Of a stretch of DNA of 55,752 nt, positions 1 through 55,752 are shown piece by piece. Location of the stretch: assembly GCA_049969715.1 (NCBI GenBank), contig JBMFOH010000010.1, positions 1 to 55,752 on the forward strand, read 5' to 3'. The stretch's first letter is position 1; every line of letters begins with the position of its first letter. The notes under the pieces are model-generated. The model searched no databases, was not told the origin of the DNA, and saw only the letters and a list, made by a program, of their open reading frames with translations. The position numbers and the translations under genes are program-made. This DNA is from JBMFOH01 sp049969715 [NCBI: bacterium]. Its GTDB lineage: Bacteria; DUMJ01.

Positions 1-109
1 GTATAAAATGTTGTATACTAACTTTTACCAGGATTACCCTCCAGAGGGGGGAGTAATTCTAATTTGAGTAATTTCTGCTCTGTTCTAAAATCAGAGTTAG
101 AATTAAATA
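1..109. other. left edge, no gene recognised
   Basis: No gene is recognisable here. One plus-strand frame is open from the edge to a TGA at 65-67 and could be the tail of an upstream gene, but it is too short to judge. Short inverted arms (ATTCTAA at 56-62, TTAGAAT at 97-103, CTCTG/CAGAG at 78-96) suggest weak RNA structure only. Confidence 0.3.
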
Positions 110-138
110 TTGACAAAATAATTTCATAAAAATACAAT
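110..138 (+). promoter_or_regulatory. sigma-70-type promoter of a short transcript
   Basis: TTGACA (110-115), a 17-bp spacer and TACAAT (133-138) form a near-consensus promoter. Transcription would start near 145 and meet the terminator at 230-261, giving an RNA of only about 115 nt. Confidence 0.7.
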
Positions 139-173
139 ATCAAGTATAAAAATTTGAAAGTGGAGGATAAAAA

Positions 174-263
174 ATGAAAAATAGAAAACAATTTTATAAG
201 TCTATGAAGGTATCAAGCTCCTACCCTGTCATACTGAACTTCGGTTCAGTATGCTTTTTTTGA
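174..263 (+). CDS. possible 29-residue ORF inside the short transcript
   Basis: An ATG at 174 follows a good ribosome-binding site (GTGGAGG) and opens a 29-codon frame ending at TGA 261-263. Its last third is the terminator hairpin itself, so the C-terminus reads through the stem and T-tract. That is unusual for a functional protein. It may be the leftover start of a gene fused by deletion to a terminator, or the unit may work as a small RNA. The N-terminus is basic; no family is recognised. Expression looks likely from promoter, RBS and terminator; protein function is doubtful. Confidence 0.35.
   Translation: MKNRKQFYKSMKVSSSYPVILNFGSVCFF
230..261 (+). terminator. intrinsic terminator with TTCG tetraloop
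   Basis: A perfect 10-bp stem (CATACTGAAC at 230-239, GTTCAGTATG at 244-253) closes a TTCG loop and is followed by C and seven T residues. It has no T-tract on the minus strand, so it serves the plus-strand unit. Confidence 0.9.
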
Positions 264-272
264 GATCCCTTA

Positions 273-638
273 TTACACTTGGACACCTAGAAAGACTCTT
301 ATCAGAATCCCAATGCCAAAGGTTATTACTGAGACAATAAGAATAATCAAAATCACTTCAAAAAAATCTCTTCTTAAAATCTAACTCTTTTGCTACAGAT
401 ATATAGAAATTAAATGCAAGGACTAATAAAACTGCCACAAGGAGAGTAAATAAAAAGGAAGCTGTATAGTCCTTGAAGATAAAATAGGGAAAGATAAGGA
501 ATAGGACAGCTACGATATATGTTATCCCAGTAAAGATAGAAGCCTTCACAGGGTTTTTCTCTTTTCATAGTTTCCCTGAGCTATATCTTCTCCAAATTCC
601 ATAAACTTTAGTGCAAAAGTAATACCAATGTATGTAAC
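273..638 (-). pseudogene. decayed copy of the ferritin/VIT-type iron transporter
   Basis: The minus strand reads as fragments of a paralogue of the intact gene at 4482-5357. About 22 codons match the segment GITFTLKLMETGENIAQ. The frame then jumps directly to EKNPVKASIFTGITY, so roughly 95 residues (the ferritin-domain end and first membrane segments of the intact protein) are missing. The rest matches the C-terminal membrane segments until a run of seven T residues after DFKKRF. There the frame shifts and stops early; removing one T restores the family C-terminus ending GVQV at 273. The N-terminal part beyond 638 is not recognisable. An internal deletion, a frameshift and a lost start make this a pseudogene. 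Confidence 0.88.
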
Positions 639-748
639 TCATACACAATAGCTACTATGTTGGCTCAAAATGGAGTAATAGATGAAGTAAATGTTTGGCG
701 TAGTGCCAGCCCTCCATGGAGATAAGTGAAGTGGAAAAGGATAAAACG
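639..748. other. spacer downstream of glgB, nothing recognised
   Basis: This stretch lies between the VIT remnant and the glgB stop. It holds a 10-bp perfect palindrome CTCCATGGAG but no convincing terminator or gene. It may contain unrecognisable remains of the decayed VIT copy. Confidence 0.3.
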
Positions 749-2656
749 TTATTCGGGCTTGAATATCAAGACACTCAATGGGGGTAGGGTAAGACTTAAA
801 GAGAAGTCTCTTCTATGACAAGGGATATTATCTGCCATAACTCCGCCAAGGTTTCCAAGGTTACTTCCCCAGTAAACTTCAGAATCACTGTTTAAGATCT
901 CTCTATAAAAGCCAGGTTTAGGTACACCTACCCTATAGCCAAATCTTGGAATTGGGGTTAGATTAAAAACAAATACAAGAAAATTATTCGGGTCTTTTGC
1001 TCTTCTGATAAATGAGATGATACTTTTCTCATAATCATGAAAGTCTATCCACTCAAAACCATGCCAGTCATAGTCGAGATCATAAAGAGCAGGCTCTTTT
1101 CTATAAATTTCGTTTAGGTCTTCAATAAATCTCTGGAGTTTTTTGTGTGGCTCATACTGAAGTAGGTGCCAGTCTAGACTCGTATCAAAGTTCCATTCAT
1201 TCCATTGTCCAAACTCAGAACCCATAAACAGAAGCTTTTTCCCAGGATGTCCATACATATATCCATAGAGGGCTCTAAGATTTGCGAACTTCTGCCACTC
1301 ATCACCAGGCATCTTATTCAGCATAGACCCTTTACCATAGACCACCTCATCGTGAGAAAAAGGAAGCACAAAATTCTCTGAGTAGGCGTAGAGTAAGCTA
1401 AAGGTAAGTTTATCTGTATGGTATCTTCGATAGATAGGGTCTAAAGAAAAATACTCAAGAGTATCATGCATCCAGCCCATATTCCACTTCATACTAAACC
1501 CAAGTCCTCCCAGGTATGTTGGCTTTGATACATTCTGCCAGGCGGTAGATTCTTCAGCTATAGTTAATATGCCAGAGAAGTATTTATGTGTCACCTCATT
1601 GAATCTTTTTAAAAATGAAATTGCCTCTAGATTTTCGTTTCCTCCATATATATTTGGCACCCATTCTCCAGGGCCTCTAGAATAATCTAGATATAGCATA
1701 GAAGCTACTGCATCCACCCTTAAACCATCAATATGGTATTTTTCTAACCAAAAAAGGGCATTAGAGATGAGATAATTCCTTATTTCATTCTTTCCATAGT
1801 CAAATACCAGTGTTCCCCAATCCTTATGCTCTCCTTTTCTTGGATCTCTATATTCATATAAAGGGGTTCCGTCAAAGAGACGTAATCCACAGGCATCTTT
1901 TGGAAAATGGGCAGGGACCCAGTCCATTATCACTCCTATCCCTTCCTTATGACACCTATCTACTAGATACATAAAATCCTCTGGCTTTCCAAATCTACTG
2001 GTAGGGGCAAAGTATCCTATAGTTTGGTATCCCCAAGAAGCATCAAGGAGATGTTCTGTTATAGGCATAAACTCTATATGTGTAAACCCAAGGTCTCTTA
2101 CATAGGGGACTAATTTATCAGCGAATTCTCTATATGTTAGAAATCTGTTATTCTCTTCTGGAATACGCATCCAAGAACCAAGATGGACCTCATATATAGA
2201 GATGGGTGATTCAAACCAGTTTTTTATACCTCTCTTTCTTAGCCATTCCTCATCTTGCCAGGTAAATTTGGTATTATCTATATCATAAACTACGCATGCA
2301 TTGTTAGGTCTTACCTCGAAGAGGAACCCAAATGGATCAGCCTTAAGCTCTGTATAATTTGAATATTTAGACTCAATCGCAAATTTGTAAAGGGCACCTT
2401 CTTCTATCCCAGCAATAAATCTCTCCCAGATTCCTGAATTATCAACCATCTTCATAGGATGTGCCTTTATATCCCAGTTATTAAAATCTCCTACAACACT
2501 TACAGAACTGGCGTTAGGAGCCCATACTGCAAATAAGACACCTCTAACTCCGTCTAGCTCTACTATATGGGCTCCTAATTTCTCCCACAGTCTATAGTGG
2601 GTACCCTCTTTGAATAAATATATATCATAATCTGTTAAGAAGTGAGTTGTATTCAT
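749..2656 (-). CDS. glgB: 1,4-alpha-glucan branching enzyme (GH13)
   Basis: This enzyme forms alpha-1,6 branches in glycogen in the cytoplasm. A CBM48-like N-terminal domain (around [20 protein letters not shown]) precedes a GH13 barrel. Its conserved regions are visible: [17 protein letters not shown] with the nucleophile Asp315, TIAEES with the acid Glu368, and LPFSHDE with His435-Asp436. A C-terminal beta domain ends the protein. At 635 residues it is the usual length. I prefer the ATG at 2656 over the one at 2695 because AAGGAAA lies 8 nt upstream and family members start near this point. It overlaps the 3' end of pckG by about 30 bp, so the two are probably co-transcribed and translationally coupled. 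Confidence 0.96.
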
Positions 2657-4391
2657 CCCATATTTCCTTAGGCAATTTGTCACCAAATCTTTCATAGAAT
2701 TTTTTGATCTCAGTTGCCTCTAGTTCCCACTCCTCTTTATTAATATCAAAGAGTCTTGACAGTTTTTCTTCTTGTATATCTAGACCTTCAAGATTCAGGT
2801 CCTTTAGATATGGGACTAGTCCTATAGGAGTCTCTTTAGCTTGAACTCTATTGTTGACCCTATCTACTATCCACTTTAATACCCTGATATTCTCTCCAAA
2901 TCCAGGCCAAATAAATCTACCTTCCTCATCTACTCTAAACCAGTTTACTGTAAAGATCCTCGGGAGATGGGATAACCTTCCTTTCATGTCTAACCAATGG
3001 CTAAAGTAGTATCCCATATTGTATCCACAGAATGGTATCATTGCCATGGGATCTCTTCTTATAGCTCCTATCTGATGGATAGCTGCCGCAGTGGTCTCTG
3101 TTCCCATGCTTGACCCTAGGAATACTCCATGATTCCAGTTGAAACTTTCCAATACTAAAGGTGCCAGATGGGATCTTCTGCTACCAAAGATAATAGCTGA
3201 GATAGGTACCCCTTGGGGATTATCAAATTCTCTAGAGAGAGTGGGAGCATTATATATAGACACTGTAAATCTAGAATTTGGATGTGCTGCGGTAGAGTTT
3301 GAAGAACTATCCCATACTCTCCCCTGCCAATCTAGTAGGTTCTTAGGTATAGGACCATCTAGACCTTCCCACCAGGGTTCATTTGTGTCCATATCCAAAG
3401 CGGTATTGGTAAATAGGGTGGGATAGAATTTATCAGCCTTTAGCGTTCTTATCATATTAGGATTGGTTCTCATAGATGTTCCTGGAGCTACTCCGAAAAA
3501 ACCTATCTCTGGATTTATGGCATAGAGTCTTCCATCTGGTCCTACATTCAGCCAGGCGATATCATCTCCAAGTGTCCAGACCTTATACCCAGGTAATCTA
3601 GATTCTAACATTGCTAGATTTGTCTTCCCACTGGCGCTTGGCAAGGCGGCAGCAATATATGTGATACTACCATCTGGGTCTTCTATTCCTATAATAATCA
3701 TATGCTCTGCTAGCCATCTAGAATTATAACCCTGCCAGGATGCAATCCTTAGAGAGAAACACTTCTTTCCAAGTAATGCATTTCCTCCATAACCAGAACC
3801 TATACTCCAGACGAAGTTTTCATCTGGAAAATGCATTATAAATCTTCTCTCTGGATTAAAATCCCCTACCGAATGGAAACCCTTTACAAAGTCATCTTTA
3901 TTACCTATCTTGTCTAAGACCCATTTCCCCATTCTGGTCATTATCCTCATACTAACTGCTACATAAGATATATCTGTCAGTTGGACACATGCCTTAGAGT
4001 AAGGCGAATCTGGATGGCCCATCATATATGGAAGGACATACATTGTTTTCCCTCTCATACATCCATCAGATAATTTTGATAGCATCTCTTTTGCCTCTTT
4101 AGGGTCCATCCAGTTATTATTTGGACCAGAGGTCTCTCTGTTAGGATGACACACATAGGTAAGATGCTCTGTTCTAGCTACATCAGTAGGATGACTTCTA
4201 TGAAGATATGAACTGGGCCATCTGGAGTGATTCAGTTTATAGAATACTGGCTTTCCTTCAATCTTCTCCTCTTTAATTCCTAACTCTATTATTCTTTCTG
4301 CTTCTTCTTCTGAACCATCACACCAGTAGATTCTGTCTGGCTTTGCAAGTCTTGCCTGTTCTTCTACCCACTTTTCTAAAGGTGTACTCAT
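2625..4391 (-). CDS. pckG: phosphoenolpyruvate carboxykinase, GTP type
   Basis: It converts oxaloacetate and GTP to phosphoenolpyruvate, CO2 and GDP (gluconeogenesis) or runs the reverse anaplerotic reaction. The P-loop PSASGKTN lies near residue 251-258, FFGVAPGT follows, and the C-terminal half has [12 protein letters not shown] and [18 protein letters not shown], all typical of the GTP family. The hyperreactive cysteine of vertebrate enzymes (PSACGKTN) is serine here. Length is 588 residues, as expected. The ATG at 4391 is chosen over a TTG nine bases upstream because AAGGAG stands 9 nt before it. It has its own promoter at 4439-4467 and reads into glgB. Confidence 0.97.
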
Positions 4392-4438
4392 TGTAGACAA
4401 CTCCTTTCAATACTGAGAAAGATTTTTATTGTTGGAAG

Positions 4439-4467
4439 ATGATAATAGAAATCAAGAAGAATGTCAA
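4439..4467 (-). promoter_or_regulatory. promoter of pckG-glgB
   Basis: On the minus strand TTGACA (4462-4467), 17 bp, TATCAT (4439-4444). The predicted start is near 4432, giving a 41-nt leader with a Shine-Dalgarno site. Confidence 0.75.
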
Positions 4468-4481
4468 CTGAATATCGTATA

Positions 4482-5357
4482 TTATACTTGAACACCTATG
4501 AGGAGTTTTATCAAAATGCCAATTCCGAATGTAATTATCGAGACAATGAGGATGATAAAAAGCATCTCTAAAAACCTTTTCTTAAAGTCTAGTTCTTTTG
4601 TTACAGATATATAGAAATTGAAGACAATGACTAATAGAATCGCTAATAAGAGGGTAAAGAGAAAGGAGATTGTATAGTTTTTAAATAAGAAGTAAGGAAA
4701 TACAAGGCATAGAACTGCTATGATATAGGTAATTCCAGTAAATATAGATGCTTTAACTGGATTTTTCTCTCCTTCTTCTGCCTTAGTAGAAAGATACTCT
4801 GATGCAGCCATAGAGAGTGCTGCTGCAATACCGGTGATTAGACCAGATAAGGCTACTAGAGCAGTATTTCTTAAGGCAAAAGTAAGTCCTGCTAATGTGC
4901 CAGTAAGCTCTACTAACGCATCACTCAGTCCGAGTATCATCGAACTTATATATCTTAGGTTTTCTTCATCTAAAAGAGAAAGTATCTCCTTCTCATGTCT
5001 ATCTTCATCATTTATGATCTCATTTAGATTGGGCATAGCATTTAAGACTTCTGTATAATTTCTCTGGGCTATATTTTCTCCAGTCTCCATAAGCTTTAGT
5101 GTAAATGTGATACCAAATATACTAGAAAGAACGGTGTAGAAAACTATTTTAAATCTATTAGGGGAAACATCCCTCTTTGTTATATCCTTTAGAGATTCAT
5201 AGTGTTTATACTCCTCTCTAGAGATATCATATAGAATCTTCTTATTATGATGGTCTAGTGTCTTTTCTGAGAGCTTCTCATATATATAATGTTCAGTAAT
5301 TTCGTTCCTCTCGTATAAGATTATTCTTTCTAATAACTTTTTATCTATTCTTTCCAT
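4482..5357 (-). CDS. ferritin-like/VIT1-CCC1 family membrane iron transporter
   Basis: The N-terminal half is a ferritin/rubrerythrin-like domain with carboxylate-histidine motifs (YERNEITEHYIYEKL, REEYKHYESL, EDRHEKEILSLL). The C-terminal half has about five membrane segments including LGLSDALVELTGTLAGLTFA, the VIT1/CCC1 signature. Proteins of this fusion type (MbfA-like) move Fe or Mn out of the cytoplasm or into stores. I start it at 5357 (291 residues). The longer frame has no ribosome-binding site, and a promoter at 5365-5393 would begin transcription at or next to this ATG, making the mRNA leaderless. A broken paralogue lies at 273-638. Exact metal and direction are not known. Confidence 0.85.
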   Translation of the reverse strand: MERIDKKLLERIILYERNEITEHYIYEKLSEKTLDHHNKKILYDISREEYKHYESLKDITKRDVSPNRFKIVFYTVLSSIFGITFTLKLMETGENIAQRNYTEVLNAMPNLNEIINDEDRHEKEILSLLDEENLRYISSMILGLSDALVELTGTLAGLTFALRNTALVALSGLITGIAAALSMAASEYLSTKAEEGEKNPVKASIFTGITYIIAVLCLVFPYFLFKNYTISFLFTLLLAILLVIVFNFYISVTKELDFKKRFLEMLFIILIVSIITFGIGILIKLLIGVQV

Positions 5358-5364
5358 AGTTAAA

Positions 5365-5393
5365 ATTTTAGCATGTAATTCTATTTTCCTCAA
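5365..5393 (-). promoter_or_regulatory. leaderless promoter of the VIT-type gene
   Basis: Minus strand TTGAGG (5388-5393), 17 bp, TAAAAT (5365-5370), then TTTAACT and the ATG at 5357. Transcription would start at about the A of the ATG, and no Shine-Dalgarno site is present. Confidence 0.6.
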
Positions 5394-5408
5394 TGGCACT
5401 GATATTAA

Positions 5409-5431
5409 GGGGCACATTAGTGCCCCTTTTT
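5409..5431. terminator. hairpin terminator after the MacAB-like operon
   Basis: GGGGCAC (5409-5415), loop ATTA, GTGCCCC (5420-5426). It lies just after the end of the minus-strand exporter operon and before the next promoter. The T-run is good on the plus strand (5427-5431) but weak on the minus strand (TTAATAT), so minus-strand termination is likely rather than certain. Confidence 0.6.
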
Positions 5432-5456
5432 ATATAAACCTTAAAAAGGAGGAGGG

Positions 5457-6020
5457 CTATTTTTTCTTAATGATATCAATCAGACTATTGATAAGCTTTT
5501 TCCAAGAAGGGACATAATAGAATGGATTGAGATAGTTACCATTCTGCCATGCATTAATTACATCTCGCATCTCTTTCTCAATCTGCCTCTGAGGGTTTTG
5601 CTGTTGCTGGATATTAGGTATATTCCCTGACTGCATTCTCTGTTGGAATTCTTTGATTCTTTCTTCTCTTTCCTTTTCCCTTTCTATAGCTAGTTTGTCA
5701 AGGAATGTCAGTTGGTCGTCTGTTAATACATTTTCTATCCTTTCTATATACTTTTCTGCATCATTTGCAGGAAGCAGATTCTTCTTTCCTATTTCTTGTA
5801 ATATAGGAATTAGTTTTTCAGCCTGCTTTTTTGTAATAGTAAGTTTTTTATCCTTTTCAAGGGTTTGAAGGTCCCTTAAAAGAGCTGATAGGTCTGTTAT
5901 CTCTTGTGCTAAGAAATGCCTCATCTGGGGTACCTGTTGAGCAAGAAGATTAGATATTAAGATAGAACTGGTAAATATAACAACTAAAATAGATATAAAA
6001 GGTTTATTTGTCAATTTCAT
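5457..6020 (-). CDS. secreted coiled-coil protein of the exporter operon
   Basis: A 187-residue protein with a signal peptide (basic MKLTNK, hydrophobic core to about residue 26, SNLLAQ cleavage region). A mostly helical, charged middle (about 40-150) includes a run rich in Glu/Arg and a Gln/Asn-rich stretch (NIQQQQNPQ). The helical, metal-free pattern faintly recalls Spy/CpxP-like periplasmic chaperones, but I cannot place it in a family. It is the last gene of the MacAB-like operon, 10 bp after the permease, with a strong RBS (AAGGAGG). A role as periplasmic partner or sensor of the exporter is an inference from position only. Confidence 0.75.
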   Translation of the reverse strand: MKLTNKPFISILVVIFTSSILISNLLAQQVPQMRHFLAQEITDLSALLRDLQTLEKDKKLTITKKQAEKLIPILQEIGKKNLLPANDAEKYIERIENVLTDDQLTFLDKLAIEREKEREERIKEFQQRMQSGNIPNIQQQQNPQRQIEKEMRDVINAWQNGNYLNPFYYVPSWKKLINSLIDIIKKK

Positions 6021-6030
6021 CCTTTCCTCC

Positions 6031-7257
6031 TTATTCGTATCGTAGTGCTTCGATAGGATTTAACCCGGCAGCTCTCTTTGCTGGATAGTAACCAAAAAAT
6101 ATACCTACAAGTGCAGATACACCAAAGGCTAAAAACATAGGGGTTGAGGTTATTACAACCTCCATCTTAGCCATATTCTTTACCAATTGAGCAAGTAAAA
6201 TTCCTACAATTATACCAACTATTCCTCCTGCTATAGAGACAATTACTGCTTCAATAAGAAATTGTAATAGTATATGTCCTGACCTTGCTCCAACTGCCTT
6301 TCTAATACCTATCTCTCTTATCCTCTCTGTAACATTTACTAACATAATATTCATAATACCAATTCCTCCTACAAGCAGTGAGATAGCAGCAATACCAGCT
6401 AGAAATAGTGTTAGTGTCTGGGTAGAAGATGATACCACCTCAAGGACTGAAAGTTGGTTTTGCACAAAGAAGTCGTCACTGTTCCCGCTCTGGTCTGTTA
6501 TTTTATGATTCTTACGAATGATATCTTCTATCTGCGATTGTATACTATCCATTACATCGGCACTTACAGTAGACACATATATAGAGTTTAACGTGTCTCC
6601 ACCTGAGAGCTTAGTTTGAAAGGTAGTTAGAGGTACAATGGCTATATCATCCATATTTTGGAATCCCCCTGCTTGTCCCTGAGATTTCATAACGCCTATC
6701 ACTCTAAAGCTCTTACCTCCAATCTTTATTATCCTACCTACAGGGTCTTCTCCTTGAAAGAGCTCATCTGCTACGTAGGAACCTAACACCACTACCCTAG
6801 CTCTAGCCTTATAATCCTTCTCTGTAAAGAATGTACCTTTATCTACATCCCAATTCCTCAGTATAGGAAAATCAGGAGTAGTTCCCTCTATAGATGTATT
6901 GGCATTCATTGAGAGATACTTTACCTGCTGACGTGTTGAACTCACAGGAACGATAACTGCTATCTTACTTTTATCTAATTCCTTTACTAAAGATTCATAG
7001 TCCTCATTTTTTAGAGAAGAAAAGGCTCCAGGTCTTACTAATCCTACTCCAGGTCTACCTCTACCGTTCACAGTGAGTAGATTTGAGCCTAGAGACGTAA
7101 GTCGTTTTTCTATACTAACCTTTGTTCCCTCTCCCAAAGCCATAAGGGTTACTACGGCGGCAACACCTATAATTACACCTAGTGCAGTGAGAAATGTCCT
7201 GAGTTTATTCATCTTAAAATTATATAAAGCCATTTTTATTATTTCAAAGAGAAGCAT
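6031..7257 (-). CDS. MacB-like ABC exporter permease (FtsX family)
   Basis: This is the membrane subunit of a tripartite-type ABC exporter, 408 residues. One membrane helix lies near the N-terminus (MNKLRTFLTALGVIIGVAAVV), a large extracytoplasmic MacB_PCD domain occupies about residues 45-275, and three C-terminal helices carry the FtsX domain. The motif GIMNIMLVNVTERIREIGIRKA is diagnostic. In classical MacB the ATPase is fused; here it is the separate upstream gene. The ATG at 7257 is preferred to an upstream TTG because GGGAGGT stands just before it. That site overlaps the stop codon of the adaptor gene, indicating translational coupling. Substrate is unknown (peptide, lipid or antibiotic are family options). 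Confidence 0.93.
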   Translation of the reverse strand: MLLFEIIKMALYNFKMNKLRTFLTALGVIIGVAAVVTLMALGEGTKVSIEKRLTSLGSNLLTVNGRGRPGVGLVRPGAFSSLKNEDYESLVKELDKSKIAVIVPVSSTRQQVKYLSMNANTSIEGTTPDFPILRNWDVDKGTFFTEKDYKARARVVVLGSYVADELFQGEDPVGRIIKIGGKSFRVIGVMKSQGQAGGFQNMDDIAIVPLTTFQTKLSGGDTLNSIYVSTVSADVMDSIQSQIEDIIRKNHKITDQSGNSDDFFVQNQLSVLEVVSSSTQTLTLFLAGIAAISLLVGGIGIMNIMLVNVTERIREIGIRKAVGARSGHILLQFLIEAVIVSIAGGIVGIIVGILLAQLVKNMAKMEVVITSTPMFLAFGVSALVGIFFGYYPAKRAAGLNPIEALRYE

Positions 7258-7264
7258 CTCTATT

Positions 7265-8557
7265 TTACCTCCCAAAGAGGAACATATTAGGAGCTCTTAT
7301 AGACCTTGCAACAGTAGAATTAGGGGTTAAAACCACTTGCATACCCTCTTCTAATCCATTCTTTACTATCACATTGGTTCCATCATCTTCTCCTAGGGTT
7401 ACTCTTGTTAGGCTCACTTTTCCATCCTTTAGTACCTCTACATACGCTCTCCGTCCTACCCTTTTTACTGCCTTTAATGGAACTAGTAATACATTTTTCT
7501 TCTCAGTTAGGATGATCTCTCCAGTAGCGCTCATTCCAGATCTTAATTTTCCAGAGGTATTTGGGATACCAATTAATACATCAAAGATAGGGATATTATT
7601 TACTATCTTGGCATTTGGAGATATGCTCTTTACCTTACCAGAGAATTCATCATTAGGGAATGCGTCAGTGGTTATTCTCACAGGAAGGCCTACAGAGACC
7701 TTGGGGATATCTGTTTCATCTACCTCGAGGTCCAATTCTAAATTACTTGGATCTAACACTGATAGTAGGACTGTGTTGTTTGCTACTACCCTCTGGCCTA
7801 CTGATATATTTACATTTGCCACAACACCAGAAAATGGGGCTCGAATCTGGGTATTATCTAGATTTTGTTTGGCGGTTTCCATATTTAGTTTAGCCTGATC
7901 TACCGCAACCTTTGCCAACTCTACGTCTTTTTCCATCTGCTGGAGCTTCATCTCCGAGGTAGACCTTACTGTTTTTAGGTTAGCCTCTGCCTGGTTGTAA
8001 GAATTTAGTGCCGTCTCATAGGTTGTTCTATCTGTTTCCAGCTGATCTAAGGTGATTCCTCCTGACTTATATAATCTTCGAGAGTTCTCATACTGTGTCT
8101 TTGCCCTTTGATATTGAAGGAATGCATTGTCTCTACTGGCCTGAGCTGAATTTATATCCTGTGCACTCTGTTTCCTCTGTGATTCGAGGGCAGAGATAGA
8201 TTGTTGGAGTTTTAATTCTGCATTTCTGTAATTTAGTTGTGCCTGACTGAAAGCATTCTGATAGTCAGTTGGATCTATCTTAACAAGGATATCTCCTTTC
8301 TTTACCTTGATCCCATTAATCCCATTATTTATAATCCAGATAACATTTCCACTTACTTCACTTGTGATATCTAAACTCTGTGCTGGAGTAAGTGTACCAT
8401 CTGCAGACACAGAAAGGAGAAAATCTCCCCGTTGGACAGTATATGTCTCTATCTTGGTAGCAGTCGTACCATTTTTCTTAGGTCTTTGGAAGAAGAAATA
8501 CCATCCTGAGACTAGAACTACAACTATTACGATGATCCACATTACTTTTTTAGTCAT
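7265..8557 (-). CDS. MacA/HlyD-type periplasmic adaptor subunit
   Basis: A 430-residue membrane-fusion protein anchored by one N-terminal helix (residues 6-21). A split biotinyl-lipoyl domain (around SADGTLTPAQSLDITSEVSG and NTQIRAPFSGVVANVN) flanks a long coiled-coil hairpin at about 95-230. Beta-barrel and membrane-proximal domains follow. The adaptor joins the ABC permease to an outer partner. No TolC-like gene is in the window. It sits between the ATPase and the permease in one operon, with an 8-bp gap to the corrected permease start. Confidence 0.93.
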   Translation of the reverse strand: MTKKVMWIIVIVVVLVSGWYFFFQRPKKNGTTATKIETYTVQRGDFLLSVSADGTLTPAQSLDITSEVSGNVIWIINNGINGIKVKKGDILVKIDPTDYQNAFSQAQLNYRNAELKLQQSISALESQRKQSAQDINSAQASRDNAFLQYQRAKTQYENSRRLYKSGGITLDQLETDRTTYETALNSYNQAEANLKTVRSTSEMKLQQMEKDVELAKVAVDQAKLNMETAKQNLDNTQIRAPFSGVVANVNISVGQRVVANNTVLLSVLDPSNLELDLEVDETDIPKVSVGLPVRITTDAFPNDEFSGKVKSISPNAKIVNNIPIFDVLIGIPNTSGKLRSGMSATGEIILTEKKNVLLVPLKAVKRVGRRAYVEVLKDGKVSLTRVTLGEDDGTNVIVKNGLEEGMQVVLTPNSTVARSIRAPNMFLFGR

Positions 8558-8574
8558 TATATTCCTCCCTTCAT

Positions 8575-9261
8575 CTAAGATTTCTCTTCTATGCTTTGTA
8601 TCTTCCCATCGGCAAAATGGACTATCTTATGAGCATACTCAGCTATATCTCTTTCATGTGTTACTATTACTATAGTTAAACCTTCTTTATGGAGGTTAGT
8701 TATAAGCTCCATAATCTCACGACTTGCCTTACTATCTAAGTTACCAGTAGGTTCATCACCTAAAAGGACAATTGGGTTTACAGCCAAAGCCCTTGCTACT
8801 GCAACCCTCTGCTGTTGCCCACCTGAGAGTTGGGTGGGTCTATGGTCAAGCCTATCTTCAAGTCCCATTCTTTCTAAAAGTTTTTTTGCCCTTTCTCTTC
8901 TCTCTTTGGCTGATAACCCCATATATATAAGGGGAAGCTCTACATTCTGAAGTGCAGTGTAGGTATTGAGTAGATAGAAGCTCTGAAAGACGAATCCAAT
9001 CTTTTTGTTTCTCATCTCAGCTAGTTCGTCATCTGAAAATTTAGACACATCTTTTCCCTCCCAGAAAAGTCTCCCCGAGGTAGGTTTGTCTAGGCATCCC
9101 ATTATATGCATCATAGTAGACTTTCCTGAGCCTGAAGGACCCATTATGGCTATAAAATCCCCTCTTTTAACAGTAAAATCCACTCCATTTAGGGCAACAG
9201 TATCTACCCCATCCATTTTATAAGTCTTTTTTACGTCTTCTAAAACTATCAATTCTTCCAT
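8575..9261 (-). CDS. MacB/LolD-type ABC exporter ATPase
   Basis: A 228-residue ATP-binding subunit: Walker A GPSGSGKST at 41-49, signature LSGGQQQR near 145-152, Walker B with LLGDEP near 167-171. The strings LGDEPTGNLDS and FVFQSFYLLNTYTALQNVELPL are typical of the LolD/MacB/FtsE group. It is the first gene of the four-gene export operon. A gap of 51 bp separates it from the GH31 gene upstream, with an AGAGGT ribosome-binding site but no clear promoter, so read-through from GH31 is possible. Confidence 0.95.
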   Translation of the reverse strand: MEELIVLEDVKKTYKMDGVDTVALNGVDFTVKRGDFIAIMGPSGSGKSTMMHIMGCLDKPTSGRLFWEGKDVSKFSDDELAEMRNKKIGFVFQSFYLLNTYTALQNVELPLIYMGLSAKERRERAKKLLERMGLEDRLDHRPTQLSGGQQQRVAVARALAVNPIVLLGDEPTGNLDSKASREIMELITNLHKEGLTIVIVTHERDIAEYAHKIVHFADGKIQSIEEKS

Positions 9262-9312
9262 CTTTTAACCTCTACTAAAGTTAGACGTAAAACATATAAA
9301 ATTTATTCCAGA

Positions 9313-12300
9313 TTATCTAACTATTAATATTCCAGGTTTAGGGTCTTCAATTTTCATTTTAAAGCCAAATTCTCTTCCACTATAAGGCTTTGGAAAGTCA
9401 AATGAGGCCTTCACAAGTATCTTATTAATACCTCTTTTTAAATTCAATTGAATCTTATCCTCAATAGTCTCTTTATCTCTAAAGTAGATCGGCTCCCCAT
9501 TTAGAAATATACTTAACTTCTCTTCGCCATAGAGTAGGAGATTGATATCTCTGTCATCGTCTGAAATTATTTCTGTCTTAGCATAGCCAGTTCCCTGTGT
9601 TATATTTTCAGTTAGGTTCTCTACTGGAGCACTTAACTTTGCATAACTAAGAAGGTCTATATAACCTGAAGGATTATTAATGACCCTATCAATCTTAGAC
9701 CATCTATATATCTTTCCATCCACATTATACTCTATTCTATCAGAGTCTCTTTCTATTTCCTCTATCCCATCTTTAAATATTCCTATCACTCTCCAGTTGT
9801 TGATAACTCCTCGATTAAGAGGAATCTTTAACTCTTTTTCTTCTACACTGTCTTCTACTTCTCTTATTACCCCTAGTATCAATTCATCGTACGGATAGTA
9901 GAGATCCCCATATGGAGATAGTAAAACTTCACTGTCAAAAAATTCACCTGATTTAAGTACTAATTTCCCTTGAGGATAAGACAACGTAGGATTTCCCTCT
10001 GGTAGGTTTGAAGAGAGGATTGCCCAATTTTCATTCTTTCTTAGTCTAAAATATATCTTAGAAAGTGGGGCATCTTTACCATTTGTTACTAAAATTTTTA
10101 ATCTAGTTGTCCCATCTAGCCTTCTATCAAACGTATCAGCAGATACGAGAAAATCCTCATCTTTAGCTTTTACCAGAGTCTTTTTTATTTTAATTTCAAG
10201 AGTATCTCCAAATCTATAACTTATCTTTTCTAGTTTTACATACCTTGGACTATTTTCAAAAGAAATACTCTGACCTTTTATCTCTACCTTCTCTGTATTA
10301 ATTCCATATATATTAAAGGTAAGAGTTTTTTCTCTTTCAAAGCCATCAAATTCTTTACCATAGCTTGAGATATAGATTCTAAGGTCGTCTCTATCCTCTT
10401 CTACAGAAAATCTTGTTTTTACAAACTTCCCATCTTCATATTCATAAGTGATACCATCATCTTCATACAGATCAAACTCTCCATTACTCCCAGAATATAT
10501 GTTTATCTCTAGGTTCTTTAAGGGTTTCTCATCTACATACATCTGAATCTCCTGAGTTGGAATTATCGCACCAGATCTTACAAAAAGTGGAATTTTATCT
10601 ATCGGTGCTTTAGAGATAACAGTATTCTCACCTAAATATCTTCTTCCTGTCCAAAAATCATACCAATAACCTTTTGGGAGATATGTGCTCTTTATTCTTG
10701 CTCCTTTCTCTAGTACTGGAGAGACTAAAATATCTCCAAACATAAATTGATGTTTCATCCCGCAGGCTTTTTCGTCATCAGGATAGTCTATCGCCATAGG
10801 TCTTAACATCTGTCTTCCTTTAGTAGTATTATATGCGAGGCTATAGATATAAGGTATAAGTTTATATCTAAGTTTTATAAAATCTACTATGATTTCTTCT
10901 GTATCTTCTCCAAAGGACCAAGGTTCGTTCTCTGGTCTAGTTCCATGTGTTCTAAATATAGGGCAGAATACCCCCCATTGAAACCATCTTATATAGAGCT
11001 CTGGGGTAAGGTCAGGGTGAGGGAAAAATCCACCTATATCTGTAGTCCAATAAGGCATTCCACTTAGACTTACGTTCTGAGCTATTACTACCTGGTCTTT
11101 CAAGACCTCCCAACTAGAACTTATATCTCCAGACCACATAGCTACTCCATACCGCTGAATGCCACACCAGAATGTGCGGGCAAGAGAAAAACTTCTTGTT
11201 CCAAAGTCTTTTCTCTGGTTCTCGTATAAGCCCTTGGTCCAAAGTAATGTATAAATATTGTGGACCTTTTCTCTAGGACCAAGAAAACTTATTGTTCCTG
11301 GTTTATGTTCCTCCAACTCTCCCATATCTGTCCAGTACCCTCTTATTCCAGTCTCATATAGCCTCTTTATTTCATCCCACCATGCCTTTCTAGCATTAGG
11401 ATTAGAGTGGTCAAAAGTAGGTCTAGCATCAGGAGGAACATTATTCAAATATCCATTTTCTTTGAAAAATTCATACTTGAGAGATTTTCTATCTACAAAG
11501 GGGTGCTGTGCTTGCATAATCTTAAATCCAAGTTTAGATAATTCTTCAAATGTCTCCTTTGGGTCCTTCCAGCATCTCTCATTCCATTCTAGATCTCCAA
11601 ACTCTTTAAACCAAAGCCAATCTATAACTAATACATCACAAGGGATACCTTTTTCTCTAAACCTTTTACCCAGATAGAGTAATTCCTCTTCACTCCTATA
11701 TCTATTTTTGCACTGAATAAAGCCATAAGCCCATTTAGGAAGAAGTTTAGGTATACCAGTAATTTGATAGTAATTAGATATAATTTCATCAAAGTTATTC
11801 CCCATCATTATATAAAAGTCAGCCCCTTTGGAACCATATAAAAGGACAGAAAGTCCGTTTGGATCTTTTTCTCCGCTAGAAAGGTTCCAATCCCATGGAG
11901 AAGGAGCCCAATCCTCTCCCAGATTCTTCTCTGGTATCTTATCTCCTCCTATAGCAAACCTTACAGGCCAAGTCGTATCTAAAAACAATCCATAACCTTT
12001 TGATGAAATGAGAAATGGTACAGAATCATTTCCACTTCTTCTAAATCCATTCCATTGGTGCCAACAGCGTCTCTCTTGCCCTCTCTGGTCAAGATTTGCC
12101 ATACAATCCTGACCTAGACCATATATCTTTTCATCATCTCCAAGTTTAAAGCGAACCACTAATTCTTTATCCCTATCCTCTATAAAACTTATATCTTTTG
12201 ACTGAAAGATAATTTTCCCATCTTTAGATATAACTACAGATAATGGACTAAGATTTACATTTACATCTAGCTTATTCGTATAGAGTTCCAACTGTTTCTC

Positions 12301-12489
12301 AGAGACAAACTTGGTTTGGAATTCTATAGGACTATTCTCTTGAGCAATCTTAAATTCACTTGTTTCATCGTAATCTCTCTCTTTTACCTTTAGTCTAACA
12401 ACATCTTCTTTTGGAAAGGAAATCTCAACAAAATAATCTTCTCCTGACACTACCAGTTTATCTTTCAGGACTTCTTTTACTTGAAACAT
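9313..12489 (-). CDS. GH31 family alpha-glycosidase, large
   Basis: A cytoplasmic glycosidase (no signal peptide) of 1058 residues. After an N-terminal beta-sandwich (1-250), the GH31 barrel shows DVLVIDWLWF, the nucleophile Asp388 in GYWTDMGE, the acid/base Asp455 in MWSGDISSSW, DIGGF at 484-488 and His515 in FRTHGTRP. A beta domain follows at about 590-760. The last ~300 residues are a further beta-rich part beyond usual GH31 enzymes, possibly carbohydrate-binding. Activity may be alpha-glucosidase, alpha-xylosidase or a transglycosylase; the sequence alone does not decide. It is transcribed divergently from the sugar ABC importer at 12748, so it probably processes the imported oligosaccharide. 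Confidence 0.92.
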   Translation of the reverse strand: MFQVKEVLKDKLVVSGEDYFVEISFPKEDVVRLKVKERDYDETSEFKIAQENSPIEFQTKFVSEKQLELYTNKLDVNVNLSPLSVVISKDGKIIFQSKDISFIEDRDKELVVRFKLGDDEKIYGLGQDCMANLDQRGQERRCWHQWNGFRRSGNDSVPFLISSKGYGLFLDTTWPVRFAIGGDKIPEKNLGEDWAPSPWDWNLSSGEKDPNGLSVLLYGSKGADFYIMMGNNFDEIISNYYQITGIPKLLPKWAYGFIQCKNRYRSEEELLYLGKRFREKGIPCDVLVIDWLWFKEFGDLEWNERCWKDPKETFEELSKLGFKIMQAQHPFVDRKSLKYEFFKENGYLNNVPPDARPTFDHSNPNARKAWWDEIKRLYETGIRGYWTDMGELEEHKPGTISFLGPREKVHNIYTLLWTKGLYENQRKDFGTRSFSLARTFWCGIQRYGVAMWSGDISSSWEVLKDQVVIAQNVSLSGMPYWTTDIGGFFPHPDLTPELYIRWFQWGVFCPIFRTHGTRPENEPWSFGEDTEEIIVDFIKLRYKLIPYIYSLAYNTTKGRQMLRPMAIDYPDDEKACGMKHQFMFGDILVSPVLEKGARIKSTYLPKGYWYDFWTGRRYLGENTVISKAPIDKIPLFVRSGAIIPTQEIQMYVDEKPLKNLEINIYSGSNGEFDLYEDDGITYEYEDGKFVKTRFSVEEDRDDLRIYISSYGKEFDGFEREKTLTFNIYGINTEKVEIKGQSISFENSPRYVKLEKISYRFGDTLEIKIKKTLVKAKDEDFLVSADTFDRRLDGTTRLKILVTNGKDAPLSKIYFRLRKNENWAILSSNLPEGNPTLSYPQGKLVLKSGEFFDSEVLLSPYGDLYYPYDELILGVIREVEDSVEEKELKIPLNRGVINNWRVIGIFKDGIEEIERDSDRIEYNVDGKIYRWSKIDRVINNPSGYIDLLSYAKLSAPVENLTENITQGTGYAKTEIISDDDRDINLLLYGEEKLSIFLNGEPIYFRDKETIEDKIQLNLKRGINKILVKASFDFPKPYSGREFGFKMKIEDPKPGILIVR

Positions 12490-12530
12490 GATATTCCCTC
12501 CTTAATACTTAATCAATTTATTATCCTACT

Positions 12531-12559
12531 ATTATAGGTATAATATAGAAAAAGGTAAA
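12531..12559 (-). promoter_or_regulatory. promoter of the GH31 gene
   Basis: Minus strand TTTACC (12554-12559), 17 bp, TATAAT (12531-12536). The start would be near 12524, with a leader of about 35 nt containing AAGGAGGG before the ATG at 12489. Confidence 0.6.
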
Positions 12560-12591
12560 GGGGAGGCATTGGAATAAATTTCAAAAATATA

Positions 12592-12620
12592 TTGACAAGA
12601 ATGGAAATGTATGCTACAAA
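12592..12620 (+). promoter_or_regulatory. promoter of the sugar-importer locus
   Basis: TTGACA (12592-12597), 17 bp, TACAAA (12615-12620) with an extended TG motif at 12612-12613. A leader of about 120 nt follows. In it ATATCTAAAG occurs twice (12630-12639 and 12683-12692), a possible but unproven regulator site. No known riboswitch is recognised. Confidence 0.7.
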
Positions 12621-12747
12621 TAAGAAGAGATATCTAAAGAAAGAAGGTGAGAGAAGGGAGAAAGTTTAATGCTTTATTTAGAATATCTAAAGGGGAAGGA
12701 TGAGGGTTGAAGATTTATTTTTAAAAACTAATTAGGAGGTGTATTAA

Positions 12748-14034
12748 ATGAGTAAGAGGATTTTAGTATTAGTACTGACTTTAGTGTTTATAATTAGTAC
12801 ATTTTCGACTTTAGCTTATGCAGAAAAGGTAAAGATTGTATATTGGACAGGTTGGGGCGGTTCAGAATTAGAAGACCTCAAAAAGATTATAGATGAAGGG
12901 TTCAACAAAAAGAGGACAGATATAGAAGTAGAAACAGTAACAATCTTAGGAGCTTATGAAAAACTTCTTGCTGCTATAGCAGGAGGAACTCCTCCAGATA
13001 TAGTTTCAGCTGTTTGGGATTCTCAATTAGCTTCATTGGCAGCTAGAGGAGCTATTATTCCTCTTGATAATTACATCAAAAAAGACAAGATCCATAGTAG
13101 TGACTTTTGGCCAAGACTCTGGCAATCTTTCCAGTATGATGGTAAAGTCTATGCCTTAGCGGCTACGACAAATTGTCAATTTACTGCCTTTAATATAGAT
13201 ATGGTCCAAGCGGCGGGATTAAATCCAAAGACACCACCTAAGAATACTAAAGAGCTATACGAATGGGCTCAAAAACTTACAAAATTTGATGACAGAGGGA
13301 ATATTCAAATTCTCGGATATAGGCCAGGTGGAATATCCCTATGGGGAAGACTCTTTGGCGGAAAACTTTATGACGAAAAGAACAAGAAGATTACCGCAAA
13401 CGATCCCAAAGTGGTAGAAGCTATGGAATACCTACTATCTTACAATAAATTTCTTGATCCTACGAAATATGCAGCATTCACATCAGCACTAGGTAACTAT
13501 TGGAGTCCAGAGAACCCATTTTTTGCTGGAAAGATAGCAATGCAAGATTATGGGGAATGGATTGTGCAATTTGGCAAGAAGTACAATCCAAAACTTAAAT
13601 ACGACATATTCCCATACGTAACTCCGACTGGGATTAGAAATTCGACCCAGTTTGGTGGAAGTATGTTCTGTATCCCAGTAGGCTCTAAACATAAGGATGA
13701 AGCATGGGAATTTATAAAATGGATTACAAGTCCTGAACCGATGAAGAAGATTGCAATAGCATTTACCAATATGCCACCTAGAGTTGCGGTAGCAAAAGAC
13801 CCAGAGGTCTTAGAGGCTATACCTGTCTTAAAGCTTACTATACCTTTAATGGAAAAGGGCAATGCATTTACTTCTGTCTCTATGCCAGTATGGCAGCAGT
13901 ATATGACAGAGCTTAGTGCAGCTGAAAGTATGGTAATTAATGGACAGAAGAAACCCAAAGAGGCACTTGATGATGTTACCACAAGGATGCAACAAGAGCT
14001 TGATACTTTCTTAGCTAGACAACAGAAAAGGTAA
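12748..14034 (+). CDS. sugar ABC transporter, extracellular solute-binding protein
   Basis: A family 1 sugar-binding protein of 428 residues that captures an oligosaccharide outside the membrane. The signal peptide ends around LAYA/EKVK; there is no lipobox cysteine, so it should be a free periplasmic protein. The mature part begins IVYWTGWGG and includes the cluster region TPPDIVSAVWDSQLASLAARGAI typical of the family. RBS AGGAGGTG precedes it. It is the first gene of the locus, followed by a strong hairpin and two permeases. No ATPase of the MalK/MsmX type is in the window, so a shared ATPase elsewhere is expected. Confidence 0.95.
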   Translation: MSKRILVLVLTLVFIISTFSTLAYAEKVKIVYWTGWGGSELEDLKKIIDEGFNKKRTDIEVETVTILGAYEKLLAAIAGGTPPDIVSAVWDSQLASLAARGAIIPLDNYIKKDKIHSSDFWPRLWQSFQYDGKVYALAATTNCQFTAFNIDMVQAAGLNPKTPPKNTKELYEWAQKLTKFDDRGNIQILGYRPGGISLWGRLFGGKLYDEKNKKITANDPKVVEAMEYLLSYNKFLDPTKYAAFTSALGNYWSPENPFFAGKIAMQDYGEWIVQFGKKYNPKLKYDIFPYVTPTGIRNSTQFGGSMFCIPVGSKHKDEAWEFIKWITSPEPMKKIAIAFTNMPPRVAVAKDPEVLEAIPVLKLTIPLMEKGNAFTSVSMPVWQQYMTELSAAESMVINGQKKPKEALDDVTTRMQQELDTFLARQQKR

Positions 14035-14046
14035 AATTTCTATAAC

Positions 14047-14078
14047 GATGGGGGGGAGGAGTAATAGCCTCCCCCATC
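14047..14078 (+). other. intercistronic hairpin after the binding-protein gene
   Basis: GATGGGGGGGAGG (14047-14059) pairs with CCTCCCCCATC (14068-14078), leaving two bulged G residues. No T-tract follows, so it is not a full terminator. Such hairpins between a binding-protein gene and its permeases usually protect the upstream mRNA, raising binding-protein output. Confidence 0.65.
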
Positions 14079-14094
14079 AACACTGGAGGAGAAA

Positions 14095-14985
14095 ATGACA
14101 AGACTAGAAAAAGGAGAGCTAAGATGGGGAATATTCTTTATTTTTCCATGGCTTTTAGGGCTTATAATATTTACTGCTTATCCTATAGTTATGTCTTTTT
14201 ATTATAGTTTTACCGATTATAGTATTGTTCAAGAGCCATTCTGGATAGGACTAGACAATTATAAAACACTAATTAAGACAGATACTATATTTTGGAAATC
14301 GTTAGGGAATACTTTTTATATGCTTGGGCTAGGATTACCTCTAAGCCTGGTAGCAGGATTACTTTTGGCATTACTTTTAAATACGAAAGTTAAAGGGATG
14401 GCTATACATAGAACGATATTCTATCTGCCATCCATCCTCCCTGAAGTAGCAACCGCTATACTTTGGGTATGGCTTTTTAATCCACAATATGGATTAATTA
14501 ACGCTATATTGGCATGGTTTGGGATAGAAGGACCAGGATGGTTAGCAGATCCGGCATGGGCTAAACCATCCCTGATACTTATGGGATTATGGGGGGTTGG
14601 AGGAGGGATGATTATATATCTAGCGAGTCTCCAAGACGTCCCTCAAGAACTTTATGAGGCTGCTGAGTTAGATGGAGCAAGGGGTTGGCAGAAGATGGTG
14701 CACATTACATTGCCAATGATAAGCCCTGTAATATTTTTTAATCTGATAATGGGAGTAATTGGTACATTTCAATTTTCTGTCCAAACATTTGTTGCTACTG
14801 GCGGAGGCCCGGCCTATTCAACTATGTTCTATGGCCTCTATCTTTATTATAATGCCTTCCAGTGGTGGAAGATGGGATATGCTTCAGCTATGGCTTGGAT
14901 ACTGTTTTTAATAACCTTGTTAATGACTATTCTTATATTTAAGACATCTGCAGGATGGGTATACTATCATACGGAGTCAAGGTGA
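14095..14985 (+). CDS. sugar ABC transporter permease, MalF/UgpA type
   Basis: A 296-residue inner-membrane permease with six predicted helices. The cytoplasmic EAA loop reads YEAAELDGARGWQKMVHITLP, which contacts the ATPase. It starts right after a GGAGGAG site and is followed 14 bp later by the second permease. With 12748 and 15000 it makes a carbohydrate importer of the CUT1 type (two different permeases). Confidence 0.95.
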   Translation: MTRLEKGELRWGIFFIFPWLLGLIIFTAYPIVMSFYYSFTDYSIVQEPFWIGLDNYKTLIKTDTIFWKSLGNTFYMLGLGLPLSLVAGLLLALLLNTKVKGMAIHRTIFYLPSILPEVATAILWVWLFNPQYGLINAILAWFGIEGPGWLADPAWAKPSLILMGLWGVGGGMIIYLASLQDVPQELYEAAELDGARGWQKMVHITLPMISPVIFFNLIMGVIGTFQFSVQTFVATGGGPAYSTMFYGLYLYYNAFQWWKMGYASAMAWILFLITLLMTILIFKTSAGWVYYHTESR

Positions 14986-14999
14986 CGGAGGAGAGCAAG

Positions 15000-15869
15000 A
15001 TGGAAGATAAAATTAGCGAAAATTGGAGAGGAACATTAAAAAGAAGAACTATAATAAGAGAAGTTGTTTTACAGTTTATATTAATATTCTTAGGATTTTC
15101 ATTTTTACTCCCATTTCTATGGTTGGTAAGTACATCTTTAAAATCTAATGAACAAATTTTTACCTTTCCTCCAGTTTGGATTCCCAATCCAGTAGTCTGG
15201 TCTAATTACAAAAAAGCTCTAGAATATTTTCCATTCTTTAGGTTTCTTGGAAATACTCTATATATAACTACATTTAATGTTATAGCGGCAATATTAGCTC
15301 CTTCCTTCGTTGCCTATGGATTTGCCAGAATAAAGTGGCCAGGACGTGATATTTTATTTCTCATATTACTTAGTACTATGATGGTGCCAGGGCAGGTAAC
15401 TATGATTCCTGTTTTTGTGATGTTCAAAAATTTGGGTTGGGTTGGAACTTTTAAGCCACTTATTATCCCGGCATTTTTTGGAGGAGGAGCGTTTGCAATA
15501 TTCTTGATGCGCCAATTCTTTATGACTATACCTCAAGAATTAGTCGATGCAGCAAAGGTAGATGGATGTTCACATCTGTATATATACTGGAGGATAATGC
15601 TTCCATTGTCTAAACCTGCCATAGCAACCCTAGGAGTATTTGCATTTATTGGGAGTTGGAGAGACTTTCTTGGACCGCTTATATATCTACAGGATGAAAG
15701 ACAATATACGTTGGCTATCGGTTTAAGATACTTTTTAACACAGCATGGAGCAGAATGGTCCTATCTAATGGCAGCGTCTACTGTAGTTTCTGTACCTATG
15801 ATAGTAGCATTCTTCCTAGCACAGAGGACATTTATCCAGGGAATAACCTTCACGGGAATAAAAGGATAA
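15000..15869 (+). CDS. sugar ABC transporter permease, MalG/UgpE type
   Basis: The second CUT1 permease, 289 residues with six helices and an EAA loop VDAAKVDGCSHLYIYWRIMLP. The ATG at 15000 is chosen because GGAGGAG lies just upstream. A longer frame from 14955 would overlap the first permease and adds residues unlike the family. The cytoplasmic N-terminus is charged (MEDKISENWRGTLKRR). It is followed 6 bp later by a UroD-family gene, apparently in the same operon. Confidence 0.95.
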   Translation: MEDKISENWRGTLKRRTIIREVVLQFILIFLGFSFLLPFLWLVSTSLKSNEQIFTFPPVWIPNPVVWSNYKKALEYFPFFRFLGNTLYITTFNVIAAILAPSFVAYGFARIKWPGRDILFLILLSTMMVPGQVTMIPVFVMFKNLGWVGTFKPLIIPAFFGGGAFAIFLMRQFFMTIPQELVDAAKVDGCSHLYIYWRIMLPLSKPAIATLGVFAFIGSWRDFLGPLIYLQDERQYTLAIGLRYFLTQHGAEWSYLMAASTVVSVPMIVAFFLAQRTFIQGITFTGIKG

Positions 15870-15875
15870 TAAGAG

Positions 15876-17021
15876 ATGATTATGGATTTTTCGGCCCATA
15901 ATAGAGAGATTAAAGAGGTTTGGGATGCCTACAATTCAGGTAGACCTATAAGGGTCCCTATATACTTCAATATGAATCCAAGGATGGTCCTTTTAAATCC
16001 TCAGTTAAATAGTGAAGGATTTACGTTTAAAGACTATTTTGAATCACCTGAAGTGATGAGTAAGGTTCAACTGAGATTTAAAAAATGGGTAAGGTTTAAT
16101 GTCCTACAAGATAGGGAGATGGGGTATCCTGAGAATGATTGGGGAGGATGTTGGGTAGATTTTCAAAATTCATATGAGGCTTTATACTTTGGTTGTAGGC
16201 TCTTTTACTGGGAAGACTCTCTCCCAGATATAGAGCCTCTCCTAAAGGATAACAAGGAATACCTAAAGGATATAAATCCAGAGCCAGAAGATAACCGTTT
16301 TCTTAAAAAGGTCCTAGATTACTATGAATACTTTCTGAACTTTTCTGACGAGCTATTCGAAGGGATACCTATGGGAAGACCTCAAACCCCTCTTCTAGGT
16401 ACAGATGGTCCATTTACCGTAGCTGCTCAGATAAGAGGAGCAAGCCAACTGTGTATAGATATCTATGAAGATCCAGATTTTGTCCACAGGTTGCTTTCCT
16501 TTATAACAGATACTACTATAAAGAGAATAACCTATGTGATGGATAGATTCGAGATAAGATATCCAAGCCAATCTTGGGGCTTTGCAGATGACAGTATAGA
16601 GCTTATCTCTGAAAAGGTCTATAAGGAGTTTGTCCTTCCTTATCATAAGAAACTTATTAATGCTTTCTCTCTTGGTGGACCAAATATGATACACCTCTGT
16701 GGCAAAGCTTCTCATCATTTCCTTACGATCAAGAATGAGCTCAACGTAATGGATTTTGATACGGGATATCCAACTGACCTAGGTAAGATGAGAAAGGTCC
16801 TAGGGCTCGAAGTGACACTTAGAGGGAATATAAGTCCAATACTACTAAAAGATGGTCCTATAGAGGATATAAAGGAAGAAGTGATAAGAGTTTTAAGGTC
16901 TGGAGTTATGGAGGGAGGAAAATTCTTATTATGTGAGGGTAATAATATAGCCCCCTTGACCCCAATAGAACATATGAAGGTAATGTACGACACAGGAAAG
17001 GAGTATGGGCAATATATCTAG
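15876..17021 (+). CDS. UroD/MtaA-superfamily protein 1
   Basis: A 381-residue TIM-barrel protein of the uroporphyrinogen decarboxylase superfamily, which also contains the zinc-dependent corrinoid methyltransferases MtaA and CmuA. The family HxC pair is present as His273-Leu-Cys275 (MIHLCGK). The third zinc cysteine of MtaA (in GCGIAP) is replaced by GNNIAP, though Cys353 lies two residues earlier. It is embedded between a sugar permease and a sugar isomerase, so haem synthesis is unlikely. Whether it acts on a methylated or carboxylated sugar is unknown. The start could also be the in-frame ATG six bases later; the RBS is weak. Confidence 0.8.
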   Translation: MIMDFSAHNREIKEVWDAYNSGRPIRVPIYFNMNPRMVLLNPQLNSEGFTFKDYFESPEVMSKVQLRFKKWVRFNVLQDREMGYPENDWGGCWVDFQNSYEALYFGCRLFYWEDSLPDIEPLLKDNKEYLKDINPEPEDNRFLKKVLDYYEYFLNFSDELFEGIPMGRPQTPLLGTDGPFTVAAQIRGASQLCIDIYEDPDFVHRLLSFITDTTIKRITYVMDRFEIRYPSQSWGFADDSIELISEKVYKEFVLPYHKKLINAFSLGGPNMIHLCGKASHHFLTIKNELNVMDFDTGYPTDLGKMRKVLGLEVTLRGNISPILLKDGPIEDIKEEVIRVLRSGVMEGGKFLLCEGNNIAPLTPIEHMKVMYDTGKEYGQYI

Positions 17022-17041
17022 TTTTAAAAGGAGGACTTGAT

Positions 17042-17884
17042 ATGAGATTAGGTGTAAGTATATGGAGTTTGCATAGACTTTACTTTAGTGGAGAGATGGA
17101 TACGGTAAAGTTTATAGAATACGCGGGGACTCTTGAGATTGATGGAGTAGAGCTTTTAGATTCTTTCTGGAAAAATAGAGAAGAAGAATTTTCCAAAGTA
17201 AAGGAGGCATTAGCTAAATATAACTTAGAGGTAGGGGCATATGCTATAAGTAATGATTTTGTCTCTGACGACAGAACACAGAGAGAGAAGGAATTAGAGA
17301 AGATTTATAATGGTGTGGATATGGCACTAAAGCTTAATACAAATATTGTCAGAGTATTCAGTGGTAACTTAAGAGAACCATATCCCTATGAGCAGGCTAA
17401 AGAATGGATTATTGAAGGGCTTTCAGAAGGGGCAAAATACGCAGAAAAGCACAATGTAATTCTTGCACTGGAAAACCATGGGCTCTTAGCAGGAAGAAGT
17501 AGTCAAGTAAAAGAAATAATAGAAACTGTAGGTTCTAAATCTTTAAGAGCGACTATAGATATTGGGAACTTTCTTCTTGTAAACCAATCCCCAGTGGAAG
17601 CGGTGAGAGAATTAGCTCCATTAGCTAGTCATATACATCTTAAAGATTTCAAAATAGTTGGAGAGGAATACCAGGGACAGGCATACAAAGGTATTGGAGG
17701 GGTAAGACTTGTTGGAACAATTGTAGGAGAAGGAGAGGTAGATCTCACAGAAGTCCTTAAAATTCTTCATAATACAGGATATAAAGGATATCTCTCTTTG
17801 GAGTTTGAAGGGTCAGAAGACCCAAAGTATGGGACAGAAGAGAGTATAAAGAATACTAAGAAGATTTTAAAGGGTTTTAGATAG
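17042..17884 (+). CDS. sugar phosphate isomerase/epimerase (TIM barrel)
   Basis: A 280-residue member of the xylose isomerase-like/AP endonuclease 2 barrel family, which holds inosose dehydratases, IolI and tagatose epimerases. Expected metal-ligand segments are ALENHG, TIDIGN, HIHLKDFK and LSLEFEG. A good AGGAGG site precedes the ATG. It joins the next UroD-family gene with no gap (stop 17882-17884, ATG 17885), so the two are coupled. The exact substrate cannot be read from the sequence. Confidence 0.88.
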   Translation: MRLGVSIWSLHRLYFSGEMDTVKFIEYAGTLEIDGVELLDSFWKNREEEFSKVKEALAKYNLEVGAYAISNDFVSDDRTQREKELEKIYNGVDMALKLNTNIVRVFSGNLREPYPYEQAKEWIIEGLSEGAKYAEKHNVILALENHGLLAGRSSQVKEIIETVGSKSLRATIDIGNFLLVNQSPVEAVRELAPLASHIHLKDFKIVGEEYQGQAYKGIGGVRLVGTIVGEGEVDLTEVLKILHNTGYKGYLSLEFEGSEDPKYGTEESIKNTKKILKGFR

Positions 17885-18967
17885 ATGAAAGCAAAGGAGC
17901 GAGTTAAAAGAACATTAGAGAGAAAGGAACCTGATAGGGTCCCTGTATTTCCAGTAATCACCGCCCTACATGCAGCAAGAGTTACTGGAATAAGATATAA
18001 GGACATAGTATTGAATCCTTGGTTAAACTATGAAGCATTATTAAGAGCATGGAGGCTATATAGTTTTGATGGTTTTGAAGTAGGATTAGCTTCCAAGTTA
18101 GAAAGTGATATCTCTATAATAGAAAAAAACGGGGAACAGTTTTTGGCGAAGAATGGAAGATTATTAGCAAGACTTCAAGAACACGATATGCCAATATCAT
18201 TAGAGAACGAAATCCCAATCAAAGATGAAAAGGATATAGAAAAAATTAAGGTAAAAACTTGTAAGGAATATATTCAAGACGGACAGATCAACCCTGTAAA
18301 AAAGGTTCTTGAAGAAGTAGGAGAGGATGCCTTTATAGCTGGAACGGCAGCCAGTCAATCTATGAACTTTCTAGTTTCTATGAGGGGTTCACAACAGGCA
18401 CTGCTAGACTTAATAGATAATCCATCATTAGCTCATAGGATTATGGAGTTAGGAACAGAGATCTCTATACAGATAGGTTATGCCCTAATAGAGGCAGGGG
18501 TAGATGCTATCTACATAGGGGATGCATGGGCATCCTCTACTATCATCTCACCAAAACAGTATAGGGAGTTCTGTCTTCCATATCATAAAAAAGCTACCGA
18601 AGCTTTTCATAAAAAGGGGATTCCTGTTTATCTCCATATATGTGGAAACTCTATGCCTATCCTAGAATATATGGTTGAAACAGGGGTAGATGCTATCGAA
18701 CCATTAGACCCATTGGGAGGGGTAGATATTGCCGAGGTAAAAAGGAGAGTAGGAGATAAGGTCTGTCTTAAAGGTGGAGTAAATACTCTTACGCTTCTTA
18801 GAGGAACCCCAGATGATGTAATGAAAGAGGCTAAGTCTTGTATTGAATCGGCTGGAAGAGGTGGAGGTTATATACTTGGTTCAGGAGATGATATCCCTAC
18901 TGAAGCTCCAGTGGAGAATGTAAAAGCGATGGTAAAAGCGGCAAAAGTTTGGGGAAGATATAAATAA
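17885..18967 (+). CDS. UroD/MtaA-superfamily protein 2
   Basis: A 360-residue relative of MtaA/UroD starting MKAKERVKRTLERKEPDRVP, the usual N-terminal signature. The zinc pair His251-Ile-Cys253 (LHICGN) is kept. At the third-ligand position the MtaA cysteine is replaced by Asp335-Asp336 (GSGDDIP). It is translationally coupled to the isomerase upstream. No corrinoid-binding protein is nearby, so a complete methyltransferase system is not present in the window. It differs strongly from protein 1, so this is not a recent duplication. Confidence 0.82.
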   Translation: MKAKERVKRTLERKEPDRVPVFPVITALHAARVTGIRYKDIVLNPWLNYEALLRAWRLYSFDGFEVGLASKLESDISIIEKNGEQFLAKNGRLLARLQEHDMPISLENEIPIKDEKDIEKIKVKTCKEYIQDGQINPVKKVLEEVGEDAFIAGTAASQSMNFLVSMRGSQQALLDLIDNPSLAHRIMELGTEISIQIGYALIEAGVDAIYIGDAWASSTIISPKQYREFCLPYHKKATEAFHKKGIPVYLHICGNSMPILEYMVETGVDAIEPLDPLGGVDIAEVKRRVGDKVCLKGGVNTLTLLRGTPDDVMKEAKSCIESAGRGGGYILGSGDDIPTEAPVENVKAMVKAAKVWGRYK

Positions 18968-18983
18968 CTAATGAGGAGGTAAT

Positions 18984-20090
18984 ATGAAAGAGTTTCCTTT
19001 TCCTGAGAAAGAGTGCAAGGCAATTTATAGGTATATATGCGAAAATTTCAAATCCCCTGATGGAGGGACTTATAATAATAGAGGGCATAAATATATAGGA
19101 CTCTTTGGTCATCTTAAGCTTATGGAGGCGGAGATATTTCTCTATCAGGCGACAAAAGATAAGGAATATCTAGATAACTTTAAAAAGGGATTATCCTTCT
19201 GTAAGAGACAATTTAAAGAGAATATCGGAATAGAAGATTGGTGGAGTACTGATTATACTCAAAGCTCAGGATGGATAGAGAGTAACCATCTAGGGATTCT
19301 TGCCTTACTCATATATCAGTACTATCTTGGTACAGGTGATGCATCATTTAATGAGTTAGCAGAAAAACTAATGTTAGTAATCCCTAAAAATAAGGATAAC
19401 TCTGGGACATTTCTCGATGGATTTAACCCACAAAAAAATCTTCTAGATGATAATAGATACTTAGCGGATCACTCAGAAATACTTGTTGGCTTTTGGGCAC
19501 TTTATAATCTCACCAATAAAGAAATTTATAAAGATTATTATGAGGGCATCTTCAAGTTCTTTGATAATAATTTTAAAACCATTCCTTCTCAGCCAGATGT
19601 CCCGGCATGGTTAGTTGGACCTAGACATATCACCTATGGGGAAGGAACGGATGCTACTTATTGTGATGAGAGTCATACTATCTATAGCCAGTACTTCATC
19701 TCCAGAGATATAATGCTTGCTAAGTCGAAAGAAAGATATAGACAGATAGTAACATCTACAGAATGGATAGAACATTATGCCCGTTTTGAAGATGGTCTTA
19801 CTGGTTACAATGGAATGGATGATAAAATGATAGGTTGGAGCGCCCTTTATACTGCACAAGCTTATTGGAGTTATCTCATAACCAAAGAAAAAAGATTCTA
19901 TAAAAATGTTAAAGAGGCCGTAGATACTATACTTTCTTATACAAGTAAAACCCCTATAGAGGTGTTTATACCTATTTCAAGAAGAATTAATTGGCAAGAG
20001 ATGGAAGAAAATAAGGCTGGACTTGGAGAGATATGGCAGTTAGCATCGATATTGGAGGGCTTAAGCATACCAATGACTATATTAATTTAG
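18984..20090 (+). CDS. alpha-helical barrel-like protein, unknown function
   Basis: A 368-residue cytoplasmic protein rich in helices, with repeated aromatic and Trp-containing segments (IEDWWSTDYTQSSGW, HSEILVGFWALYNL, WSALYTAQAYWSYL). The pattern suggests an alpha/alpha-toroid, as in AGE-type epimerases and GH88/GH105-type hydrolases, but no catalytic signature could be confirmed. AGGAGGTAAT precedes the ATG. It sits in the sugar operon after a UroD-family gene and before a DUF4434 remnant. An action on an imported glycan is inferred from context only. Confidence 0.75.
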   Translation: MKEFPFPEKECKAIYRYICENFKSPDGGTYNNRGHKYIGLFGHLKLMEAEIFLYQATKDKEYLDNFKKGLSFCKRQFKENIGIEDWWSTDYTQSSGWIESNHLGILALLIYQYYLGTGDASFNELAEKLMLVIPKNKDNSGTFLDGFNPQKNLLDDNRYLADHSEILVGFWALYNLTNKEIYKDYYEGIFKFFDNNFKTIPSQPDVPAWLVGPRHITYGEGTDATYCDESHTIYSQYFISRDIMLAKSKERYRQIVTSTEWIEHYARFEDGLTGYNGMDDKMIGWSALYTAQAYWSYLITKEKRFYKNVKEAVDTILSYTSKTPIEVFIPISRRINWQEMEENKAGLGEIWQLASILEGLSIPMTILI

Positions 20091-20091
20091 T

Positions 20092-20175
20092 CACTATATG
20101 AGTCCACAAGCAGGAGAGAAACAATCTAAACTTTATGAGAACTATAAGGGTTATTATCTTAATACTTCTCGTTAG
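20092..20175 (+). pseudogene. C-terminal remnant of a second DUF4434 gene
   Basis: Directly after the stop of the upstream gene one frame reads HYMSPQAGEKQSKLYENYK and ends at TAG 20173-20175. It matches the C-terminus of the intact DUF4434 gene (HYMSPRMGKKQEKLYQDYR, from 21053), with 12 of about 20 residues identical. Only the last two dozen codons of this paralogue remain. The start codon of the intact gene (20135) lies inside the remnant in another frame. Confidence 0.8.
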
Positions 20176-21121
20176 TATATCCCCTTCTATAGGCTGGTCC
20201 TATCAGATAACAGGTACGTTTATCCAGCTTTTTAAAAATATAAACTATCCAAGACCTCCCATAGATTGGAACGCTAAAGACTGGTTAGAGGAGATTAGGT
20301 ATATGAAAGAGGTAAAGATAGATACACTCATAATTCAATACGCTATATACGATAACGATGCCTATTATCCTTCAAAATATGGTAAGATGATAACTCGTAC
20401 AGATCAGATTGAAAACATCCTCTCTGCCTGCCAGAAAGAAAAACTATCTGTCTATTTAGGATTAACATTAGACTCAAAATGGTGGAAAGGGGTGAGTGAG
20501 ATCAAGTTTCTCAATCAATTGAAGGAGAGAAGTATAGCGGTAGCTAAAGAACTCCTCTCCAAATATGGGAGGTATAAATGTATTAAAGGCTGGTATCTTC
20601 CTTTTGAGATAGAAGATAGAGCATGGATTAATCCTGAAAGAGAGGATGTCTTAACTAAATTCTTAAAGGATACAGTAAAAGGATTAAAAAATCTTACCCC
20701 TAAATTTCCAATTATTATCTCCCCTTATTTTTTAGGTATCATACCCCCAAAAGAGCTCGCCCCTAGATGGGCAAAATTATTTAAATTAGCGGGGATAGAT
20801 ATGGTAGCTATCCAGGATGGCTCAGGAAGGATGAATTATAAAATCAGTAACGAAAAAACTCATGAGTACTTTAGAGCGTTTAAAGAGGAACTTAGGAAAG
20901 ATAATATCGAGCTGTGGGTAGATATGGAGATATATCATCAGACAAAAGACTGGCCTAATTGGGATGCAGAACCAACTAGTATAGAATCCATCAAAGAGAG
21001 ACTAGAGGTAGAAGGCCCTCTAGTAGAGAAGATTGTATCCTTTGAGTTTACTCACTATATGAGTCCTAGAATGGGAAAGAAACAGGAAAAACTATATCAG
21101 GATTATAGGAGGTTAAAATGA
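20135..21121 (+). CDS. DUF4434 family TIM-barrel protein, exported
   Basis: A 328-residue protein with an N-terminal signal peptide (hydrophobic to about residue 22, then YQITGTFIQLF). The rest fits DUF4434, a glycoside-hydrolase-like barrel: DTLIIQYAIYDNDAYYPS, IKGWYLPFEIEDRAW and SFEFTHYMSP. Acidic residues at strand ends (EIED, DMEIY) could be catalytic. It has no proper Shine-Dalgarno site; GGAG lies 18 nt away and inside the remnant of a lost paralogue. Its stop overlaps the next ATG (ATGA). It may cleave glycans in the periplasm for the importer. Confidence 0.8.
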   Translation: MRTIRVIILILLVSISPSIGWSYQITGTFIQLFKNINYPRPPIDWNAKDWLEEIRYMKEVKIDTLIIQYAIYDNDAYYPSKYGKMITRTDQIENILSACQKEKLSVYLGLTLDSKWWKGVSEIKFLNQLKERSIAVAKELLSKYGRYKCIKGWYLPFEIEDRAWINPEREDVLTKFLKDTVKGLKNLTPKFPIIISPYFLGIIPPKELAPRWAKLFKLAGIDMVAIQDGSGRMNYKISNEKTHEYFRAFKEELRKDNIELWVDMEIYHQTKDWPNWDAEPTSIESIKERLEVEGPLVEKIVSFEFTHYMSPRMGKKQEKLYQDYRRLK

Positions 21122-22629
21122 GGATTGGACTTTTACCGTTAGATGAAAGACCTTGTAACTTTAAGTTTCCTCAATATATAGCTAAAATAGCTGGTGTAGA
21201 ATTAACACTTCCACCTAAGGAGATCCTAAGTAAAAAGAGAGCTCCAGCAGACCTGAAAGGTATAAATGAATGGCTAGAGGAAGAAGCTCGTAAGCTTGAT
21301 TCATTAATTATTTCTATCGATATGCTTACATATGGTGGTCTTATAGCATCTAGGACCTCCCAGATCTCTACTGAAGAAGCTATAGGTAGATTGAACAAGA
21401 TAAGAGATATAAGGCAAAGGTACAAGAATCTTGCTATTTATGCCTTTAATATTATTATGAGGACATCCAATTCGAATAACAACGAAGAAGAAAAGGAGTA
21501 TTGGAAAGACTATGGTATGTTGTTATTTCAATACTCAGAACTTACCCATAAAGTTAGAGTATTTAATAAAGAAGAGGATAAGCTATTGCTTGAAGAGGTA
21601 GAAAAGAATATTCCAAGAGAAATTATTGAGGACTATTTAAAGGGGAGAGAAAGGAATCATAAGGTAAACCTTGCTCTTGTAGACCTTGTAAAAGAAGGAA
21701 TAGTTGACTTTGCACTTCTTACACAGGATGATGCAAGCCCTTACGGTTTCCCTGCAATGGAACAGAAAGCTCTTAGAGCAAAGATAAGAGAAAACAGAGT
21801 ACAGAGTAAAGTAATTATCTATCCTGGAGCTGATGAGGTAGGGATGCTTCTAATAGCAAGGGCGGTAAATATTAAAAAGAAGATTGAGCCTTCATTTAAG
21901 GTGGAATTTAGTTCAGTAAACGGACCTTATATAATCACAAGATATGAAGATAGACCCTTGATGGAGGGTATAAAGGGTCAAATAAATGCTGTAGATGGTT
22001 TTCTAGTGGATAATCTGAACGATGCTGATATAGCATTATTGGTAAATACCCCTAGTATAGAACAAGGGGAGGCATATCTATTTTATAATATGGATAAGGT
22101 AGAAGGACCAGGAAGGAATCTTCTTTCTCTAGAAAGGACTGGAAGATATTGCACTGAAGTATTAGATATACCAGTAGTCTTGGGAGATGTGGCGTATGCA
22201 AACGGGGCAGATTTAGAGTTAATGGAACTTTTAGAAGAAACAGGGTTTATAGGTCATCTTACTGGTTATGCAGGATGGAATACCTCAGGAAATACCCTAG
22301 GGACAGTAATAGCGGTTGGCTCAGCTTGGAATTCTGCCCCAAAGACGCAAGAATCTGAAAAGGCATTAAAAGAATTCCTTGCGGTGAGGCTTATAGATGA
22401 CTGGCTATATCAGGCAAAGGTAAGGACAGATGTTATAGAGGAACTAAAACAGCATGGTATAAATCCATGGCGGTTAGAGGACGTAGAAAAGGCTAGAATA
22501 ATGGTGGAGGAGAAATTAAAGGAAGATATAAAAAATAGACCTAAAAGGCTTATTCCATTCAAGATTAGGAGAATAGACTTACCGTGGAATAGATTATTTG
22601 AAATAGATATTATATCTGAGGAGAAGTAG
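21118..22629 (+). CDS. DUF4127 family protein
   Basis: A 503-residue cytoplasmic protein beginning MRIGLLPLDERPCNFKFP, the hallmark of DUF4127. Other conserved stretches are ISIDMLTYGGLIASR, LTQDDASPYGFPAMEQ and GYAGWNTSGNTLGT. The family has no assigned function; its Asp-rich, cofactor-like loops suggest an enzyme. It overlaps DUF4434 by 4 bp and abuts the NanE-like gene, so all three are probably made together. Pairing of DUF4127 with DUF4434 and a sugar importer points to glycan metabolism. Confidence 0.85.
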   Translation: MRIGLLPLDERPCNFKFPQYIAKIAGVELTLPPKEILSKKRAPADLKGINEWLEEEARKLDSLIISIDMLTYGGLIASRTSQISTEEAIGRLNKIRDIRQRYKNLAIYAFNIIMRTSNSNNNEEEKEYWKDYGMLLFQYSELTHKVRVFNKEEDKLLLEEVEKNIPREIIEDYLKGRERNHKVNLALVDLVKEGIVDFALLTQDDASPYGFPAMEQKALRAKIRENRVQSKVIIYPGADEVGMLLIARAVNIKKKIEPSFKVEFSSVNGPYIITRYEDRPLMEGIKGQINAVDGFLVDNLNDADIALLVNTPSIEQGEAYLFYNMDKVEGPGRNLLSLERTGRYCTEVLDIPVVLGDVAYANGADLELMELLEETGFIGHLTGYAGWNTSGNTLGTVIAVGSAWNSAPKTQESEKALKEFLAVRLIDDWLYQAKVRTDVIEELKQHGINPWRLEDVEKARIMVEEKLKEDIKNRPKRLIPFKIRRIDLPWNRLFEIDIISEEK

Positions 22630-23373
22630 ATGGAAGAAGTTGTTGAAAAACTTAAAAATGGGATTATAATCTCCTGTCAGGCATATCCGGGAGATGCGAT
22701 GTATGGTTTTAATATAATGGCTGCATTTGCAAAGGCAAGTTTTGAAGCTGGGGCAATAGGGATAAGGGCAAATGGAGTAGAAGACATTCGAGCGATAAAA
22801 AAAACTGTACCAATCCCTGTCATAGGAATATATAAAGAAAACATATCTGGTTATGAGACATACATTACTCCTACATTAAAGCATGTAGAGATGGTCATAT
22901 CCGCAGGGGCGGATATAGTCGCTGTAGATGCTACCGCCAGGGTCCATCCAGAAGGATTCATAGGTGATGGTTATATAAAGATGATAAAGAAACGCTTCAG
23001 CATACCTGTTATGGCTGATATATCTACGATAGAAGAAGGAATATCAGCATACAATGCAGGAGCGGATCTGGTAAGTACTACCCTTTCAGGTTATACTTCA
23101 TATACAGAAAATAGAAAGAAGCCTGACTTTGAACTTCTTAAAGAATTAGTAAAGAGGATATCTATCCCAATAATTATGGAGGGTAATATCTGGAGACCAG
23201 AAGAAGTTAAGTACGCTTTTGACCTTGGGGCTTATGCAGTAGTAATAGGTTCAGCAGTAACTCGTCCACAACTTATCGTTAGAAGATTCGTCCTTGGGGC
23301 AAAGGGATTACCTTATATCGATGAAGGAGGAGAAAATGCAGGAAAAGGTTACTTGTCTAGGACTGATTCGTAG
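22630..23373 (+). CDS. NanE-like N-acylglucosamine-6-phosphate 2-epimerase
   Basis: Family members interconvert ManNAc-6-phosphate and GlcNAc-6-phosphate. The 247-residue barrel has the characteristic IRANGVEDI, IGIYKE (catalytic lysine), VAVDATAR and TTLSGYT motifs. The AGGAG site lies in the last codons of DUF4127 and the ATG follows its stop directly. No sialic acid lyase or ManNAc kinase is in the window, so the substrate may be a different amino-sugar phosphate. The gene overlaps the RpiR regulator by 38 bp. Confidence 0.88.
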   Translation: MEEVVEKLKNGIIISCQAYPGDAMYGFNIMAAFAKASFEAGAIGIRANGVEDIRAIKKTVPIPVIGIYKENISGYETYITPTLKHVEMVISAGADIVAVDATARVHPEGFIGDGYIKMIKKRFSIPVMADISTIEEGISAYNAGADLVSTTLSGYTSYTENRKKPDFELLKELVKRISIPIIMEGNIWRPEEVKYAFDLGAYAVVIGSAVTRPQLIVRRFVLGAKGLPYIDEGGENAGKGYLSRTDS

Positions 23374-24187
23374 TTATTATCCATCTCTTACCCCTGCAGA
23401 ACAAAGGATAGCTGATTTTGTATTAAATAATCCAAGAGAAGTAACATATATGTCTGTTACAGAATTAGCTGAAAGGTGTGGAGTTGGAGATGGCACTATA
23501 GTAAGATTTGCTCAGGATATAGGTTTCAGCGGATATCAGGAATTAAAATTGACACTCTCTAGAGACTTGGTCAGTCCTTTTGAGAATGTCCTAGAAGACG
23601 TACTTCCTGAAGATTCTTTAGATAATATAGTGAGAAAGATCACTAATAAGAATCTCAAGGCGATAACAGATACAACAAAACTGGTAGATATAAACTCTTT
23701 AAAGAAAGCTATAGATGTGATATCTAAAGCTAGAAAGGTAGAATTTTATGGTGTAGGGGCATCGGGTTTTACTGCCCTTGATGCAAAGTATAAATTCTTA
23801 AGAATCGGAATAGTCTGTGATGCCTTAACCGATCCTCATCTTCAGGCTATGTCAGCCGCAACCCTAACACCAAGGGATGTAGCAGTGGGAATCTCCCACT
23901 CAGGAGCGACAAAGGATACTATCGATTCTTTAAGGGTAGCCAAAAGTGTAGGGGCTAAGACTATATGTATTACCAATTTTGTTCGATCTCCAATAACAGA
24001 AGTTACCGATATAGTGCTCCTTACTGCTTCACCTGAGTCTCCACTGGCAAGTGGAGCAATTAGGTCTAAGATAGCCCAACTTCATATTTTAGATCTTGTG
24101 TTCACTGGAGTAGCGATGAGACTAGGTGATCAGGCACTAAGATATACAGAAAGGACTGCCCAAGCTGTACTTAATAAGTTATATTAG
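23336..24187 (+). CDS. RpiR/MurR family transcriptional regulator
   Basis: A 283-residue repressor or activator with an N-terminal RpiR helix-turn-helix (LTPAEQRIADFVLNNPREVTYMS, then AERCGVGDGTIVRF). A C-terminal SIS sugar-phosphate-binding domain follows (FYGVGASGFTALDAKYKF, GISHSGATKDTIDSL). The start at 23336 is set by GGAGG just upstream. It probably senses an amino-sugar phosphate handled by the adjacent NanE-like enzyme. A TAACT/AGTTA inverted repeat at the next promoter (24222-24235) is a candidate binding site. Confidence 0.92.
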   Translation: MQEKVTCLGLIRSYYPSLTPAEQRIADFVLNNPREVTYMSVTELAERCGVGDGTIVRFAQDIGFSGYQELKLTLSRDLVSPFENVLEDVLPEDSLDNIVRKITNKNLKAITDTTKLVDINSLKKAIDVISKARKVEFYGVGASGFTALDAKYKFLRIGIVCDALTDPHLQAMSAATLTPRDVAVGISHSGATKDTIDSLRVAKSVGAKTICITNFVRSPITEVTDIVLLTASPESPLASGAIRSKIAQLHILDLVFTGVAMRLGDQALRYTERTAQAVLNKLY

Positions 24188-24188
24188 C

Positions 24189-24217
24189 TTGTCAAGAGTA
24201 TTATAAAAAAGTATAAT
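24189..24217 (+). promoter_or_regulatory. promoter of the Gfo/Idh-ADH pair
   Basis: TTGTCA (24189-24194), 17 bp, TATAAT (24212-24217), placed in the gap after the regulator gene. It gives the two downstream genes their own transcript. Confidence 0.78.
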
Positions 24218-24221
24218 AGAG

Positions 24222-24235
24222 TAACTTATTAGTTA
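24222..24235. promoter_or_regulatory. candidate operator, inverted repeat
   Basis: TAACT-TATT-AGTTA spans the expected transcription start of the promoter at 24189-24217. A symmetric site in this position fits a repressor operator, and the RpiR-type gene ends 35 bp upstream. Binding is inferred. Confidence 0.4.
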
Positions 24236-24255
24236 TAATTGTAGGAGGGAGAATA

Positions 24256-25341
24256 ATGCCTAAAAAGGAAAAAGTTAGAGTAGGGATCATCGGTTGTGGA
24301 GGCATAGCTTTTGGAAAGCATATGCCTAGTCTTGCCAAGTTAGACAATGTAGAGATGGTAGCCTTCTGCGACCTTATTGAAGAGAGAGCTCAGAGGGCTT
24401 CTAAAGAGTATGGAATTAAAAATTCTCTTGTATGTACAGACTACAGGAGACTTCTAGAGGACAAAAAAATAGATATAGTCCATGTATGTACGCCAAATAG
24501 GTCACATTCAGAGATAACAGTTGCTGCACTCGAGGCAGGAAAACATGTTATGTGTGAAAAGCCGATGGCAAAGGATGTAGAAGGAGCAAAAGCAATGCTT
24601 GAGGCTGCAAAGAGAACGGGTAAGAAGCTTACTATTGGTTATCAGAATAGGTATAGGGCAGATTCACAACATTTAAAGAAGATATGTGAGAGAGGTGATC
24701 TTGGGGAGATATATTTTGCTAAAGCCCATGCAATTAGAAGGAGGGCAGTACCAACTTGGGGAGTCTTTCTGAATGAGGAAGAACAAGGTGGTGGACCATT
24801 GATTGATATTGGGACACATGCCTTAGATCTAACCCTATGGATGATGAATAACTATGAGCCTAAGTATGTAGTGGGTAATATCTATAAAAAACTCTCTCAG
24901 ACTGAAAATGCAGCAAATGCCTGGGGACCCTGGGACCCTAAGAAATTTACTGTAGAGGATTCTGCTTTTGGCTTTATAACGATGAAGAATGGTGCCACTA
25001 TAATATTGGAAGCTAGCTGGGCATTAAATATCTTACAGGAAGGGGAAGCTATAACTACACTCTGTGGAACAAAGGGTGGGGCAGATATGTGGGAAGGATT
25101 AAGGATAAATGGTGAGGAGTTTGGAAGATTGTATACTAAGAAGGTAGCCACAGATGCCAAAGGAGTAGCTTTTTATGATCCGAATAAGGAAGACCCTTCT
25201 CTACTTGAAGCAAGGACTTGGATTGATGCTGTTATAAATAATAAGGAGCCTTTAGTGAAGCCTCAAGAGTCCTTTGTAGTAAGTCAGATCTTAGAGGCTA
25301 TATATGAATCAGCTAAAACAGGTAAACCTGTATATTTCTAG
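24256..25341 (+). CDS. Gfo/Idh/MocA family oxidoreductase
   Basis: A 361-residue NAD(P)-dependent sugar dehydrogenase-like enzyme. The Rossmann N-terminus reads VGIIGCGGIAFGKHMPSL, followed by VCTPNRSH and the family motif CEKPMA with its catalytic lysine. The C-terminal alpha/beta domain has GGGPLIDIGTHALDL. It oxidises or reduces a cyclic polyol or sugar; the substrate is unknown. GGAGGGAG gives a strong RBS. It is followed 17 bp later by the Fe-ADH gene. Confidence 0.93.
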   Translation: MPKKEKVRVGIIGCGGIAFGKHMPSLAKLDNVEMVAFCDLIEERAQRASKEYGIKNSLVCTDYRRLLEDKKIDIVHVCTPNRSHSEITVAALEAGKHVMCEKPMAKDVEGAKAMLEAAKRTGKKLTIGYQNRYRADSQHLKKICERGDLGEIYFAKAHAIRRRAVPTWGVFLNEEEQGGGPLIDIGTHALDLTLWMMNNYEPKYVVGNIYKKLSQTENAANAWGPWDPKKFTVEDSAFGFITMKNGATIILEASWALNILQEGEAITTLCGTKGGADMWEGLRINGEEFGRLYTKKVATDAKGVAFYDPNKEDPSLLEARTWIDAVINNKEPLVKPQESFVVSQILEAIYESAKTGKPVYF

Positions 25342-25358
25342 AGAAAGTGGTGATTTAA

Positions 25359-26525
25359 ATGCAGAATTTTGAATTCTTAAGCCCTACCAAGATAATATTT
25401 GGTAGAGGGATGGAAGAAAGGGTAGGTGAAGAGGTAAAGGGGTATGGAAAGAGGATACTTCTCCATTATGGAAAGGGTAGCATCTTTAAGACTGGACTTT
25501 ATGATAGAATAGTAAGGTCTCTCAAGAATGCACAGGTTGAATATATAGAACTTGGTGGAGTACAGCCGAATCCAAGATTGAGCTTAGTTAGGAAAGGTAT
25601 AGAACTATGTAGAAAGAATAATATAGACTTTATTCTAGCGGTTGGAGGAGGTAGTGTAATAGATTCTGGTAAGGCTATTGCTGTGGGAGCGCCTTATAAA
25701 GGAGACGTCTGGGATTTTTATACTGGGAAAGAAGAGGTAAAAGAGGCATTGCCGATAGGGGTTGTACTGACAATCCCTGCTGCTGGTAGTGAGGCAAGTA
25801 AGAGTTCTGTAATAACAAATGAGGATGGTTGGTATAAACGATCAATAAATGTAGATATAATAAGACCAAAGTTTGCTATTCTGAATCCAGAGCTCACTTT
25901 TACTCTTCCTCCATATCAGACAGCTAGTGGGGCGGCAGATATAATGGCCCATATTATGGAGAGATACTTTACTAATGAAAAAGGGGTAGATTTTACAGAT
26001 AGACTCTGTGAGGCGACCCTTAAGACTGTAATCCACAATGTTCCTATCGTACTGCAAAAGCCAGATGACTATAATGCCAGAGCCCAGATAATGTGGGCTA
26101 GCACTATCGCCCATAATGACCTCCTTAGTACAGGCAGGATAGGGGATTGGGCATCCCACAATATAGAACATGAACTAAGTGGAATATATGATATAGCCCA
26201 TGGAGCTGGTTTAGCCATCATATTTCCTGGATGGATGAGATATGTGTATAAGCATGATATAGATAGATTTGTCCAATTTGCCACTAGGGTATGGAATGTA
26301 GACCTAGATTTTGAATCCTTAGAGAGAACCGCTTTAGAAGGAATAGAAAGATTAAAGAGATTCTTTAAGGAGATAGGATTGCCTACAACATTGACTGAGG
26401 CTAATATAGGAGAAGATAGGCTTGAAGAAATGGCTACAAAGTGTACAGAGAAAGGTCCTTTAGGGCAATTTGTAAAACTAGGGAAAGAAGACGTACTAAA
26501 CATACTACGTTTTGTATTAAGATAG
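25359..26525 (+). CDS. iron-containing alcohol dehydrogenase, YqhD/BDH type
   Basis: A 388-residue group III dehydrogenase that reduces aldehydes to alcohols with NAD(P)H, cytoplasmic. GGGSVIDSGKAIA is the dinucleotide loop. Metal ligands are expected in SGAADIMAHIMERYF (Asp, His), NIEHELSG and DIAHGAGLAI (His). Here it probably disposes of electrons or of an aldehyde from sugar breakdown. Its stop is followed by a strong inverted repeat facing the opposing kinase gene. Confidence 0.94.
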   Translation: MQNFEFLSPTKIIFGRGMEERVGEEVKGYGKRILLHYGKGSIFKTGLYDRIVRSLKNAQVEYIELGGVQPNPRLSLVRKGIELCRKNNIDFILAVGGGSVIDSGKAIAVGAPYKGDVWDFYTGKEEVKEALPIGVVLTIPAAGSEASKSSVITNEDGWYKRSINVDIIRPKFAILNPELTFTLPPYQTASGAADIMAHIMERYFTNEKGVDFTDRLCEATLKTVIHNVPIVLQKPDDYNARAQIMWASTIAHNDLLSTGRIGDWASHNIEHELSGIYDIAHGAGLAIIFPGWMRYVYKHDIDRFVQFATRVWNVDLDFESLERTALEGIERLKRFFKEIGLPTTLTEANIGEDRLEEMATKCTEKGPLGQFVKLGKEDVLNILRFVLR

Positions 26526-26551
26526 GGGTAGGTAGAACTACCTACCCTATC
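26521..26551. terminator. shared terminator between convergent operons
   Basis: GATAGGGGTAGGTAG (26521-26535), loop AA, CTACCTACCCTATC (26538-26551), one bulged G. It overlaps the ADH stop and ends 6 bp from the kinase stop. T-tracts are poor on both sides, but the 14-bp stem between convergent genes supports bidirectional termination. Confidence 0.7.
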
Positions 26552-26557
26552 TTGAAC

Positions 26558-28114
26558 TTATAAATCCTCTTTAAATCTAGCTATATCTAGAAATATCTCT
26601 CCCAGGGAGTTATAAGCCTTCATATATATTTCATATAGTTTCTTATAGAGAGAATGATTTTTGTGGTTAGGGTAAATTGTTTCCTTTACTTTTACTATCT
26701 TTTTAGCATCTCTAAGTGAGTGGACTATTCCTAAGGACCAGCAAGCAAGAATCATAGCTCCTAGAGAGGTATTCTCTTCCAAATTGGGAACTCTTAAGGT
26801 TTCATTGAATATATCTGCCATCATCTGTACCCATATCCTAGAACGAGAAAAGCCACCTCCTGCTCTGACTTCTCTAAAGTTTTCTATCCTTGTGGCATCC
26901 TTAAGAGCATTATAGACGCTATACATCCTGTAACATACGCCTTCAATCATAGCTCTGGCTAAGCTTGTCCTAGAATGGATAAGACCCAGTCCTAATACTG
27001 TTCCTTGTGCCTTATCATTCCAGAAAGGACTTCTCTCTCCAGTTAAAAATGGAAGTACTATAATACCATACGCTCCAGGAGGAACCTTAGAGATCTCATT
27101 TAAAATAATCTCGTAAGAATCTAATCCTAATCTGTCAGCTTTCTCTTTCAGGTCTTGAAAAAGATTGTCTCTTAACCACCTAAGAACTATACCACCATTA
27201 TTTATTGCTCCTCCTATAACCCAAAGACCATTGGTAAAGTAATAACACCAAACCCTTTGTTTTTCATCCAATATGGGATTCTGAGAGAATGTCCTAATTG
27301 CCCCGCTGGTCCCTATCATAATACCAAGGTCTTGAGTTTCTATCATACCCATTCCAAGATTAGATAGTACCCCATCTCCTGCTCCAATAATAAATGGTGT
27401 CTCTTCTTTCAACCCCATAAATTCTCTATATTCCTTTTTTAATCTATGCCCATCTATAATAGTATTAGAGGAGACAACAGTAGACAGCCTCTCTATTGGA
27501 ATGCCAACCATTTCTAGTATATCTTTGTCCCAACTTAAGCTATTTATATTCAAAAGACCTAGGGTTGATGCTACCGCCTCATCAATCAGTAATTCTCTAA
27601 AGAGTTTATAGATAAGATAGTCCTTAAGACTGCAAATATGGACCCTCTTGTCTTCTAGGATATCTGTATTTTCTTTAAACCAAAAAAGCTTTGAAAAAGG
27701 ATACATAGGATGAACTGGACAGCCTGTTTTAGAATAAATCTTCACTACATCGTAGTCTTTTTTTATCCTCTCTACCTGTTTGTAGGATCTTAAATCAGCC
27801 CAGGTAATTACATCTGAAATAGGCGTTCCGTAGTTATCAATTAAGACGAGACTATGATAATATGTAGAGATTGTCCATCCTATAATGTGGCCTCCCTTTG
27901 AGGTACTTTTATAAACAACATTTTTGCATACCTCTAGAAGATTCTGGAAGATCTCCTCAGGTTTTTGAGTTGCCCAATTGAAATGTTCTTGATATATAAG
28001 ACTTTTTCTGGAGTCTTTGGCAGCAATATCGCCGCTGATATTAAATGTCATTGCCCTGACACTACCAGTTCCTATGTCTACTGTCAATACTAAGTCTTCT
28101 TTTGATTTTTTCAT
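26558..28114 (-). CDS. FGGY family carbohydrate kinase
   Basis: A 518-residue cytoplasmic sugar kinase. The ATP-phosphate motif VDIGTGSVRAMTF opens the protein, the second actin-like domain has IIGAGDGVLSNLGMGM and GTSGAIRTF, and GGGFSRSRIWVQMMADIF is the FGGY signature region. Closest family types are gluconokinase and xylulokinase; the substrate cannot be fixed. It is the last gene of the Opp-type operon and overlaps the small membrane protein by 4 bp. That suggests the transporter brings in a sugar rather than peptides. Confidence 0.92.
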   Translation of the reverse strand: MKKSKEDLVLTVDIGTGSVRAMTFNISGDIAAKDSRKSLIYQEHFNWATQKPEEIFQNLLEVCKNVVYKSTSKGGHIIGWTISTYYHSLVLIDNYGTPISDVITWADLRSYKQVERIKKDYDVVKIYSKTGCPVHPMYPFSKLFWFKENTDILEDKRVHICSLKDYLIYKLFRELLIDEAVASTLGLLNINSLSWDKDILEMVGIPIERLSTVVSSNTIIDGHRLKKEYREFMGLKEETPFIIGAGDGVLSNLGMGMIETQDLGIMIGTSGAIRTFSQNPILDEKQRVWCYYFTNGLWVIGGAINNGGIVLRWLRDNLFQDLKEKADRLGLDSYEIILNEISKVPPGAYGIIVLPFLTGERSPFWNDKAQGTVLGLGLIHSRTSLARAMIEGVCYRMYSVYNALKDATRIENFREVRAGGGFSRSRIWVQMMADIFNETLRVPNLEENTSLGAMILACWSLGIVHSLRDAKKIVKVKETIYPNHKNHSLYKKLYEIYMKAYNSLGEIFLDIARFKEDL

Positions 28115-28299
28115 CCTGACTTGCTTTTTTTTACCAAAAGGGCTACTAATCCTACTAGGATAATTCCTATGATAAGGGCAAGGACATCTACCACAAAGGT
28201 AGACGTCCCTGATTTTAGAAAGAAAAGTAACGTAGCCGAGACTAAGATTATAAAGACTGCTATCCTAAATATTCCTAATCCTAAATGAGGGTCTATCAT
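28111..28299 (-). CDS. 62-residue membrane protein of the Opp operon
   Basis: A tiny protein with two hydrophobic helices (about residues 8-28 and 34-56) and a basic tail KKSKSG. It overlaps the ATPase gene by 4 bp (ATGA) and the kinase gene by 4 bp, so its position is fixed by translational coupling on both sides. I recognise no family. An accessory transporter subunit or regulator is possible. Overlap at both ends argues that it is real. Confidence 0.75.
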   Translation of the reverse strand: MIDPHLGLGIFRIAVFIILVSATLLFFLKSGTSTFVVDVLALIIGIILVGLVALLVKKSKSG

Positions 28300-29297
28300 T
28301 TCTGTCTAAATAAATGGCAGGAGACATAGTGGGCCTTTTCTACTTCGGTTAGAAATGGTTCCTCCTTCTCACATACTCCTTCTATCCAGAATGGACACCT
28401 TGGATTGAATGTACAACCCGGTGGAAGATTGAGAAGGTTTGGTATATCCAGGCTTCTAAGTTCCATTACCTTTTTGTTTCTTGTTACTTCAGGGTCTGCT
28501 TCAGGTATAGCCATAAGTAGCGCCTTCGTATATGGATGGAGTGGATTCTCTATAACGCGAGGTGTAGGTCCTATCTCTACTATACGTCCGAGATACATTA
28601 CAGCTATTCTCCCCTCCCAACCAAAGTATTTAGCCATAGCAAGGTCATGAGTGATAAATAGAAAGGTTACATTTGCCTCACTTTTAAGTCTTCTAAGTAT
28701 ATCTATAATACTAAGCCTAATAGATACATCTAACATAGAAACTGCTTCATCTGCCACTATAAATTTAGGGTCCAGAGTAAGTGAACGGGCGATAACTACT
28801 CTTTGCCTCTGTCCACCACTTAGCTGGTGTGGATATTTATATATAAAATCTTCAGGAGGAGTAAGGTCTACCTTCTCTAAGAGCTCTGATACTTTTTTCT
28901 CTGCCTCCGATTTACTCCTTACAATCTTGTGTCTGAAAAGTGGTGCACTTAGAATGTTATATATCCTATGCATAGGATTCAGTGAAGAGTAGGGGTCTTG
29001 GTGGATAATCTGGACAGACCTTCTGTATGTTTTGAAAGATTCGCCATTCATAGTCCAGATGTCTTGTCCTTCGAATAGAACCTTGCCAAAAGTAGGCTTA
29101 ATAAGTCCTACGATTAATTTACCAGTAGTAGTCTTACCGCATCCACTTTCTCCTACCAGACATAATACTTCGCCTTTCTTTATAGAGAGGGACAAATTTC
29201 CTATAACCTGCGCAATCTTTCTCCCACCAAATATTCCACCTCTTACGGTGAAGAATTTACTTACATGGTCTAGACCGACTATTACATTATCTTCCAT
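28296..29297 (-). CDS. Opp/Dpp-type ABC transporter ATPase, OppF-like
   Basis: A 333-residue ATPase that powers the importer: Walker A GESGCGKTT, signature HQLSGGQRQRVVIARSL, Walker B FIVADEAVSMLD. Its C-terminal oligopeptide-transporter extension carries cysteines (GCTFNPRCPFWIEGVC), typical of the iron-sulfur-binding tail of this family. VSMLD replaces the commoner VSALD. It directly follows the OppD-like gene (no gap). Confidence 0.95.
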   Translation of the reverse strand: MEDNVIVGLDHVSKFFTVRGGIFGGRKIAQVIGNLSLSIKKGEVLCLVGESGCGKTTTGKLIVGLIKPTFGKVLFEGQDIWTMNGESFKTYRRSVQIIHQDPYSSLNPMHRIYNILSAPLFRHKIVRSKSEAEKKVSELLEKVDLTPPEDFIYKYPHQLSGGQRQRVVIARSLTLDPKFIVADEAVSMLDVSIRLSIIDILRRLKSEANVTFLFITHDLAMAKYFGWEGRIAVMYLGRIVEIGPTPRVIENPLHPYTKALLMAIPEADPEVTRNKKVMELRSLDIPNLLNLPPGCTFNPRCPFWIEGVCEKEEPFLTEVEKAHYVSCHLFRQK

Positions 29298-30278
29298 TTA
29301 ATATCCTCCCTCCCTTAGACAGGCTACGAAGTGACCTGGCTCTATTTCTATCAGTTTTGGTTCACTCCGTTCACATTCTTCTGTCCTATACTCACATCTA
29401 GGATAAAATTTACATCCAGAAGTAAGATTGATAAGGTCAGGGGGTGAACCTGGAATAGAGTATAGCTCTTTAAAACTAGAACTTACCGTAGGAACCGCTT
29501 TAATAAGTCCCAGGGTATAGGGATGTTTAGGTCGATAGAATATATCATTGACACTTCCAAGCTCTACTATTGCTCCTGCATACATGGTGGCTACTCTGTC
29601 TGCAAGCTCTGCCGCTAGAGAGAGGTCATGAGATATAAATATCATAGAGAGCCCCATATCCTTCTTTATTATTCTTAATAATTCTATGATATTTCTTTGG
29701 GTCAAGATGTCTAAAGCAGTAGTAGGTTCATCAAGTATAAGTATCTTAGGTTCAAGTATTAGACTAAGAGCTATTAGAACCCTCTGTCTCATACCTCCAC
29801 TCAATTCATGAGGATAAGAGTTGATTACCCTTTCTGGATCGAGTTGAACAAATCTCAAGAGGTCCATCGCCTTTTCTTTTATAATAGTTTTATTGTTTAG
29901 ACCATGAGCCCTGGCAGTATCTAGAACTTGGTCCCATATCTTTAGTACAGGATTGAAAGAGTTTAGTGCAGACTGAAACACCATAGCTATTTCTTTCCAT
30001 CTGAATTGTCTCAATTCAGACTCACTAAATTGTGCTATATCATAATTCTTTCCATTTCCCTTGTAAATGATCCTGCCTTCTTTTATATAGCCAGAACTGG
30101 GAAGTAACCTTATAATAGCTGTACCTAAGGTGGTCTTGCCAGAGCCACTCTCCCCAATCACTGCCAGGCTTTCTCCCTGATACAATGAAAGCTTCACATT
30201 TCTTACCGCTTTTACCTTCCCCCTTATATTTGAATATTCAATAGAGAGATTTTCTATAGAAAGTATCCCGTTATCCAA
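29298..30278 (-). CDS. Opp/Dpp-type ABC transporter ATPase, OppD-like
   Basis: A 326-residue ATPase partner of the OppF-like subunit. It shows Walker A GESGSGKTT, signature HELSGGMRQRVLIALSL, Walker B ILILDEPTTALD and the C-terminal cysteine tail GCKFYPRCEYRTEEC. Family members import peptides, but in thermophiles many import oligosaccharides. The kinase at the operon end favours a sugar here. Confidence 0.95.
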   Translation of the reverse strand: MDNGILSIENLSIEYSNIRGKVKAVRNVKLSLYQGESLAVIGESGSGKTTLGTAIIRLLPSSGYIKEGRIIYKGNGKNYDIAQFSESELRQFRWKEIAMVFQSALNSFNPVLKIWDQVLDTARAHGLNNKTIIKEKAMDLLRFVQLDPERVINSYPHELSGGMRQRVLIALSLILEPKILILDEPTTALDILTQRNIIELLRIIKKDMGLSMIFISHDLSLAAELADRVATMYAGAIVELGSVNDIFYRPKHPYTLGLIKAVPTVSSSFKELYSIPGSPPDLINLTSGCKFYPRCEYRTEECERSEPKLIEIEPGHFVACLREGGY

Positions 30279-30279
30279 T

Positions 30280-31155
30280 CTATTCTCCTATCCTCAATCT
30301 AGGATTAAAAATACCCTCTAGAGATCTTGTAAAGGTTACTGCTGACCACTGGAAAAGGGCTATAGCAATTATAGGCGAAAGGATATAGAATACGCTTCCC
30401 TTATAGAATATTGCCCCTCTTGTCCAGGCAAGCTGAATCATAAGCCCCCAATTATGGCCATAAAATGGGACAAGACCAAGGATAATCAATCCTACCTGAC
30501 TATAAACAGCTCCAGTCATAGCCATAATGAGACTTATCACTATATAACTGAGCATATTCGGTAGGATTTCTGAGAATATGATATGCATCCTCCCTAGATC
30601 TAAAACTCTAGCTGCCTCTATATAATCCCTCTCTCTTATAGAAAGAACCTGTGCCCTAATCGCTCTTGCCAATGCAGGCCATCCCAGGAAACCTATAATT
30701 AATGCTAGCATAGTAGGGTTGGTGAGTCTAATAAATGCAGACAACACTGCTAGAAGGGGAAATTGCGGAATAGTAAGGATTATCTCAGTAATAAACATAA
30801 TTATTGTATCGGTGAATCCTCCAGCATAGGCACTTAAAGCTCCTAAGCTTACAGCAATTAATGTAGAGATAAGTCCCGCTAAAAAGGCAACAACAATAAC
30901 ATCCTTACCGCCATTTACTATCTGAGAGAATATATCCCTTCCTTGGTTATCTGTGCCTAAGATATGTTCTCTAGATGGAAATTGATATATCTGGTCTAGC
31001 TTTACTACCGTATCCAACTTTACAAAGTATGGACCTATAAACGACATAAGAAGGATAGCTAAGAGTATTATAAATCCTAACAATCCTGCCTTGTCTCTAG
31101 ATATCAATACCAATGGTTCTACAAATATACTTTTCAATATATGTTTTAGGCTCAT
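30280..31155 (-). CDS. Opp/Dpp-type permease, OppC-like
   Basis: A 291-residue inner-membrane permease. An N-terminal helix and periplasmic stretch with the motif HILGTDNQGRDIFSQIVNG lead into the BPD_transp_1 domain, with the EAA-type loop IEAARVLDLGRMHIIFSEILPN. It overlaps the OppB-like gene by one base and precedes OppD by 1 bp. Confidence 0.95.
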   Translation of the reverse strand: MSLKHILKSIFVEPLVLISRDKAGLLGFIILLAILLMSFIGPYFVKLDTVVKLDQIYQFPSREHILGTDNQGRDIFSQIVNGGKDVIVVAFLAGLISTLIAVSLGALSAYAGGFTDTIIMFITEIILTIPQFPLLAVLSAFIRLTNPTMLALIIGFLGWPALARAIRAQVLSIRERDYIEAARVLDLGRMHIIFSEILPNMLSYIVISLIMAMTGAVYSQVGLIILGLVPFYGHNWGLMIQLAWTRGAIFYKGSVFYILSPIIAIALFQWSAVTFTRSLEGIFNPRLRIGE

Positions 31156-32183
31156 TATTCTCCTCCTACTTTTATGCGAGGGTCTAGTTTAGAATAGAAT
31201 AAGTCTGCAATGAAATTAGCTACTATAACTGCAATAGTAATGATGAGAAAAACTGCCTGCATCACTGGATAATCCCTCTGAGCTATGCTAGCTCCTAATG
31301 CCCATCCAATTCCCTTATAAACGAATATGCTTTCTATTAAAGCCGAACCACCCATAAGAAAGCCCATCTGCATAGTCAAACTGGTAAAGAGTGGTAATAA
31401 TGCATTTCTTCCTACATATGAAAATGTTATTCTCATTTCAGGAAGTCCTCTTGCCTTAGCTACCGTTACATAGTCCTCTCCTAGAGTATTGAGTGTGCTA
31501 CTCTTCATACTCAGTGTCCACCCACCTACAGTACTAACTACATAGGTTAAGATAGGAAGCAGGGCATGAGAAAATATGTCTTTAATGAACTCTAGATTAA
31601 ACCCTGGTGTAACCCCTGGAGATACAGTTCCTCTCATCGCACTCACAGGAATTAAACCTAATTGTACTCCTATAATGATGAGTAAGAGTATTCCTATTAG
31701 ATAGTTTGGTATTGCACTTAAGATAGCAGCTACTGTAGAGACGAAATGGTCAAAGAGCCCACCTCTTCTATAAGCAGCAATCATACCTAGCATTATCCCT
31801 AGGCTGAAACTTATTAAAATAGAGATACCAACACTAAATATTGTCCAGGGGAGGTACGCGGTAATCATCGTAGAGACAGGAGTCCCTTGAGAAAGGAATG
31901 ACATTCCAAAATCTCCCCTTAGGAGATTTTTCATATAATATAGATACTGTTGATATAACGGGGCATCTAGATTTATAGAAAAGAGTGCAGCCGCCTGGTT
32001 CTTTGCATCCTGGAAGCTCATTCCATACTGAGAGATGAGTTGTCCTATATATATCTCTACAGGATTTCCAGGCATAAGCCTTACAATAAAGAATGTAAGA
32101 GTAGCCACTATAAAGATAGTGAGGATTGCCCTTATGATTCTAGTAAAGATATAGTTAGAGAATAATCTTTTGAGTCTTACCAA
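31155..32183 (-). CDS. Opp/Dpp-type permease, OppB-like
   Basis: A 342-residue permease starting with a basic segment, then FIVRLMPGNPVEIYIG, the OppB/DppB signature. The ATPase-contact loop reads DYVTVAKARGLPEMRITFSYVGRNALLP. It forms the pore with the OppC-like subunit. A GC-rich hairpin separates it from the binding-protein gene upstream. Confidence 0.95.
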   Translation of the reverse strand: MVRLKRLFSNYIFTRIIRAILTIFIVATLTFFIVRLMPGNPVEIYIGQLISQYGMSFQDAKNQAAALFSINLDAPLYQQYLYYMKNLLRGDFGMSFLSQGTPVSTMITAYLPWTIFSVGISILISFSLGIMLGMIAAYRRGGLFDHFVSTVAAILSAIPNYLIGILLLIIIGVQLGLIPVSAMRGTVSPGVTPGFNLEFIKDIFSHALLPILTYVVSTVGGWTLSMKSSTLNTLGEDYVTVAKARGLPEMRITFSYVGRNALLPLFTSLTMQMGFLMGGSALIESIFVYKGIGWALGASIAQRDYPVMQAVFLIITIAVIVANFIADLFYSKLDPRIKVGGE

Positions 32184-32211
32184 ACTTTAGCCTCCTATTC
32201 TAGATTCAGAA

Positions 32212-32233
32212 TGAGGCCGGGGAAGATTCCCCG
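32212..32233 (-). other. intercistronic hairpin after the Opp binding-protein gene
   Basis: GCCGGGGA and TCCCCGGC form an 8-9-bp stem with a short loop just after the binding-protein stop. No T-tract follows on the minus strand. As at 14047-14078, it should stabilise the upstream mRNA or reduce, not end, transcription into the permeases. Confidence 0.65.
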
Positions 32234-32243
32234 GCTAATAAGA

Positions 32244-33980
32244 TTATTTACTTACAGGCTTCAATGTGCCATTAAGGATCATAATAGTAACAAAGTTATC
32301 AGCATAAGGACTATTCTTATATATTGGATCTCCCTCTTTAGGCCATCCTGTTACTCTTACTCCATCCAATGCTGGGTTATTTCCGTATCTTTCCCATAGA
32401 GGAACTATTGGCAACAGCTCATTGAATGCAAGAGCCAATTTTTCTACTATTTTCTTCTGTTTTAAGAGGTCATAACCTTCAGCACTTTGGGTGATAAGTT
32501 GGTTAAGGTCAACCTTACCAGCAGATTTTGTGGTCTGTACTAGTGGGAAATTCATTCCAGGTCCCATCCCACTTGGATAGTTATAGGTAATTAGGTCTGC
32601 ATAGTAAGAGAAGTGGGCATGGGGATGAGCTGCGCCCCAACCATTGATAGCCATCTGGAATCTCCCTTGATATATCTCAGTAGGGAATTGAGAATATGTA
32701 ATTCCACGCACTGTTGTCTTTATACCAAACTTAGTCAATTGTTCGGCTGCATTCTCTGCTGCTGCTGACCAGTCGGCATATTCAGCTGGAACAAGAAGTT
32801 CATATACCATCTTTGTACCCTTATCTGTCACCCAGATACCATCCGAACCCTTCCTAAATCCAAGATTAGTCAGTATCTTTGTTGCTAGATCTGGGTTATA
32901 GTCATACTTGTTTAGTCTCTTTAAAACTGGTTCAGAGATCCACTGAGGAACTAGGTTATCACTGAGCCCAGTCATATAAAGCTGTCTCTTAGCAGAATCT
33001 CCAAGAGATACAAATGCATTTTCTTCCTTCTTTACTGCATATGCTATAGCTTGTCTAACCTCTTTTAGGTTGAAAGGATAGATATTATGATTAAAGTATA
33101 TCGATGGACCAGAATATATAGGTGGTCTTATAATCCTTATACCCAACTGGACGAATTGCTTTTCTGTGGCTGGAGGAAATCCGTGTGTAGCATAGTCTAC
33201 CTCTTTAGATATTACTAGAGGTGTTACAACAGGAGTCTCTCCATTGTATACCTTTATTGTATCAAACTTAATCTTTTCTGCATCCCAATAACCACTAAAC
33301 TTGGTGAGCGTTGCTTCTGATTCAGTAAGGTTCTTTGGGTCTAGGATAAATGGTCCGGTTCCTACAATTTTTTCTGGTCTAAATTGGTCAAACTCTGCTC
33401 TAAGCTTTTTCATCTCTTCAGACTCATTCGTCTTACCTTGACCAAGGAGAGCTATCACTTGACTTGCATACTTTCCATACACTGCATCAGAGCGAATCTC
33501 CGTTCTAAGTATATACCTTTCTATTACCATAGGGGCTGCTGGATTTCCCATATGAAAGTCCACAGTATAGTCATCTACTGGTGTTACCTTATCGACGTAT
33601 CTCCAGACTGCCCAATTATAGAGATATCCAAGATAGAATGTAGTTACTACATCCTTAGCTGTAAAGGTCTTTCCATCCTGCCACTTTACACCCTTTCTTA
33701 GATAAACCCTAAAGGTATTTGTATTTCTATTGAGACTCCATTTTGTGGCAAGAAGAGGCATCCACTTTTCCTCTGCCCATAGATACATAGCTAAGGGCTG
33801 TTCCATAAGGTCCCAATACATTCCTAGGCTGATATTATTAGTAGCATAGGTATTATAGTGTCCTACTGGAGGAGGAGAATATGGCCATGCACCATGAAAC
33901 TCTCCTGCTGCAAAGGCAAAAGGAGCAAGAGTAACTACTAGGATCATACTGATTAAACCTGCTAAAATTTTTTTACTCAT
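32244..33980 (-). CDS. Opp/Dpp-type solute-binding protein (family 5)
   Basis: A 578-residue extracytoplasmic receptor with a signal peptide ending near FAFA/AGEF and no lipobox cysteine. The SBP_bac_5 fold is seen from YLRKGVKWQDGKTFTAKDV, which is diagnostic, and DIAYAV-like stretch REVRQAIAYAV. The ATG at 33980 is chosen over an upstream TTG since AGGAGG stands 9 nt before it. It is the promoter-proximal gene of the seven-gene minus-strand operon. Confidence 0.95.
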   Translation of the reverse strand: MSKKILAGLISMILVVTLAPFAFAAGEFHGAWPYSPPPVGHYNTYATNNISLGMYWDLMEQPLAMYLWAEEKWMPLLATKWSLNRNTNTFRVYLRKGVKWQDGKTFTAKDVVTTFYLGYLYNWAVWRYVDKVTPVDDYTVDFHMGNPAAPMVIERYILRTEIRSDAVYGKYASQVIALLGQGKTNESEEMKKLRAEFDQFRPEKIVGTGPFILDPKNLTESEATLTKFSGYWDAEKIKFDTIKVYNGETPVVTPLVISKEVDYATHGFPPATEKQFVQLGIRIIRPPIYSGPSIYFNHNIYPFNLKEVRQAIAYAVKKEENAFVSLGDSAKRQLYMTGLSDNLVPQWISEPVLKRLNKYDYNPDLATKILTNLGFRKGSDGIWVTDKGTKMVYELLVPAEYADWSAAAENAAEQLTKFGIKTTVRGITYSQFPTEIYQGRFQMAINGWGAAHPHAHFSYYADLITYNYPSGMGPGMNFPLVQTTKSAGKVDLNQLITQSAEGYDLLKQKKIVEKLALAFNELLPIVPLWERYGNNPALDGVRVTGWPKEGDPIYKNSPYADNFVTIMILNGTLKPVSK

Positions 33981-34124
33981 TCCCAATAACCTCCTATAAT
34001 TTATTTTTTGTATCTAAAGCCTCAACCTCTTCTAACACCCCTCAATAATCTAACTAGATAGAAATCATTTTGGAAGGCTCTCTAATATTACCTCCAATCT
34101 TCTACCGCTTACTTTAGCGGAATT

Positions 34125-34153
34125 ATTTTAACATTTTAGATTATTAAAGTCAA
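34125..34153 (-). promoter_or_regulatory. promoter of the Opp-type operon
   Basis: Minus strand TTGACT (34148-34153), 17 bp, TAAAAT (34125-34130). The start near 34118 gives a leader of about 138 nt that opens with a small hairpin (CCGCT/AGCGG). I recognise no riboswitch in the leader. Confidence 0.75.
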
Positions 34154-34205
34154 CAGAATATTTTTCCTAACTCTTATAAGTAATTTAGAAGGAATCTTCA
34201 TATAT

Positions 34206-34234
34206 TTGAATGGGAGGTTATGATAAAATATAAA
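34206..34234 (+). promoter_or_regulatory. promoter of UroD-family gene 3
   Basis: TTGAAT (34206-34211), 17 bp, TATAAA (34229-34234). Transcription would begin near 34241, after the ATG at 34220, which supports the later start codon at 34262. Confidence 0.6.
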
Positions 34235-34261
34235 ATAGATAATTTTAGAGAAGGAGGACCT

Positions 34262-35320
34262 ATGCCAAAAGAATCGATGACTCCAAAAGAACGGTGGGAA
34301 GCGGTATTAAGGAGGAAGAAACCTGATAGATTGCCTATGGACTATTGGGCTACCACTGAGACAAACGAGAAACTAATGAGGTATTTAAGTTGTTCTAGTT
34401 TAGAAGAGGTATATAGGAGACTCCATATAGATAGGCCTGTTAGTGTGTCTCCTGTATATATAGGACCAAAATTAGAGGAAAATACTGATATCTATGGCAT
34501 TCGATATAGAAATATTGAATATGGGGGAGGGGTTTATTCCGAGTCTATCTATCATCCTCTTGCCCAGTATCAAACAGTAGAGGAGATAGAAAAGAATTAT
34601 GTATGGCCTAGTGTAGATTGGTTTGATTATAGGGTGATACCCAATCAGTTAAAAGGAAAAGAGGAGTATCCTGTCCAAGGTGGTGGTTCGGAGCCATTTC
34701 TAATCTATAAGGACCTTAGAGGGCAGGAACAGGCATTTATGGACCTCATATTAAATCCAGAGATAGTAGACTACTGTTTAGATAAATTGTTCGATTTTTG
34801 TTATGAAAATACTTTAAGAATATATGAGCAGATTCCAGGTAGGATTACGTTCTCTTATATAGCTGAGGATATGGGAGCGGAAACTGACCTTATGTATTCT
34901 CCAGAACAGATAAGAAGATTCTTACTGCCACGTATGAAGAGGATGATTGATCTAGCTCATGAGGCTGGGGTGTATGCATTCCATCATAACGATGGAGCAA
35001 TAAGAAGGATCCTCCCTGACCTAATAGGGATAGGGATAGACATATTAAATCCTATCCAGTGGAGATGTAAAGGAATGGAACGAGAAGGCTTAAAACGGGA
35101 TTTTGGTGACAAGTTGATATTCCATGGAGGAGTAGACAATCAGTATACGTTAGCGTTTGGCTCGGAGGAAGAGGTGAAGAAAGAGGTTATAGAGAATATA
35201 AAGATACTTGGTTATGATGGGGGGTATATAATTGCACCCTGTCATAATATACAATCTGTAAGTCCACCTGAGAATATCGTGGCAATGTATGAGACAGGTT
35301 ATGAGTATGGATTCTTTTAA
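34262..35320 (+). CDS. UroD/MtaA-superfamily protein 3
   Basis: A 352-residue protein beginning MPKESMTPKERWEAVLRRKKPDRLP, with the same N-terminal pattern as protein 2. The zinc HxC pair is changed to His241-His-Asn243 (FHHND), and the third site reads Cys327-His328 (APCHNI). Its metal site, if any, therefore differs from MtaA and from the two other copies. The start is fixed by AAGGAGGACCT and the promoter position. It stands alone, divergent from the Opp-type operon, and may act on the sugar that operon imports. Confidence 0.82.
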   Translation: MPKESMTPKERWEAVLRRKKPDRLPMDYWATTETNEKLMRYLSCSSLEEVYRRLHIDRPVSVSPVYIGPKLEENTDIYGIRYRNIEYGGGVYSESIYHPLAQYQTVEEIEKNYVWPSVDWFDYRVIPNQLKGKEEYPVQGGGSEPFLIYKDLRGQEQAFMDLILNPEIVDYCLDKLFDFCYENTLRIYEQIPGRITFSYIAEDMGAETDLMYSPEQIRRFLLPRMKRMIDLAHEAGVYAFHHNDGAIRRILPDLIGIGIDILNPIQWRCKGMEREGLKRDFGDKLIFHGGVDNQYTLAFGSEEEVKKEVIENIKILGYDGGYIIAPCHNIQSVSPPENIVAMYETGYEYGFF

Positions 35321-35325
35321 ATTAC

Positions 35326-35354
35326 TTGTAAGGTATAAATATTTTTGATAAAAT
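35326..35354 (+). promoter_or_regulatory. leaderless promoter of the greA-lysS superoperon
   Basis: TTGTAA (35326-35331), 17 bp, TAAAAT (35349-35354), then six bases CTTTAT and the ATG at 35361. Transcription should start at the ATG itself. No Shine-Dalgarno site is present. Confidence 0.7.
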
Positions 35355-35360
35355 CTTTAT

Positions 35361-36254
35361 ATGAAAAGAATAGTTAGTGTAAGTCTTGGCTCCAGTAAAA
35401 GAGACCATAGGGTCTCTTTGTCTATTTTAGGAGAAGAGGTAATTATTGAAAGAATAGGCACTGATGGAGACCTGAGTGCTGCCATAGAGAAGATAAAAGA
35501 GTTAGATGGCAAGGTTGATGCCATAGGGTTAGGAGGTATCGACCTCTATTTTACTCTTGGTAAGAAGCGCTATATAGTAAAGGATGCTTTGAAGATGGCA
35601 AGGGCAGCTAAGATAACCCCTATAGCAGATGGAAGTGTAGTGAAAGAGACCCTAGAAAGGGAGGTGATTACTCTATTAGAGGGTCTTGTTCCTGGAGGGA
35701 TTAAGGGGAAGAATGTGCTTATTCCTTCAGCTGTAGACAGGTTTGGTATGGCAGAAGCCTTTTATACCAAGGGGGCTAATATAGTGATAGGTGACTTTAT
35801 GTTTGCTTTAGGTATTTCAATCCCTATTCATAGTATAAGGACATTAAAATTTTTAGCGTATATCCTTCTTCCTATACTGACAAGACTGCCATTCTACATG
35901 CTCTATCCAGTAGGAGAAAAACAAGAGGAGGTTACACCAAAGTTTACAAGGTATTTTATGTGGGCAGATATAATAGCTGGAGACTTTATATATATAAAGA
36001 AGTATATGCCAGAGAATCTAGAGAATAAAATAATACTTACAAATACTGTTACCCCTGTCGATAAGGAAATGCTAAGAGAGAGAAAGGTAAAGTGGCTGAT
36101 AACTACAACACCAGAGCTCTCGGGAAGGTCATTTGGAACCAATGTCCTAGAAGGATTTCTTGTGGCTATGAAGGATAAAAAGAAACCTGAAGAGACGGAC
36201 GAGGCATTTCTAAAGAGGATAGGTTTTAATCCCAGAGTAGAAAGGTTAAGTTAA
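35361..36254 (+). CDS. conserved protein, quinate-5-dehydrogenase-like by name only
   Basis: A 297-residue protein starting MKRIVSVSLGSSKRDHRVS. Relatives in Clostridia and other anaerobes are sometimes labelled quinate 5-dehydrogenase, but I see no clear shikimate dehydrogenase catalytic motif and would not rely on that name. Visible features are IGLGGIDLYFTLGKKRY, a glycine-rich loop GGIKGKNVLIPSAVDRFGM, a hydrophobic segment near 165-185 and ITTTPELSGRSFGTNVLEG near the end. It is the first gene of the housekeeping superoperon and appears to be translated from a leaderless mRNA. Confidence 0.7.
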   Translation: MKRIVSVSLGSSKRDHRVSLSILGEEVIIERIGTDGDLSAAIEKIKELDGKVDAIGLGGIDLYFTLGKKRYIVKDALKMARAAKITPIADGSVVKETLEREVITLLEGLVPGGIKGKNVLIPSAVDRFGMAEAFYTKGANIVIGDFMFALGISIPIHSIRTLKFLAYILLPILTRLPFYMLYPVGEKQEEVTPKFTRYFMWADIIAGDFIYIKKYMPENLENKIILTNTVTPVDKEMLRERKVKWLITTTPELSGRSFGTNVLEGFLVAMKDKKKPEETDEAFLKRIGFNPRVERLS

Positions 36255-36270
36255 GTGAAGAGGTGATATG

Positions 36271-36750
36271 ATGAAAGAAAAAGAAATCTTTCTAACAAAG
36301 GAAGGGTATGAAGCTTTAGTAAAAGAATTAGAAGACTTAAAGAGAAATAAGAGAAAAGAGGTAACAGAAAAGATAAAACAGGCAAAGGAATTCGGAGACC
36401 TCTCTGAGAATGCAGAATATACAGAGGCTAAGAATCAGCAAGCATTTATTGAGGGAAGAATCCTTACTATTGAACATATACTCTATAATGCAAAGATAAT
36501 AGAAGAAGATGGTCAGGATGGTAGTGTCTCGCTAGGTTGTAGGGTAAAACTGCTGAATCTTTTGGATAACTCTATTGTAGAATATTATCTTGTAAGTTCT
36601 CCAGAGGTAAATGTAAAGGAGAATAAGATCTCTGATGAATCTCCAGTTGGAAAAGCAATAATAGGAGCTACTATAGGCGATGTTGTGAAGGTGAAGATCC
36701 CTAAAGGAGAGATTGAATTCAAAGTCCTAGAGATAAGGAGGTCAAATTAG
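36271..36750 (+). CDS. greA: transcription elongation factor GreA
   Basis: A 159-residue factor that rescues backtracked RNA polymerase by stimulating transcript cleavage. The N-terminal coiled coil has the acidic tip GDLSENAEYTEAKNQQAF, and the C-terminal FKBP-like domain has ISDESPVGKAIIGATIGDVV. Two ATGs stand in tandem; the second (36271) has better spacing from GAGGTGA. Its stop directly precedes the lysS GTG. Confidence 0.96.
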   Translation: MKEKEIFLTKEGYEALVKELEDLKRNKRKEVTEKIKQAKEFGDLSENAEYTEAKNQQAFIEGRILTIEHILYNAKIIEEDGQDGSVSLGCRVKLLNLLDNSIVEYYLVSSPEVNVKENKISDESPVGKAIIGATIGDVVKVKIPKGEIEFKVLEIRRSN

Positions 36751-38124
36751 GTGAACTTTATTCCCACTCATTCTATCGACGAATTGAAGGAAAACTTTGA
36801 TTCGTATATAGAAGGAACAGTAAGGATAGCAGGTAGGATTACAGCGATAAGAAAGCATGGAAAGGCTATATTTTTAGATATAAGGAATATAAAAGATAAG
36901 ATACAGATCTATGGGAGAGCAGACGAACTTGGCTCTTTATACAGTCTCTTTGAGGAATGTCATGTTGGAGACTTCATTGGAGTAGAAGGTGTTCCGTTTA
37001 AAACCCATACAGGAGAGCCGTCTGTAAAGGCGAGAAATCTTTTGGTCCTTAGTAAGTGTTATAGACCTCTTCCAGAAAAGTGGCATGGTGTTACCGATGT
37101 AGAGACAAGATATCGGCGAAGATATCTTGATCTAATAGCCAATGAAGAGGCAAGAAAGATATTCCTTCTCCGTTCTAGGATGATAAAGGAATTGAGAAAT
37201 TTTCTTGATAGTCGTGGTTTTATAGAGGTAGAGACACCTATCCTCCATAAGATACCTGGAGGTGGTGCAGCTAGGCCATTCATTACTCACCATAATGCCT
37301 TAAATATAGACCTGTATTTGAGGATTGCTCTAGAACTATATTTGAAACGACTTATAGTTGGGGGATATGATAGGGTATATGAGATCAATAGATGTTTCCG
37401 CAATGAAGGGATATCTACTGTTCACAATCCTGAGTTTACTATGCTGGAGTTATATCAAGCCTATGCAGATTATAATACTATGATGTCTCTTACTGAAGAG
37501 TTGATAGTGCATCTTGCTAAGGTATTACTAGGTGAGCCTGTAATACATATAGGGGAAGAGAGGATAGATATATCTCCTCCTTGGAGGAGATTCGAGTTGC
37601 TAGAGATAGTAAAAGAGTATACCGGGGTAAATCCCCTAGAGATGGAGAGAGAAAAGCTCTTAGAGTATGCTAATAGATTTGAGATAAAGGTTACAGTAGA
37701 GGAAACCCTTTGGGCAAAGGTATTAATGGAGCTCTTTGATGAAGAAGTACAGCCTTGTCTTAAGGAGCCAACATTTATTACTGGATATCCAGTAGCAGTA
37801 TCTCCATTAGCAAAGGCGAGAGAGATAGACCCTAGATTTACAGATAGATTTGAACTCTTTATAGGGGGACTTGAGATAGCAAATGCATTCTCTGAGTTGA
37901 ATGACCCGATAGAACAGAAGAGGAGGTTTGAAGCCCAACTTCAAGAGAGATTAAAAGGAGAAGAGGAAACCCATCCTATGGATGAGGACTTTATTGAGGC
38001 TTTGGAATATGGAATGCCTCCCACAGGGGGCTTGGGTATAGGAATAGACAGATTGACTATGCTCTTAAGTAATGTAAATTCTATAAGAGAAGTAATTCTA
38101 TTTCCTCTCCAGAGGCCAGAGTGA
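36751..38124 (+). CDS. lysS: lysyl-tRNA synthetase, class II
   Basis: It charges tRNA-Lys. An N-terminal OB-fold anticodon domain ([19 protein letters not shown]) precedes the class II core, with motif 2 [26 protein letters not shown] residues and motif 3 [10 protein letters not shown]. The GTG start follows AAGGAGGTC at the end of greA. At 457 residues it is about 35 shorter than typical, mainly at the N-terminus. It overlaps radA by 4 bp. Confidence 0.96.
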
Positions 38125-39479
38125 GTAAGACAGGCAAGGTCTATAGATGTAGTGAGTGTGGATATACGACGTCACATTGGTTAGGTAGATGTCCTCAGTG
38201 TGGTGCTTGGAACAGTATAGAAGAGGTTATTACTGAAAAGGAGACAAAGAAAACCCTAAGTACTTATAGGGTTCCTAAAGGAGCAAGGCTTGAAGAGATT
38301 GAAAACAGCTCTTTAGAGAGGATATCTACCGAGTATCCTGAGATAGATAGACTTTTGGGGGGAGGTATAGTACCTGGTTCTGTACTCTTGATAGGTGGAG
38401 AACCTGGAATAGGAAAGTCTACCCTTATGCTTCAACTCTCTGATGCCTTTTCTAGAAAAGGACTTAAGGTCCTCTATAACTGTGCAGAAGAATCTGTATA
38501 TCAGGTAGGGCTAAGGGCTAAGAGACTTGGTATAGAGGGTAGAAATCTAATCCTTTTAAGTGAAGCTAGTCTTGATGCGTCTATAAATCTATACGATGAG
38601 ATAAAGCCTGATGTTTTTATTACAGACTCGATCCAGGCGGTGAAGGACGAATCGGTTGAGACTCAGGCAGGAACTGTGAGTCAGATAAAACTATGCACCT
38701 CTAAGATTATAGATATAGCAAAGAGGGATAATACTGTAGCTTTTATTACTGGCCATGTGACAAAGGAAGGGATGTTGGCTGGTCCTAAGACCTTAGAGCA
38801 TATGGTGGATGGGGTCTTCTACTTTGAAGGAGAAAGGGATGGGATGGTTCGTATCTTAAGGGCAGTAAAGAATAGGTATGGTGATACAAACGAGGTAGCA
38901 TTTATGGAGATGGGTTCTTCAGGTCTTAAGGAGATCTCTAATCCATCTCTATTCTTTATAAGGGAAGGACTAGGGGAGACACCAGGGGCTACTATTGGTG
39001 TTATAATGGAAGGTACTAGGCCTATATTGGTAGAGGTTCAGGCATTGGTTACTAGATCTATATATAGTGTGCCAAGAAGGATAGTCCAGGGGATGGATTA
39101 TAATAGATTCTCTATTATAACTGCAGTACTAGAGAAGCTATTACAATTACCTCTTTTTAATAAGGATGTATTCCTCAATATTCCTGGTGGGGTAAACGTA
39201 AAAGACCCAGGTATAGACCTTCCTGTAGCCCTAGCTATCATATCAAGTGCTGTAGATATCCCTATCCCATCGGATACATTTAGTTTTGGAGAGATGGGAT
39301 TAACTGGGGAGGTAAGGCAAGTAATGTGGCAGGAAAAAAGAATAGATGAGGCAATGAGATTAGGATACAGAGAAGGGATAGTACCTATAATGAAAAGAAG
39401 AGAAGATAGAAAACTGAAAGAGGTAAGATTTTTAAGGGAGGTGTATGATTTTATAAAGAGATGCCAGACCCTATCTTAG
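38121..39479 (+). CDS. radA: DNA repair protein RadA/Sms
   Basis: A 452-residue branch-migration helicase of recombination. The zinc finger uses Cys10, Cys13, Cys24 and Cys27, Walker A is GEPGIGKST near 93-101, the RadA-specific KNRYG motif is present ([12 protein letters not shown]), and the C-terminal Lon-like domain has [12 protein letters not shown]. It begins with GTG overlapping the lysS stop and overlaps disA by 19 bp. Confidence 0.96.
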
Positions 39480-40552
39480 ACCTTTATAGGGCATTAAAAC
39501 TTACAGCTCCAGGAACACCTCTTAGGGATGGCTTAGAGAGGATATTAAGAGCTAGTATGGGTGGACTTATTGTGATTGGAGGGACACCGGATGTAATAGC
39601 GATATCTAATGGAGGATTTTCTATTAACTGTGACTTTTCGCCAGAGGCTCTTTATGAGTTGGCGAAGATGGACGGGGCAATTATTGTCTCTGAAGACCTA
39701 AAAAAGATACTATATGCTAATGTCCAGCTTTCTCCAGATATTTCAATTCCTACTACAGAACCAGGAACTAGGCATAAGACTGCAGAGAGAACTGCTAAGC
39801 AGACAGGGTGTCTTGTGATTGCAATCTCGGAGAGAAGAGAGATCATAACCCTCTATATTGGGAATACTAAGTATATACTCCAGGACATAAGGAATCTCTT
39901 GGTAAAGGCAAACCAGGGACTGCAGGTTCTAGAGCGATATCGATTGATATTAGACCAGGCAATGTCTAACCTGACCATGTTAGAACTAGAGGATAGTGTT
40001 ACTCTTTTTGATATACTCTGGAGTTTATATAGAATAGAGATGGTACAGCGTATAGCCCAAGAAATAGATAGATATGTAACTGAGTTAGGAATAGAGGGAA
40101 GGCTTGTTAAGATGCAGTTAGACGAACTTATAGGGGGAGTCTCAGATGAGGAGACTTTGCTATTAAAGGATTATATAGGGGAAGGGATATCCCTAGAGGT
40201 GGTAAGGGAAGAGATAAGGAACAAAAATCTTACCGAGATTCTAAATTTATCATCAATGGCGACCCTACTGGGCATCTCTGATACTGTAAGTCTGCCAGAC
40301 TCTAGTTTAAAGTGTAGAGGTTACAGATTATTGAGTTATATCGCTCGTATCCCTTCTAATATTATCGAGAAACTTATCAGCCATTTTGGTAACCTGCAGA
40401 ATATATTAAAGGCAGATATTCCTCAATTAGATGAGGTAGAAGGTATCGGTGAGATAAGGGCGAAAAATATAAAAGACGGATTGAGAAGATTGAGAGAGCA
40501 GAGTAAGGGGATTTTACCATTTAGACCTATTGATTTAGGAAGGGTTAGGTGA
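39461..40552 (+). CDS. disA: DNA integrity scanning diadenylate cyclase DisA
   Basis: It makes the messenger c-di-AMP from two ATP and scans DNA for damage. The DAC domain has the DGA motif at 71-73 (KMDGAIIV) and the RHR-type motif at 104-106, here Arg-His-Lys instead of Arg-His-Arg (GTRHKTAER). A helical linker and a C-terminal helix-hairpin-helix domain (VEGIGEIRAKNIKDGLRRL) follow. Length 363 is normal. The start lies inside radA, so the pair is coupled. Activity is probable, since the RHK change is conservative. Confidence 0.95.
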   Translation: MPDPILDLYRALKLTAPGTPLRDGLERILRASMGGLIVIGGTPDVIAISNGGFSINCDFSPEALYELAKMDGAIIVSEDLKKILYANVQLSPDISIPTTEPGTRHKTAERTAKQTGCLVIAISERREIITLYIGNTKYILQDIRNLLVKANQGLQVLERYRLILDQAMSNLTMLELEDSVTLFDILWSLYRIEMVQRIAQEIDRYVTELGIEGRLVKMQLDELIGGVSDEETLLLKDYIGEGISLEVVREEIRNKNLTEILNLSSMATLLGISDTVSLPDSSLKCRGYRLLSYIARIPSNIIEKLISHFGNLQNILKADIPQLDEVEGIGEIRAKNIKDGLRRLREQSKGILPFRPIDLGRVR

Positions 40553-41226
40553 ATATAGGAGTTGTAATTGCAGCAGCAGGACAATCCAAAAGATTAGGCC
40601 ATAATAAGGTCCTTATGGAATTAGGAGGAAAGGTTGTTTTATTTTATTCATTAGAGCAGTTCATAAAGCTTCCTTCATTAAATGAGATCGTTATTGTAGT
40701 AAGAGTTCAGGATGAGGTAGAGGTAAAAGAGATACTTGAGAGACAGGGATATAAAATTCCTACTAAGATAGTGGTGGGTGGAGAAGAGAGGCAAGATTCA
40801 GTGTATGCAGGATTGAAGGCTTTAGGTATGTGTGATATAGTGGCTATACATGATGGAGCAAGACCATTTATAAGCTATGAACTTATAGAGAGATTGATAG
40901 AAGAGGCTATTAAGTACGGAGCGGTAATACCTGCTTCACCGGTAAAGGAAACGATAAAGGTAGTAAGGGAAGGATATGTAGAATCTACTTTGCCTAGAGA
41001 ATTCTTGTGGAGTGTACAAACCCCTCAGGTATTCAGGTATAGGTTGATAATGGAGGCCTACGAAGAGGCATTTAAGAATGGATTCTATGGCACAGACGAT
41101 GCCTCTCTAGTAGAGAGGTTTGGGTATAAGGTAAGGGTAATACCTGGAGAATATACAAATCTAAAGATTACTACTAGAGAAGATTTAGAAATAGCACAAC
41201 GATATATCAAACTTTTAAATCTATGA
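40549..41226 (+). CDS. ispD: 2-C-methyl-D-erythritol 4-phosphate cytidylyltransferase
   Basis: The third step of the MEP isoprenoid pathway, joining MEP to CTP. The 225-residue protein has AAAGQSKRLGHNKV at the CTP site, HDGARPFI and VQTPQVFR. It starts with GTG overlapping disA by 4 bp and overlaps ispF by 4 bp. Confidence 0.96.
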   Translation: MNIGVVIAAAGQSKRLGHNKVLMELGGKVVLFYSLEQFIKLPSLNEIVIVVRVQDEVEVKEILERQGYKIPTKIVVGGEERQDSVYAGLKALGMCDIVAIHDGARPFISYELIERLIEEAIKYGAVIPASPVKETIKVVREGYVESTLPREFLWSVQTPQVFRYRLIMEAYEEAFKNGFYGTDDASLVERFGYKVRVIPGEYTNLKITTREDLEIAQRYIKLLNL

Positions 41227-41708
41227 GGATTGGTTTAGGATATGATATCCATCCTATAAAGGAAGGGAGAAAGCTCTTCTTGGGTGGAGTAGAAATCCCA
41301 TCAAGATTCGGTTTGATTGGACACTCAGATGCCGATGTGCTTTTACATGCCATTTCTGATGCCATACTTGGAGCTGCTGGTTTGTCTGATATTGGGTTTT
41401 TCTTTCCAAATACTAGTGCCTATAAGGACATTTCGAGCTGTGTTATACTAGAAGAAGTAAGAAAGAAGATTGAGAAAAGGTATAGGATAGTGAATATAGA
41501 TAGTGTAGTTATAGCGGAAGAGCCTAGACTTAATCCATATATAGAAAAAATGAAGGAAAAGATCTCAAGGATTCTCGAAATAACTTCAGATTCTATAGGG
41601 ATAAAGGCAACTACCAGCGAAGGACTAGGTTCTATTGGAAGAAAAGAAGGGATAGCTGCAATAGCTGTAGTCCTATTGGAATTGAAGGAGGATAGCAATG
41701 GATATTAG
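41223..41708 (+). CDS. ispF: 2-C-methyl-D-erythritol 2,4-cyclodiphosphate synthase
   Basis: It cyclises CDP-ME-2-phosphate in the MEP pathway. The 161-residue trimer subunit has zinc ligands in GYDIHP (Asp8, His10) and the conserved GHSDADVLLHAISDA, with the C-terminal TSEGLGSIGRKEGIAA. IspD and IspF act two steps apart; ispE is not in the window. It overlaps gltX by 11 bp. Confidence 0.97.
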   Translation: MRIGLGYDIHPIKEGRKLFLGGVEIPSRFGLIGHSDADVLLHAISDAILGAAGLSDIGFFFPNTSAYKDISSCVILEEVRKKIEKRYRIVNIDSVVIAEEPRLNPYIEKMKEKISRILEITSDSIGIKATTSEGLGSIGRKEGIAAIAVVLLELKEDSNGY

Positions 41709-43110
41709 GGTTAGATTCGCCCCAAGTCCAAGTGGAAGCTTGCATATAGGTAATGTAAGAACTGCCCTCTTCAATTGGCTATTTGCTAGAAAAAATAATG
41801 GAAGATTTATCTTACGGATAGAAGATACAGACATAGAAAGGACATTCCAGGAGGCATACCAAGGGATCCTTGATGACCTTTTATGGTTAGGATTAGAATG
41901 GGATGAGGGTCCCTATATGCAGAGCGAAAGATTAGAGATATATAGAAAATACGCAGGTGAACTTTTAGACAAAGGACTTGCCTATAAATGTTTCTGTACA
42001 CCCGAAGAACTAGAAAAAGAGAGGGAGGAAGCGATAAAAGAGGGAAGACCTCCTAGGTACAGTGGAAGGTGTGCATCCCTTACTCCTCGAGAAGTAGAGA
42101 GATTAGAAAAAGAGGGAAGACCATACTCTATAAGATTTAAAATACCCCCAGATACCCACTTTATAGTTGATGATATAGTTAGAGGAAGGATAGATTTTGA
42201 TGTAAATGCTATTACAGGAGACTTTATCATCCTACGTTCTGATGGTATGCCTACTTATAATTTTGCAGTGGTGATAGATGATTACCTTATGAGTATTACT
42301 CATGTTATAAGAGGTGAAGACCATCTCTCAAATACACCTAGACAGCTCCTTATATATAGAGCTATTGGTGCAGAACCACCAAGATTTGCCCATCTGTCTA
42401 TGATTGTAGGGAGTGACCACTCTAAGCTCTCTAAGAGAGAGGGCTCCTTCTCTTTAAAGGACTTAAGAGAACAAGGATTTATACCTGAGGGGGTAATAAA
42501 CTATCTAGCACTGTTAGGATGGAGTCCGAAAGGGGAGGAGATAAAAACTAGAGAAGAACTTATAAAGGAGTTCTCTCTTGAGGAGGTTTCTCCGAGCCCT
42601 GCTGCATATGATGAGGCAAAGCTAAGATGGATTAATAGACAGCACATTCTAAGGATAGATATAGAGAGACTGATAAGATACGCAGTACCCTTTCTGGAAG
42701 GATTTGAGAGTTATCCTAGAGATTGGTTAGAAAAAGCTATACTTTCTATAAGAGAATATGCAGAGACATTAAGAGATATCCCAGAACAGTTAGAAAGATA
42801 TTATAAAAAAGAACCTGATTTGTCTAGATATATAGAGGAGATAAAAGAGGGGAAAAAGGCTATTGTGGCACTTTTGAGTCTATTAGAAAGAAGTGTCGAT
42901 CTTTCATCTATAGATAAGATATTCAAAGAAGCAATGTCTATGTCAGGGCTTAAAGGGAGAAGATTCTATCATCCAGTGAGGATAGCCATTACTGGCTATG
43001 ATTCAGGTCCAGAGCTTATAGAATTGATTCCTATATTAGGAAAGGAAAGATGCATAGAGAGATTACAAAATGCACTAAATTATGTGGAGGGGAAAAATGA
43101 AGTTCTATAA
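41698..43110 (+). CDS. gltX: glutamyl-tRNA synthetase
   Basis: A 470-residue class I synthetase with the HIGH motif in FAPSPSGSLHIGNVRTALFN and KMSKS-type motif SKLSKREG. The anticodon-binding helical domain fills the last 130 residues. The RBS AAGGAGG lies in the ispF end. Since no glnS is seen, it may be non-discriminating, but the window cannot settle that. Confidence 0.96.
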   Translation: MDIRVRFAPSPSGSLHIGNVRTALFNWLFARKNNGRFILRIEDTDIERTFQEAYQGILDDLLWLGLEWDEGPYMQSERLEIYRKYAGELLDKGLAYKCFCTPEELEKEREEAIKEGRPPRYSGRCASLTPREVERLEKEGRPYSIRFKIPPDTHFIVDDIVRGRIDFDVNAITGDFIILRSDGMPTYNFAVVIDDYLMSITHVIRGEDHLSNTPRQLLIYRAIGAEPPRFAHLSMIVGSDHSKLSKREGSFSLKDLREQGFIPEGVINYLALLGWSPKGEEIKTREELIKEFSLEEVSPSPAAYDEAKLRWINRQHILRIDIERLIRYAVPFLEGFESYPRDWLEKAILSIREYAETLRDIPEQLERYYKKEPDLSRYIEEIKEGKKAIVALLSLLERSVDLSSIDKIFKEAMSMSGLKGRRFYHPVRIAITGYDSGPELIELIPILGKERCIERLQNALNYVEGKNEVL

Positions 43111-44476
43111 TACGCTAACTAGAGATGAAGAAGAATTTTATCCTAAGAAGAAAAAACTTGTAAGGATGTATGTATGTGGTGTTACTCCTTATGATTATTG
43201 TCACGTAGGGCATGGAAGGGCATACCTTGTATATGATATCCTGCATAGATTCCTTCTTTCGGAAGGTTTTGGTGTGTTCTATGTGCAGAATTTTACTGAT
43301 GTAGATGATAAGATAATAAACAGAGCTAAAGAGATAAAACTAGAGCCAAGGGAACTTGCAGATAGATTTATCAGGGAGTACTTTATAGATATGGATAGAT
43401 TTGGTATAAAGAGGGCTACTTTATATCCTAGGGTTACAGAGCATATAGAAGAGATAGTAGACTTTATAGAGAGGATTATAGAGAAAGGATACGCCTATGA
43501 GGCAGGAGGAGACGTATACTTTTCAGTAAGGAGCTATCCTCCATACGGAAAGCTATCAAAAAGGTCACTTGAAGAGATGAAAAGTGGTGCAAGGGTAGAA
43601 CCGAGTGAAAATAAAAGAGACCCTATGGATTTTGCCCTGTGGAAGAGTGCAAAGCCAGGGGAACCAAGTTGGGAGAGCCCTTGGGGAAGTGGAAGACCTG
43701 GATGGCATATAGAATGTTCAGTTATGTCTTCTCTCTATCTGGGAGAGGATATAGATATCCATGGTGGAGCTATAGAACTGATATTTCCTCATCATGAGAA
43801 CGAACTTGCCCAGGCAGAGGCAGTTTTAGGGGAGGGTAGGTTTGTAAGATACTGGATTCATAACGGACTAGTAAATCTAAGGTCAGAAAAGATGTCAAAA
43901 TCTACTGGAAACTTTATAACACTTAGGAATGTGCTTTCTTCCTACAAACCAGAAGCGCTTAGACTCTATCTCCTTGGAACTCACTATAGGAGCCCTGTAG
44001 ATTTTGATATCCAGGCATTGGAAGATGCCCAAAGGGCGTATGAAAGGATTGAAGACACATTGAAGTTATTAGTGCAGGTTCCAGATCTGCCAGAACCTGT
44101 ATATGACCAAGCATTTTTAGAATTCAGAAAGGCACTCTCTAATGACCTCAATACCCCTCAGGCTCTAGGCGTAATATTTACCTATATAAGAGAGAACAGA
44201 CCACTATTAGAGGGAGAATGGAATCCAAATCTTCCTATATTCAAGTTTAACCTCTTAAGGATGTTAGATGTATTAGGTTTTCCATTTATAGAGGGGGGGT
44301 CATTCTCTTTAGATTCTGAGAAACTAAATCAGGTAATGAATATTATAATATCTTTAAGGAATAAATTAAGGCAGGAGAAGAGATTTGATCTTACAGATGG
44401 AATTAGGGATAACCTCAATAGTATAGGCATAATTCTAGAGGACACTAAAGAAGGGACAAGATGGAAGATGAATTGA
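43097..44476 (+). CDS. cysS: cysteinyl-tRNA synthetase
   Basis: A 459-residue class I synthetase. The HIGH motif is VGHGR in YVCGVTPYDYCHVGHGRAYL with its zinc cysteine, further zinc ligands are in GWHIECSVMS and FPHHENELAQAEA, and KMSKSTGNF is the KMSKS loop. The ATG at 43097 follows GTGGAGGGG and overlaps gltX by 14 bp; an in-frame ATG five codons earlier is less likely. Confidence 0.96.
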   Translation: MKFYNTLTRDEEEFYPKKKKLVRMYVCGVTPYDYCHVGHGRAYLVYDILHRFLLSEGFGVFYVQNFTDVDDKIINRAKEIKLEPRELADRFIREYFIDMDRFGIKRATLYPRVTEHIEEIVDFIERIIEKGYAYEAGGDVYFSVRSYPPYGKLSKRSLEEMKSGARVEPSENKRDPMDFALWKSAKPGEPSWESPWGSGRPGWHIECSVMSSLYLGEDIDIHGGAIELIFPHHENELAQAEAVLGEGRFVRYWIHNGLVNLRSEKMSKSTGNFITLRNVLSSYKPEALRLYLLGTHYRSPVDFDIQALEDAQRAYERIEDTLKLLVQVPDLPEPVYDQAFLEFRKALSNDLNTPQALGVIFTYIRENRPLLEGEWNPNLPIFKFNLLRMLDVLGFPFIEGGSFSLDSEKLNQVMNIIISLRNKLRQEKRFDLTDGIRDNLNSIGIILEDTKEGTRWKMN

Positions 44477-45165
44477 GGATTGAAGGGAGGAATTCGGTAG
44501 AGGAAGCAATAAAGAGAGGAATTGTTCAGAAGCTTCAGATAGAAAAAAGAGTCGTCCCTAGATATAGAGAGATTATCCGAGAGGCTAAGGAGAAGGGAGT
44601 CCCTATACAAGAGGTTCCATCTTTAGATGTAAAACAGGGTATTGTAGCGTATATATTTCCAGTTCAGCCATGGGATATAGAAGAATTTATAGACAAATCT
44701 TTTATAGTAGTTGCAGATGGAGTAGAGGACCCTTATAACCTTGGTGCCATAATAAGAACTGCAGAGTGTGCAGGGGTGGATGGTATAGTATTTCCTAAAC
44801 ACCGTTCTAGTCTTATTTCAAAAGGGCTTATAAGTTCATCCAGTGGGGCGATCTTTCATATTCCATTTAGTGTAGTAACCAACACTGCTCAAAGTATAGA
44901 TAGATTTATACAGGCAGGTTTCTCTATAGTAGGGGCAGACCCGGAAGGAGAGGCTTACTTTAATATAGACTTTGGTTTCCCTACCGTTTTAGTGATAGGG
45001 GGAGAGGATAAAGGCTTACGTCCTATCATAAAGAAAAGATGCAATATCCTTGCTGGTATTCCTATGAGGGGTAAGCTTAACTCTCTAAATACCTCGGTAG
45101 CGGCAGGAATCCTTATCTATGAGATAGCAAAGAAAATATTTATACAAGGAGGGATGAAGCGGTGA
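44461..45165 (+). CDS. rlmB: 23S rRNA 2'-O-methyltransferase, TrmH/SpoU family
   Basis: A 234-residue SAM-dependent knotted methyltransferase for rRNA or tRNA. An N-terminal substrate domain (EGRNSVEEAIKRG) leads into the SPOUT fold with the motifs DGVEDPYNLGAIIRTAECAG, VLVIGGEDKGLRP and MRGKLNSLNTSVAAGILIYE. Placement after cysS is the classical position of rlmB (yacO). It overlaps cysS by 16 bp. Confidence 0.92.
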   Translation: MEDELRIEGRNSVEEAIKRGIVQKLQIEKRVVPRYREIIREAKEKGVPIQEVPSLDVKQGIVAYIFPVQPWDIEEFIDKSFIVVADGVEDPYNLGAIIRTAECAGVDGIVFPKHRSSLISKGLISSSSGAIFHIPFSVVTNTAQSIDRFIQAGFSIVGADPEGEAYFNIDFGFPTVLVIGGEDKGLRPIIKKRCNILAGIPMRGKLNSLNTSVAAGILIYEIAKKIFIQGGMKR

Positions 45166-46001
45166 AAAAGGGGATTAATATCTGGTCCTTCTCTGGAGGG
45201 ATGAGTATAAAGGAATGTATGAAGATAGCGAAGAATGCAGGCTTCGAAGGGATAGAATTGGCTTTAACGGAAGAAGGGGAGATCAATCTGGCAAGTAGTG
45301 AGAAAGATATACTAAGGTTTAAAGAGATGGCTGAGGATATAGGGATAGAGATAAGTGGATTTGCTGCAGGTTTATATTGGAAGTATCCTTTTACAAGCAA
45401 TGATAAAGAGATAAGAGAAAAGGCAAAGAGTATCTGTAAAAAACAATTAGAGATTGCCTCAATACTTGGGGTAGATACGATTCTTGTTGTTCCAGGGGCA
45501 GTAGGTGTAGACTTTATGCCTCAGGCTGAGATAGTAGAATATGATGTTGCATATGATCGTGCATTAGAAGCGCTCTCTCAATTAGTCACCGAAGCAGAGA
45601 GGATGAAGGTCTGTATAGGAGTAGAGAATGTATGGAATAAGTTTCTCCTTTCTCCCCTTGAGATGAGAGATTTTATTGATAGATTAGATTCCAACTATGT
45701 AGGAGCTTATGTAGATGTAGGAAATATTATTTATATAGGTTATCCAGAACACTGGATTAGGATTCTTGGAAAGAGGATTAAAAAGGTCCATGTAAAAGAT
45801 TTTCGAAGGCAGGGGTGTGGACTTGCAGGTTTTGTAGATTTACTAGCAGGGGATGTAAATTATCCCAAGGTTATAGAGACACTAAAGGAAGTAGGATATG
45901 ATGGCTACCTAAATGCAGAGATGTCTCCATACAGAGATTATCCCATTCAAATCATATATAACACATCTAAATCTATGGATAGAATCCTAGGTAGAGAATA
46001 A
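45162..46001 (+). CDS. sugar phosphate isomerase/epimerase (TIM barrel)
   Basis: A 279-residue xylose isomerase-like barrel with motifs GVENVWNKF, AYVDVGNI, KKVHVKDFRRQG and LNAEMSPY that match hexulose-6-phosphate isomerase/inosose-type enzymes. It starts with GTG and overlaps rlmB by 4 bp, so it was added to the end of a housekeeping operon. The substrate is unknown. It is likely to act with the oxidoreductase that follows. Confidence 0.87.
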   Translation: MKKGINIWSFSGGMSIKECMKIAKNAGFEGIELALTEEGEINLASSEKDILRFKEMAEDIGIEISGFAAGLYWKYPFTSNDKEIREKAKSICKKQLEIASILGVDTILVVPGAVGVDFMPQAEIVEYDVAYDRALEALSQLVTEAERMKVCIGVENVWNKFLLSPLEMRDFIDRLDSNYVGAYVDVGNIIYIGYPEHWIRILGKRIKKVHVKDFRRQGCGLAGFVDLLAGDVNYPKVIETLKEVGYDGYLNAEMSPYRDYPIQIIYNTSKSMDRILGRE

Positions 46002-46012
46002 GGAGGCTAAAG

Positions 46013-47038
46013 ATGATTAAGGTAGGACTTATAGGTATAGGTTTTATGGGAAGAGGTCACTTAGATAACTATATAAGGCTTGAAGCAGAAGGCTTCCCTG
46101 TGAAGTTAGTAGCTATCTGTGATATAGATCCAGAAAAGTTTGAAGGGAAATTTATAAAAGGTAATATAGATGTTGGTACAAGCAAGTATGATTTCAGTAA
46201 ATATAGGCTCTATACAAGTATGGATGAAATGTTAGAAAGAGAGGCTTTAGATTATGTAGACATCGCATTGCCTACATATCTGCACAAGGACGCTACAGTG
46301 AAAGCTCTTAATAGAGGATTAAATGTCCTATGTGAGAAACCTATGGCTTTAAATTCAAAGGAATGCACTGAGATGATAGATGCTGCTAAAAAGAACAATA
46401 AGAAGCTTATGATTGGACACTGTCTCAGGTTCTGGCCAGAATATGAGTATTTAAAGGAGTGTGTGGAGAGTGGTAGATTTGGAAATGTTTTGGAAGGTTT
46501 CTTCTATAGAGGCGGTGGCTCTCCAAAGTGGTCCTATCAGAACTGGCTTTTGACAAAGGAAAAGAGTGGAGGATGCATACTAGATCAACATATTCATGAT
46601 GTAGACACAATCAATTGGCTATTTGGTAAACCTGAAGCGGTATCAACATTAGCAAGGAATGTAATCCCTGGAAGTGGCTATGATATAGTCTCTACAAACT
46701 ATGTATATACAGACGGTAAGGTGATAAATGCTCAGGATGATTGGACATTAGAAGGGGACTATGGATTTGAGATGATGTTTAGGGTAAATTTTGAAAGGGG
46801 AAATATTATCTATCAGCATGGTGTCTTAAAGGTTAATCCTAATGGAGAAAAAAGTTTTACCCCAGAATTGCCAAAAGAAATGGGCTACTATAGAGAGATA
46901 AGATACTTCATCGAAAGTCTGATAAATAATACTCCTATCACAATAGCTCCGCCCGAGAGTAGCAAGGAAACTATAGAGATAGTCGAGGCAGAGATTCTCT
47001 CTGCAGATAATAGAGGAAAGGTTACTCCTGTACGATAG
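46013..47038 (+). CDS. Gfo/Idh/MocA family oxidoreductase
   Basis: A 341-residue NAD(P)-dependent sugar or inositol dehydrogenase-like enzyme. It has the Rossmann start VGLIGIGFMGRGHLDNYI, the CEKPMAL motif and the C-terminal part GGCILDQHIHDVDTINWLFG. AGGAGG precedes the ATG. It closes the plus-strand superoperon before the terminator at 47120-47151. It is only distantly similar to the paralogue at 24256. Confidence 0.93.
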   Translation: MIKVGLIGIGFMGRGHLDNYIRLEAEGFPVKLVAICDIDPEKFEGKFIKGNIDVGTSKYDFSKYRLYTSMDEMLEREALDYVDIALPTYLHKDATVKALNRGLNVLCEKPMALNSKECTEMIDAAKKNNKKLMIGHCLRFWPEYEYLKECVESGRFGNVLEGFFYRGGGSPKWSYQNWLLTKEKSGGCILDQHIHDVDTINWLFGKPEAVSTLARNVIPGSGYDIVSTNYVYTDGKVINAQDDWTLEGDYGFEMMFRVNFERGNIIYQHGVLKVNPNGEKSFTPELPKEMGYYREIRYFIESLINNTPITIAPPESSKETIEIVEAEILSADNRGKVTPVR

Positions 47039-47119
47039 TAAGTCCTAAAAGTTAGAAAGATATAATTAGAGGTTAGTGAGTTTTTAAAAAGTTGAACCTA
47101 CGTTAGATTAATTTTCGTA

Positions 47120-47158
47120 GAAGGGCTACCAATAGTTTTTGGTAGCCCTTCGTTCTTG
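47120..47158. terminator. bidirectional terminator between convergent operons
   Basis: GAAGGGCTACCA (47120-47131), an 8-nt loop, TGGTAGCCCTTC (47140-47151), then a T-rich tail on the plus strand (GTTCTTGTT). It separates the plus-strand superoperon from the minus-strand operon ending at 47160. Confidence 0.85.
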
Positions 47159-47159
47159 T

Positions 47160-47279
47160 TTATGCGGCTGAGAATGTAGCACCACAGTTTTTACACTCCC
47201 ATTTGGAAGGGTCTCCCTTTTTAGGAAGAATCTTCGTACTGCCGCACTTTGGGCATCTTGCTGGTGCTTTCTTACCCAT
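47160..47279 (-). CDS. 39-residue zinc ribbon protein
   Basis: A short protein, MGKKAPARCPKCGSTKILP at its start, ending CKNCGATFSAA. Two CxxC knuckles (CPKC, CKNC) spaced by about 18 residues make one zinc ribbon, basic at the N-terminus. Its ATG overlaps the rpe stop (ATGGGTAA), an AAGG/GGTGA ribosome-binding region precedes it, and the terminator follows directly. Nucleic-acid or ribosome binding would fit the fold, but no specific function is known. Confidence 0.8.
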   Translation of the reverse strand: MGKKAPARCPKCGSTKILPKKGDPSKWECKNCGATFSAA

Positions 47280-47976
47280 AACCTTCACCTGCCTTCTCTA
47301 AAGATATATTCCCCCTACTATGACCTTCTACGATATTCTTTATATCCATCAAGGTCCTTTCCCTATTATTATTGTTGGTAATGGCAGAACCAATCACTAA
47401 CATATTAACTCCATATTCTAGTAAATTCTTTATGTTTCCATTGTTTATTCCACCATCTACCTCTATAATAGGATTAGCCTTTACTGTTTTGCATAGGTCC
47501 TTCAAATCTATTAGCCTTTTAAATGTGTTAGGGATAAATTCCTGCCCACCAAAGCCTGGATTTACACTCATAACAAGTACTAGGTCTACATCTGTAATTA
47601 TATCTTCTAAAAGGGTTATTGGTGTACCGGGATTTATTGCTACTCCAGCCTTACATCCGAAAGATCTTATGTAAGAGACTAGCCTATGGATATGATAGGT
47701 TGCTTCTATATGGACAGTAATGATATCCGCTCCAGCATTACTAAATAGCTCGATAAATCTCTCTGGCTCTTCTACCATAAGATGCGTATCTAACAAGAAA
47801 CCACCAAATTTTTTCAGAGAACTGACAAATTGAGGGCCAAAGCTCAGATTCGGTACAAAATGTCCATCCATTACATCTATGTGGAGCCAGCTGATTCCAG
47901 AACTCTTAAAATCCAAGAGGATCTCTTTCATATCAACTATATCCGCAGAGAGAAGAGAAGGGACTATCTCTGCCAT
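47272..47976 (-). CDS. rpe: ribulose-phosphate 3-epimerase
   Basis: It interconverts ribulose-5- and xylulose-5-phosphate in the pentose phosphate pathway. The 234-residue barrel has PSLLSADI, HIDVMDGHFVPNLSFGP and MSVNPGFGGQEFI with the metal ligands His, Asp and His. It overlaps murI by 13 bp and the zinc ribbon gene by 8 bp. Confidence 0.96.
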   Translation of the reverse strand: MAEIVPSLLSADIVDMKEILLDFKSSGISWLHIDVMDGHFVPNLSFGPQFVSSLKKFGGFLLDTHLMVEEPERFIELFSNAGADIITVHIEATYHIHRLVSYIRSFGCKAGVAINPGTPITLLEDIITDVDLVLVMSVNPGFGGQEFIPNTFKRLIDLKDLCKTVKANPIIEVDGGINNGNIKNLLEYGVNMLVIGSAITNNNNRERTLMDIKNIVEGHSRGNISLEKAGEGYG

Positions 47977-48782
47977 AACCTTATCTCTCCTTCTTCTCTA
48001 AGTGATATATGTCTTACCTTTAGAGGGATATCCAAAAATATACCAGCCTTTTCTTTGAAATCATAGACATCTCCGGTAGTATATACCTCTATAATACCTC
48101 TTCCTCCTCCTAATATATTCATTTCTCCTAGTTTTTTCTTCAATCTTTCCACCGCAGGTATCGCCGGATCAACTATCCTTATATCTTTTCCTAATAGCAT
48201 ACTACTAATCTCTTTCAAATACAAGGGATAATGACTACAGCCTAATATAAGAGTATCTACAGATACCTCAATAAGAGGTCTAAGATACACAGAAAAGGCT
48301 TTTATTAATACATCCTTCCTAACCCTATTCTCTATAAAAGGCACTAATAAGGGGGCAGATCTCTCTATTACCTGAATATTTGGGTTATATCGTCTGATGG
48401 TAAGAGTATAGGCAAGAGAAGATGCAGTTGCTCTAGTCGCTATCACTCCTACTCTTCTGATACTATGAATTTTTGATATTTCCTCAGCAGTAGGCTCTAT
48501 AAGACCGATCATAGGGGTAGAAATGATATTTTCTATATATTTTAAGGCTAGTGCCGAACTTGTATTACAGGCTACTAGTATTGCCTTTACCTGATGTCTT
48601 TCCAAAAAAGAGACAATCTGCCTCATATAATCTACAATCTCTGTAACAGACCTATTTCCATATGGCATATGAATAGTATCTGCCACATAAATAACATCCT
48701 CATAAGGAAGTATCCTCCTCAACTCCTTCAGAACAGTGAGTCCTCCTAAACCAGAATCAAAGATCCCTATCTTATTACTCAT
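47964..48782 (-). CDS. murI: glutamate racemase
   Basis: It makes D-glutamate for peptidoglycan. The 272-residue protein has GIFDSGLGGLTVLKEL and the two catalytic cysteines in LVACNTSSA and LGCSHYPLY. It overlaps the amidase gene by 4 bp, so two cell-wall genes are coupled. Confidence 0.96.
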   Translation of the reverse strand: MSNKIGIFDSGLGGLTVLKELRRILPYEDVIYVADTIHMPYGNRSVTEIVDYMRQIVSFLERHQVKAILVACNTSSALALKYIENIISTPMIGLIEPTAEEISKIHSIRRVGVIATRATASSLAYTLTIRRYNPNIQVIERSAPLLVPFIENRVRKDVLIKAFSVYLRPLIEVSVDTLILGCSHYPLYLKEISSMLLGKDIRIVDPAIPAVERLKKKLGEMNILGGGRGIIEVYTTGDVYDFKEKAGIFLDIPLKVRHISLREEGEIRLWQR

Positions 48783-50086
48783 TGTTTCCCCTCTAGAAAA
48801 GCTATTATCCCTGACACTATCCCACCTGCAATCTTCCTTCTAAAAAGAGAGTCCATTAGAAATTTTTCCTCAGTGGGATTAGAAATGAAAAGTGCTTCTA
48901 CCAGTATTGCTGGGATATTTACATTCTTTATTATAAAAAAATCTCCCTTCTTCACCCCTCTATTATACCTTCCAGTAGCATTAGAGAGACTATTACATAC
49001 CGATTCAGCGAAAGGCTTGTCTTCATCCCTACAATAGAATACCTCTATCCCTCCAGGTATAGGAGAGTTTGCAGAGTTACAGTGGACACTTACTAATATG
49101 GCTTTCCTATTGCCATTTATAAGTACCACCCTTGCCTCTAATTCTTCTCTAGCACTATTCCCATTGGGTGCTACAGAACTATCTGTACTCCTAGTTAGGA
49201 TTACCTGATAGCCATTTGATTCTAATAACCCCTTCATATATAAAGCTACATCAAGGGTAACATCCTTCTCCTTTAATCCACTTGGTCCTATCGCTCCCGG
49301 GTCCTTCCCTCCATGGCCTGGGTCTATAATGATAATGGGCTTTAAAACAGGAGGGGTTAAAGAGGACATTGGAAAGGAAAGTGAAATCACTCCGGGAACA
49401 GCTATCTCTTCTAAGCTCCACGATAAGGTATTATCACTACTTATTACTACTCTTACAGTTGGAGGATATATACTGAATTGACTTACCTTCACCTCGGTTA
49501 TAGGAGGAGATACCTGAATACTGTAGGTATCGTTCATAAGGGTGGTATTAGGAATATCTATTACTATTCTATTAGGATTAACTAGAGAGAAAACTTCAGG
49601 CAATAATACCTTCTTGCTCCCAGTTATAATATTAAGAAACCCCTTGTTACCAGCTGAAACATCTATCGAGACCTTCTTTAGTCTGGGGGGAAAGGAGACG
49701 GTAATACCTGAACTATCCTTTACTATGTCTTTATATCTTATAGGACCTGATAGGTCAAATACGACCCTTAGCTTTTTTTCGTCCTGTCTTGCTAATCTTA
49801 TCTTCTCTATTCCATCATTTTCTACTGGGATCTCAGAATCTAGCATTTTTGACTCCACAGGAGAGATATCTATAAAAAATCTGTATGGAGATTGAAGATA
49901 GGCATAGGAAAAGTCAAATCCACCGGTTATATCAATTTTAAAGATATCTTCATCGTCACCCTGGGTCCAGGAGATATTTGTTAGCGAAGAGATGAAACTA
50001 GAAGAGGTTTCTTCTCCAAAGATAGAAGAAACCAGTGGGAAAAGGATAAAAAAGTTTATAATAAAAACATATACCAATCTTTTCAT
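48779..50086 (-). CDS. N-acetylmuramoyl-L-alanine amidase with AMIN domains
   Basis: An exported peptidoglycan hydrolase of 435 residues. It has a signal peptide (about 1-24), two AMIN-like beta domains (about 35-130 and 135-235) that target the wall, and an Amidase_3 domain from 248. Zinc and catalytic residues are visible: His in IDPGHGGKDPGA, Glu in LKEKDVTLD, His in VSVHCNS and Glu in LVEALFISN. AMIN domains are most common in bacteria with an outer membrane. Its ATG lies only 7 nt after the CCA of tmRNA and has no Shine-Dalgarno site. Confidence 0.94.
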   Translation of the reverse strand: MKRLVYVFIINFFILFPLVSSIFGEETSSSFISSLTNISWTQGDDEDIFKIDITGGFDFSYAYLQSPYRFFIDISPVESKMLDSEIPVENDGIEKIRLARQDEKKLRVVFDLSGPIRYKDIVKDSSGITVSFPPRLKKVSIDVSAGNKGFLNIITGSKKVLLPEVFSLVNPNRIVIDIPNTTLMNDTYSIQVSPPITEVKVSQFSIYPPTVRVVISSDNTLSWSLEEIAVPGVISLSFPMSSLTPPVLKPIIIIDPGHGGKDPGAIGPSGLKEKDVTLDVALYMKGLLESNGYQVILTRSTDSSVAPNGNSAREELEARVVLINGNRKAILVSVHCNSANSPIPGGIEVFYCRDEDKPFAESVCNSLSNATGRYNRGVKKGDFFIIKNVNIPAILVEALFISNPTEEKFLMDSLFRRKIAGGIVSGIIAFLEGKQ

Positions 50087-50093
50087 TATTAAA

Positions 50094-50447
50094 TGGTGGA
50101 GGCGGCGGGAATCGAACCCGCGTCCGAGAATAGGCCGCCAAAAGGCCTCTACAGGATTAGTCTCTGTTTAAATGTCCCCTCATAGTCCCCCAGAGACAGG
50201 GCTATAAGGGCAAGCCCAAAAAAAGGTTCCCTTCTCTCTCCTTGAGCAAGGAGGAAGAAGGTAATCCTGCAATGGTCACACCATTTCCTGTCTTGCAGGC
50301 TCAGACAGGAATGACGGCAGCCTAATTAATTAGGCTGCTAAAGCCAACTGATTGTCGGCGAGTTTTTTCTGCCGCATTTTTACGAGCCTACGGCGACTCG
50401 TCCTGCTCCTTTTGACCTCCATATCCCCGTCGAATCCTTACGCCCCC
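50094..50447 (-). ncRNA. ssrA: tmRNA (transfer-messenger RNA)
   Basis: It rescues stalled ribosomes and tags the nascent protein. The 5' end GGGGGCG pairs with CGCCTCC next to the encoded CCA, a T-loop GGTTCGATTCC is near the 3' end, and GGATTCGACGGGG is the conserved 5' tRNA-like part. After CTCGTAAAAATGCGGCAG the resume codon GCC begins the tag ADNQLALAA, followed by TAA (50359-50330). The tag end sits in a perfect hairpin (GCAGCCTAAT and its complement). Length is 354 nt. Its first 10 nt contain the last codons and stop of smpB. Confidence 0.97.
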
Positions 50448-50902
50448 TTATATTCTTTTAATGTCCTTTCTAACTCTCTAACTCTATCCTTCTCTATTAG
50501 AAGCTTCTTCTTGTCGTAAAGCTTCCGCCCCTTTGCAAGGGCAATCTCTAATTTGGCGTTTCCTCTTTTAAAATACACCTTTAGAGGTATTACGGTATAC
50601 CCTCTCAATAAACTCTTACTGGCTAGATACTCTATCTCGTCCTTATGGAGGAGAAGCTTCCTTGTTCTATCAGGGTCCACATTGTACCTTCCGCCCTCCT
50701 TATAGGGAGATATATGCATATTTATAATCCAAGCCTCACCATCTTTTAGCTGGATATAACTATCCTTTAGATTACAGCTTCCTCTTCTTAAACTCTTCAC
50801 CTCTGTCCCCGATAGAACAATACCTGCCTCTAACGTCTCTTCTATATCAAAGTCATGATAAGCCTTTCTATTTACGGTTACAGTCTTTTCCTCTTCAGTC
50901 AA
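50438..50902 (-). CDS. smpB: SsrA-binding protein SmpB
   Basis: A 154-residue partner that brings tmRNA to stalled ribosomes. The OB-fold core has GTEVKSLRRGSCNLKDSYIQ and ALAKGRKLYDKKKLLIEKD. Its stop TAA (50440-50438) is positions 8-10 of tmRNA, so the two overlap by 10 nt. A tmRNA cut from the common transcript would remove the smpB stop codon, making one RNA molecule unable to serve both purposes. It starts directly after rpmE. Confidence 0.97.
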   Translation of the reverse strand: MTEEEKTVTVNRKAYHDFDIEETLEAGIVLSGTEVKSLRRGSCNLKDSYIQLKDGEAWIINMHISPYKEGGRYNVDPDRTRKLLLHKDEIEYLASKSLLRGYTVIPLKVYFKRGNAKLEIALAKGRKLYDKKKLLIEKDRVRELERTLKEYKGA

Positions 50903-51112
50903 CTACTTCTCACCGATATTAAACTTCCTCTTAAACTTCTCTACCCTTCCTTCTGTATCTACTATCTTCTGCTGTCCGGTAAAAAGGGGATGACACTTCG
51001 AACAGGACTCTACCCTGAGCTCTTTCTTGGTAGAACCTGTTACAAAAGTATTCCCACATGCACAGATCACTATTGCATCAGTATAATATGTAGGATGTAT
51101 ATTTTCTTTCAT
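50903..51112 (-). CDS. rpmE: 50S ribosomal protein L31, zinc type
   Basis: A 69-residue ribosomal protein with the four zinc cysteines Cys17, Cys19, Cys37 and Cys40 (CACG, CSKC), the C+ form, and the L31 signature [15 protein letters not shown] precedes the ATG. It is the first gene of the minus-strand operon rpmE-smpB-ssrA-amidase-murI-rpe. Confidence 0.97.
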
Positions 51113-51152
51113 GGCTCCTCCTTAATTGCGTCTTCTAATATTTCTTTAAAAT

Positions 51153-51158
51153 ATTATA
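51153..51158 (-). promoter_or_regulatory. extended -10 promoter of rpmE-smpB-ssrA
   Basis: Minus strand TGGTATAAT is an extended -10 element; TATAAT lies at 51153-51158. The -35 region (ATGCAA, 17 bp away) is poor. Start is expected near 51146, giving a leader of about 34 nt. Confidence 0.6.
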
Positions 51159-51175
51159 CCATACTATTACAACAT

Positions 51176-51205
51176 TTGCATTTTTTATCCCTTTTGTGAT
51201 ATCTT
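51176..51205 (+). promoter_or_regulatory. possible promoter of tldD
   Basis: TTGCAT (51176-51181), 18 bp, TATCTT (51200-51205) preceded by TG. Divergent from the rpmE promoter. Moderately weak match. Confidence 0.45.
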
Positions 51206-51237
51206 AATAGTAAATCCAATTTAAAAGGGGATGAAGG

Positions 51238-52677
51238 ATGAAAGATATAGCCTATGAGGCTTTAGACATAGCCTTAGATGAAGGAGCCAATTTCTGTGAA
51301 GTAAGGGTGGTAAGGGGGAGGCATCAGTCTATAGAGGTAAAGAATGAACTAGTGGAATCCATCAGTGATGACTTCAGCTATGGTATAGGAGTTAGGGTGT
51401 TAGTAAATGGTAGTTGGGGGTTTTCTGCTACATCCCTTTTAGAAAGAGATAAAGTAATAGAGACAGCAAAAAAAGCAGTAGAGATAGCTAAGGCTAGTAG
51501 TTTGGCTAAAACCTATAATGTAGTACTTTCGCCGGCTCCGAGAATAACCGCAGAGTGGTATAACAATGTTAAAATAGATCCATTTGATGTCCTTTTAAAT
51601 GATAAGGTAAGTCTCCTTTTAGAGGCTACTAGGATTATGTCTAAGGTCAAAGATGTAAGAGTAGCTCAAGGGAATATGGATTTTTGGAAGACAGAGAAGC
51701 TCTTTATAAATAGCGAAGGTTCAGAGATCCTACAGAACATGATAGAGAGTGGTGGAGGAATAGAAGCATACGCTATAAGAGAAGGGGATGTCCAAAAGAG
51801 AAGTTATCCAAACTCTTTTGGTGGTCAATATGAAACTAGAGGATACGAACTGATAGAAAGTCTTAATCTTCTTGATTATGCAGAAAAGATTGCAGAAGAG
51901 GCATCTGCTCTTTTGGTTGCTCCGGAATGCCCCTCTTGTAAGACATACCTTATCTTGGATGGTTCTCAGATGGCATTACAGGTCCACGAATCGGTAGGGC
52001 ATCCTACTGAACTTGACAGGATTCTAGGGATGGAGGCAAGTTATGCAGGAACAAGTTTTATCTCTATAAATGATAGGGGTCGACTAAAGTATGGCTCGAA
52101 ACTTATGGATATAACTGCAGATGCCACATTAGAAGGAGGGCTTGGTTCCTTTGGTTATGATGACGAGGGTATCCCTAGCCAGAGGGTAGCCATAGTAAGA
52201 GAGGGAATCCTGGTAGGTTTTTTGACAAATAGAGAGACAGCATATATAATCGATGAACAGTCCAATGGAACTTGTAGAGCTGATGGATGGAGGAATATCC
52301 CCATCATAAGGATGACCAATATAAACCTTGAGCCAAAGGAAGGGACATTGGAGGATCTTATAAAAGATACCCAGAGTGGTATATTTATGAGTACAAATAA
52401 GAGTTGGTCTATAGATGATAAAAGATTAAACTTTCAGTTTGGACTTGAGATTGCATGGGAGATAAAGAATGGAAGATTAACAAGAATCCTCAAGAATCCA
52501 AACTATACTGGTATTACTCCTGATTTTTGGAGCTCTTTAGATGCCGTTTGTGGTCCTAGCGAGTGGAAGATTTGGGGGGTTCCAAACTGTGGAAAAGGAC
52601 AGCCTGGTCAGATAGCTCATGTTGGACACGGGACAAGTCCAGCTAGGTTTAGAAATGTACAGATCGGGGTGAGGTGA
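51238..52677 (+). CDS. tldD: metalloprotease TldD
   Basis: With TldE it forms a heterodimeric zinc protease that trims unfolded or modified peptides. The 479-residue protein has the HExxxH motif as His250-Glu251 and His255 (QVHESVGHPTELD), and a late cysteine in CGKGQPGQIAHVGHGTSP is a further metal ligand. The ATG follows AGGGGATGAAGG. TldE starts after a 1-bp gap. Confidence 0.95.
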   Translation: MKDIAYEALDIALDEGANFCEVRVVRGRHQSIEVKNELVESISDDFSYGIGVRVLVNGSWGFSATSLLERDKVIETAKKAVEIAKASSLAKTYNVVLSPAPRITAEWYNNVKIDPFDVLLNDKVSLLLEATRIMSKVKDVRVAQGNMDFWKTEKLFINSEGSEILQNMIESGGGIEAYAIREGDVQKRSYPNSFGGQYETRGYELIESLNLLDYAEKIAEEASALLVAPECPSCKTYLILDGSQMALQVHESVGHPTELDRILGMEASYAGTSFISINDRGRLKYGSKLMDITADATLEGGLGSFGYDDEGIPSQRVAIVREGILVGFLTNRETAYIIDEQSNGTCRADGWRNIPIIRMTNINLEPKEGTLEDLIKDTQSGIFMSTNKSWSIDDKRLNFQFGLEIAWEIKNGRLTRILKNPNYTGITPDFWSSLDAVCGPSEWKIWGVPNCGKGQPGQIAHVGHGTSPARFRNVQIGVR

Positions 52678-52678
52678 T

Positions 52679-53986
52679 ATGTACAGGGAGATATTGGAAG
52701 ATATTATAAAGAGGTCCAAAGGAACAGATACTGAATGTCTCCTTATAGCAAATAACAGAGTACTTACTAGATTTTCAAATTCTACTATACATCAGAATAC
52801 TAGTCTAGATGATATAACCCTATCCATAAGGGTAGCGATAGGTAATAGGATAGGTAAGGTAACTATAAATCAGCTTAAAGATGATATGATAGATACTGCA
52901 CTAGAGAAGGCGCTAGAGTTGGCAAAGATGACTCCTCCAGATCCAGAATATAGTGGACTCCCTAATCCGAGTCCAATATTATACAGAGAAATTTCTCCCA
53001 TTATGGCTAGCCCTAAAGAACTAGCTGAAAAGGTAATTGAATTCATAAAAGCAACAAGGGGATTAAGTTCTTCAGGAGCCCTAGAGGTAAATAATATTAC
53101 CTTATCAGTAGTGAATTCAAATGGTATAAGTTTAGAGAGTACACTCTCTTACGTATCTTTAGAGGCAGTAGTAGAGAACGAGGAGTCCAGTGGTTATACC
53201 TACATAATGGAAAAGGACATAAATGATGTGGACTTTGTGCTTCTAAGTGAGATAGCTTCTGACAAAGCTAGAAGAGGGAAAAATCCTGTAGAAATTCCTC
53301 CTGGAGAATATACAGTGATATTGGAGCCCCAGGCTACTGGAACAATCATTTCCTTTCTTGGGATGATGGGCTTTGGAGCAAAACAGTACCAAGAGGGAAG
53401 GAGTTTTCTTGTAGGAAAACTTGGACAAAAGATAACGTCTGAGAAAATTTCTATATGGGATTATCCTTCTCATCCTAAGTCTATAGGTTTCCCTTTTGAT
53501 TTTGAAGGTTGCCAAAGGAAGGATGTAGTCCTTATTGATAAAGGGGTAGCTAAAAATTTGGTATATGACACAAAGACAGCCAACAAAGAGAATAAAATAT
53601 CAACTGGTAATGGTTTGCCTCAACCTAATAGTTCTGGACCATTACCTTTTAATATTACGTTATTGCCAGGAGAAACTACTTTAGAAGAGATGATCTCATC
53701 TACAGAAAAAGGGATACTTGTTACTAGATTCCATTATACAAATATAGTAGACTCAGTACAGACTATAATTACAGGAATGACAAGGGATGGGACCTTCCTT
53801 ATAGAAGAAGGGAAAATTGCTGAACCTATCAAAAATATGAGATTTACCCAAAGTATAATAAATGCTCTCAGTTCTGTGGAGATGATAGGGAATAAGCTTT
53901 ATATTGCTGGAGAGTCCTTTATTGGTTCAACCCTTGTCCCAGCATTAAAAATAGGTAGATTCCATTTTACGGGAGTGACTAGATAG
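52679..53986 (+). CDS. tldE: TldE/PmbA subunit
   Basis: A 435-residue partner of TldD. It has the PmbA/TldE fold and sequences such as LVYDTKTANKENKISTGNG and LKIGRFHFTGVTR at the end, and lacks the HExxxH motif as expected. GAGGTGAT precedes the ATG. Its stop overlaps the GTG of the ATPase gene. Confidence 0.94.
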   Translation: MYREILEDIIKRSKGTDTECLLIANNRVLTRFSNSTIHQNTSLDDITLSIRVAIGNRIGKVTINQLKDDMIDTALEKALELAKMTPPDPEYSGLPNPSPILYREISPIMASPKELAEKVIEFIKATRGLSSSGALEVNNITLSVVNSNGISLESTLSYVSLEAVVENEESSGYTYIMEKDINDVDFVLLSEIASDKARRGKNPVEIPPGEYTVILEPQATGTIISFLGMMGFGAKQYQEGRSFLVGKLGQKITSEKISIWDYPSHPKSIGFPFDFEGCQRKDVVLIDKGVAKNLVYDTKTANKENKISTGNGLPQPNSSGPLPFNITLLPGETTLEEMISSTEKGILVTRFHYTNIVDSVQTIITGMTRDGTFLIEEGKIAEPIKNMRFTQSIINALSSVEMIGNKLYIAGESFIGSTLVPALKIGRFHFTGVTR

Positions 53987-54684
53987 TGTTAAAGATTGAA
54001 GAGATAGATGTGTATTATGGGGTTATAAGGGCTTTAAAGGAGGTTTCTTTAGAGGTAAATGATGGGGAGATTGTAACACTCATAGGGGCAAATGGGGCAG
54101 GTAAGACTACCACCTTAAAAACAATCTCTGGAGTAATAAGACCTAGGAAGGGGAGGGTCTTGCTCGATAGTAAGGACCTTACTAAGATGGCTCCTCACGA
54201 GATTGCTAATCTCGGTATCCTTCAAGTGCCGGAGGGGAGAAGGATATTTGGTAATCTCACAGTTATGGAGAATCTTCTTATGGGAGCATACCGTAGAAAG
54301 GATGATATTTCAGATGATTTAGAATGGGTGTTTAACCTATTCCCTAGATTAAAGGAACGACAGAAGCAGAATGCAGGAACCCTAAGTGGTGGAGAACAGC
54401 AGATGTTAGCTATTTCTCGAGCCCTTATGAGTAAGCCAAGGCTAATGCTTTTAGATGAGCCTTCATTAGGTTTAGCCCCTTTATTAGTTTTTAATATATT
54501 CGAGACTATAAAAGAGATAAATAGACAGGGGGTAACGATACTTCTTGTAGAACAAAATGCGTATATGGCACTTCAGATAGCTCATAGAGCTTATGTTTTA
54601 GAAACTGGCAAGGTAGTATTAGAAGGAACAGGAAAAGAATTACTCAATAATGAGATGGTAAGAAAAGCTTATTTAGGAGGTTGA
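53986..54684 (+). CDS. orphan LivF-type ABC transporter ATPase
   Basis: A 232-residue ATPase with Walker [11 protein letters not shown], signature [15 protein letters not shown], Walker [14 protein letters not shown] and the LivF-specific [20 protein letters not shown]. LivF normally works with LivG, LivH, LivM and a binding protein to import branched-chain amino acids or amides. None of these is in the window. It starts with GTG one base inside the tldE stop and is followed by fsa after 1 bp. Confidence 0.9.
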
Positions 54685-54685
54685 T

Positions 54686-55339
54686 ATGAAATTTTTTGCT
54701 GATACAGCGAATATTGAAGAGATAAAACAGATTAAAAAGTGGGGATTACTAGATGGGGTGACAACAAACCCTACCATCGTTTCTAGGGAGAATAAACCAT
54801 TTAAAGAGGTAGTGGCAGAGATACTCCAGGTAGTAGAGGGACCAGTTAATCTAGAGGTAATAAGTACAGAAGCTGAAGGGATGGTTAGAGAGGCACTAAA
54901 ACTTGCAAGTCTTGCCCCCAATGTAGTAGTAAAGATACCTATGACCACAGAGGGAATTATGGCTGTAAAGGAGCTTTCTAGTAGGGGAGTAAAAACGAAT
55001 GTTACTCTTACATTTTCCTCTACTCAAGCCCTTATTGCAGCGAAGGCTGGAGCAAGCTATGTAAGTCCTTTTATTGGAAGGTGGGATGATATATCCTTGG
55101 AAGGAATGCAGGTAGTAGAAGAGATCCTAACTATATTTGATAACTATGGCTATAAAACAGAGATAATAGTGGCAAGTGTAAGGCATCCTATACATATCTT
55201 ACAGGCAGCAAGATTAGGTGCACATATTGTTACTGCGCCTTTTAAAGTCTTTGAGCAGTTATTCCATCATCCTCTTACCGATATAGGGCTTAAGAGATTC
55301 TTAGAAGACTGGAAAAAGGTTCCGAATCCAGAGTTTTAG
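54686..55339 (+). CDS. fructose-6-phosphate aldolase/transaldolase (TalC type)
   Basis: A 217-residue small class I aldolase of the TAL3B/FSA family. It has the start [13 protein letters not shown], the TNPTI motif, the Schiff-base lysine in VVVKIPMT and SPFIGRWDD. It acts either as transaldolase in the pentose phosphate pathway or as fructose-6-phosphate aldolase. With rpe it supplies pentose phosphate chemistry. It ends the operon before a strong terminator. Confidence 0.95.
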
Positions 55340-55344
55340 TAGAT

Positions 55345-55382
55345 ATCTAAGGCAGGCAAGATGCCTGCCTTAGATTCTTTTA
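55345..55382 (+). terminator. intrinsic terminator of the tldD-talC operon
   Basis: ATCTAAGGCAGGCA (55345-55358), loop AGA, TGCCTGCCTTAGAT (55362-55375), then TCTTTTAT. A perfect 14-bp stem. Confidence 0.92.
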
Positions 55383-55391
55383 TAACCGTCT

Positions 55392-55420
55392 TTGACTTCA
55401 CAAAGAGGATATGGTAAAAT
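55392..55420 (+). promoter_or_regulatory. promoter of the bacterioferritin gene
   Basis: TTGACT (55392-55397), 17 bp, TAAAAT (55415-55420) with an extended TG motif. Start near 55427, leader about 30 nt. Confidence 0.75.
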
Positions 55421-55456
55421 TAGTTTATAAAGATTTTTAGATAGGAGGTGTTTTTG

Positions 55457-55752
55457 GTGGCTTGTCAAAAAGTAAATCAAGAGCTTTTAGATCTACTCAA
55501 CCAGGCCATAGCAAGAGAGATACAAGTTTCTATTCAGTATATGTGGCAGCATATACAGTGGAGAGGGGTAAAAGCATTTGCTGTTAAGGAAGAGTTTAAG
55601 AGTATCGCTATAGAAGAGATGAAACATGCCGAAATTATAGGAGAGAGGTTGTTCTATCTTGGTGGTATTCCAACTACTAAACCTACTCCAATAAATGTTG
55701 GTAATGCTCTTAAGGAAATGTTAGAGCAGGATGTAAAAGATGAAGAAAACGC
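55457..55752 (+). CDS. bacterioferritin-like protein, cut by the window edge
   Basis: An iron-storage ferroxidase of the ferritin-like superfamily; the first 98 codons are present. The GTG at 55457 follows AGGAGG by 8 nt. Diiron ligands are seen as Glu21 (REIQVSIQYMW) and the ExxH pair Glu54/His57 (EEMKHAE), and LGGIPTTKP matches bacterioferritins. The second half, with the remaining ligands, lies outside. Confidence 0.88.
   Translation, partial: MACQKVNQELLDLLNQAIAREIQVSIQYMWQHIQWRGVKAFAVKEEFKSIAIEEMKHAEIIGERLFYLGGIPTTKPTPINVGNALKEMLEQDVKDEEN

What the first reader, a model, noticed from the sequence alone, without database searches (positions are those of the whole stretch)
50430..50450. 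smpB stop codon lies inside tmRNA (10-nt overlap)
The last two smpB codons and TAA are the bases GGGGGCGTAA, the first ten of tmRNA. Maturation of tmRNA by RNase P would cut the smpB mRNA just before its stop, creating a non-stop smpB message. Non-stop messages are themselves the substrate of SmpB-tmRNA. That is a possible self-regulating loop: each tmRNA made from the joint transcript costs an smpB message, which would then be rescued by tmRNA.
Basis: partly seen in the sequence, partly recalled or inferred. Interest (0 to 1): 0.8.

Follow-up and report, generated by a model that had tools for sequence, protein, structure and literature searches.

The report
smpB stop codon inside tmRNA gene
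In this bacterium the gene for SmpB ends ten bases inside the gene for its partner tmRNA, so making one RNA should cut the stop signal off the other's message; the arrangement had been reported from a shrunken insect symbiont and here occurs in bacteria with a normal SmpB.

Summary
The overlap is real. On the minus strand smpB (50902-50438, TAA) and ssrA (50447-50094) share exactly 10 nt. The 3 genomes held for the relatives' phylum have the same overlap, GGGGGCGTAA. Three other lineages show smpB entering tmRNA by 11, 8 or 1 nt, with other stops or frames; a further phylum has gaps of 0-1 nt in 7 of 7 genomes. smpB lies unusually close to ssrA: median gap 25.5 nt against 110 nt for other upstream ORFs (38 v 55, P=4.6e-6). 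Overlap alone is not significantly commoner (4/38 v 2/55, P=0.22). A TGnTATAAT site before rpmE is shared by all 4 genomes; inside smpB only weaker matches were found. RNase P maturation of tmRNA would cut smpB mRNA inside Lys152 and leave a non-stop message. That idea is in print: Hudson et al. 2014 describe it for Carsonella and report it nowhere else (PMC4131195). So: a new, better-preserved member of a known kind, with an intact SmpB tail. Compaction explains its origin; selection for self-regulation is open and untested.

The parts
51153..51161 (-). extended -10 promoter-like element TGnTATAAT upstream of rpmE; proposed operon promoter
   Evidence: TGnTATAATATT 39-42 nt before the rpmE ATG in window, L001, L002 and L003; -35 matches only 2-3 of 6, and the scan does not list it; consensus match only
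50903..51112 (-). rpmE, ribosomal protein L31; stop TAG directly abuts the smpB start
   Evidence: PF01197 E=6.6e-31; ORF list
50438..50902 (-). smpB, TTG start, 154 aa, C-terminal tail present, ends ...LKEYKGA*
   Evidence: PF01668 E=3.9e-57; alignment with E. coli SmpB
50438..50447 (-). 10-nt overlap GGGGGCGTAA: third base of Lys152, Gly153, Ala154 and stop of smpB = tmRNA nucleotides 1-10, including the 5' acceptor strand
   Evidence: identical in L001, L002, L003
50447..50448 (-). predicted RNase P cleavage point (between 50448 and 50447), inside smpB codon 152
   Evidence: 5' end from RF00023 and ARAGORN; acceptor stem folds in context; cleavage itself inferred
50094..50447 (-). ssrA (tmRNA), 354 nt with encoded CCA
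   Evidence: RF00023 196.9 bits; ARAGORN
50330..50359 (-). tag reading frame ADNQLALAA* of tmRNA
   Evidence: ARAGORN coding part at 89,118 of the gene
48779..50086 (-). AMIN/Amidase_3 N-acetylmuramoyl-L-alanine amidase; ATG 7 nt after the tmRNA CCA, no Shine-Dalgarno-like sequence just before it
   Evidence: PF01520 E=1.2e-50, PF11741 E=6.7e-20; gap read
47964..48782 (-). Asp/Glu racemase family protein (murI-like; gene name recalled), overlaps the amidase gene by 4 nt
   Evidence: PF01177 E=1.8e-19; ORF list
47272..47976 (-). ribulose-phosphate 3-epimerase family protein (rpe-like), overlaps the racemase gene by 13 nt
   Evidence: PF00834 E=1.8e-72; ORF list

Best explanation
rpmE, smpB and ssrA (and probably the amidase gene behind them) are transcribed as one packed operon. 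In this lineage packing went so far that smpB lost its own stop and borrowed a TAA lying in tmRNA nucleotides 8-10 (shown: layout and conservation; inferred: history). Because the acceptor stem needs the tmRNA 3' end, RNase P can act only after the whole tmRNA is transcribed; until then ribosomes terminate normally on smpB and make SmpB with its complete tail. After the cut the remaining smpB message ends inside codon 152, without a stop. Ribosomes on it stall with ...LKEY, are rescued by tmRNA-SmpB, and the product (about ...KEY plus Ala plus ADNQLALAA) should go to ClpP-type proteolysis, the message to decay. So each transcript gives a short burst of SmpB plus one tmRNA, and the leftover message is removed by the machine it encodes. 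This negative feedback is a built-in consequence; that it was selected is not shown. Transcription, cleavage, tagging and decay are all inferred.
For: Overlap and 5' end. Same overlap in 3 of 3 held genomes of the relatives' phylum. rpmE stop and smpB start abut; downstream genes overlap by 4 and 13 nt, so packing is general here. TGnTATAATATT 39-42 nt before rpmE in 4 of 4 genomes, although the DNA further upstream differs. No match in smpB on the coding strand in the scan, and no TGnTATAAT in smpB in 4 of 4 genomes. Synonymous codon identity in codons 141-150 is 33/57 (58%) against 505/821 (61.5%) over codons 1-150, so no sign of an embedded conserved promoter there; only the last four codons are fixed, as tmRNA requires. 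smpB-ssrA gaps are far shorter than other gene-ssrA gaps. Needed parts in G001-G003: RNase P RNA in 2 of 3, ClpP-family protein in 3 of 3, RqcH-type NFACT_N protein in 3 of 3. In print: smpB and tmRNA share an operon in Corynebacterium diphtheriae (PMC5784534, passages) and in B. subtilis (PMC7430163, passages); nonstop arfA mRNA is repressed by trans-translation and pulls its upstream cistron into decay (PMC10107115, passages).
Against: No RNA data were available. The scan found fewer promoter-like sites in the region (8) than its shuffles (mean 11.3) and did not list the proposed rpmE promoter, which lacks a -35. A perfect TATAAT (no TGn, -35 3 of 6) stands at about codon 103 of smpB in 3 of 4 genomes, L001-L003 but not the window, and my looser scoring gives in-gene sites 9-10 points against 10-11 for the rpmE site, so a promoter inside smpB is not excluded. 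RNase P RNA was not found in G003 (that assembly may be incomplete). If tmRNA is released slowly relative to smpB mRNA decay, the non-stop message would hardly matter.
Confidence: 0.68

Rival explanations
1. A selected autoregulatory loop: the overlap is kept because it holds SmpB in proportion to tmRNA. When rescue capacity is high, SmpB from cut messages is tagged and destroyed; when it is low, other factors (for instance the RqcH pathway) release untagged or differently tailed SmpB, as with ArfA.
For: Overlap unchanged in 4 of 4 genomes; separate cases with other frames in three further lineages; near-zero gaps in 7 of 7 genomes of one phylum; RqcH-type protein in 3 of 3; overlap rate 4 of 141 tmRNAs against 250 of 115,660 t(m)RNA genes with an upstream overlapping CDS in Hudson et al. 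(binomial P=2.7e-4, or 0.0037 for the 3 overlaps of 8 nt or more; the two surveys differ in method and sampling).
Against: Overlap is not significantly commoner behind smpB than behind other ORFs (4/38 v 2/55, P=0.22). In the phylum of G149 only 1 of the 6 loci with smpB upstream overlaps; in that of G041 1 of 2. An unrelated gene, ptsI, overlaps tmRNA by 24 nt in L106. The shared codons are fixed by tmRNA anyway, so their conservation is not independent evidence.
Confidence: 0.2
2. ssrA has its own promoter inside smpB, most tmRNA is made independently, and the cut of joint transcripts is a minor leak.
For: An overlap leaves no other place for a separate promoter. A perfect TATAAT occurs in smpB of L001-L003 at about codon 103, some 140 nt before tmRNA, and weaker matches occur elsewhere in the gene.
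Against: The codon-103 hexamer has no TGn, a -35 of 3 of 6 at 15 nt spacing, and is absent from the window; no scan hit in smpB on the coding strand; no excess synonymous conservation near the end of smpB.
Confidence: 0.22
3. Translation and maturation exclude each other: a ribosome ending smpB covers the tmRNA 5' strand and delays acceptor-stem folding, so well-translated transcripts give SmpB first and tmRNA later.
For: The stop codon lies in the first ten nucleotides of tmRNA, next to the acceptor strand; a terminating ribosome covers about a dozen nucleotides beyond the stop (recalled).
Against: No data. It would act about equally with gaps of 0-5 nt, so it does not need overlap.
Confidence: 0.15
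4. Artefact: wrong tmRNA 5' end, sequencing error or wrong frame.
For: None found.
Against: Full-length RF00023 match and ARAGORN agree; window and three other assemblies agree; acceptor stem intact.
Confidence: 0.02

Closest known systems
smpB-ssrA overlap of Carsonella ruddii (Hudson, Lau and Williams 2014, PMC4131195: passages, and sections 14 and 17 whole; Mao et al. 2009, cited there, not seen)
   Same: smpB runs into ssrA in the same orientation; tmRNA maturation is expected to give a non-stop smpB mRNA; the same feedback is proposed in print.
   Different: [quoted passage not shown] Here the three relatives' assemblies are 2.1-2.4 Mb, SmpB has loop and tail, and window plus 3 genomes share one identical overlap. 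Hudson et al. report finding it nowhere else; their overlap survey covered 2031 genome projects.
ArfA-type nonstop regulation (arfA in E. coli; PMC10107115, passages seen)
   Same: A rescue gene whose message ends before its stop and is then repressed by trans-translation.
   Different: There an RNase III site and terminator inside the ORF make the nonstop end and the product is a backup factor; here RNase P maturation of the partner RNA would make it and the product is SmpB itself.
tRNA punctuation of human mitochondria (PMC9674279, passages seen)
   Same: RNase P cut at a tRNA 5' end defines the mRNA 3' end; several messages lack a complete encoded stop.
   Different: Mitochondria complete the stop with poly(A). 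Here the cut leaves AA, which poly(A) would turn into Lys codons, not a stop; in the G108 lineage, where the cut leaves UA, adenylation could restore UAA (inference).
CDSs overlapping tRNA or tmRNA genes in bacteria (Table 4 of PMC4131195)
   Same: Upstream CDS stop inside a t(m)RNA gene; 250 upstream same-orientation cases counted.
   Different: The top family listed there is a FtsW/RodA-type gene with a tRNA; no feedback between product and RNA.

Membership tests
tmRNA (RF00023) | covariance-model match with tRNA-like domain and tag frame | tested here: met
   196.9 bits, positions 1-374 of 374; tag ADNQLALAA
SmpB (PF01668) | full domain match | tested here: met
   E=3.9e-57, profile 2-142 of 143
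SmpB (PF01668) | C-terminal tail present | tested here: met
   tail aligns with that of E. coli SmpB; its function not tested
Carsonella-type smpB/ssrA overlap | smpB stop lies inside mature tmRNA, same strand | tested here: met
   10 nt, 3 of 3 relatives
Carsonella-type smpB/ssrA overlap | joint transcript of smpB and ssrA | not testable with these tools
   only indirect: layout and promoter-like site before rpmE
Carsonella-type smpB/ssrA overlap | maturation yields non-stop smpB mRNA | not testable with these tools
   follows from geometry and RNase P cleavage at G1; no RNA data
ArfA-type nonstop regulation | product is an alternative rescue factor | tested here: not met
   product is SmpB
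ArfA-type nonstop regulation | expression repressed by trans-translation | not testable with these tools
   needs a strain or transcript data
mitochondrial tRNA punctuation | poly(A) can complete the stop codon after the cut | tested here: not met
   sequence before G1 is UAU AA; added A gives AAA; an actual poly(A) tail was not looked at

The most novel reading that the evidence does not exclude
Trans-translation limits its own protein partner in cis: maturation of tmRNA from the smpB transcript ends SmpB synthesis on that transcript and turns the rest into a trans-translation substrate, giving a fixed SmpB burst per tmRNA. The loop has arisen several times and is kept by selection in bacteria with full-length SmpB, and may extend to rpmE upstream (message decay) and the amidase downstream (message start set by tmRNA 3' processing).
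Probability: 0.2. Interest if true: 0.72.

Novelty: new member of a known kind. Interest (0 to 1): 0.45.

Why it matters
The 2014 survey reported smpB-into-ssrA overlap only in Carsonella, where SmpB itself is degenerate, so it could be written off as genome decay. Here it occurs with an intact SmpB, is shared by the window and all three held relatives, and has counterparts in other lineages. That makes a self-limiting rescue system testable with ordinary tools: a simple overlap-versus-spacer comparison. It also shows a tmRNA placed with almost no spacer between two protein genes, so RNA maturation may set both the end of one message and the start of the next.

Tried and rejected
Artefact of the 5' end or assembly: rejected. 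Overlap as a statistical excess specific to smpB: tested and not supported, 4/38 v 2/55, P=0.22, or 4/38 v 1/54, P=0.16, without L149; what is significant is the short distance (median 25.5 v 110). Of the two non-smpB overlaps, the L149 ORF has no Pfam hit and is probably spurious, while the L106 ORF is a PEP-utilising enzyme C-terminal domain (PF02896; ptsI by name recalled) running 24 nt into tmRNA; its family holds only that one genome, so conservation could not be checked. Embedded ssrA promoter: looked for by pattern and by synonymous conservation; only weak matches, the best a TATAAT at about codon 103 in 3 of 4 genomes. Distant DNA search in plasmids gave one match, in rpmE.

Survey accounting: one search covered 192 genomes, 173 with tmRNA, 150 rows listed; I used 148 loci (2 listed rows at contig ends left out, 23 unlisted not seen); ARAGORN found tmRNA in 143; 5 dropped (L127, L136, L169, L174, L185). 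One search found 45 smpB hits in the fetched flanks: 42 upstream on the same strand, 2 downstream (L077, L110), 1 on the other strand (L124); smpB farther away or beyond a contig end is not seen. The comparison used 141 tmRNAs (L033, L034 left out as same clade), with smpB within 300 nt in 38 (L067 and L183, farther, left out) and another ORF of 120 aa or more in 55; the other ORFs were not checked to be genes, save L106 and L149. The survey is not strictly one genome per phylum: G027 and G174, and G041 and G186, share phyla. One search pooled related genomes (57 v 55) and was not used for P values.

Literature: seven searches answered. One search listed the paper with the prior report; of the listed papers I opened passages of ten and read two sections of one.

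Full report
What is there. On the minus strand of the window lie rpmE (51112-50903), smpB (50902-50438), ssrA (50447-50094), an AMIN/Amidase_3 amidase (50086-48779), a racemase-family gene (48782-47964) and an rpe-like gene (47976-47272). smpB ends ...TAT AAG GGG GCG TAA; tmRNA begins GGGGGCGTAAGGATTCGACGG. The two share 10 nt: the last base of AAG, then GGG, GCG and TAA. The 5' end of tmRNA is fixed by a full-length Rfam match (RF00023, 196.9 bits), by ARAGORN and by a 7-bp acceptor stem, GGGGGCG with CGCCUCC, which forms with probability 0.88-1.0 per pair in the window and L001-L003, as mature RNA and with 100 nt of flank on both sides.

Packing. The region is tight: the rpmE stop touches the smpB start, the amidase ATG is 7 nt after the tmRNA CCA, and the next two genes overlap by 4 and 13 nt. 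The amidase ATG has no Shine-Dalgarno-like sequence just before it, so after 3' processing of tmRNA its message would be leaderless (inference). In L032-L034, the same loci as L001-L003, the corresponding gap is 10 nt.

Relatives. The protein search gave 31 loci; three (L001-L003, 87% identity in SmpB) are from the only three genomes held for their phylum. All three carry the identical overlap GGGGGCGTAA. Of the other 28 loci, 7 had an ARAGORN tmRNA within the fetched stretch and none of these overlaps; the nearest is L031, an Omnitrophota bacterium, with 9 nt between stop and tmRNA. No whole genome is held for the window itself.

Wider survey. A search of 192 genomes, the tool's relatives of G001, found tmRNA in 173. 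I analysed 148 loci, of which 143 gave an ARAGORN tmRNA; 42 have smpB upstream on the same strand within the fetched flank. So most loci do not show the pair. Overlaps: the window's clade (10 nt, TAA at 8-10), L083 (11 nt, TAG at 9-11), L113 (8 nt, TGA at 6-8) and L171 (1 nt, TAG whose G is tmRNA G1). Different stops, positions and phyla by the tool's grouping suggest separate origins; no tree was made. Within the phylum of L083, 1 of 6 loci with smpB upstream overlaps; in that of L113, 1 of 2; in that of L171, the gaps in the 5 loci are -1, -1, 1, 1 and 5; in the phylum of G080 gaps are 0, 0, 0, 1, 1, 1, 1 in 7 of 7 genomes. E. coli K-12 has 214 nt.

Is it more than chance? In the survey set smpB-ssrA gaps have median 25.5 nt (n=38) against 110 nt (n=55) when the longest nearby upstream ORF is not smpB (Mann-Whitney P=4.6e-6). 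Gaps of 10 nt or less: 12/38 v 3/55 (P=0.0012). Overlap itself: 4/38 v 2/55 (P=0.22), or 4/38 v 1/54 (P=0.16) if the L149 ORF, which has no Pfam hit, is dropped. A stop wholly inside the first 12 nt exists in 30 of 141 tmRNAs. Against the published figure of 250 upstream-overlapping CDSs among 115,660 t(m)RNA genes, 4 of 141 is high (binomial P=2.7e-4; P=0.0037 for the three overlaps of 8 nt or more), but the two surveys differ in gene calling and sampling. I conclude that close linkage is a real property of the smpB-ssrA pair and that overlap is its extreme end, not proven to be sought by selection.

One transcript or two? TGnTATAATATT stands 39-42 nt before the rpmE ATG in all four genomes although the sequence farther upstream differs between the window and L001-L003. 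It has a poor -35 and is not listed by the scan, which found no more promoter-like sites in the region (8) than its shuffles (mean 11.3). Inside smpB the coding strand gives no hit in that scan and no TGnTATAAT in any of the four genomes, but a perfect TATAAT without TGn stands at about codon 103 in L001-L003, not in the window, and weaker matches occur elsewhere. Synonymous identity near the 3' end (58% in codons 141-150) is no higher than over codons 1-150 (61.5%), whereas the last four codons, which tmRNA shares, are fixed. This favours one transcript but does not prove it.

Mechanism. RNase P matures tmRNA 5' ends (PMC3985003, passages). A cut before G1 leaves smpB mRNA ending ...UAU AA. 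This cannot be mended by poly(A), which would add Lys codons. Since the acceptor stem needs the 3' end of tmRNA, the cut must come after tmRNA is transcribed; ribosomes that have finished earlier give complete SmpB. Later ones stall, become substrates of tmRNA-SmpB and would be tagged and degraded. RNase P RNA (2 of 3 genomes), ClpP-family protein (3 of 3) and an RqcH-type NFACT_N protein (3 of 3) are present; other backup rescue factors were not searched for. By analogy with zntR-arfA, where a nonstop ORF drags its upstream cistron into decay (PMC10107115, passages), rpmE could be affected too. All of this paragraph after the geometry is inference.

What is known. Hudson, Lau and Williams 2014 (PMC4131195; passages; [quoted passage not shown] So the idea and the arrangement are in print. 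New here, as far as seen, are: occurrence in relatives with assemblies of 2.1-2.4 Mb and a SmpB with loop and tail, an identical overlap in the window and the three held relatives, cases in three other lineages, and the sandwich between smpB and an amidase gene. Seven literature searches in the held library listed no title or abstract start that reports such cases; most listed papers were not opened, and most subscription journals are not in the library. In mycobacteria smpB and ssrA are described as separated (PMC6582537, passages).

The downstream side. Amidase homologues lie downstream of ssrA on the same strand in further groups (by tblastn or phmmer: members of the G080 and G108 groups, L064, L113, L188, L216, L137, orientation read from coordinates); whether they are the next gene was not checked in the last five. 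In 4 of the 5 genomes of the G108 group with tmRNA the ATG of the downstream ORF begins 5-7 nt after CCA; in the fifth, L207, no such ORF was found. A long ORF starts within 20 nt of the tmRNA 3' end in 11 of 57 smpB-preceded loci and 2 of 55 others (related genomes counted separately). So smpB-ssrA-amidase looks like an old neighbourhood in which tmRNA is embedded in a protein operon.

Verdict. Observation confirmed. Interpretation partly supported and already proposed for another organism. A new, well-preserved member of a known kind; self-regulation is a reasonable consequence, selection for it is open.

Noticed in passing
window 50086-50093: The amidase ATG lies 7 nt after the tmRNA CCA with no Shine-Dalgarno-like sequence; tmRNA 3' processing would leave a leaderless amidase message. 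Gap 10 nt in L032-L034, 5-7 nt in L171, L204, L205 and L206.
   Followed up: partly
L106 (G176), tmRNA c[902,1258]: A ptsI-like reading frame (PF02896) runs 24 nt into tmRNA before its stop: a non-smpB case of a CDS ending inside tmRNA.
   Followed up: partly
L208-L214 (phylum of G080): smpB stop codon abuts tmRNA G1 with 0 or 1 nt in 7 of 7 genomes; [quoted passage not shown]
   Followed up: partly
L171, L205 (phylum of G108): The G of smpB's TAG is tmRNA G1; cleavage leaves UA, which one added A would turn into UAA, as in mitochondria.
   Followed up: no
window 50902-50905: rpmE stop TAG and smpB TTG start are directly adjacent; in L001-L003 the spacing differs slightly but TTG is kept.
   Followed up: no
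L077 and L110: smpB lies downstream of ssrA on the same strand instead of upstream.
   Followed up: no
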